Shown here: in pieces, positions 1-33,445 of the stretch
Layout of the letters: every line of letters starts with the position of its first letter
Position numbering within the stretch: the stretch's first letter is position 1
Virus record (IMG/VR): IMGVR_UViG_3300034073_004741
Location: 1 to 33,445 of that record
Source: a virus
Strand: one strand, 5' to 3'
Length of the DNA: 33,445 nt
Notes under the pieces: model-generated
What the model saw: the letters and a program-made list of their open reading frames with translations, nothing else
What the model was told of the DNA's origin: nothing
The model's database searches: none
Program-made: the position numbers and the translations under genes

Positions 1-3000
1 CCCGTATTGAGGGGCGAAGATGTATCTCCATCATCATTACAGCCTATCGCCAGAAGCAACTTTGATGTTGATTCTGAAACATTATTTATGAGCGAATTAA
101 ATAAATCCAGTCTGGATGATGATAAAAAGAAGATTTTTTTAGATGAGTTTAGAAAAAGAACTCGTGGTGGATGGAAATTTAGTAATTTTCATTTTAATTG
201 TCCATGTGTCATAGAGGTTCCGGCGGCTGAGCAAGCTGAGGTGAATAAGATATTATCTAGATACTCTTATGTGGCTTCGCCGCTTTCCGGACCAATATCA
301 GCTGGCAATATTTCAAAGACAATTTCAGATCCAATTGCTGGAGATATTCCTGCCTATTACTCTCCAACTTTGCCCGATGGATCAAGGTGGCTAAATCAGG
401 ATGGCGAAGACTTGGCGAGAAAACAGGGCACAGTATCATATCTGGTCTGTGGAGCAAGTACTACTCTCTCTTCCTTCTCTAGGGATTCATCTGAATTGGC
501 GGCATCTCTTCCAAATTTAATTAAGAAAAACTTTGAAGAAAGTCCGGATAAAGGTGCTAGATTCATTAGGGCACTAATATCTTTAGGCGTTGATGTAGAA
601 GATATTATTCCATTTTTACAAAACTTCAATAATCCAGTTGAAGCTTTTGCATCTCTTTCTAGGGATAGAGTCGGCAAAATTGCACATCTATTATCAATGG
701 CATCTAAAGATGTTAACCTAGGAAAAGATGACACATTTGAGCTCCTAAAAGACTTGCAATTAGTATGTCAAAATGGACACAAGTTTACTATTAAAGATTC
801 AATTTATTTTGGAAAAACACATACCGGATTTAGTGTTAATCGTAAAAAGTCTCCATTTTCTCAAGACACAATAATGAGAAGCGGGATACTAACATCTGTT
901 GGTATTGATAACTTTAATAATACTTTAAAGTTAAAAAATTCAAATAACGCCCAATACATTAGACCAATAAAGATAGAGGATAGAGCTGCATTTAAAAAGC
1001 AATATGACGAATGGATTGCTTCGGGAAGGCCTTTATCCGATCTTTATTTTTCTGTCACAGATGAGCAAGGAAATGTTCATAGTTATTCATATGGAAAGGT
1101 AGATCTAAAAAATATTTGGGGAAGTGAATTTCTATCCGGTTCTGCTCCTCCATCTTCTACTGATTTAGAAACAAGAAAGAAGATGACGGAGAGAGGTGTA
1201 ACTACCTCAGTTTCTGATAGTGAAAAAGATATCATTGGTTCTGGCGAAGAGATGAGAAGCTATTCCACTCAGGAGTGGAGACAAGAGGATCTCAAGTCAC
1301 TTCCAGTCCTGAACTCTTTGTCAAGAGATATGTTTCAAGAAGATGCGAGTGGATATAAGATTATATCATTAGTTGCCTCAGTTATAAAAGACCAACTAAG
1401 AATGGTTAGAACTTGGCTTGATTCATCTTCAAGACTTGATATTGTTGATTATCAGGCCCTAGAAGATGTTAAGGTCTATGATATAGAAAGGGAAAAACAA
1501 AAGAATCAGTTATTAACAACAGAAGAATTTGAAAGAGCAATAAAAATATTAGAAGATTCTTTATTCTTTTTGTGTGATCAAGATGCTCCAAGCCCCGAAG
1601 AGGTAAGCCCTATCTATCAAAAATCACTATCTATCTTTAGAAGAAATTATGTTTCTGAGTTGGAAAAGATTAATTTAAATTTTGCCCAATTTTTTGGAGA
1701 TAAAGCTATAAAACTTTTATCTCCAGAATGGATTGCCAAACAACTAGTATTCTCCCTGGTGAGGGGCTCTTACCAGGTTGATAGTCGTACCGGTTCTATG
1801 GTAAAAGAGGTATATGACAATCCATCTGAAGGCGTTTACTTTTTCCAGTTTAATTACGAAGATATTTATGATGAAGTAAGAGATGGTGTAAACAAATTTG
1901 TAAACATAATTTCGGACAAAATTAAATTTATAGAAAATGAAAAGGAAGTAGATAGAATACTCCTGGACCCTCGTATCAAACAAAAGGGAGATGTTGAATC
2001 TTTCAATAGAATGATGAGAATTAATGGTAAGGAATATAGCGGAAGAATCCTTAAGGCTTCTATGGCCTTTTACTTTGCAGAATCTCTCAGCAGGATTTAT
2101 AAGACGTACCTTATGGGTATAAATTCTCCCAATTTTATTGGACATGAATTTGACATTAATCTTTTTAACATTAGTGATATAATAAATATATCTGAAGATC
2201 AGATTGAAAAAATATCTATAAGTCAATCAGATTTTGAAGATATAGATGATTTTTATGAAAATTATCTAGAAGAAGTAACGGCCTGTTTGTCTGAGCTTGA
2301 AAAATCAACGATTTTATCAAAGACTGCTTGCTACTCCTCTCTCTATACAGAAAAGGCTCTTGAATATATTAAGAACCAATTATCATCAATATTAACATCA
2401 GATCAATTAGATCAGCAGCAAAAAGAACGTGCAAAATTAATCATAAATAATGTTATGGTTGTAACTCCGTTTGATACAATTGATTTGAATTCAAATGGAA
2501 AACATAGAAAGTTCTTTGGTGGAAAAGATTCTATAGAGCCGATAAGTTTGATTCCAAACTTTAGCGCAATATTGGCCGAGCATGTCAGTGGCTCCTATCC
2601 AATCTATGTTCTAATGGCCGGTGGAAGCAAAATGCATTCATTTGATTTTGGCAAAGATGAAAATGGAAGAGAATTTAGAATATCTCCAGCGCAAGAAGGA
2701 AGACTTAAGATTCTTACTTTAATCAACCCAAGCTCTTTAGGCTCTTACTATCAGGTTAATGATGTTGAAGTAAAGCAGGTTGAGAAAGTATATCCAGGAT
2801 GGAATATAATAGAAGTATCTGTTACTTCAAATAAAAATTCCAAAGAATATACTGGTGGAAATTATTTCTATTTAGATGCAACCAAGATTTCATCTAACAC
2901 TGGATTAAAAGAGGGTGTAAGCATTTATTACCATCCCGGAAGTGTGGTTGTAAAAGAAGAAAAGAAAGAAATAGGTGTCATAAATAATCAGCTAAACTTT

Positions 3001-4389
3001 GACTCCACAGATTCACTTTCAGTTGGTCAACTTTCCGCAAGAACCGGTTCCTCAAGATTGGTTCCACCACTTCCACTGATTGAGGACCCTGTGCAGATGG
3101 CCGGAATCAGTAATGCCGGAGTTCCAATTCCTCTTAAATATAGCGGGGAAGACTTTGTATCTTCTAAGGATATTTTTCCAATTTTAGATATAAAAGTTCC
3201 AGTCATTATAAATTCTAATTTAGAAATTGATATATCTGATTTGTTATTGAGATATCCTACTAGCGCAGCTTTTTCTTATTTAAGAAATATAAACTCTCTA
3301 TACAATGAGATGTGCAAAAAGATAGAAATGGGAGCCTCAGAAGATTCTCAGATTATTGATAATTATAAAGAACAAATAAAACTAATATGGCAATCATATA
3401 GAGCTTTGCCATTTTTTGTTGCAAATAAGCAAACCGGATCCAAGAGGGAAAGGCTGATCTTTGGAAAACAAGATGTTATCAAACCCAGAAGATCTCCATA
3501 TATTCCATTTTTAGATTGGGTTACTTCCTATAAGATAATAAGCCAAGAAGTTTGCGGACCATCATATGGAGGTCACTCCTTGTGGGGAACTGATTTTTCG
3601 CAAGAAGATATTGCAGAAATAAAAGATGGCATTGAAAACTTCTTAATTGATATAAATAGACTTGATGTTCTTGCCAAAAGCTTGGAAAAAGCTATTTATG
3701 AAAATGAGGGCAAAAAAGTAACTATTGATCCAAAGGATATGCTAGATCCTATTCAGAGACTATTCTCTGGAAATCTTACACCAGAGCAGGTCTATAAATA
3801 TTTTGGGTATAGCTTTAGTACAGATAAAGATTTTACATCCCAGGATAATTTCGCTTGGGGCAACACACCATCTGATAAGGATGAAAGAGAGAATATCCAA
3901 AACGTTGCAATAGGAAAGGTTGTAAAACATTTTGGAGAATGGCTATCAGCTCCTGGAAAATTCTATTCTATTGGTAAATATGATCATCTTTCTGGCGAGA
4001 ACATTCCATATGCCAGGATCGTTACTGGAAATAGAGTTTTCCCAAAAACCTTGGATCAGAGACAGGCCTTATTGAAGGCAAAAAAACAATCTTCTGATGC
4101 CCAAATATTATCTCCTGACGATTTATTTTCTTCTCAATTTTATTATGGCTCTGGTGCAGATGAAGAATATTATCCAATTCCACAGGATCCCGAACATTAC
4201 AAGGAATATCTAAATAGACTCAAGAAAGTTAGGCATATTGGAACAAAGACATTTGCAGAGTCAATGTCTAAATATGCTCAAGATTCTGTGATCTATAGAA
4301 TAAGAGAGTTTTTGGCATCTGAATTCCTAAAGAGTGGCGGAAGAAAGGAAATCTTCATCAAGTTGGCAAAATCCTTAGATAAGCGTTGA
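1..4389 (+). CDS. Very large protein of unknown function, 5' end cut by window edge
   Basis: The frame is open from base 1 with no stop upstream, so the gene very probably begins before the window; the first possible in-window start is a TTG at position 7 without a convincing ribosome site. At least 1460 residues are encoded, ending in TGA at 4387-4389. I recognise no family. The protein is mixed alpha/beta in character, soluble-looking, with no obvious membrane segment, signal peptide or P-loop, and contains isolated cysteines such as a CPC near residue 65. The C-terminal tail is basic (KLAKSLDKR). Its size and position next to a terminator-closed unit would suit a virion or tail-associated protein, but that is inference only. 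Confidence 0.8.
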   Translation, partial: PVLRGEDVSPSSLQPIARSNFDVDSETLFMSELNKSSLDDDKKKIFLDEFRKRTRGGWKFSNFHFNCPCVIEVPAAEQAEVNKILSRYSYVASPLSGPISAGNISKTISDPIAGDIPAYYSPTLPDGSRWLNQDGEDLARKQGTVSYLVCGASTTLSSFSRDSSELAASLPNLIKKNFEESPDKGARFIRALISLGVDVEDIIPFLQNFNNPVEAFASLSRDRVGKIAHLLSMASKDVNLGKDDTFELLKDLQLVCQNGHKFTIKDSIYFGKTHTGFSVNRKKSPFSQDTIMRSGILTSVGIDNFNNTLKLKNSNNAQYIRPIKIEDRAAFKKQYDEWIASGRPLSDLYFSVTDEQGNVHSYSYGKVDLKNIWGSEFLSGSAPPSSTDLETRKKMTERGVTTSVSDSEKDIIGSGEEMRSYSTQEWRQEDLKSLPVLNSLSRDMFQEDASGYKIISLVASVIKDQLRMVRTWLDSSSRLDIVDYQALEDVKVYDIEREKQKNQLLTTEEFERAIKILEDSLFFLCDQDAPSPEEVSPIYQKSLSIFRRNYVSELEKINLNFAQFFGDKAIKLLSPEWIAKQLVFSLVRGSYQVDSRTGSMVKEVYDNPSEGVYFFQFNYEDIYDEVRDGVNKFVNIISDKIKFIENEKEVDRILLDPRIKQKGDVESFNRMMRINGKEYSGRILKASMAFYFAESLSRIYKTYLMGINSPNFIGHEFDINLFNISDIINISEDQIEKISISQSDFEDIDDFYENYLEEVTACLSELEKSTILSKTACYSSLYTEKALEYIKNQLSSILTSDQLDQQQKERAKLIINNVMVVTPFDTIDLNSNGKHRKFFGGKDSIEPISLIPNFSAILAEHVSGSYPIYVLMAGGSKMHSFDFGKDENGREFRISPAQEGRLKILTLINPSSLGSYYQVNDVEVKQVEKVYPGWNIIEVSVTSNKNSKEYTGGNYFYLDATKISSNTGLKEGVSIYYHPGSVVVKEEKKEIGVINNQLNFDSTDSLSVGQLSARTGSSRLVPPLPLIEDPVQMAGISNAGVPIPLKYSGEDFVSSKDIFPILDIKVPVIINSNLEIDISDLLLRYPTSAAFSYLRNINSLYNEMCKKIEMGASEDSQIIDNYKEQIKLIWQSYRALPFFVANKQTGSKRERLIFGKQDVIKPRRSPYIPFLDWVTSYKIISQEVCGPSYGGHSLWGTDFSQEDIAEIKDGIENFLIDINRLDVLAKSLEKAIYENEGKKVTIDPKDMLDPIQRLFSGNLTPEQVYKYFGYSFSTDKDFTSQDNFAWGNTPSDKDERENIQNVAIGKVVKHFGEWLSAPGKFYSIGKYDHLSGENIPYARIVTGNRVFPKTLDQRQALLKAKKQSSDAQILSPDDLFSSQFYYGSGADEEYYPIPQDPEHYKEYLNRLKKVRHIGTKTFAESMSKYAQDSVIYRIREFLASEFLKSGGRKEIFIKLAKSLDKR

Positions 4390-4451
4390 CGCTCCGGCCC
4401 GATGGGCTAATATGGGATGGAGCAGAGAGCTCAAGCAAAAGGAGTTGCAAA

Positions 4452-4733
4452 ATGACTGTAGTAAAGATTTTCAATGATAACACCTCCCAAGAGGATACTA
4501 ACACAACATGGTCCATGGACGATGTTAGAGAGTACGTAAAGCAATATCGCGTATACAAGCAACAGATCAAGGATCTTCAGCAATCTCTTTCGGAGTGGTC
4601 ATCTGAATTCATTAAGGAAAAATCTCTTCCAAAGAAGGAGCTTGCAACTGCGCTTCGCGTAGATGAGCAGGATCTAGATATGGGAACCGTAAATGAAATT
4701 TACGATACCATCACCGGTTCTTCTGAAGACTGA
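4452..4733 (+). CDS. Small acidic helical protein, unknown function
   Basis: The 93-residue product starts at ATG 4452 because AAAAGGAG lies at 4437-4444, seven bases upstream. An in-frame upstream start at 4386 would overlap the previous stop and add 22 atypical residues, so it was not used. The middle (about residues 22-55) is a predicted amphipathic helix rich in Gln, Lys and Tyr, followed by a short segment with LPKKELATALRVDEQDL that resembles a small helical domain. It is the last gene before a strong terminator at 4753 and is probably cotranscribed with the large gene upstream. No family was recognised. Confidence 0.75.
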   Translation: MTVVKIFNDNTSQEDTNTTWSMDDVREYVKQYRVYKQQIKDLQQSLSEWSSEFIKEKSLPKKELATALRVDEQDLDMGTVNEIYDTITGSSED

Positions 4734-4752
4734 TTCAGAAAAAAGTCAACTG

Positions 4753-4786
4753 GAGGCCAGCAATATTGCTGGCCTCTTTTTGTTTT
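4753..4786 (+). terminator. Rho-independent terminator
   Basis: A perfect 24-base inverted repeat (4753-4776; arms GAGGCCAGCAAT and ATTGCTGGCCTC) is followed at once by TTTTTGTTTT. The GC-rich lower stem plus T-tract is a textbook intrinsic terminator. It separates the upstream unit from the polymerase operon. Confidence 0.93.
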
Positions 4787-4836
4787 AGCTACTAATTTTA
4801 AAACTATAATAGCATATCAATCCTCCTCGGAATCAC

Positions 4837-4864
4837 TTGACCGTGCGCAATCCGCGCCTATAGT
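4837..4864 (+). promoter_or_regulatory. Candidate sigma70-type promoter for the polymerase operon
   Basis: TTGACC (4837-4842) and TATAGT (4859-4864) are separated by 16 bases, close to the bacterial housekeeping consensus. They lie 25 bases before the dnaE start and just after the terminator at 4753-4786, which is where a promoter is needed. A second TATAAT at 4805-4810 has no good -35 partner. Identification is by motif only. Confidence 0.55.
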
Positions 4865-4888
4865 TCAGACAGCATAATAGGAGAAAAA

Positions 4889-7540
4889 ATGTCAAAAGGC
4901 AGATTTGTGTCATTACATAACCATACAGAGCTTGGGTCACCGCTCGATGGAATGAATGATGTTTACGATCTCTTCAAGAGAGCTAAAGAAGTAGATCATC
5001 CAGCAGTTGCAGTAACTGATCACGGTACGATGACCGCTCTTTATGATGCTTATCTTGCCAGCCAGCAAACTGGAGTAAAGCTCATTCCTGGCATGGAAGC
5101 TTATTTTACAGATGATCTGGAAGGCAAAAAGAATTACCATTTAGTTCTTCTTGCTCAAAATGAGATCGGATACAAAAACATCCTAAGGCTTAATTACTTG
5201 GCTTACCAGAATCAAGTATCTGGCTATATGGGAAAGAAAACACCAAGAATTTCTTGGGATCATATTGGTGAATTTAACGAAGGAGTTATTGCGCTAACCG
5301 CTTGTTCCAATGGCCTCGTCGGTAAGACTTTGATCACAGAGCAAGAAGAGGAGCTTGGCCTATCATATGTAAAGAAATTTCACTCTATCTTTAAGGACAG
5401 GTTCTTTTTAGAGTTACAGCCGCATAGGCTTCAGGCAACTGGAAAAGATGGAAAAGAAGTTAATCAGCAAAAATTAAACGAATCTCTTCTTCGCATTTCT
5501 CGTGAGCAAGGAATTCCATATGTAATAACTTGCGATGCTCACTATCGAGATAAAGACCATGCAAAATATCACGATTTCATGCTGGCAATTAAAGATAAGA
5601 AAGCTGTAGACGATCCTGATAGGTTTCGTTATGGCGTTCAGGACATGTATTTAAAAACTCATGAAGAAATTATCTCCTTTTTTGGCAGAGGAATTGCCGA
5701 AAGAGGCATGGATAATACGATGAAGATTATGCAACTTTGCGAAGAGCCTCATTACATCAAGCCGAAGAAACCAATGCTTCCAATCTTTCCGGTAAGAGAA
5801 GAGGCTGCGTACGATACTTTCTCCACATGGAGAGATAAACAAAAATCATCTGCAGACGTTCCAGAGGACAAGCTTTACTTGAGATGGAAATGTATTGAGG
5901 GCTTTAAGGAAAAGCTATCGCATATTGATGCTGATAAAAGAGAAGAATACTGGGACAGAGTCAAGATGGAGCTTTCCATCCTTGAAGACAAAAATTTCTC
6001 CTCATATATGTTGATCGTATCTGACTATATTAACTGGGCTAAAGATAGAATGCCGGTTGGTCCGGCCCGTGGATCAGCGGCTGGCTCACTTGTTGCGTAC
6101 CTTACAGGAATTACTTCAGTAGATCCTATGGAATATGATCTTCTCTTTGAAAGATTTCAGAATAGAGAGAAAAAGTCTTTCCCAGATATTGATACGGACT
6201 TTTCAAATCCGGGATTGGTCAAGGAGTATCTGAAGGAAAAATATGGACAAGATAGAGTTGCTTCTATTTCAAACTGGAGCACCCTATCTCCCAAGGTTAT
6301 TGTGAAGGACGTTGCAAGATCGCTCAGACTTGGTGGTGATAAATCTACTGCATTTACAATTGCAAATAACATTACAGCTATGATGCCAGATTCTGAATCA
6401 CTAGATGATGCAATGAGAGAAAGTAAAGAGTTTTCAACTTGGATGAGAAAGTTTCCAGAACTTTATGAGTATGGAAGCAAACTGCAGAATCTAACTAGAA
6501 ACTGGTCTGTTCATGCCGCTGGCGTTGTTATTGGCGAAGATGCTCTTTACAATGTTGCGCCACTAAGATTTGATGAAGAAGGAAACGTCGTTACTCAATG
6601 GGAGAAGACAAGATGTGAAGACAATGGTCTCATCAAGATGGATCTCCTCGGTCTTAAGACACTAACGGTTATTGATGAAACATTTAAGCTGATTAAAGAA
6701 ACTACTGGACAGGAGCTTTCTGTAGATGACATCAATATCCACGATCAAGATGTATACAGAATGCTTGGAGAGGGAAGAACGCTTGGAGTATTCCAGCTAG
6801 AATCATCTCTAACTCCATTTTGTATAAAATTAAAACCAAAATCTATTGAAGATATTTCTGCAATCAATGCAATCGGAAGACCCTCTTGTGTTCCGGAGGA
6901 ACGTAGAATTTATGCCGCAAGAAGATTGGGTGAAGAAAAGGTTATATATGATCATCCTAACCTGGAAAGAGCTCTAAAGAAAACTTATGGGGTCTTGGTT
7001 TATGAAGAACAGGCAATGATGATTGCGCAGGATTGCGCAGGATGGGATCTGAACCAAGCTGATGCTCTTCGTAAGATTAGCAAGCTCAAAGGAAAGGATC
7101 CAGAATTAGTCCTAAAGACTGAAGCGAACTTTGTAAAAGACTGTATGCAACATAGCGGTATGAAATATGAGTTAGCTTCATCTATCTGGGAGAGATACAT
7201 TCTACCCCTCGGTGGTTATGCCTTTAATAAGTCCTTGCACTTTTCTGAGGAAGTGAGTATAATAAGAAATGGGGAGGCAATGGTGCTTCCAATTATTGAT
7301 GTTAAATCTGGCGATTTTGTTTGTTCAAGGGACGAAAAAACAGGTGAAAAAATCACAGTGCAAGTCAGGGATAATCATTATCACGGTAGACTTCCAGTTT
7401 ACGAAGTTGAGCTAGAAACCGGAGAAAAAGTAAAATGCACAATGAATCACAAATTCAGAACTCAAGATGGGCAGATGTTGCCCCTATGGTTGATTCAGAA
7501 GGAAAATTTGAGTATACTTGCCTCTGCGGAAAACAGATAA
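4889..7540 (+). CDS. dnaE: DNA polymerase III alpha subunit, N-terminal part, fused to N-terminal split-intein fragment
   Basis: Bacterial-type family C replicative polymerase. Residues 1-230 are a PHP domain keeping metal-ligand motifs (HNH at 10-12, TDHGT at 43-47, CDAHY at 215-219, HD at 228-229). The palm carries GPARGSAAGS (391-400), the catalytic pair D435 and D437 in FPDIDTDF, and the third aspartate D585 in KMDLLGLKTLTVI. At K781 the conserved GGYAFNK motif is interrupted: residues 782-883 are an intein N-fragment with block A (SLHFSEEVSI) and block B (TMNH, T851 and H854), then a TAA stop. The start has AGGAG at 4878-4882, six bases upstream. The missing fingers end, HhH and OB parts are encoded at 8720-9865. 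Alone it should be inactive; activity requires trans-splicing with that product. Confidence 0.95.
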   Translation: MSKGRFVSLHNHTELGSPLDGMNDVYDLFKRAKEVDHPAVAVTDHGTMTALYDAYLASQQTGVKLIPGMEAYFTDDLEGKKNYHLVLLAQNEIGYKNILRLNYLAYQNQVSGYMGKKTPRISWDHIGEFNEGVIALTACSNGLVGKTLITEQEEELGLSYVKKFHSIFKDRFFLELQPHRLQATGKDGKEVNQQKLNESLLRISREQGIPYVITCDAHYRDKDHAKYHDFMLAIKDKKAVDDPDRFRYGVQDMYLKTHEEIISFFGRGIAERGMDNTMKIMQLCEEPHYIKPKKPMLPIFPVREEAAYDTFSTWRDKQKSSADVPEDKLYLRWKCIEGFKEKLSHIDADKREEYWDRVKMELSILEDKNFSSYMLIVSDYINWAKDRMPVGPARGSAAGSLVAYLTGITSVDPMEYDLLFERFQNREKKSFPDIDTDFSNPGLVKEYLKEKYGQDRVASISNWSTLSPKVIVKDVARSLRLGGDKSTAFTIANNITAMMPDSESLDDAMRESKEFSTWMRKFPELYEYGSKLQNLTRNWSVHAAGVVIGEDALYNVAPLRFDEEGNVVTQWEKTRCEDNGLIKMDLLGLKTLTVIDETFKLIKETTGQELSVDDINIHDQDVYRMLGEGRTLGVFQLESSLTPFCIKLKPKSIEDISAINAIGRPSCVPEERRIYAARRLGEEKVIYDHPNLERALKKTYGVLVYEEQAMMIAQDCAGWDLNQADALRKISKLKGKDPELVLKTEANFVKDCMQHSGMKYELASSIWERYILPLGGYAFNKSLHFSEEVSIIRNGEAMVLPIIDVKSGDFVCSRDEKTGEKITVQVRDNHYHGRLPVYEVELETGEKVKCTMNHKFRTQDGQMLPLWLIQKENLSILASAENR

Positions 7541-8830
7541 AAAGTACAAATACATTTAGGAGGCATGTTGCAGGTTGTTCATCGTATATGGAGAGGGCAA
7601 TTGCTACAGGTTATTTTATCAAATGTAAGTTATGTGACTATACTGCACAAGTTTTGGCGCAACATATAAATCAAAAACATCCCCAGATAACTCCAGAGGA
7701 GTACTGCGAAGAACATTCCTGCTCACTAAAGTCGGATTATTATGAGCAAAACTCATTACAGAAGATACTAAAGGGCAGAGAGGTCGTCAGAGAAAGGGGA
7801 GAAGTTTCCAGGCGAAGGAAAAAGTTTGACGGCGGGGCTGTCGTGTGTATGATATGCTCTGAACCGTTTGAGCACCTTATCCAGCACCTAAGGCAAGCTC
7901 ACGGCACAAATCAGGTGGACTATCTATCCAAATTTCCTGTAGCTCAACTTCTTTCGGAATCATTCAAAACAATGGCATCAAATAGGAGTGGGAAAAACGG
8001 AAATTGGATAGCGAGAGCAAACGAAGCCGGAATTGATTTAACAGAATATAAAACAAAAATGGGTGCAGCTGTTTCTGCAGCTATTCTTAGTAATCCCGAA
8101 GAAAGAAGGAGGCGCTCATCTCTCATGGGCAAGATGTGGGAAGATCCTGAGAAGAAAGAAATATTTTTGAGAAATCAAAAAACTACAGGAACAAGAGTTT
8201 CTACTAGACCAGAAATACTTGCTGCCAGATCTGCAAGATTAAAGGCTTGGAGAGATAATAATCCTGATGCTTTTTATGTAAAATGTACAAAGGTAATGCA
8301 TGAGAAATGGTCTTCGATACCCGAAAGAAAACTCAGAGATTTTTGCCAAGAAATTAATGCGAATTTAAAATGGAATCAGCAGCTTAATTCAAAAGAATAC
8401 TTTAGGATAAACAAAAGAGGGAGAAAGCAAATCGACCTCATGGATAAAGATTTAAAGATTATAATCGAGTTAGATGGACCGCAACATTTTAGACCAATTC
8501 ACGGAGAAGATACCTTTGAAAAGGTGGTAGAAAAAGATCTGGAATTAGAAAGGTATTGTGTCGGAAATGGATTTACTCTAATAAGGGTTTCTTATTCGGA
8601 ATACCTATACAAACCTAGTATTAAGAATTTTAATGAAGAATGCCTCAATAAAATAAAGAATATATTAACAAATAACAAGCCTGGAATCCACAAAATAGGC
8701 AAAGAATATGGAGAGCAAAATGTCTAATATCAAATCAATAACATATGTTGGCGAAGAAGATACATACGATCTAGAGGTAGAGCATGCAGATCATCAATAT
8801 TATCTAGCTAATGGAATTCTTACATCAAAC
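7232..8830 (+). mobile_element. Split intein with internal homing-endonuclease gene interrupting dnaE
   Basis: The element begins at Ser codon 7232-7234, right after the extein FNK, and ends at Asn codon 8828-8830, right before extein SHS. Joining the exteins restores the canonical alpha-subunit motif FNKSHS. It has three coding parts: an N-intein of 102 residues (7232-7540), a free-standing nuclease gene (7435-8727), and a C-intein of 37 residues (8720-8830) ending in LANGILTSN. The fragment sizes are close to those known for cyanobacterial DnaE split inteins (roughly 102-123 and 36). The layout matches the fractured-gene class described from environmental phage sequences. Splicing activity is inferred, not shown. 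Confidence 0.92.
7435..8727 (+). CDS. Putative homing endonuclease, zinc fingers plus Vsr/EDxHD-like nuclease domain
   Basis: A 430-residue protein lies between the two polymerase halves. The N-terminus has three zinc-finger-like motifs: C29/C31/H44/C48, then two with identical C-x2-C-x9-H-x4-H spacing (C64, C67, H77, H82 and C138, C141, H151, H156). The last, CMICSEPFEHLIQHLRQAHG, resembles Ros/MucR fingers. Residues 180-300 are basic, with NUMOD-like repeats such as SSLMGKMWEDPEKK. Residues 300-392 look like a Vsr/DUF559 nuclease fold: D334, IIIELDGPQHF (E345, D347, H351), then D368 and R373. The ATG at 7435 has GGAG ten bases upstream and overlaps the N-intein by 106 bases; ATG 7486 is an alternative. 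Its expected role is cleavage of intein-free dnaE to drive homing, by analogy with the EDxHD family. Confidence 0.85.
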   Translation: MHNESQIQNSRWADVAPMVDSEGKFEYTCLCGKQIKSTNTFRRHVAGCSSYMERAIATGYFIKCKLCDYTAQVLAQHINQKHPQITPEEYCEEHSCSLKSDYYEQNSLQKILKGREVVRERGEVSRRRKKFDGGAVVCMICSEPFEHLIQHLRQAHGTNQVDYLSKFPVAQLLSESFKTMASNRSGKNGNWIARANEAGIDLTEYKTKMGAAVSAAILSNPEERRRRSSLMGKMWEDPEKKEIFLRNQKTTGTRVSTRPEILAARSARLKAWRDNNPDAFYVKCTKVMHEKWSSIPERKLRDFCQEINANLKWNQQLNSKEYFRINKRGRKQIDLMDKDLKIIIELDGPQHFRPIHGEDTFEKVVEKDLELERYCVGNGFTLIRVSYSEYLYKPSIKNFNEECLNKIKNILTNNKPGIHKIGKEYGEQNV

Positions 8831-9865
8831 TCTCACTCTATTTCTTATTCTTTGATTTCCTTTCATACTGCTTGGCTTCGTCATCATTATCCAACTGAAT
8901 TTATGACAGCCCTTATTAACTCGGAAGATCCAAACTCTGACAAAATTCAGGAGTATCTATCCGAATGCAATAACATGGGAATTGAAATTCTTCCACCAGA
9001 TGTTAATAATAGCAAGGGTCTATACTCTATTCTTGAGGAAGGAAAGATTCTTACCGGATTTTCAGCAATCAAAGGTGTTGGAGAAAAGGCGATCGAATCA
9101 ATTGTTAAAAACCAACCATACCATAATTTTGGTGAATTTATCTTCAAGAATGACTCTAAGGCAGCTGGAAAGACAGTTATCCAAGCTCTATCTAAGGCTG
9201 GAGCTTTTGATCTGTTCATGCGTTCTAGAAAAGATATTCATGAAAACTATCAGAAGCACAGAACAAAGGTAAAGGCATCAATCAAAAAGGTTCTTGAGCA
9301 ACATGCTAAAGTTAAAAATCCAGATTATAGCAAGCTTACCGCAAAAGAAAAGACAGAGTTTTTGGATGAAATAGAGTTGGAAATTCCTTTTGAACAAGTT
9401 GAGGCAATCATTAGGGATGTTGATTTGGGCGAAAGCGTCCCAGAATGGGAGCAGAAAGAGGTTCTTCTCTTTGAAAGAGAAACTCTAGGTAGAGCAATCT
9501 CTGGAAGCTTACACTCTGTGTTTAAATCCTTCTTTAGTGGCGGTCCAATGGTAACTCCTCTTTCTAGAGTTCAATCAATGGGAGATGGGAGCAGAATTAA
9601 AATTGAAGCAATTATTAAAACAAAAATCAAGGAATTTAAGATTAAAAATGGTAAAAATATAGGAAAGAAGTTTGCCAAATATCTCATTGAGGATGTTAAT
9701 GGTGATACTTGCGGCCTGACCTTGTGGGCTGATGATTATGAAAAATACAGAGGAATCTTAAAAGAAGGTCTGCCAATTAAAGCTATTTGCTCTGTAAATA
9801 ACTACTTGGATCAAAAAGATCTTGCACTTTCATCGTTGGAAAGAGTTTATGGGAGAGAAATATGA
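8720..9865 (+). CDS. dnaE: C-terminal split-intein fragment fused to DNA polymerase III alpha subunit, C-terminal part
   Basis: Start ATG 8720 is preferred over ATG 8708 because GGAG (8710-8713) sits six bases upstream. The first 37 residues are a C-intein with block F (TYDLEVEHADHQYYLANG) and terminal SN. The extein follows: SHSISYSLISFHTAWLRHHY, the end of the alpha-subunit fingers, a helix-hairpin-helix region (ILPPDVN, then AIKGVGEKAIESI), and a C-terminal OB-fold-like stretch around RIKIEAIIKTKIKEFK. The extein part is 344 residues, giving a spliced polymerase of 1125, close to the roughly 1160 of Escherichia coli DnaE. The start overlaps the nuclease stop by eight bases (ATGTCTAA), so translation is probably coupled. 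It ends in an ATGA overlap with the next gene. Confidence 0.93.
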   Translation: MSNIKSITYVGEEDTYDLEVEHADHQYYLANGILTSNSHSISYSLISFHTAWLRHHYPTEFMTALINSEDPNSDKIQEYLSECNNMGIEILPPDVNNSKGLYSILEEGKILTGFSAIKGVGEKAIESIVKNQPYHNFGEFIFKNDSKAAGKTVIQALSKAGAFDLFMRSRKDIHENYQKHRTKVKASIKKVLEQHAKVKNPDYSKLTAKEKTEFLDEIELEIPFEQVEAIIRDVDLGESVPEWEQKEVLLFERETLGRAISGSLHSVFKSFFSGGPMVTPLSRVQSMGDGSRIKIEAIIKTKIKEFKIKNGKNIGKKFAKYLIEDVNGDTCGLTLWADDYEKYRGILKEGLPIKAICSVNNYLDQKDLALSSLERVYGREI

Positions 9866-10383
9866 TATATTGTAAAAAATGTTCTTTTGAAGTTAAAGCA
9901 TCTATGAGACATGCGATTAGGAAGAACTTCTGCCCTGCCTGCGGTAATGCACTTTTGGGCGACTTTCAGATGGGAAAAATTGCATTAATTAAAGAGAAAA
10001 TATTGGCTCAAGAATTTTCAAAAGATTTAAATTCAGATTTAATTTTTGACTTATCACTCTTTATTGTTTCTGAATTCACGAAAAATACTACATCAAAAGC
10101 TGAGGTTCTGGAAGAGACAGAAGGAGAAACTGAAACCGTAGAGGTTTCAGAAGAATCGGAAGATTTAGAACCAGTTAGAAAAAGGGAAGTAACAAAGTCT
10201 GGTGGAGCAAGAGTTCTTGATGAAATCAGAACACAAGTAAGAAGCGAAGTAATGTCCGATCTTGATGATGAGGAATTTGACGAAGATGATGAGAGCGCAT
10301 TGAAGATAGCTAGACTAAAGAGGATAGCGCAAGAGAATAAGGTCGGTAAATCTGGAGCCATAGTTAGAAGGATATCAGATTGA
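9862..10383 (+). CDS. Zinc-ribbon protein with acidic tail, unknown function
   Basis: A 173-residue protein starting in an ATGA overlap with the polymerase C-part. C4, C7, C24 and C27 form a CxxC-x16-CxxC zinc ribbon at the N-terminus. A helical middle is followed by a strongly acidic region (about residues 80-112, and a second stretch near 125-145 containing DLDDEEFDEDDE), ending in a basic tail. Position between polymerase and ssDNA-binding genes suggests a replication or transcription accessory role, but no family was recognised and no catalytic motif is visible. Confidence 0.8.
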   Translation: MIYCKKCSFEVKASMRHAIRKNFCPACGNALLGDFQMGKIALIKEKILAQEFSKDLNSDLIFDLSLFIVSEFTKNTTSKAEVLEETEGETETVEVSEESEDLEPVRKREVTKSGGARVLDEIRTQVRSEVMSDLDDEEFDEDDESALKIARLKRIAQENKVGKSGAIVRRISD

Positions 10384-10706
10384 TAAGGGCAGTTGCAAAC
10401 AAGAGAATAGATCTATCAGATGATGAGCTTTCTTATTATAGAGAGCTTGAGGAACAGTTTGGTCCAGAATCTTTTAAAAATCTATTTCAGACAGATAAAA
10501 ATGGTTTTATAACTTCTATAATGCCTAATCTCAAATCTCCAACTCCATTGCCCGTTATATTTTTTATGTTTAATGTAATGTTCAATCAGAGATTAAGGGT
10601 TTTGGATTCTGAGATCACCAGAATAAAAGGTGTGGTCAAAGAAGTGGATATGAATAAGATCCTGGCAAGGCTGGATGCCCTAGAAAAAAGGAATGGTACT
10701 AAATAA
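10380..10706 (+). CDS. Small protein of unknown function with TTG start
   Basis: 108 residues. The start is TTG at 10380, overlapping the upstream stop (TTGA), with AAGGA at 10368-10372 seven bases upstream; the first in-frame ATG would remove 48 residues, so the TTG is preferred. The central part has a hydrophobic stretch (LPVIFFMFNVMF, about residues 57-68), too short for a confident membrane call, followed by a C-terminal helix with heptad-like spacing (VLDSEITRIKGVVKEVD) that could form a coiled coil. Function unknown; it is probably cotranscribed with its neighbours. Confidence 0.7.
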   Translation: MIRAVANKRIDLSDDELSYYRELEEQFGPESFKNLFQTDKNGFITSIMPNLKSPTPLPVIFFMFNVMFNQRLRVLDSEITRIKGVVKEVDMNKILARLDALEKRNGTK

Positions 10707-11251
10707 TGACATCACTAAAACAGTTGCTATCTATAGATAATTTTTCTATTGAATCTATAGATATATCAGATATTAATGAACTAGTGGAAAAGTTACCAAG
10801 AACAGGTGTGTTAGATCTAAACATAGCAGAGAACTGCCTCATCCTAACGCTGGAAGGGCAGAATCTTTGCCAAGAAAAGATTGTAGTTATTGACAGATGG
10901 ATCGGTAAACTCGAATCCTTAAAGAATAAGTCATGGTCTAATGCAGCCTTGGTTAAAGCAAAGGCTGCTGGCTATACTACTGCAAAAGATAAGGAATGGC
11001 ATGCACAAGCTGATGATGAATTTAATGAAGTTCAAAATCAACTTACTTTAGCAAAAGCATGCAAGAAATGGTTTGAGAATAAGGCTGGTTATTTTTCTGG
11101 CTGGCACTATGCACTAAAGACCTTCCTAAGAAGGGACTATGGCATAGAGAATGCGTCTGGAACGGCTTATAGGGGAGTTTCCGCCGACGAGCCGTTTCCG
11201 TACGAAGGAAAAGGTGAAGTTTTAGTTGACGATGGCGACATCTGGGGCTAA
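10706..11251 (+). CDS. Helical protein, possible UvsY-like recombination mediator
   Basis: 181 residues, starting in a TAATG overlap with the previous gene. It is largely helical, with a long charged central helix region (about residues 50-130) and a notable segment ACKKWFENKAGYFSGWHYAL near 117-136. The order (long helix, Gln/Leu segment, then an aromatic-rich helix ending in a basic patch) recalls T4 UvsY, and the gene sits directly before the ssDNA-binding gene and a few genes before a RecA-like recombinase, as expected for a mediator. Direct sequence identity with UvsY is not evident by eye, so this is a weak inference; the safe call is a conserved phage protein of unknown function. Confidence 0.72.
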   Translation: MTSLKQLLSIDNFSIESIDISDINELVEKLPRTGVLDLNIAENCLILTLEGQNLCQEKIVVIDRWIGKLESLKNKSWSNAALVKAKAAGYTTAKDKEWHAQADDEFNEVQNQLTLAKACKKWFENKAGYFSGWHYALKTFLRRDYGIENASGTAYRGVSADEPFPYEGKGEVLVDDGDIWG

Positions 11252-11270
11252 GCTCCTAACATAGCAAAAT

Positions 11271-11313
11271 GCTGCAATTTCGCAGCCAACGCTAATAAAC
11301 GTGACGAAGTCAC
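11271..11313 (+). promoter_or_regulatory. Two small hairpins in the leader of the ssDNA-binding gene
   Basis: GCTGC/GCAGC (11271-11286, six-base loop) and GTGAC/GTCAC (11301-11313, three-base loop) lie within the 82-base gap before ATG 11334. The second ends eight bases before the AAAGGA ribosome site. T4 gene 32 is known to repress its own translation through structured leader RNA, so these could be an operator; that is inference. Confidence 0.35.
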
Positions 11314-11333
11314 ACAAAATAAAGGAAATTAAA

Positions 11334-11963
11334 ATGACAAACATGGTTTTTGGTGAAGTTGATTGGAATTCGGCAGATTCTGGTGGTGGAGATAGAGCTT
11401 CTGACTTTATGAAGCTCGTAGAGGGAGAAAATACAGTTAGAATTATGGGCAACCCAGTTCAATTCTATATCCACTGGCTAGATATTCCTGGTGGTGGAAA
11501 GAGAAAGGTAAACTCCCCATTTGAGGATACCGAACTCGTCCGTCGCCTAGAGGATTCGGGCTTCAAGCGTCAAGCCCGTTGGCTAGTTAAGGTTTTGGAT
11601 CGCCGTGATAACAACTTTAAGCTTCTTGATGTTGGTCCACAAATTTACAACGGCATTAAGTCACTATACAATAATGCACGTTGGGGTAAGGTTACTCAAT
11701 ATGATATCACAATCACAAAAGCTCCAAAGGGAACGCAACCACTTTATGGCGTAACTCCAAATCCAAAAGAAGCAATCCCTGCAGATCTCAAGGATAAGTT
11801 TATGTCATTTAATGAGCGCGTTAATCTCGAAAAAATTATTGCACCAACTCCTAGCAAGGAAATTTACGATGCAATGGGCTGGAAGCAAGCTACTGCTCGC
11901 CAAGCCGCTCCAACACAAGCTGCTAAGGCTGACGATGGTGATTTTGATTTTGACTTTGAATGA
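11334..11963 (+). CDS. Single-stranded DNA-binding protein, phage gp32/SSB-like
   Basis: 209 residues from ATG 11334, chosen because AAAGGA (11321-11326) lies seven bases upstream; a GTG at 11301 would add 11 residues inside a hairpin and has no ribosome site. The N-terminal 160 residues are beta-rich with an OB-like pattern and aromatic and basic residues (RIMGNPVQFYIHWLDIPGGG, RWLVKVLDRRDNN). An Ala/Gln/Thr-rich linker follows, then the acidic tip DDGDFDFDFE. An acidic tail is the hallmark by which phage and bacterial SSBs recruit replication and recombination partners. Context supports it: polymerase upstream, resolvase and RecA downstream. Confidence is high for the role, moderate for the exact family. 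Confidence 0.85.
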   Translation: MTNMVFGEVDWNSADSGGGDRASDFMKLVEGENTVRIMGNPVQFYIHWLDIPGGGKRKVNSPFEDTELVRRLEDSGFKRQARWLVKVLDRRDNNFKLLDVGPQIYNGIKSLYNNARWGKVTQYDITITKAPKGTQPLYGVTPNPKEAIPADLKDKFMSFNERVNLEKIIAPTPSKEIYDAMGWKQATARQAAPTQAAKADDGDFDFDFE

Positions 11964-12000
11964 TATTAGTATAACTACTAATATTCTTTAGCAAAAGAAT
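11963..12000 (+). other. Two AT-rich hairpins after the ssDNA-binding gene
   Basis: ATATTAGT/ACTAATAT (11963-11984, eight-base stem, six-base loop) is followed at once by ATTCTTT/AAAGAAT (11983-12000, seven-base stem). The two share bases 11983-11984, so they may be alternative folds. Neither is followed by a T-tract; they may stabilise the 3' end of the upstream message. Confidence 0.4.
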
Positions 12001-12019
12001 TTACCAAGTAGTATCATAT

Positions 12020-12056
12020 AAGGGAGTATGTCATAAGGCATACTCCCTTAATTTAT
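12020..12056 (+). terminator. Strong hairpin before ruvC, weak terminator or translational control element
   Basis: A perfect 11-base stem (AAGGGAGTATG at 12020-12030, CATACTCCCTT at 12039-12049) with an eight-base loop is followed by AATTTAT rather than a clean T-run. It ends only seven bases before the ruvC ATG, and its 5' arm holds the only good Shine-Dalgarno-like sequence near that start. It may terminate the replication operon inefficiently, control ruvC translation, or both. Confidence 0.5.
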
Positions 12057-12593
12057 ATGAAAAAAATACTTGGTTTTGACATATCATCATCAACCATAGG
12101 CTACGGCCTTATAGAGTATGATGAAAATAATATTAAGATATCTGAATATGGACACCTAAAACCTCCAGGTTCGGACAAAGGTACTTTGGCTTTTCGCGCT
12201 CTTTCTGCATCTAAACTGCTAAAAGATTTATTACTAAAAATAAATCCAGATTATGTTGCCTTTGAAGATTACGCGAATAGATTTTCCGAAGGAAGAAGTA
12301 GCGCAAGAACCATTATAGTTCTTTCCGTTTTTAACGAGGTTTCTGCAATGACCTGCCTTCAGACCTTGGGTTTTGAGCCAGTAAAATATCCTGCAGTTAC
12401 TATTAGGTCTTCACTTTCCAAAATTAACGGACAGAAGATTACTTCAAAAGAAGAAGCTTTTAACTTTATAACTACAAACTATTCGGACTTCAAGTTAAGA
12501 CATAAAAAAACCGGAAAAATTAAAGATGAATGTTTTGATGAAGCCGATGCAATTGCTGTAGCTTTAACATTTATTAATAAGGAGAATAAATAA
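12057..12593 (+). CDS. ruvC: RuvC-like Holliday junction resolvase
   Basis: 178 residues, near the usual RuvC length (about 173). The RNase H-like fold is shown by ILGFDISSSTIGYGLIE with D8, the second strand motif YVAFEDYAN with E70, and DEADAIAVAL with D161 and D164, matching the four acidic residues of RuvC. It resolves branched DNA arising from recombination-dependent replication, probably also clearing junctions before packaging. ATG 12057 is the natural start for the fold, but no Shine-Dalgarno site lies at normal spacing: a stable hairpin occupies 12020-12049. The stop overlaps the next start (TAATG). Confidence 0.88.
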   Translation: MKKILGFDISSSTIGYGLIEYDENNIKISEYGHLKPPGSDKGTLAFRALSASKLLKDLLLKINPDYVAFEDYANRFSEGRSSARTIIVLSVFNEVSAMTCLQTLGFEPVKYPAVTIRSSLSKINGQKITSKEEAFNFITTNYSDFKLRHKKTGKIKDECFDEADAIAVALTFINKENK

Positions 12594-14245
12594 TGGCTAA
12601 AGATTTAAATTACTCTTCACCTGGTAGGGCAAAGCTACTTGCTGGCTCAGAGAAGTTGGCAAGAACTGTTGCCGTCACAATGGGACCTCAGGGTAAGAAT
12701 GTTATTATTGGAAAATTTGTTGGAGCACCAGTACTGACTAAGGATGGCGTCTCTGTTGCTAGAGAGATAGTTTTAGAAGATCCTGTTGAAGATCTTTCTT
12801 GTCAGCTTATTAAAGAAGCAGCTGGAAGAACAGCAGACCTAGCTGGTGATGGAACTACTACCGCTACAGTTCTTACTCATGAAATGTTTTCTAGAGGAAA
12901 TGATCTAATAAATCAAAGATATTCTCCACTGCACCTTAAGCGCGGCATGGAATGGGCACTCCATCAGGTTGTTGAGCGTTTAAATGATATGGCGACAGAG
13001 GTTAAAGATTTTAATTCTTTGAAAAATATTGCAACAATCTCTGCAAACAATGATGGAGATTTGGGCAATATAATTGCTGAGGCATTCCATTCGGTTGGAT
13101 TAAATGGAACTGTTGTAGCCGAAGCCAGCCCAGGAATAGATAATACAATCAGATATGTGGAAGGAATAGAGATACAGGCTGGGGCTTCTTCTCCTGCTTA
13201 CTTTTTAGATGGCCAAACAGAAATTACTCTAGAGAATTGTCATATTCTCATCTCACTAGATGAGATATCAAATTTGATGCCAATTGTTGGAATTCTAAAT
13301 CAACTATCCGATCAGAGCAAGCCTATTCTTATTCTTGCGAAATCAGTAGAGAAGGAAGCTTTGGCTACACTTGTTGCTAATAACAAACTTGGAAGACTAA
13401 AAGTAGCATCAGTGGATCTTCCTAGGATGGGAATTGGAGAAGAAGGTCATAGGGAATGGGTAGATGCAATTTCGGTAATGGTCGGGGCCAAGGTTTTGGG
13501 AACCGCACTTGGAGCCCCACTTACTACTCTAAGGATTGAGGATCTTGGATTTGCAAATAAAGTGGTAGTTGATAGAAGTAAAACTAAAATCTTAGAAGGA
13601 AAGAAAGATTCTGCAAGATATCAAGCAAAGTTAGATCTCTATGAAGATGATCTTAAAAAGCTTGTTACTGAAAACATGAGATTTGATATTAAGAAAAGAT
13701 TAGCTCTTCTATGTAATAAGGCCGCTATTATTACCGTTGGATACTCAACTGAGCTTGAGCTAAGAGAGAAGGGTGACCGTATAGAGGATTCTATCTGCGC
13801 AACAAGGGCAGCTATTGAAGAAGGGTATGTTCCAGGTGGTGGAACGGCTCTCTTAAGGGCTGCATCCCAGGTCTCGCTGGACAGTTTGGATTCCAGACTG
13901 CATCAGGCAGCAATGGTAGTTCTGGATTCATGTAAAGCACCAATCAGACAGATATCACAAAATGCCTCTGAAGATGGGGATGAGATTATATCTAAGGTTT
14001 TAGAGTCTGATAGTTTTAGATTTGGATTTAATGCCGCAACCTTAGAGTTTGGGGATATGGTAGACTTTGGAGTTATTGACCCCAAGAAAGTTACCAGAAC
14101 TGCCCTACAAAATGCTGTCAGCATTTCATTGTTGCTTATAAATACTGAGGCTATAGTTTCAGAACAGCAAAATAATCCATCTAGCTGGCAACCTCCAGCT
14201 GGATGGAGACCTCCCGAAACGGGAAAACTTTCACACAAATACTGA
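12593..14245 (+). CDS. groEL: GroEL-type (group I) chaperonin
   Basis: 550 residues, collinear with Hsp60/GroEL. Nucleotide-binding motifs are present: MGPQGKNVII near 30-39, TKDG with D51, AGDGTTTATVL with D86-T90, a catalytic aspartate in DRIEDSICATRAAIEEG, and VPGGGTALLRA. It should form ATP-driven folding chambers for phage proteins. The apical domain is diverged, and the usual GGM-repeat C-terminal tail is replaced by a Trp/Pro-rich segment (SSWQPPAGWRPPETGK). No GroES-like gene lies nearby; it may use the host co-chaperonin or work alone, as proposed for some phage chaperonins. AAGGAG (12579-12584) precedes the start by eight bases. Downstream is recA. Confidence 0.95.
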   Translation: MAKDLNYSSPGRAKLLAGSEKLARTVAVTMGPQGKNVIIGKFVGAPVLTKDGVSVAREIVLEDPVEDLSCQLIKEAAGRTADLAGDGTTTATVLTHEMFSRGNDLINQRYSPLHLKRGMEWALHQVVERLNDMATEVKDFNSLKNIATISANNDGDLGNIIAEAFHSVGLNGTVVAEASPGIDNTIRYVEGIEIQAGASSPAYFLDGQTEITLENCHILISLDEISNLMPIVGILNQLSDQSKPILILAKSVEKEALATLVANNKLGRLKVASVDLPRMGIGEEGHREWVDAISVMVGAKVLGTALGAPLTTLRIEDLGFANKVVVDRSKTKILEGKKDSARYQAKLDLYEDDLKKLVTENMRFDIKKRLALLCNKAAIITVGYSTELELREKGDRIEDSICATRAAIEEGYVPGGGTALLRAASQVSLDSLDSRLHQAAMVVLDSCKAPIRQISQNASEDGDEIISKVLESDSFRFGFNAATLEFGDMVDFGVIDPKKVTRTALQNAVSISLLLINTEAIVSEQQNNPSSWQPPAGWRPPETGKLSHKY

Positions 14246-14255
14246 GGAGTTGAAC

Positions 14256-15455
14256 ATGGCGAAAGGTGAAGAGAAGGTTTTGTCAGAAGTAGATGCCTGG
14301 AAGCAATTGGAGGACCTTTTTGGTTCCGACTCAATTGTTAGACCAGATGAAGTGGTTAAAACGGATTATATCAGAACCGGTAGTGCATCATTAGACCGTG
14401 CAATTGGAGTTGGCGGATGGCCCAGAGGCAGACTCATTCAGCTTGCCGGAGCTCCAAGTTCTGGCAAAACTCTTTTGGCATTAATTGCTATTGCAAATTG
14501 GCAAAAGAAACATCCAGATAATTGTGCTGCATTTTTGGATGCGGAATTTACATATTCTCCAGAATGGGCAGCAAAGTTTGGCGTGGATAATGATAGGGTT
14601 TATCTCGTTAAGAATAACGAAGCAGCCAAACTTTTTACAGGCTTAGTTGGTAAAGTAAAGAAGCATCCAACGACCGGCAAAATCACCAAGATTGCTGGCT
14701 TGTTTGATATGATTGAATCAGGTCAGACAATTACTTATGTTCATCCTGATACTAAGAAGAGATTAACCTTAGACTGCGGTAGAATGGGCGTGATTGTTTT
14801 GGATTCAATTGCAAACATTCAAGTCCCACAGGAAGTTGAGGCAGATGCAGGTAAGGCATTGGTTGCTCCAATTGCAAGATTCTTAACAACTGAATTGAAA
14901 AAATTAACTCCAGGTATTGCGAAATCTGAAGTTGTAATGATTGGCATCAATCAAGTTAGGGTTAACGTTGGACAAATGTTTGGAAACCCAGAGGACACCC
15001 CTGGAGGAAAAGCCCTAAAGCACGCTTGCTCAATCATGGTTGAAGTCGGCCCAATGTCAGGTGTTGATAACTTAATCTTTGATGCAAACGAAGAAAGACA
15101 AGGGCATAAGATTAGGGCAAAGATTACCAAGAATAAGCTTGGCTCACCGTTCAAGGTTGGAGAATTCTTTGTAGATTTTAGAAGCGGAGTTGCAAAAGTA
15201 GAGGAAGAGCTTTTAGACTTGGGTGCAAAATTAGGAGTTTTCGAAAGACCAAACAATCGTACTTACGTAATTAATGGAGAAAAACTTTCCTCGAGAGAAT
15301 TGGCTCTAGAATATATTAGAGGTAGAAAAGACGAGATTGAAGATGTGATCAGGCAGCATTATCTTTCTGGTAATGATTCCGGTGCTTCCGAGATTGTAGA
15401 GGAAGAGGTTTCTCAAGATCCATTTAGTGATGATGATATTGGAAGTGAAGAATGA
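14256..15455 (+). CDS. recA: RecA/UvsX-family recombinase
   Basis: 399 residues from ATG 14256, which has GAGGAG (14244-14249) six bases upstream; an in-frame TTG at 14250 is less likely. The core has Walker A GAPSSGKT (65-72), the catalytic glutamate E97 in FLDAEF, Walker B GVIVLDS with D183, and the L2 region GINQVRVNVGQMFGNPEDTP. The C-terminus is acidic (EEEVSQDPFSDDDIGSEE), like bacterial RecA. An insertion of about 40 residues (roughly 131-173) lies between the Walker A side and Walker B, absent from typical RecA. Role: strand exchange for repair and recombination-dependent replication with the neighbouring SSB and RuvC. Its stop overlaps the next start in ATGA. Confidence 0.94.
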   Translation: MAKGEEKVLSEVDAWKQLEDLFGSDSIVRPDEVVKTDYIRTGSASLDRAIGVGGWPRGRLIQLAGAPSSGKTLLALIAIANWQKKHPDNCAAFLDAEFTYSPEWAAKFGVDNDRVYLVKNNEAAKLFTGLVGKVKKHPTTGKITKIAGLFDMIESGQTITYVHPDTKKRLTLDCGRMGVIVLDSIANIQVPQEVEADAGKALVAPIARFLTTELKKLTPGIAKSEVVMIGINQVRVNVGQMFGNPEDTPGGKALKHACSIMVEVGPMSGVDNLIFDANEERQGHKIRAKITKNKLGSPFKVGEFFVDFRSGVAKVEEELLDLGAKLGVFERPNNRTYVINGEKLSSRELALEYIRGRKDEIEDVIRQHYLSGNDSGASEIVEEEVSQDPFSDDDIGSEE

Positions 15456-15820
15456 TTGTAAGATGTAATCCAAGATGTAAAATGTCTGATGGCCAAACAA
15501 ATGGGGTTCTAAACGTTGAAACTAATGAAGTAATGTGTACTGAGTGCGGAGAAAATATTTCTAACATATCAGAATTTACCAAACTTTCAATGAAATCCAT
15601 TGGCGATATCTATCGTCCAAGAAAAAAGAAAGCATTTGTATTTAAATGTTTAACTTGCAAGGACGATGTAGAGGCGGTAATGAAAGATGGAGTTGTAGTT
15701 GGAAAAGGATGTTCTCAAGAAAAGGGTAAATGCCAAATCAATATAACTGAGCATATGGTTGTTGCCCTCGGCTCTGTGGATAAGGTAAGAGAAGAGGTAG
15801 AAGATGAGTCAAGTTCGTGA
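15452..15820 (+). CDS. Eight-cysteine zinc-ribbon protein
   Basis: 122 residues with cysteines at 5, 9, 29, 32, 66, 69, 87 and 94, consistent with two four-cysteine zinc sites (C-x3-C with C-x2-C, then C-x2-C with C-x6-C). The linker between them is basic (YRPRKKK). The last dozen residues are acidic and serine-rich. The gene overlaps recA by four bases and the primase gene by 17 bases, so all three are translationally linked. It might supply the zinc-binding function that the adjacent primase lacks, or be a transcription-type zinc ribbon; neither is proven by motif. Confidence 0.8.
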   Translation: MIVRCNPRCKMSDGQTNGVLNVETNEVMCTECGENISNISEFTKLSMKSIGDIYRPRKKKAFVFKCLTCKDDVEAVMKDGVVVGKGCSQEKGKCQINITEHMVVALGSVDKVREEVEDESSS

Positions 15821-16556
15821 CACCCTAAGTGACTTGGTTGATATTTGCCATACGAATCTAAAAAATTCTAAGGAATGCCTTAGATATCTCAGAGAAAGGG
15901 GGATGGCAAAACAAGACATTCTGCTTCATAAAGTTGGATTTTTTCCACAAAATGTTGAAACATTAAAATCATTCTTACCCAAAGAAGATTTGGTCAAATT
16001 TATGATTATTAATCATAGTGATAATTCAGATTTTTCTGATTATCACTATGTAATTTTTCCCATATTCGATGAATATGGAAAGGCAGTTGGAATATCCGGC
16101 AGAACTGTAATGGAAGATGTTGATAGAAAGCTGTTGGGTATTCCAAAATACAAAAACTCTTCTTATAAAAAAGCCAATGTTTTATATGGCTTAAATTTTT
16201 CTAAAAAAGAAATATTAAAATCTAATAATGTTTATGTTTTAGAAGGTTACTTTGATCTCATCTCAATGATGAGAAATGGTTTCCAAAATAGTGTGGCTAT
16301 TTGTGGAACTGCTTTTTCCAAGCAACATTTCATAAAGCTATCAAGATATACTGATAATATTACCTTTATCCTTGATGCTGATGAAGCTGGAAGAAAATCT
16401 GCTGAAAGAATTTATTCTAACTTCCTTAATAAGGGAATAAATATAAATTTTTTAATACCACCAGAGCCTTATAAGGACGCTGATGAATACTTCAAGAGTA
16501 ACTCGTCTGAATCTTTCTTGAAAGATTTTAAGAAAATAATTCCTTCGGGGTGGTAA
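15804..16556 (+). CDS. DnaG-like primase catalytic core (TOPRIM)
   Basis: 250 residues covering only the RNA-polymerase core of DnaG. The N-terminal subdomain includes YLRERGM (28-34) and the hydrophobic FPIFDEYGKAVGISGR (85-100). TOPRIM motifs follow: VLEGYFDLI with E147 and D151, ICGTA (167-170), LDADEAGRKSA with D191 and D193, and KDADEYF near 224-230. The N-terminal zinc-binding domain and the C-terminal helicase-interaction domain of full DnaG (about 580 residues) are absent. It should make primers for the phage polymerase. The upstream overlapping gene encodes a cysteine-rich protein that could act with it. Confidence 0.88.
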   Translation: MSQVRDTLSDLVDICHTNLKNSKECLRYLRERGMAKQDILLHKVGFFPQNVETLKSFLPKEDLVKFMIINHSDNSDFSDYHYVIFPIFDEYGKAVGISGRTVMEDVDRKLLGIPKYKNSSYKKANVLYGLNFSKKEILKSNNVYVLEGYFDLISMMRNGFQNSVAICGTAFSKQHFIKLSRYTDNITFILDADEAGRKSAERIYSNFLNKGININFLIPPEPYKDADEYFKSNSSESFLKDFKKIIPSGW

Positions 16557-16991
16557 ATGGCAAAAAGTAAAAGTTATCAGTACAAGATAGTTGAGATTTC
16601 ATTTGAAGCAAATAAGCTTAACAACTTCCCAAACGAGCGCGGTATTGGTCAGATTTTATCTGAAAACTCAAGTGATGATAAAGTTCAGGCATTAAAAGGT
16701 GAGCTTTTGGATGAATTATATGAGATTGTTAATGGAGATTTTTTAACTGAGCATCAGAAGAAAATCTTATTTATGCGCTTGATGAATAAAACGCAAAATG
16801 AAATTGCAGACCATCTTGGGATAACACAATCCGCTGTTCATAAAGCTATGCATGGTAATATTGATTATAAGAATAACAAGAAAAGATATGGTGGCATAAT
16901 AAAGAAACTGCAAAAGATATGTAAGGCCAATTCTAAAATTGGAGATATTCTAAATCAAATTAGTCAAGTTAGAAAAAATACTGATGAATAA
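16557..16991 (+). CDS. Sigma region 4-like helix-turn-helix protein
   Basis: 144 residues. Residues 63-100 (LTEHQKKILFMRLMNKTQNE, then IADHLGITQSAVHKAMHG) match the helix-turn-helix of sigma-70 region 4: first helix, a turn at LGIT, and a recognition helix starting SAVHKAM. The N-terminal part shows no region 2, so it is not a complete classical sigma factor; it could be a diverged phage sigma, an anti-sigma partner or a plain DNA-binding regulator of middle or late genes. The start immediately follows the primase stop, with GGGGTGG (16547-16553) as ribosome site. It is the last gene of the replication block. Confidence 0.78.
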   Translation: MAKSKSYQYKIVEISFEANKLNNFPNERGIGQILSENSSDDKVQALKGELLDELYEIVNGDFLTEHQKKILFMRLMNKTQNEIADHLGITQSAVHKAMHGNIDYKNNKKRYGGIIKKLQKICKANSKIGDILNQISQVRKNTDE

Positions 16992-17063
16992 ATGCTGTTA
17001 TTATTTTAATGTAGCATTAAATATTCTATTAATAAACTTAGGTTTTACAGCGGAGACTTATAA

Positions 17064-17534
17064 ATGTCTGAATTGGATAAGATTTTATTAGACTTATTTA
17101 AGAAAAATTCATCGGATCTATCTGTAAAAGATAGAATCCCATTAGATGAAGATCTTGGAATTAGAAAAGTAGCTTTTGATATGTATAAGGTCTATGGAGA
17201 CCATTACGATGGCCTTTGGAAAGTTGAAGAAGATGGAGATAAAAAGTTTTTAGTTAGAGCTTCAGATCCTAGATTTGGCACTCAAGAGCTTGATAAATGG
17301 ACAGCCAGCAGCAATTACGAACACACAGATGTTACTCTAAAATATAGAGGTGTTCCAATTTGTAGCTTCTCTGCAGATCAATATGGATTCAAGGGCGAAG
17401 ATATTTTTACTTTTAAATCAGCTCTATTGGATATAGTTAAAGAAGATCAAGGCTTCATCAAAAAAGTTATTGCTAGCCAGCCAAAGCTAAAAGCTGAGGC
17501 AATCTCAAATATGTTTCCAGAGCTTATAAAATAA
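17064..17534 (+). CDS. Protein of unknown function
   Basis: 156 residues starting at ATG 17064 with CGGAG (17051-17055) eight bases upstream, after a 72-base AT-rich gap that holds no gene. It is mixed alpha/beta, soluble and mildly acidic, with Trp/Tyr-rich stretches (YGDHYDGLWKVEED, about 45-58) and a C-terminal helix (KKVIASQPKLKAEAISNMF). No motif or family was recognised. It opens a three-gene unit ending at the terminator near 19626 and is probably cotranscribed with the next two genes. Confidence 0.75.
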   Translation: MSELDKILLDLFKKNSSDLSVKDRIPLDEDLGIRKVAFDMYKVYGDHYDGLWKVEEDGDKKFLVRASDPRFGTQELDKWTASSNYEHTDVTLKYRGVPICSFSADQYGFKGEDIFTFKSALLDIVKEDQGFIKKVIASQPKLKAEAISNMFPELIK

Positions 17535-17545
17535 AGAGGAATCAA

Positions 17546-19099
17546 ATGAAAGAAATTAAGAACTTAGTAAGACAGGCAAAAATTGCATTAGAAGAAATGC
17601 AAAATGGTAAGTCCTATACCTCCAGGTATGTTGCTGATAGACTTTCCTCTGCAGCAAACGTGAATAGCAATGATGCCCTTGTTTGCCACATGAGAGATGT
17701 CTTTACCAAGCATGCTGCTAGCAATCAATTTGTAACCCAAAAGCAGATAGCGGAAGTATACGAAAATCTTTACGGTATGTCTAATGGCTCTAGCAGATTC
17801 AAGGAGCTATGCGGGGACTTGCTTCCATCTAAATATGCAAACTTCCAAGGTCCGCAAGTTGGAGCTCAGCACATGAGAGTTCCATATGAGGAAAAGGTTG
17901 AGCCCCTTTATGGAGAATCTTCGGAACTATCAAGGGAGTTAACCGGAGTCTTTGACTTGGATAAAAACTCATCCTTCTCGGCTCTTTCTGATTCTGCAAT
18001 TAAAAGAGCAGAAAAATATACAAAACTACAACTAGTATCTCTAGGATATGATCCAACTTCTGTTAAGGCCGTTCAGAAGAATGATCACTTTATCCTCTGC
18101 AGTGCTTCTGTAGATACCTCAGATCATACTCAGGTAAATATTCCAGTTCCAGTACAGCTAACTAATGGTCTTCCAACCCTTCCCACCCACTTTATTCAAG
18201 ATGGTGGTTTAATTAAGCTCAATAAGGAAAATGTCTTTGTCTTCGTTAAGGATGCAAACAATTTCCGCAAGAAAGCTTCACACAAAGCCTTTGAAGGCCA
18301 AAGAGATGTCAGAGAATTTCAGGTAGATACACCATTCCTTCCATCTGCTTTGGAAAAATTCGCAGAGCTGGAAGATAACCTTGTTGCTGCAGCAACACAC
18401 TTCTCACCCGCCCAAGTAAGAGTCGCAACAAATGTTGTATCACTGGAATTTGCAGGACTAGTCAAGAATCCTCAGGTAAAGGTTGCTTCTTCAAATCCAA
18501 GAACTCTTACCTTTGATGTAAGAATTCCAACAACATTGGGTGATGTAGCAGTTCAGGTTCCTGTTGATATGCCAAATGGTAGCCCGGTGATTCCTACTCA
18601 ATTCCAATATAATGGTGCATCATACAAGCTAAATGAAAGCTCGGTAAGTAAAGTTGCCTCTTTCGGTGCACAAAAAGGGACCTTAGTTTCGAGAGAAGTT
18701 GAGGAAATGAGCAGATTATCGTTTGGACAGCTAATGGATAGAATTAGCTCTGGTGCCAGCAATGGCGATCTAAAGATGGCAGAGGATGCTCTCTCTACAA
18801 TTAACGCAAGATTTGGTGGCGAACAATATGTTGCAGCTTTAAATCAATTTTCTAGCCTACTGAAGCATGCCTCGGGTAATTCAGATAGAGAGAAGATGAT
18901 CAGGCAAGCCCTTGCCAACGGAACTTTAATTAAAGTCTCCACTTCTACTGAGCCATATTGTCCAAAACTTGGCCTTCCAGCAAGTAAGGTAGGATTTGAT
19001 GAAATGGGCAGACCAGTTCCTCTAAGAAGATTGGCTAGCGTAGAAGATCTGGAAGAAACTGGTGCATCAATTTCTTCATATAGCATAAAGCTATCCTGA
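17546..19099 (+). CDS. Protein with internal beta-domain duplication, unknown function
   Basis: 517 residues from ATG 17546 (AGAGGA at 17535-17540). The N-terminal 120 residues are helical. Two copies of one domain follow: residues 197-230 (PVQLTNGLPTLPTHF core) and 334-367 (PVDMPNGSPVIPTQF core) align with the same spacing, and the flanking strands also match, so the repeat unit is roughly 70-85 residues. A helical segment follows at about 380-450. Beta-rich duplicated units are common in virion structural proteins, so a structural role is possible. Its stop overlaps the ribosome site of the next gene. No known family was recognised. Confidence 0.8.
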   Translation: MKEIKNLVRQAKIALEEMQNGKSYTSRYVADRLSSAANVNSNDALVCHMRDVFTKHAASNQFVTQKQIAEVYENLYGMSNGSSRFKELCGDLLPSKYANFQGPQVGAQHMRVPYEEKVEPLYGESSELSRELTGVFDLDKNSSFSALSDSAIKRAEKYTKLQLVSLGYDPTSVKAVQKNDHFILCSASVDTSDHTQVNIPVPVQLTNGLPTLPTHFIQDGGLIKLNKENVFVFVKDANNFRKKASHKAFEGQRDVREFQVDTPFLPSALEKFAELEDNLVAAATHFSPAQVRVATNVVSLEFAGLVKNPQVKVASSNPRTLTFDVRIPTTLGDVAVQVPVDMPNGSPVIPTQFQYNGASYKLNESSVSKVASFGAQKGTLVSREVEEMSRLSFGQLMDRISSGASNGDLKMAEDALSTINARFGGEQYVAALNQFSSLLKHASGNSDREKMIRQALANGTLIKVSTSTEPYCPKLGLPASKVGFDEMGRPVPLRRLASVEDLEETGASISSYSIKLS

Positions 19100-19106
19100 G
19101 GTCAAA

Positions 19107-19595
19107 ATGTCAACTTCAAAAAATTTAAGAAAAAATAGAATTAGCAAGATTGCACAAACAACTGAAGTTGCAGGACTATTTGAAAATTTTCAGTCTAATG
19201 TTACAAATTATAACACTCGTACTGAAAAATTAATGAATAGAGGCGGAGAAAAGTCTTCTGTTGAAACTCTTTATGGAATTTATCCACAAGGAGAAGAAAA
19301 GAAGATTACCTATCAGGAGCCTGCGCCACATCTTTCTACAAGATACGCTCCAGATATGCCGGGAGTTTCCGCCCTTCATCTTAGCGATGGAGTTTATCAG
19401 AACCCGATTACAAAACAGATATTCAATTATAATGAAGGATTCAAAACACCAGACGGAAGAGTATTCCCTCCCGGTGGAGCAAATCTTCAAAGCAGCTTAG
19501 TACAACTAGCCCACAACCTCGACGCAAAAGGCTTAGTAAAAGAAGCTGATGAAATAGACTCAATTCTTAATGAGATCTTAAGAAAGAAATCTTAA
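19107..19595 (+). CDS. Protein of unknown function with C-terminal LDxxGLxxEAD motif
   Basis: 162 residues with GAGG (19098-19101) five bases before the ATG. The N-terminus is basic (KNLRKNRISKIAQ); the middle is Pro/Tyr/Gly-rich and probably extended (TRYAPDMPGVSALHLSDGVY). The C-terminus ends in a short amphipathic helix pair, LDAKGLVKEADEIDSILNEI. A related segment occurs in the protein at 28751-29305, suggesting a shared small interaction module. It is the last gene before a strong terminator. No family was recognised. Confidence 0.78.
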   Translation: MSTSKNLRKNRISKIAQTTEVAGLFENFQSNVTNYNTRTEKLMNRGGEKSSVETLYGIYPQGEEKKITYQEPAPHLSTRYAPDMPGVSALHLSDGVYQNPITKQIFNYNEGFKTPDGRVFPPGGANLQSSLVQLAHNLDAKGLVKEADEIDSILNEILRKKS

Positions 19596-19625
19596 TTTTT
19601 CTTTAAAATCATATATAAATTATTG

Positions 19626-19660
19626 AACTCTGGTTTGGTAAAATAAAACCAGAGTTTTTT
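19626..19660 (+). terminator. Rho-independent terminator
   Basis: A perfect 11-base stem (AACTCTGGTTT at 19626-19636, AAACCAGAGTT at 19646-19656) with a nine-base loop runs into TTTTTT then ATTTTAT. It closes the 17064-19595 unit and separates it from the packaging block. Confidence 0.92.
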
Positions 19661-19678
19661 ATTTTATAGGAAAAAAAT

Positions 19679-20362
19679 ATGAGCAATAAAGTTTTAAATC
19701 ATCCGGACAAAGAAGAAATAATATCAAAACTACTTTCTGGCTCTTCTGTAAAAGAGCTGGAAGCGTGGCTAAAAAAGAAGTATCCTAGAACAAGAAGGCT
19801 TCATGTTTCTTACATGACTTTGCAGAAATTTAGATCTGAACATCTTAATCTAAAGGGAGATGTTTTAGATGATATAAAGAATAGAAGAGCAGAAGTAACA
19901 AAAGAGTCTGCAGAAGCAGAAGCTAAGATGATTATAGCTAGCTCCAGTTCTTATAAACAAAAGATAGAAGAAATTGCAACATCTAATTTAGATGTTACAA
20001 AAAGACTATTAGAGATGGATGCTCTAATCAACTCCAGGATAGAGTACTACTTTAATCTTCTTCAGCAGGGCGGAACTATTCGTGAAGATAAAATTTTCAT
20101 AGAATATATTAACACAATGAAGTCTATTATGCAAGATTGGAAAAAATATATCGAAGGATTTGCCGATAAAAAGATTGAACATAATATTAATATTAATATA
20201 GTTAATGAATATGCAAAAGTTCTAAAGGAATCTGTTATTGAAGTTCTCAAAGATTTAGAACCTGAAACAACTTTTAAGTTTATTAATTTATTAGATAATA
20301 AATTAAGACAAATAGAATATCCAAATCTAATAGAAGGCGAACTAGTAAGCTATGACGACTGA
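19679..20362 (+). CDS. N-terminal HTH protein, possible small terminase subunit
   Basis: 227 residues; AGGA about eight bases before the ATG. The N-terminal 55 residues look like a helix-turn-helix: EEIISKLLSGSSVKELEAWL, then a second and third helix around VSYMTLQKFRSEHL. The rest is long, helical and charged (about 70-215), suitable for oligomerisation. An HTH plus helical oligomerisation region at the head of a block containing terminase and portal is the usual architecture of small terminases, which recognise DNA for packaging. Five genes separate it from the large subunit, so the assignment stays tentative. It overlaps the next gene by 11 bases. Confidence 0.75.
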   Translation: MSNKVLNHPDKEEIISKLLSGSSVKELEAWLKKKYPRTRRLHVSYMTLQKFRSEHLNLKGDVLDDIKNRRAEVTKESAEAEAKMIIASSSSYKQKIEEIATSNLDVTKRLLEMDALINSRIEYYFNLLQQGGTIREDKIFIEYINTMKSIMQDWKKYIEGFADKKIEHNININIVNEYAKVLKESVIEVLKDLEPETTFKFINLLDNKLRQIEYPNLIEGELVSYDD

Positions 20363-20627
20363 ACTTGCGAATAGAAAAAGAATAGATTTTAAAGATATAG
20401 AAAATATTATTGCTTTTAATAATTGGTTAAAAAAGAATATATCTTTATATAAATTTTATGATTATAATCAATATGTTCCAACGTATCATATTAAGGCCTA
20501 TTTAAATTTTCTAAAAGACCTTTTAGAAACTGATGAAGATGCTAAAAGAGTTTTTAAAAAACAAGAGTGGGTGGAAAAAATTGAAAAACTTTTGGAAGAT
20601 AAAGTTGGAGAACTTTTAGGGAGATAA
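20352..20627 (+). CDS. Small helical protein, unknown function
   Basis: 91 residues, start overlapping the previous gene by 11 bases. It is rich in Lys, Asn, Tyr and Phe, with a middle segment NISLYKFYDYNQYVPTYHI and a charged C-terminal helix (KKQEWVEKIEKLLEDK). No domain was recognised. Tight coupling to the HTH protein upstream suggests they act together or are at least made together. Confidence 0.72.
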   Translation: MTTELANRKRIDFKDIENIIAFNNWLKKNISLYKFYDYNQYVPTYHIKAYLNFLKDLLETDEDAKRVFKKQEWVEKIEKLLEDKVGELLGR

Positions 20628-20628
20628 T

Positions 20629-22098
20629 ATGTCGGAATTTATTAAAAAATTATCTTCTTTAAAACAGGATCGTTTAATAGATTCTGTTATTGATTCTAAA
20701 ATTTCTGAGATTAAAAGAGCTGGAATAACAGATGAATCTCAATATAAAAAATTCTTAATATTAAAGAGGGCTGCTAAAAACTTAGGGATTCAAGAGATAA
20801 ATAATATATCTCAACTTTTAAATTATAAAATATCAAATCTTAATGATGCTTACTATTATATAGTAAAGAGCAAGATAAATCAGATAAGAAAAACAGCTTA
20901 TCCAAACTACTCCCAAGTATATAATGATGTTTCTTTTGATATAAATAAATGGATTGATATAACCCATATGATTTATGATGCAGTTAGAACTGGAAAAATG
21001 GACAAAAATGAAGCTATAGATAATTATGCTAAATCTTTAGATATAAATAATGAAGAAGATATAGCTTTTAAAAGATGGTTTAATTTTTACGCTTCTGGTG
21101 AACATAAAAAATATTCAGAACAAGAGGATGACCTAATGAAAAAGAAAGCAATTTACGTAACAGATACCATGAATCTTGGCCCATACTCTCAGAGTGGTGG
21201 AAGCTTCTACAGGAGTAGAACAAGTCCTGGCTTTGATTTGCCAGGCTCTTCTCTAGAAAACGAAGAAGAGGAAAAGCCCATGTTAAAGGGTAAGGTTAAT
21301 CTAAAGGATTGGAAAACTAGATTACTATCTAGAATTAGAGGTATTCAAAAGCTCATGGTCGCAGAGGAGTATGTAGATCCAGATACATTCAACTCTATCT
21401 CAGATACTTTAAACCAATTAGCAAATCAAGTTTATAGAGTTAAGTTAGAATCTACCGCATCTGATCTTGCGTCCAGAGCCGCAAATTCTCTTGTAAAGAT
21501 TGGGGCATTTTCTGAAGCCGAAGAGTTAAGAAAGATTGCACAAGAAGCTGGACCATCTCCTGCGGCTCCTGCGGCCCCTGCGACTCAACCTGCGGCAGCA
21601 GCCGCACCCACACCTCCGGCTGCTCCTGGACAGCCTGGAGCGGCCACAGAGGCTCCTGCTGAGCAAGAAGAGGACAAGGGGCCTGCCGCCGGAATACCAA
21701 GAGGCGATGAAGTAGAGCCTGTAGATTTTGAGGACATCAAGCCGGTTCCAGGCCCCAGAGATGGTGAATATGAAGAGCTTGCGGGAGATATATCTGTAGA
21801 TAAGGCTGCAAAAAAATTAGACGAAGTAGCAGGTATGCTTGCAGACCGTAGAATTATTAGATTACTAGCAGAATTTGACATTATGCTAGATAAGATCGGG
21901 ATAGCTTCTATGTTTCCTGAATTAGCAGAATCTCAAAGTAAATTGATTGATGCTTATTCGTATGCTCTTACCAGAGTTACAAAAATGATGGGCCAGCTTT
22001 CTAATGCTCAAACTGTAATTCAAAGTGCTGGAGCAATTCCAGGCATTATTCCAAACAGGATGGATCAAGAAGAAACACCAGAAGAGTCACAGGAATAA
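20629..22098 (+). CDS. Protein with Ala/Pro-rich linker, possible structural protein
   Basis: 489 residues, AGGGAG at 20618-20623. Three parts are visible: a helical, Ile/Lys/Asn-rich N-terminal half (1-170); a middle helical region containing MLKGKVNLKDWKTRLLSRIR and a short LASRAANSLVKIGAFSEAEE segment (about 220-305); then an Ala/Pro-rich low-complexity linker (about 305-345) followed by a compact helical C-terminal domain with FDIMLDKIGIASMFPELAES. The linker DNA (about 21550-21680) is clearly more GC-rich than its surroundings. No catalytic motif is visible. The long linker separating two folded regions fits a scaffold or virion-associated protein, but this is inference. Confidence 0.78.
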   Translation: MSEFIKKLSSLKQDRLIDSVIDSKISEIKRAGITDESQYKKFLILKRAAKNLGIQEINNISQLLNYKISNLNDAYYYIVKSKINQIRKTAYPNYSQVYNDVSFDINKWIDITHMIYDAVRTGKMDKNEAIDNYAKSLDINNEEDIAFKRWFNFYASGEHKKYSEQEDDLMKKKAIYVTDTMNLGPYSQSGGSFYRSRTSPGFDLPGSSLENEEEEKPMLKGKVNLKDWKTRLLSRIRGIQKLMVAEEYVDPDTFNSISDTLNQLANQVYRVKLESTASDLASRAANSLVKIGAFSEAEELRKIAQEAGPSPAAPAAPATQPAAAAAPTPPAAPGQPGAATEAPAEQEEDKGPAAGIPRGDEVEPVDFEDIKPVPGPRDGEYEELAGDISVDKAAKKLDEVAGMLADRRIIRLLAEFDIMLDKIGIASMFPELAESQSKLIDAYSYALTRVTKMMGQLSNAQTVIQSAGAIPGIIPNRMDQEETPEESQE

Positions 22099-22101
22099 TA
22101 A

Positions 22102-22887
22102 ATGAATCTGGAGGATACATTTAGACTGCTAGAAAATATAGCAAGCTCTAATTATATTGGCAAGCCTATGCTTGTTGGAGGAATTCCTAGAGATATTTAT
22201 CTTGGAATAAATAAAGATTTTTACAAAGATATAGACCTCACAACTAATTCTCCGGATATCCTAAGATTAGGCATTAGTTTTGCAGATAGAATTGACAGCT
22301 CTTTTCATCTATTTGATGATGGTCATTTGAGCGTTTATTTTCAAGATTATAATTATGACTTTTCTAGCAATTTTATATCTGAAAATGTTGTTGAATTCTT
22401 AAAAAAAGAAAAAGGTATTACAGATCCAAAATTTTTTGAAATTTATTCAAGAGATTTTACGATAAATACTCTTCATAAAGAGCTTTTTTCTGAAGATATT
22501 CTTGACCCTACTGGCATGGGACTTGATGATTGTAATCGTAAAATAATTAGAACAATTTGTGATCCAAATATAACTTTAAATGATGATCCAAGAAGAGCTT
22601 ATAGGGCTATAAACTTTGCTTCAAGATTTGGCTTTCAAATTGATAGAGAAATTATTTCTTTTATAAATAAAAATATAGAGATATTTTCTATTGAAAAAAA
22701 TCCAACGATCAAAGAAGCGTTTGTGTCATCGGCCATTTCTCAGGCTTTAGAAGCAGATTCAGATAGAACAATTTCAAACTTATTAGAAACAAATTTGTTT
22801 TATGAAGTTCCAATGATTGGAAGATTCAAGGAAGAACTTATTAGAAAAAGATTAGTTTTGAAATACTTAGATAATAAAAAATACTAA
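22102..22887 (+). CDS. CCA-adding enzyme / poly(A) polymerase family nucleotidyltransferase
   Basis: 261 residues with the class II nucleotidyltransferase signature: MLVGGIPRDIYLG (GG-x2-RD, 23-35), catalytic DID (43-45), YSRDFTINTL (116-124), and the base-recognition motif DDPRRAYRAINFASRFGF (161-178). Full bacterial CCA enzymes are about 400 residues or more, so the body/tail tRNA-binding part is largely missing. It may add CCA or short tails to host or phage tRNAs, or tail other RNAs; the exact substrate cannot be read from sequence. It lies oddly within the head block, far from any tRNA gene in view. AGGA (22091-22094) precedes the start by seven bases. Confidence 0.9.
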   Translation: MNLEDTFRLLENIASSNYIGKPMLVGGIPRDIYLGINKDFYKDIDLTTNSPDILRLGISFADRIDSSFHLFDDGHLSVYFQDYNYDFSSNFISENVVEFLKKEKGITDPKFFEIYSRDFTINTLHKELFSEDILDPTGMGLDDCNRKIIRTICDPNITLNDDPRRAYRAINFASRFGFQIDREIISFINKNIEIFSIEKNPTIKEAFVSSAISQALEADSDRTISNLLETNLFYEVPMIGRFKEELIRKRLVLKYLDNKKY

Positions 22888-22914
22888 TATATAAAGAGAA
22901 AAGTAGGATTAATT

Positions 22915-23349
22915 ATGATAAGAGGAAGTATCCATAAATGTCCGTTTGGCCTGCCGATACCAGAAGGGTGTATGTCGGCTGGAGGATGTCCTTCTGGTTC
23001 TAAAAAATCAGCAATCTCTTTTATGAATCCTCTTAGTGCTGCAGAAGACTCTGAGCAAATGAAACAAATAATGAGTGAAAATTTAGATCAACTAATAATG
23101 ATTGAAGAACCTGCAAAATGCACATTCGCTGATAGGATATTTGAACATAAAAATTCTGTTGACTGTAAGTTTACAGGAAAAATGAATGTCATGCCAGCCG
23201 GAAGTTTACCACTAAATGGTAGTCCAATGTATCCACAATTAATGATCGGAAACATGTCACAACCACAATATGGTTATCCTTTAGAGTATTATTCTGATAA
23301 TAATGAAAGTAGAAATATATACTATGGTATCTATAGCTTAATTGGATAG
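22915..23349 (+). CDS. Small protein with N-terminal Cys/Pro/Gly motif, unknown function
   Basis: 144 residues. The N-terminus holds HKCPFGLPIPEGCMSAGG and a further CPSG, with Cys at about 9, 19 and 25, suggesting a metal-binding knuckle together with H8. Two more cysteines occur near 69 and 83. The C-terminal third is Pro/Tyr/Asn/Met-rich and probably disordered. No family was recognised. Ribosome site AGTAGG precedes the start; it sits between the nucleotidyltransferase and an acidic protein. Confidence 0.75.
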   Translation: MIRGSIHKCPFGLPIPEGCMSAGGCPSGSKKSAISFMNPLSAAEDSEQMKQIMSENLDQLIMIEEPAKCTFADRIFEHKNSVDCKFTGKMNVMPAGSLPLNGSPMYPQLMIGNMSQPQYGYPLEYYSDNNESRNIYYGIYSLIG

Positions 23350-23358
23350 GAGCAAATA

Positions 23359-24372
23359 ATGTCAAAAAATTTCGAAGTAATTTACAAAGAATCAAACTTA
23401 TCTGAAGAAGATTTTGTTATGCATCACGAAGAAGGTGCTGACGACCTCTCTGAAGATGAATCATCTTTTTCTGAAGAAGGTTCTGATTTAACTGATTCTG
23501 GAGATGGTGTTACATATTTTGAACTTGAAATGCCAGACGAGGAACATACTCCAGAGGATGTCGTAACAGTAAGAGAAGTATTGGAGCCACTAGTCGAAGG
23601 CGATGACTCCTTGGGAGAGCTTGGCGAAGAACTTATGGACTTAGATGATGAGTTTTCTGACATCATGGAGGAACATGGTGATGAATCTGCTCACAAGCTA
23701 TTAATCCCAGGAAGCTCTACCCCATTTGAGGATTCAGCTGATGATGAACCGAAGAAGAAGACAACATACAAAGATGACGGTGATATTTCTGACTTTATGA
23801 ATTATATCAGAGAAATGTATCCAGCTAAAATTCCACAGCACGATGGAAGCAGCACCGTTGGTTGTGAAAGAGCCATTACATTCTTAGACAAGCTAAACTC
23901 TGAAATATCAAGAGCTATCAGAGAAGATTCCGAAAGTGTTTTGGATATCAATCAGCTTGAGGAAGTCAGAGTCAAGATTATGAAAGATGTTCTAGTTCTA
24001 AAAGACCATTTAAATAATCTAAAGAAGAAAATTAAAGATAATGCAAAATCTGCATCGGTCGTAGTAGATTCGACAGGCTTCGTAAAGGAAGCGACCACAC
24101 CAAGAAATGTGGTTATTGCAGTATCTCCATTTGAGAGAGCTATTGTCGGAATAATGATCAATGCTCATGTATCTGCCGGTCACTCATTAGATAAGGTTTT
24201 TGACTTTTTATGTGATAAATATGATCTAACAGAGCGCGAGCAGCTTGCAGTTATGCAGGTTTGTATGGATAGCGGATTTCACATATTCAAGGACAGAGGA
24301 ACTCTGAATTCAAAACCTGGAGAAAAAGGTGATGATGATGGAGTTGACTTCGTTCGTAATTATTTCGCATAG
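23359..24372 (+). CDS. Acidic protein of unknown function
   Basis: 337 residues; AGGAG at 23348-23352, six bases upstream. Residues 15-130 are extremely acidic and Ser-rich (for example HHEEGADDLSEDESSFSEEG) and likely disordered. A helical middle (about 170-235, including LKDHLNNLKKKIKDNAKSA) and a compact C-terminal helical domain (about 245-325, ERAIVGIMINAHVSAGHSLD, then YDLTEREQLAVMQVCMD) follow. The acidic tail resembles DNA-mimic or scaffold-type proteins in character only. It may assist head assembly given its place just upstream of terminase. Confidence 0.78.
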   Translation: MSKNFEVIYKESNLSEEDFVMHHEEGADDLSEDESSFSEEGSDLTDSGDGVTYFELEMPDEEHTPEDVVTVREVLEPLVEGDDSLGELGEELMDLDDEFSDIMEEHGDESAHKLLIPGSSTPFEDSADDEPKKKTTYKDDGDISDFMNYIREMYPAKIPQHDGSSTVGCERAITFLDKLNSEISRAIREDSESVLDINQLEEVRVKIMKDVLVLKDHLNNLKKKIKDNAKSASVVVDSTGFVKEATTPRNVVIAVSPFERAIVGIMINAHVSAGHSLDKVFDFLCDKYDLTEREQLAVMQVCMDSGFHIFKDRGTLNSKPGEKGDDDGVDFVRNYFA

Positions 24373-24380
24373 GAAAAATC

Positions 24381-25016
24381 ATGAAAATTACAAGACAAGA
24401 TATAATGGAAAGATACCAGACTACTTCTGGTTGGCTTAAAGATTTCGAAAGAAATATAGAAAAGCAATCTGATTTTCTTTCCAATATAAAGACTATAGTT
24501 AATAGAAAGAAAGATTTCTCAACTATAGAAGAAAAGATGGCAGATATTCGTCAAAGAGCTGGATTTGGTTTAATCAAAGAAACCAATCAAGAGTTTGCTG
24601 ATGTTAATATTAAATCCGCAAATCATTGTGGCTGCAATAAGTGCGAAAAATGCTCCACCTCTATGGAGATGCACGACTCTGATAATAGAGAAACTCATAA
24701 TGAAATTTTAAGTACTCAAAAAGAAACTTTAAGTATATTAAAAAATATTTTAAAATATATTGAATCTTTTGCTCAAGATAGAAAATCAGTATCTTACGAT
24801 GGAGTTCTTACACATTGCAGAGAGCATCCAAAACTTGGATTTGATAAAATTGAAAAGAAGATAGATCATGGTAAATTTAAAGATTTAGTAAATAAAATTT
24901 TAGATAAACATAAAAAAAATACCGAGGAAGTAGAATATGTATCAGAGGCTGAGTCTCAATCTGGTGGCGATCATGAGCTTGCAGATTATATGAGGCACGC
25001 ACTTCCTGAGGGTTGA
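24381..25016 (+). CDS. Helical protein with cysteine cluster, unknown function
   Basis: 211 residues; AGGA at 24371-24374, six bases upstream. The first 75 residues are helical and charged. A cysteine knuckle CGCNKCEKC (about 84-92) suggests metal binding. Next comes a coiled-coil-like stretch (THNEILSTQKETLSILKNIL, about 105-125) and a C-terminal acidic tail. Its TGA stop overlaps the terminase ATG (TGATG), so its translation is coupled to the large terminase; a packaging accessory role is possible. No family was recognised. Confidence 0.76.
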   Translation: MKITRQDIMERYQTTSGWLKDFERNIEKQSDFLSNIKTIVNRKKDFSTIEEKMADIRQRAGFGLIKETNQEFADVNIKSANHCGCNKCEKCSTSMEMHDSDNRETHNEILSTQKETLSILKNILKYIESFAQDRKSVSYDGVLTHCREHPKLGFDKIEKKIDHGKFKDLVNKILDKHKKNTEEVEYVSEAESQSGGDHELADYMRHALPEG

Positions 25017-26797
25017 TGTCTGCAAAGAATAAAAAGACAAGCGATAAGGATATTTTCAAACAGCTTAAAAACAGCTTTTTAGATTACGATCCAGCTTATT
25101 TCGTACAAAATAACCTAACTCTTGATGGTACTGACTTCAGACTAATGGAGAGTGGGTGGAAGTTTATGGTCGATGTATATAGATATGTCGGCCTTCAAGC
25201 TATTAAGAAAAATGGAAAGCCAGTTGTCATTAAAAAGGGTCGCCAGGTTGGTGCAACCATTATGGCTGGAGCTTTAGATCTATTTTTTACAAATAGCGGT
25301 TTATTTACACATCCAAACATAAGAGTTGTCCACCTATTTCCGGCTCTAGCTCAGGCTAAAAAGTTTTCTCAAGATAAGCTTGAAAGCATGATTAGAACTT
25401 CTAAAAATGATTTTATAAATCAAAATAAGTTAGAATCTAGCAACTCTGTTGACAACTTAACTATGAAGCAGTTTAATACCGGCACCCTATGGGTAGAGTC
25501 CTTGGGTGCAGATGGCGACAGAATCCGTGGTATGACAGCAGATGTTGTATTCTATGATGAGATTCAGGATATGCTGCAGCACGCTGTTGGTAACGCAAGC
25601 AAAATCCTAACAGCGGCCAAATATGGACCAACAGGCCAGGGTGTGCAAGTATTCTTTGGAACCCCAAAAGAAAAGGGTGGATACTTTTCTACCATTTGGG
25701 ATATGTCAGATCAAAGATACTATCATCTTGGTTGTATAAACTGTAATAAGACTTATCCATTTTACCTTCCAGATGATGATAGATGGAAGTCTATATGGCT
25801 TCATGAAAATACTGTGCAGTGTCCGCTGTGTGGTACCAAGCAAAAGAAGGTTGAGGCAATAGAAAAGGGCAAGTGGGTTCCCAGCAGAAACACTGATGAA
25901 TGCGATTTTGTTGGTTTTCATATTAATCAATTATATATTCCTTACTTTAGCAAGGAAAATATTGAAAGATTAATGCCAGAAAATAACCCTTCTCAGACGG
26001 AGAGAATCTGGAAGAACGAAGTAGTTGGAGAATTTTACTCTGGTGCTGGCTCACCTCTAACTAAAGCTGAAATATATCAAAAATGCAGAGATGATGATCG
26101 ATTCTTCTCCAAGTCTATTAGACCACAAGAAAAGATGACCTACCTAGGAGTTGACTGGGGAGGTAAGGAGGATGACCCTAATTCCACGTCTGGTCAATCA
26201 TTCTCTTGCGTTGTTATTCTATCTGCACAGCCGGATGGAACCCTTCTGGTAGAACATGCACATAAGCTTAAGAAACTTGATTTCTCGTTCAAGAAAGAAA
26301 CGATCAAAGAGATGTATCGTAGATTCGGAATTTCCAGAGGAGTATCAGACTGGTTCTTTGGTCAAGATGTTGTTCATGATCTTCAAATGATGTATAGAGA
26401 TAAGTTTCTTGGAGCTCAAGGAAGCGGAAGTTTGAGTAATCCGGTAAAATTTAGAGAAGATGAGCTAATAATATCTTATAATAAAGATTTATTAATTGAA
26501 GAAATTTTTGATCTTTTCCGAAAAGGTAAAATAAGGTTTCCATGGAAATCCTATGAATATGTAGAATGGTTGATTGATCACTGTACTTCAATGGAGTCTA
26601 AAATAAAAATTGTTGGAGGACAGCCAGTTAAAACTTTCGTAAAAGGTTCAATTCCAAACGATGGATTAATGGCACTAATGTATGCTTATATGGCTTATAA
26701 GTTTGATCTAACAAAAGGATTTACTATTAAACCCGGAATAGAAAGAAAGCAAGAATTTCCAATAGGAACTTTGGCTAAGGTGTCCAGGAGAATGTGA
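25016..26797 (+). CDS. Terminase large subunit (packaging ATPase-nuclease)
   Basis: 593 residues from ATG 25016 (a TTG at 25013 is the alternative). The ATPase half has VIKKGRQVGATIMAGA (71-86), a P-loop without the usual GK(S/T) lysine but with lysines just before it, as in lambda gpA-like enzymes, and Walker B ADVVFYDEIQDM with D181 and E182. A zinc site follows (C240, C243, C269, C272). The nuclease half has an RNase H-like fold: TYLGVDWGG with D380, further acids near 450-460, and a late aspartate in PNDGLMALMYAY. It cuts concatemeric DNA and drives it through the portal encoded next. The stop overlaps the portal start. Confidence 0.94.
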   Translation: MSAKNKKTSDKDIFKQLKNSFLDYDPAYFVQNNLTLDGTDFRLMESGWKFMVDVYRYVGLQAIKKNGKPVVIKKGRQVGATIMAGALDLFFTNSGLFTHPNIRVVHLFPALAQAKKFSQDKLESMIRTSKNDFINQNKLESSNSVDNLTMKQFNTGTLWVESLGADGDRIRGMTADVVFYDEIQDMLQHAVGNASKILTAAKYGPTGQGVQVFFGTPKEKGGYFSTIWDMSDQRYYHLGCINCNKTYPFYLPDDDRWKSIWLHENTVQCPLCGTKQKKVEAIEKGKWVPSRNTDECDFVGFHINQLYIPYFSKENIERLMPENNPSQTERIWKNEVVGEFYSGAGSPLTKAEIYQKCRDDDRFFSKSIRPQEKMTYLGVDWGGKEDDPNSTSGQSFSCVVILSAQPDGTLLVEHAHKLKKLDFSFKKETIKEMYRRFGISRGVSDWFFGQDVVHDLQMMYRDKFLGAQGSGSLSNPVKFREDELIISYNKDLLIEEIFDLFRKGKIRFPWKSYEYVEWLIDHCTSMESKIKIVGGQPVKTFVKGSIPNDGLMALMYAYMAYKFDLTKGFTIKPGIERKQEFPIGTLAKVSRRM

Positions 26798-28503
26798 TGA
26801 GAAGAACTAGCAGACCACCTAATGATATTAAAAAGATTGCAGCAGATAAACTTTCTGATGTTAGAAGGGCTCAGATCTCTGAAGCCACCAATCGTATTAT
26901 GGATAAAGAATTAGATCAGAAATTTTATGGAGCAATAGCTCATAGCCCTGGATTTAAAAAGCAGGCTTCGACAATTGTAAAGGGAGCTTCTATAGCCTCG
27001 CCAATGCCGGGGCCAACCTCAACTGGATTCTCAGAGAGAATGAGTCCAGAAATTTACTCACCGTTATTCCAAATAGCTAACCTAAACCTCCCTAGAGATA
27101 GGGTAACTATGAATGCTTGGAATAGAGTATTCTATGATACACATCCTATCGTTAGAAACGCTATCAACTTACATGCTTCTTATCCAATTAGCAAAATAAA
27201 TATCACATGTAAAAACAAAAAAGTTCAACAATTTTTCATGGAAATGGCTGAAAAAATTGATCTTTATTCGGTTGTATATGGAGCTTCTCTTGAATTTTGG
27301 AAGATGGGAGAATCATTTCCATATGCAGAGTTGGACGAAAGCCTTGGTACATGGAGTAGGGTAACGATTCTTAATCCAGATTATGTGCATGTTAAAAAGT
27401 CTGTAATTGGAAATCATACCTTAATATCACTAAGACCAGATGCGGGTCTTCAAAGAATAGTTAACTCAACTGCTCCTGCTGATATAAATTTAAGAAAGTA
27501 TATTCCAAAACATATTATTGATTACGTTAGAGCTGGTCAGAATATTCCGCTCGATTCTTTCAATATTTCTCACCTAAAACTCCTAAGCTCTCCCTACGAT
27601 GTTAGAGGCACCTCAATTATCGTATCGGTCTATAAAGATTTGATGCTATACGATAAACTTAGAGAATCAAAGTTTGCACAAGCAGATGGCATGATCAATC
27701 CGCTAACCCTTGCAACACTTGGTGTAACAGCCGACTACAGACCTACACAGGCTGATATTGAAGCTTTTAAAAACCTTCTAGAAGAAGCACAATATGATAA
27801 AGACTTTAAGATTGTTACTCATGATGGCGTTAAGATAGAAAGAGTTGGATTCTCTGGGGCAACTATGGATATCAGCTCTGATGTAACTCAAATCATTAGC
27901 AACCTATATTCCGGCCTAATGGCTCCCAAATCTATTATGGATCAAGAAGGAGCTACATATGCTTCTTCTTCTATTGGACTTGAAGTTCTAAGGCAACGTT
28001 ATGATATTTTTAGAAATATGATAAAAAAATGGCTTGAAAGAAAGATTTTTGCACCTATCTGTGAAATTCAAGACTTCTTTGAATATAAAGATGGTGAGAA
28101 AAGATTAATCGTTCCTTCTATTGACTTCAACCACATGAACCTATATGATATGGGTGATTACATGAACAATATTGGAACATTAGTTGGAAATAAACAAGTT
28201 TCAGTTCAGACACTTCATCGTAGTCTTGGTTTAAGTTATGAAGAAGAAAGAAGAAGAATTAGGGAAGAAATGATAGATGAACAAATCTTTACTAAAGAAC
28301 AACAAGTTCTTGGAAATATGAAACTATCAGAACTACATTCTTTGGATTCAGAAAAGAGCATAGTTGAGCCTCCATCACAGGAGGCTCCAGCAGCCGGAGC
28401 TGCACCAAGCCTTCCAGGGGTTCCTCAAGAGCCTATGGGCGGATTGGGAGGGGGACCGGGAGCAGCCCCTCCGCCTCCACCACCAGAAGCTCCACCAGGA
28501 TGA
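26797..28503 (+). CDS. Portal protein
   Basis: 568 residues from ATG 26797, with AGGAG (26786-26790) six bases upstream; a GTG one codon earlier is possible. The pattern fits phage portals: an N-terminal region leading into FYDTHPIVRNAINLHASYPI (about 120-140), strands with LNPDYVHVKK, a long stem region around GVTADYRPTQADIEAFKNLL, and MAPKSIMDQEGATYASSSIG (about 375-395), typical of portal clip/wing sequence. The last 40 residues are Pro/Gly/Ala-rich (PPPPPPEAPPG), unusual for portals and probably disordered. It forms the dodecameric ring through which DNA enters; terminase lies directly upstream. Confidence 0.9.
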   Translation: MRRTSRPPNDIKKIAADKLSDVRRAQISEATNRIMDKELDQKFYGAIAHSPGFKKQASTIVKGASIASPMPGPTSTGFSERMSPEIYSPLFQIANLNLPRDRVTMNAWNRVFYDTHPIVRNAINLHASYPISKINITCKNKKVQQFFMEMAEKIDLYSVVYGASLEFWKMGESFPYAELDESLGTWSRVTILNPDYVHVKKSVIGNHTLISLRPDAGLQRIVNSTAPADINLRKYIPKHIIDYVRAGQNIPLDSFNISHLKLLSSPYDVRGTSIIVSVYKDLMLYDKLRESKFAQADGMINPLTLATLGVTADYRPTQADIEAFKNLLEEAQYDKDFKIVTHDGVKIERVGFSGATMDISSDVTQIISNLYSGLMAPKSIMDQEGATYASSSIGLEVLRQRYDIFRNMIKKWLERKIFAPICEIQDFFEYKDGEKRLIVPSIDFNHMNLYDMGDYMNNIGTLVGNKQVSVQTLHRSLGLSYEEERRRIREEMIDEQIFTKEQQVLGNMKLSELHSLDSEKSIVEPPSQEAPAAGAAPSLPGVPQEPMGGLGGGPGAAPPPPPPEAPPG

Positions 28504-28517
28504 TATAAGAGGTAATT

Positions 28518-28754
28518 ATGTCTAAAAAAAGAGATTACATCGAAAAGCTTTCTCAGCAAACATCTACTACCCAGCCTTTTTATGAGGCTGTTGGTCCAGA
28601 TGGAAAAAAACACAGCTTTACACCAGCTGACCTAGTTAAGCATCATGGTCACTTGGTTGATTCTACGGGCAAAAAGTTTAAACCCAAAAAAATTAGAGGT
28701 AAAAGCTTATCGTCAAAAGTCATGAGCTCGGAGTTTGGAAAAGTTAAAAAATGA
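28518..28754 (+). CDS. Small basic protein, unknown function
   Basis: 78 residues; AGAGG at 28508-28512, five bases upstream. It is strongly basic, especially the C-terminal half (KKFKPKKIRGKSLSSKVM), with a small central motif HSFTPADLVKHHGHLVD. It could bind nucleic acid or neutralise charge in the head, but nothing specific was recognised. Its stop overlaps the next start (ATGA). Confidence 0.75.
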   Translation: MSKKRDYIEKLSQQTSTTQPFYEAVGPDGKKHSFTPADLVKHHGHLVDSTGKKFKPKKIRGKSLSSKVMSSEFGKVKK

Positions 28755-29305
28755 AAAAAATCTCTTATATCAATAAGCGAATTAGCAAAAGAAAACCTGC
28801 CAGTCAAGTTACTTTGACTCCTGGCGCAGAGGAAACTTTTCCAACCAGCTCTACCGGCGGGATTGGAAGGGGGTATGTTATGCTTGGTGAATCTGTTAAT
28901 CCGCCAACATTGAAGAGAGAAGAAGAGGAAAATATCTTATTTAATGAGCCAGGTGAATTAAAACAAAATCCAAATTATAAAGATTTACTAGATTTGCTAA
29001 CAGATATGGGTGATGCCCTAGATGATGATGGATTACATTCTGAAGCAGATTTTATTGACTTTTTAATTACAAAAACAGCTGAAGTTAATAACCTTGATTA
29101 TTCTAACTTATTTAAAAACTTACTAATTAAAATTGTAAAATCAGATTTATCAAATAATCAAGATGTTATAAAAAAAATTGTTAAACATTATAATAATATT
29201 ATAATAAAAAATATAAATCAAAATATTGACAAAAAAGAATCAGAAAAAATAGCTTATAACGAAGCAGTGGGGATGGCAAATAAGTATGTCACAGGAATTT
29301 ACTAA
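28751..29305 (+). CDS. Protein of unknown function with LDxxGLxxEAD motif
   Basis: 184 residues, start in an ATGA overlap. The N-terminus is basic and extended (KKISYINKRISKRKPASQ). The middle has LLTDMGDALDDDGLHSEADF (about 86-105), closely resembling the C-terminal element of the protein at 19107-19595. The C-terminal 70 residues are Asn/Ile/Lys-rich and helical. It overlaps the next gene by 20 bases. No family was recognised. Confidence 0.76.
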   Translation: MKKISYINKRISKRKPASQVTLTPGAEETFPTSSTGGIGRGYVMLGESVNPPTLKREEEENILFNEPGELKQNPNYKDLLDLLTDMGDALDDDGLHSEADFIDFLITKTAEVNNLDYSNLFKNLLIKIVKSDLSNNQDVIKKIVKHYNNIIIKNINQNIDKKESEKIAYNEAVGMANKYVTGIY

Positions 29306-29588
29306 AGAAGCACAGACTCTGGAAAAAAATCCAGTATATGTTGCTGAAGTTCTGGAAAAAATCATAAGGGTTATGATTGATAGAATGTCTCCAGAATCTA
29401 GAGTCAAGTCTATTCAAAATGTTAGGAATAGGGTAAATTCAATTCAAGCACATGAGCTATCTACCAAAAAATCTCCAGGTGGTGCTGCAGTTGGTGCTAG
29501 CATAAGCTTGGTTCGAAATACTTTAAATAGCAGAGATCCATACTTTATTAATGTAGTCTTAAAAGAATTAAGCAAGAGGTTAGTATGA
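29286..29588 (+). CDS. Small helical protein, unknown function
   Basis: 100 residues, overlapping the previous gene by 20 bases and the next by four. Mostly helical, with RVMIDRMSPESRVKSIQNVR, a Gly/Ala/Ser turn (SPGGAAVGASISL, about 64-76) and a C-terminal helix. The overlaps indicate translational coupling in the head operon. No family was recognised. Confidence 0.72.
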   Translation: MSQEFTKEAQTLEKNPVYVAEVLEKIIRVMIDRMSPESRVKSIQNVRNRVNSIQAHELSTKKSPGGAAVGASISLVRNTLNSRDPYFINVVLKELSKRLV

Positions 29589-31699
29589 AAAAGCAAGCTT
29601 GGCCGAGTATAGGTACTCCGGAAGAGCCACTTGGGTTTTTGGAACCCACATCTGGCCCTAAAGATATGGTTATGGATTCTCAAGAAAGATACTCTACCTT
29701 CGCTCCATGGGTATCAGTTACAGGAGAGGAAGTTCCTGGGGATTATGAGGAAAATGTAATATCTCCAGTTGATGAAAATTTTACCGACCAATTAGATGAA
29801 GAGATTCAGGTTGCTGCTAGAAAATTACAATTAAAATTATTAAAAAATTCTAATTTTTTAGCAATTGGAAATATATCGGAAAAAGTATTAAACATTATTT
29901 CTTTAGCAGGAATAAATATTTATTCTTTAAATAATTTAAAAATAAATAAAAAATCATCTATATATAATGAAATTAATGATTCAAGATTCTATAATTTTGG
30001 AAAAGAATTTGATGGATTTTTGGCAAACTTATCTTTACACAAGGATAAAGATTACATTCTTAAAAATATATTTGCCCAATTAAAACCGTTTTCAACCGGA
30101 TACATTATTTCTTCAGATGATATTTCAAAAGAAATAGAAGATACTAATTTCAAAATATCATCATCTAAACTTGATCATAGTCATTATATTTATTCTGTTT
30201 TAAAAGACGACTTATCTAATTTATCTGTTGCAAAAATTTGCAAAGCTGATAATACAGTTCAAGCTTTAATTAAATGCAAAACAGTAGAGTCAATAGAAGA
30301 TAAGATGGCTGGACTGCAAGTTTACGATCATCTTCCTCAAGATTCTGGACTTATCTTTAAATATAATAAGCCCCAATCTGTAACTTTTCACATGGGGAAG
30401 GTGGCATTCCCTATTGATATTATCTTTATAGATGATAATTATAAAGTCAAAAAAATTGCAAAAAATATTCAACCAGGAACTCTAGATTTATTTTCTTGCA
30501 CAGATGTTTTGAATGTCCTGGAGATAAATGGTGGAATGGCAGATTCACTAGGTATATTTGCTGGTGATTATATCTTTATTAATGATTCATTTAATAAGAC
30601 TGCATCAGAAATAAATACAAGAATTTCATATACTAAAAGAAGTAAAAATTTACAGACTGGTATATACAAAAATGCTGGAATAGATTACTCTGTAATAAAC
30701 AAGGAATCTAAAAACTATAGATTTCCTGAAATAAATAATTATATATTTTGCGATTTTGATTCATATTTTGATCGTCCAATAAAATTGGCAAGAATGGATG
30801 ATGATGGCAGAATTTCATTATCATTATTTAATGATATGATAAAAATATCAAATGACTACATAAATGTAAATCTTTTAGATTATTTAAATTATAATATATT
30901 TAAAAAACTTGAAAACAAATATGCATTTAATATGAATGATGCTTTTGTTGTAACAGATGAGTTAAGCGATAATTTCAAAAGAGCCTCACGTTCATTTGAT
31001 AAAATCATATTTTTATCCTCGAATAAGATAAGTAAGTTTTTGGTTGCACATCTATTAAAAACAGCATTTGATGAAAATGTTCCTAATTTTGAAATTTTTC
31101 AAATTCCAAAATCTTGCAATACTATAACCAAAAAGTCTAATGCAATATCATCTAGATATAGACCATCTAATACAGAATTTTTAATTTCCAAAAAAGCAGG
31201 AATACCAGTTCCAGATGAAATAAAACAAAACGCCAAAAAAGCTTTAAAACTATTCTCTGATTCAAAAGATCAATGCCAAAGCTTGGTTAAAAACTTTCAA
31301 CAAAATAAAAATGTTTATGAGAAGGTTTCTGGTAATCAAGAAGTAATAAAGAATAGTAAAGGTCAATATCAAGAATCTTGCAGAAGAAATTCTGATATTT
31401 TAGTAAAAGCTCTTATTGGAATAAGAGACGGAATTAAAATTATGAATAATATAAAAGACATCTCTTATACCGAAGAGGTTTTTTCTATATTGGCAGATAC
31501 CTCAAAGGCAATGTCCGAAGGGGCCAAGAAGATATTTGATTTAATTGATATAATTGATATGCCTGATTTTTATGAAAAACTTACTTCAAAAACAAATGAG
31601 TTTAATAATTTATTTGAAGATTTTTCAAACACAATAGAAAGAATGAAAAAATTTATTAACAATGATATTCTGGGCGTTAAAGTATTAATTGGAGAGTAA
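29585..31699 (+). CDS. Large protein of unknown function in head block
   Basis: 704 residues; AGAGG at 29575-29579, five bases upstream. The N-terminal 70 residues are Pro/Glu/Gly-rich and extended (SIGTPEEPLGFLEPTSGP). Residues 75-550 are an Asn/Ile/Lys-rich alpha/beta region without recognised motifs. Residues 560-704 are helical and probably coiled coil (QCQSLVKNFQQNKNVYEKV, then helices through NEFNNLFEDFSNTIERMKKF). Its place between portal and prohead protease would suit a head, neck or internal virion protein. The coding sequence is more AT-rich than its neighbours. Confidence 0.78.
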   Translation: MKKQAWPSIGTPEEPLGFLEPTSGPKDMVMDSQERYSTFAPWVSVTGEEVPGDYEENVISPVDENFTDQLDEEIQVAARKLQLKLLKNSNFLAIGNISEKVLNIISLAGINIYSLNNLKINKKSSIYNEINDSRFYNFGKEFDGFLANLSLHKDKDYILKNIFAQLKPFSTGYIISSDDISKEIEDTNFKISSSKLDHSHYIYSVLKDDLSNLSVAKICKADNTVQALIKCKTVESIEDKMAGLQVYDHLPQDSGLIFKYNKPQSVTFHMGKVAFPIDIIFIDDNYKVKKIAKNIQPGTLDLFSCTDVLNVLEINGGMADSLGIFAGDYIFINDSFNKTASEINTRISYTKRSKNLQTGIYKNAGIDYSVINKESKNYRFPEINNYIFCDFDSYFDRPIKLARMDDDGRISLSLFNDMIKISNDYINVNLLDYLNYNIFKKLENKYAFNMNDAFVVTDELSDNFKRASRSFDKIIFLSSNKISKFLVAHLLKTAFDENVPNFEIFQIPKSCNTITKKSNAISSRYRPSNTEFLISKKAGIPVPDEIKQNAKKALKLFSDSKDQCQSLVKNFQQNKNVYEKVSGNQEVIKNSKGQYQESCRRNSDILVKALIGIRDGIKIMNNIKDISYTEEVFSILADTSKAMSEGAKKIFDLIDIIDMPDFYEKLTSKTNEFNNLFEDFSNTIERMKKFINNDILGVKVLIGE

Positions 31700-31891
31700 A
31701 TGTTTATTAAATTTGGTGATTCAACACAAAAACTTGTTGTTAAAACTTCTAAAGAAAAAAATGAAAATACAAAATTTATTGAAAGTGAAAAATCATTAGA
31801 AGAAGGAAATGATTACGGAATTCTTTATATGGATGAAAACTCTGAAGATAGAAGAGTTAAAACACTTCTTGATTATGAAAAAGAAAAATAA
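31700..31891 (+). CDS. Small charged protein, unknown function
   Basis: 63 residues, ATG directly after the previous stop with GGAGAG (31690-31695) four bases upstream. Rich in Lys and Glu; short strands at the N-terminus (MFIKFGDSTQKLVVKTSK) then an acidic tail. No motif was recognised. A 76-base AT-rich gap follows with no clear promoter or terminator. Confidence 0.65.
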   Translation: MFIKFGDSTQKLVVKTSKEKNENTKFIESEKSLEEGNDYGILYMDENSEDRRVKTLLDYEKEK

Positions 31892-31967
31892 GTTTAATTT
31901 CTGTAAAAAATTACACAAATTTTAACAAAAGTAATATCTTTAATAAAAGAGATTATAGGATTTTTAT

Positions 31968-33445
31968 ATGTTCAAAAAAATAGGGTCATCACCAGGCAGC
32001 GAAATAGAAGCTCTATCTGAGGATAGGGTTTTTGCTGATCCTGAGATTGTTACAAAATTTAATAAAGTTGCCAAAAACTTAAAAGTTCTAGCTCCAAAGT
32101 CAGATGACTTTCTTTATTTTTCAATTATATTCCTAAAAGCTGCTGAATCATGCGTTCTAGATGAATCTGGAAAAATCAAAAAGCTAGCTAACGGTGAGGA
32201 TGCTTGGGGCTTTTTTGATGAAAACTGGAAATGGCACGGAAATGTTAAGCCACATAAGAATAACAATGGCGACATCTTTCCAGAATCCGAATTGAAAATT
32301 GCAACGGCAAAATGGATTGGAATGCCACTATGCAGAGATCATGAGTCATCTTCTGTAGATGGTATCAGGGGAATCATCATTGATACACATTATGATGAAA
32401 AATTCAAACAAGTAGTTGGCCTATGCGCATTAGATAAGGTTAACTATCCAGATCTTGCAAGAAAGGTTGAATCCGGTATTGTAAGATATGGTTCAATGGG
32501 AACTGCAGTAGAAACGTCTGTTTGCTCAGAATGTGGAAATAAAGCAAGGACCCAGAATGAATATTGTAAACACGTCACTGCAAGATCAGCCTATGGCGAG
32601 ATTAACGTTGGATTGAAACCAATTGAGTATAGCTTAGTTGTTCAACCTGCAGAGCCTGGAGCAATTCTATTAAGATGCTTGGCTTCGCTAAAAACATATA
32701 GTGATGAATTTATAAACACTGGAGTCGAAGATGTTGATGCAATGTTGGGCAAGTTAAGCTCGCAGCAAGCTCAGCATCTCGACGGAATCATGAAAACCGC
32801 TTGCGGTGATGACGGATGCTCCATTCCTCAAAGAAAGAGAATAATTCGCTCATTCTTAGAGAATAATGGCCTAGTTAAAAAGGCTGAGATGGATGCTGCC
32901 GCACAAGCTGCGACAACCGGTGGAAATCTTTTGAATATGCTGAATGAGTTAAAAACTGGAAATCTCACTCCAGAAGAGAGAGATGTCCTGGAAAGACTGG
33001 TTGATGAAACCAAACAACAGGTTTCTAGAAGCCAGGTTAGTCAATCGCCTGCTCTTTCATCTACAGAAAACACTGTAGGAGGAGGGCTCTCGGGTCTTGA
33101 GAGGCCACTCTCCTCTGGTCATCATGGTGGAATTGGTATGTTAAGTGGTGTACCATCTGATATACAAAGTGGAGAGTCGGCAGTTCAAGAGCCGGATTCT
33201 TTTGGTGATCCAAATGATCCTTTTAATCAACCAACAACGTCAGAATCAATTAAAACTACTTTTGCGGCAACTAAGCAACAATCTGTAGTTAGTACTAAAA
33301 ATAAATCATTCGATAACTTAGTGGAGGATATAATGAATGAAGCCAACCTAAAGAAAAGAGCTCAACTCCGTCGCCGCATTGCTTACATGCAAGGTGGTGC
33401 CGAAGGTGCAGCAGAACCAAAAACTTTCAAGCCAGAAACATTCTC
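31968..33445 (+). CDS. Prohead maturation protease with C-terminal extension, 3' end beyond window
   Basis: The frame from ATG 31968 (AGGA at 31957-31960, seven bases upstream) stays open to the last base, giving at least 492 residues. Residues 90-240 match phage prohead serine proteases: GDIFPESEL, WIGMPLCRDHESS with candidate H125, GIIIDTHYDEKFKQVVGLCA, and GIVRYGSMGTAV with candidate nucleophile S176. A metal knuckle is built in (CSECG with C186 and C189, then YCKH with C200 and H202). Residues 330 onward are Ser/Gln/Gly-rich and end in a basic helical stretch (NEANLKKRAQLRRRIAYM), which could be a fused scaffold or delivery region. Terminase and portal lie upstream, as expected; the capsid gene presumably follows. 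Confidence 0.85.
   Translation, partial: MFKKIGSSPGSEIEALSEDRVFADPEIVTKFNKVAKNLKVLAPKSDDFLYFSIIFLKAAESCVLDESGKIKKLANGEDAWGFFDENWKWHGNVKPHKNNNGDIFPESELKIATAKWIGMPLCRDHESSSVDGIRGIIIDTHYDEKFKQVVGLCALDKVNYPDLARKVESGIVRYGSMGTAVETSVCSECGNKARTQNEYCKHVTARSAYGEINVGLKPIEYSLVVQPAEPGAILLRCLASLKTYSDEFINTGVEDVDAMLGKLSSQQAQHLDGIMKTACGDDGCSIPQRKRIIRSFLENNGLVKKAEMDAAAQAATTGGNLLNMLNELKTGNLTPEERDVLERLVDETKQQVSRSQVSQSPALSSTENTVGGGLSGLERPLSSGHHGGIGMLSGVPSDIQSGESAVQEPDSFGDPNDPFNQPTTSESIKTTFAATKQQSVVSTKNKSFDNLVEDIMNEANLKKRAQLRRRIAYMQGGAEGAAEPKTFKPETF

Follow-up and report, generated by a model that had tools for sequence, protein, structure and literature searches.

The window, a single viral record of 33,445 bases, carries a dnaE gene that is broken exactly between FNK and SHS. 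The parts of the locus described here all lie on the plus strand. The upstream open reading frame (4889-7540) encodes a DnaE extein of 781 residues (4889-7231), which comprises the PHP region, the palm with its PDIDTDF and KMD motifs, and the fingers, and whose last residues, LPLGGYAFNK, are followed directly by a 102-residue N-intein and a stop codon (7232-7540, of which 7232-7537 is coding). The downstream frame extends from an ATG at 8720 to a stop at 9863-9865 and encodes a C-intein of 37 residues (8720-8830) and an extein of 344 residues (8831-9865, stop included), which begins with SHSISYS and contains the helix-hairpin-helix and the OB region; a second in-frame ATG is found at 8708. The two intein halves thus belong to separate genes, the first closed by the stop at 7538-7540 and the second opened by its own start at 8720. 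Pfam, PHROG and NCBIfam identify both dnaE halves as PolIII alpha, with near end-to-end alignments to NF007079 (residues 6-877 of 883) and NF005616 (2-374 of 381). Joined in silico, the halves give a protein of 1125 residues that is gap-free at the junction when compared with intact alleles of 1123 residues. The original prediction of an alpha-subunit gene interrupted inside FNKSHS, with an exact K/SHS extein junction, is borne out in its coordinates, and the intact alleles of relatives show the same junction.

The N-intein of 102 residues and the C-intein of 37 residues that had been proposed to close the upstream gene and to open the downstream gene were both found. The first residue of the N-intein in the window is Ser (Ser1), not Cys, and its block B reads CTMNHKF (C69-T70-M-N-H73-K-F). 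The C-intein ends in DHQYYLANGILTSN and is followed by Ser at position +1 (NGILTSN/S). Among the relatives, position 1 is occupied by Ser or Cys in nearly all cases and by Thr in L144, T70 and H73 of block B are invariant across 12 N-inteins, and the terminal N37 and the +1 S38 are invariant across 13 sequences. Recognition by curated intein models was divided: with the NCBI curated cut-offs, the C-intein exceeds that of TIGR01443 (22.9 against 15.6 bits), and the N-intein falls short of that of TIGR01445 (20.1 against 24.5). The score of the Pfam intein model PF14890 on the N-half is also under its curated cut-off. The best solved relatives of the N-intein are the cyanobacterial DnaE inteins (7qil, E 1.5e-8). 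Judged by their sequences, the two halves probably constitute a split intein of class 1 type with splicing activity, and established intein chemistry suggests that they would splice in trans.

Between the halves lies the gene of a Vsr-like homing endonuclease of 430 residues (7435-8727), which starts within the N-intein in another frame. The original prediction had a nuclease gene of this length filling the gap; the gene is present but is not a mere gap filler, as it overlaps the N-intein by 106 nt and the start of the C-half by 8 nt. GGAG at 7421-7424, the presumed ribosome-binding site of the nuclease gene, is embedded in N-intein codons (Gly-Glu), and GGAG at 8710-8713, the presumed ribosome-binding site of the C-half, in the final nuclease codons. 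A purine-rich motif resembling a ribosome site precedes the nuclease start in all 17 of the 17 loci that use a start at this position, and is kept whether the codons read Gly-Glu or Gly-Arg. The motif is gone in all three loci in which other genes have replaced the nuclease (L027, L036, L038), a small sample that is further weakened by shared descent.

The front of the nuclease contains a zinc-finger-like DNA-binding part (7513-7689), in which Cys29, Cys31, Cys48, Cys64, Cys67, His77 and His82 are nearly invariant, and its end forms the nuclease domain (8308-8724) with invariant D334, E345, D347, H351, D368 and R384. Matches to Pfam DUF559, ROS_MUCR and a PHROG homing-endonuclease family point to the same arrangement, with DNA binding by zinc fingers at the front and the nuclease at the end. 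The structure was predicted with AlphaFold on 24 homologues; residues 1-19 and most of 100-173 are poorly predicted, and the nuclease domain alone reaches a pLDDT of 91.6. In VIA-align comparisons, the whole model matches E. coli Vsr with Z scores of 12.2 (1cw0) and 11.3 (1vsr), the next match scoring 9.3. The domain alone gives 12.3 and 11.4 with the same two structures, the rows below being 3hrl, an endonuclease-like protein (9.7), and a chain of a mitoribosome (9.0). The predicted model thus assigns the Vsr fold to the nuclease domain, and it is by this modelled fold and the invariant E345, D347, H351 and D368, rather than by the original motif definition, that the nuclease is placed in the Vsr-like EDxHD family. 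Searched by tblastn against 50,697 phage records, the nuclease gave no match, and all near homologues that were placed are located at the same dnaE site.

Relatives were collected by pattern-seeded scans of IMG/VR and bacterial genomes, so that the contig counts are lower bounds. Intact dnaE at the FNK/SHS junction occurs in at least 23 contigs, which supplies the uninterrupted allele that had been sought in relatives, with exactly the predicted junction. A split intein at this junction occurs in at least about 40 contigs (a set of 43 entries that includes the window as well as partial and near-identical contigs), and six cases are in cis; apart from the window, over 35 contigs have the same split element here. 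The recurrence of the same architecture in dozens of independent metagenome contigs rules out both chance and an assembly artefact. The alleles comprise empty sites, split loci with the nuclease (most split loci), loci with a nuclease stump, loci with unrelated genes between the halves, and re-fused loci; in two relatives, dnaE is in three pieces. The nuclease has been lost in L020, L023, L142 and L144, where only 35-113 nt separate the halves; in L023, L142 and L144, a stump of its 3' end directly precedes the start of the C-half. Since the start signals lie in N-intein codons and in the nuclease tail, deletion of the nuclease would tend to leave such a stump. The halves are separated by 3.5-4.7 kb of unrelated genes in L036 and L038/L039, which encode Tad pilus-like proteins, a TnpB/Cas12f-like protein and a DNA methylase. 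L136 possesses a fused intein of 147 residues without a nuclease, in a polymerase 92% identical to that of the split L130; this intein matches the solved cyanobacterial DnaE inteins with E 6e-12. Rhodococcus phages and one phage from the gut likewise have cis inteins at this site. One locus, L168, comes from a Paracaedibacteraceae genome by title; a phage-like gene set adjoins its dnaE, and a bacterial case is therefore not claimed.

Free-standing nucleases are common in phages, and one of them could have landed in dnaE by chance, the intein-like tails being fortuitous. This explanation is hardly credible, as the tails are homologous to solved DnaE inteins, the C-intein exceeds its curated cut-off, and cis inteins occupy the same site in the Rhodococcus phages and L136; chance resemblance of the tails is refuted by these matches.

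The allele series also bears on the manner of expression. Programmed frameshifting could produce one precursor from the frames of the N-intein, nuclease and C-intein, with a cis-splicing intein that contains the nuclease, an arrangement that would fit the overlap of the nuclease frame with both intein frames at its ends, the offset between the nuclease and N-intein frames, which is the same in most loci, and the presence of both intein halves within one open frame in L061 and L062. The nuclease and the C-half, however, each possess a start and a ribosome site of their own, and inspection of the window by eye revealed no classical slippery heptamer. The same halves moreover persist with a different nuclease frame offset (L055, L063), without the nuclease (L020, L142, L144), and across 3.5-4.7 kb of intervening genes (L036, L038). 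A single precursor is accordingly considered very improbable, and three separately translated proteins remain the preferred reading.

The polymerase tree reveals intact and split dnaE interleaved, with at least 6 changes between them, and a split allele (L007) and an empty one (L024) are close kin. Phages with only 29-42% dnaE identity to the window have inteins that are 47-61% identical to its own. A deep dnaE clade with strong polymerase support is rejected by an AU test on the inteins (p 0.0045); for the clade that holds the dnaE of the window, this test gave no significant result (p 0.33). Between L006 and L007, third-codon identity rises from 52% upstream and 48% downstream of the element to 75-81% in the N-intein, nuclease and C-intein. 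Over all positions, the difference between element and flanks is significant (Fisher p 2e-13), and synonymous divergence is 0.26-0.36 inside the element and over 0.7 outside. The element of this pair is much younger than its flanks. Its dN/dS is about 0.15 for the N-intein and nuclease. Taken together, the gap between intein and dnaE identity, the tree conflict, and the L006/L007 identities and dN/dS show that the element travels between phages as a single unit and is under purifying selection on its protein sequence. Beyond the element, L006, L007, L024 and the window displayed no local tract of co-conversion.

Such selection has to be set against the view that the locus is a decaying dnaE, in which a cis intein that once housed an endonuclease has been broken by frameshifts, the halves no longer splice, and another polymerase is used. 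The nuclease frame does differ from that of the halves, the nuclease is broken or a remnant in some relatives (L035, L023), and the window is a genome fragment. Nevertheless, both halves are open and align end to end with intact DnaE, the catalytic intein residues are invariant, dN/dS is low in the inteins and exteins of relatives, the start signals are conserved, and the exteins are undecayed in dozens of independent split alleles. Decay is thus highly unlikely.

We consider it very probable that the locus is a fractured dnaE, which yields three proteins, is restored by splicing in trans, and spreads through homing by the nuclease. In the proposed mechanism, the operon would express a fusion of DnaE-N with the N-intein, the Vsr-like homing endonuclease, and a fusion of the C-intein with DnaE-C. 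Translation of the three genes may be interlocked and coupled via the start signals located inside the preceding gene. The intein halves would associate, fold to one HINT domain, and join FNK to SHS to give an ordinary DnaE of ~1125 residues. The endonuclease would presumably cut the intein-less dnaE of co-infecting phages near FNK/SHS, and repair would copy the whole element (N-intein, nuclease and C-intein) into the cut allele. Replication would probably require splicing, as the original prediction had it; the record is a 33 kb fragment, and a second polymerase could lie elsewhere in the genome.

Split DnaE inteins have long been known in cyanobacteria, where they use Cys nucleophiles and are not known to be accompanied by a nuclease gene. 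The cyanobacterial examples (Ssp, Npu) and the phage element have in common the same protein, nearly the same place, a 102 + 36/37 split and related sequence, the Npu intein being described as IntN102/C36 (PMC2664965). The cyanobacterial junction is located before CFNK (PMC2664965), and the phage junction FNK/SHS lies three residues downstream of it. The placement of Npu in the tree is unreliable owing to long branches, the Npu sequence used there being partly approximate, and the cyanobacterial link is consequently one of similarity only. The phage element is related in sequence to the cyanobacterial DnaE split inteins, yet stands outside them by its insertion site.

Fractured genes with split inteins and nucleases have been known in environmental phages since 2009, when they were described by Dassa et al. 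(NAR 37:2560), as related in later papers (PMC12350094, PMC7891396, PMC6892783), one of which also credits the 2009 paper with the EDxHD/Vsr homing endonucleases (PMC12350094). The present locus resembles those genes in that a split intein interrupts a conserved enzyme gene, a free-standing endonuclease gene lies between the halves and the nuclease domain is Vsr-like; it differs in the host gene, dnaE cut at FNK/SHS, and in the nuclease start and ribosome site inside the N-intein. By its predicted Vsr fold, the locus is very probably a fractured gene of this 2009 type, and the proposal of this design is supported by the sequence, the relatives, the nuclease fold and the empty alleles. In Pseudomonas phage MIJ3, a jumbo phage, a split intein likewise interrupts the replicative polymerase and a nuclease gene separates the halves; this polymerase is of family B (PolB), the nuclease is of the HNH type and the insertion site is a different one (PMC6892783). 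AceL NrdHF shares the fractured-gene organisation in probable phage DNA, and differs in its class 3 split intein, GIY-YIG nuclease and ribonucleotide reductase host (PMC7891396). The phage EDxHD homing endonuclease I-Bth0305I, whose catalytic domain is tethered to extended DNA-binding regions, is similar by description and acts on another target in another setting (PMC3943268); its structure is not among the fold matches listed. Outside the list of loci of Dassa et al., the literature searched yielded no previous description of a phage dnaE fractured at this position. The design is hence of a known type, with dnaE as its host gene at this site being the part for which no earlier report was found.

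The allele series invites a scenario for the origin of such splits. The intein would be split by a homing nuclease whose start signal is located in the N-intein and whose tail carries the start signal of the C-half; if the nuclease is subsequently lost, this tail would stay behind, so that the split persists as a fossil, which may occasionally re-fuse (L136) or fill with foreign genes (L036, L038). That the phage dnaE elements display the birth of nuclease-less split inteins, and that the cyanobacterial DnaE split inteins, which are the most familiar split inteins, are the long-settled product of the same lineage, is a speculative and rather doubtful extension. If true, the lineage of the cyanobacterial DnaE split inteins would have moved three residues along the gene. 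The phages supply dozens of natural split inteins, most of them with Ser1, and the natural series of alleles, the tripartite dnaE among them, allows direct tests of how split inteins arise, persist and are lost. An essential polymerase that is formed only by joining two proteins would be a clear example of a vital gene in the grip of a selfish element.

The split and the fused form of the dnaE intein are found at one insertion site in close kin. Two relative loci, L130 and L136, belong to phages whose polymerases are 92% identical; L130 carries the split intein together with the nuclease gene (6001-7465), whereas in L136 a fused mini-intein of 147 aa occupies the identical site (6001-6441). 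The switch between the split and the cis state is recent in this pair. In two further loci, the N- and C-intein share a single open frame, which comprises 391 codons in L061 (3439-4611) and 235 codons in L062 (3664-4368). A different frame of this DNA encodes a Vsr-like nuclease, which is long in L061 and truncated in L062. This arrangement is either a cis intein onto which a nuclease gene has been overprinted, or a form intermediate between the split and the cis state.

dnaE is divided into three pieces in L006 (1002-7146), and likewise in L126 (around 4167-7815) and L026 (from 1440), by two split inteins, one at FNK|SHS and the other at PARG|SxAGS. The first gap of L006 encodes a different nuclease, a DUF7487/TnsA-like protein of 323 aa, and the second gap encodes the Vsr-like nuclease. 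Other genes also lie between dnaE halves: a TnpB/Cas12f-like protein and a DNA methylase are encoded there in L038 (8644-13310), and Tad pilus-like proteins take their place in L036.

In L168 (3-1955), a locus with a phage-like gene set beside dnaE, a ribonucleotide reductase gene that starts mid-domain is directly preceded by a C-intein-like end, with 44% identity at E 8e-4. This gene is possibly a second fractured gene, adjoining the fractured dnaE.

The window itself also encodes a GroEL-type chaperonin (12593-14245), flanked by RuvC-like and RecA/UvsX-like genes, and a poly(A) polymerase head-domain nucleotidyltransferase (22102-22887) in a phage replication/packaging region. A large ORF of at least 1462 aa (1-4389), interrupted by the contig end, has no match in Pfam or PHROG.

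Many carriers of the element and relatives with an intact dnaE (L007, L012, L018, L033, L054, L055, L142, L145, and L146) lie on contigs exceeding 200 kb, with a maximum of 458 kb; the element therefore circulates largely among jumbo phages with a bacterial-type PolIII alpha.
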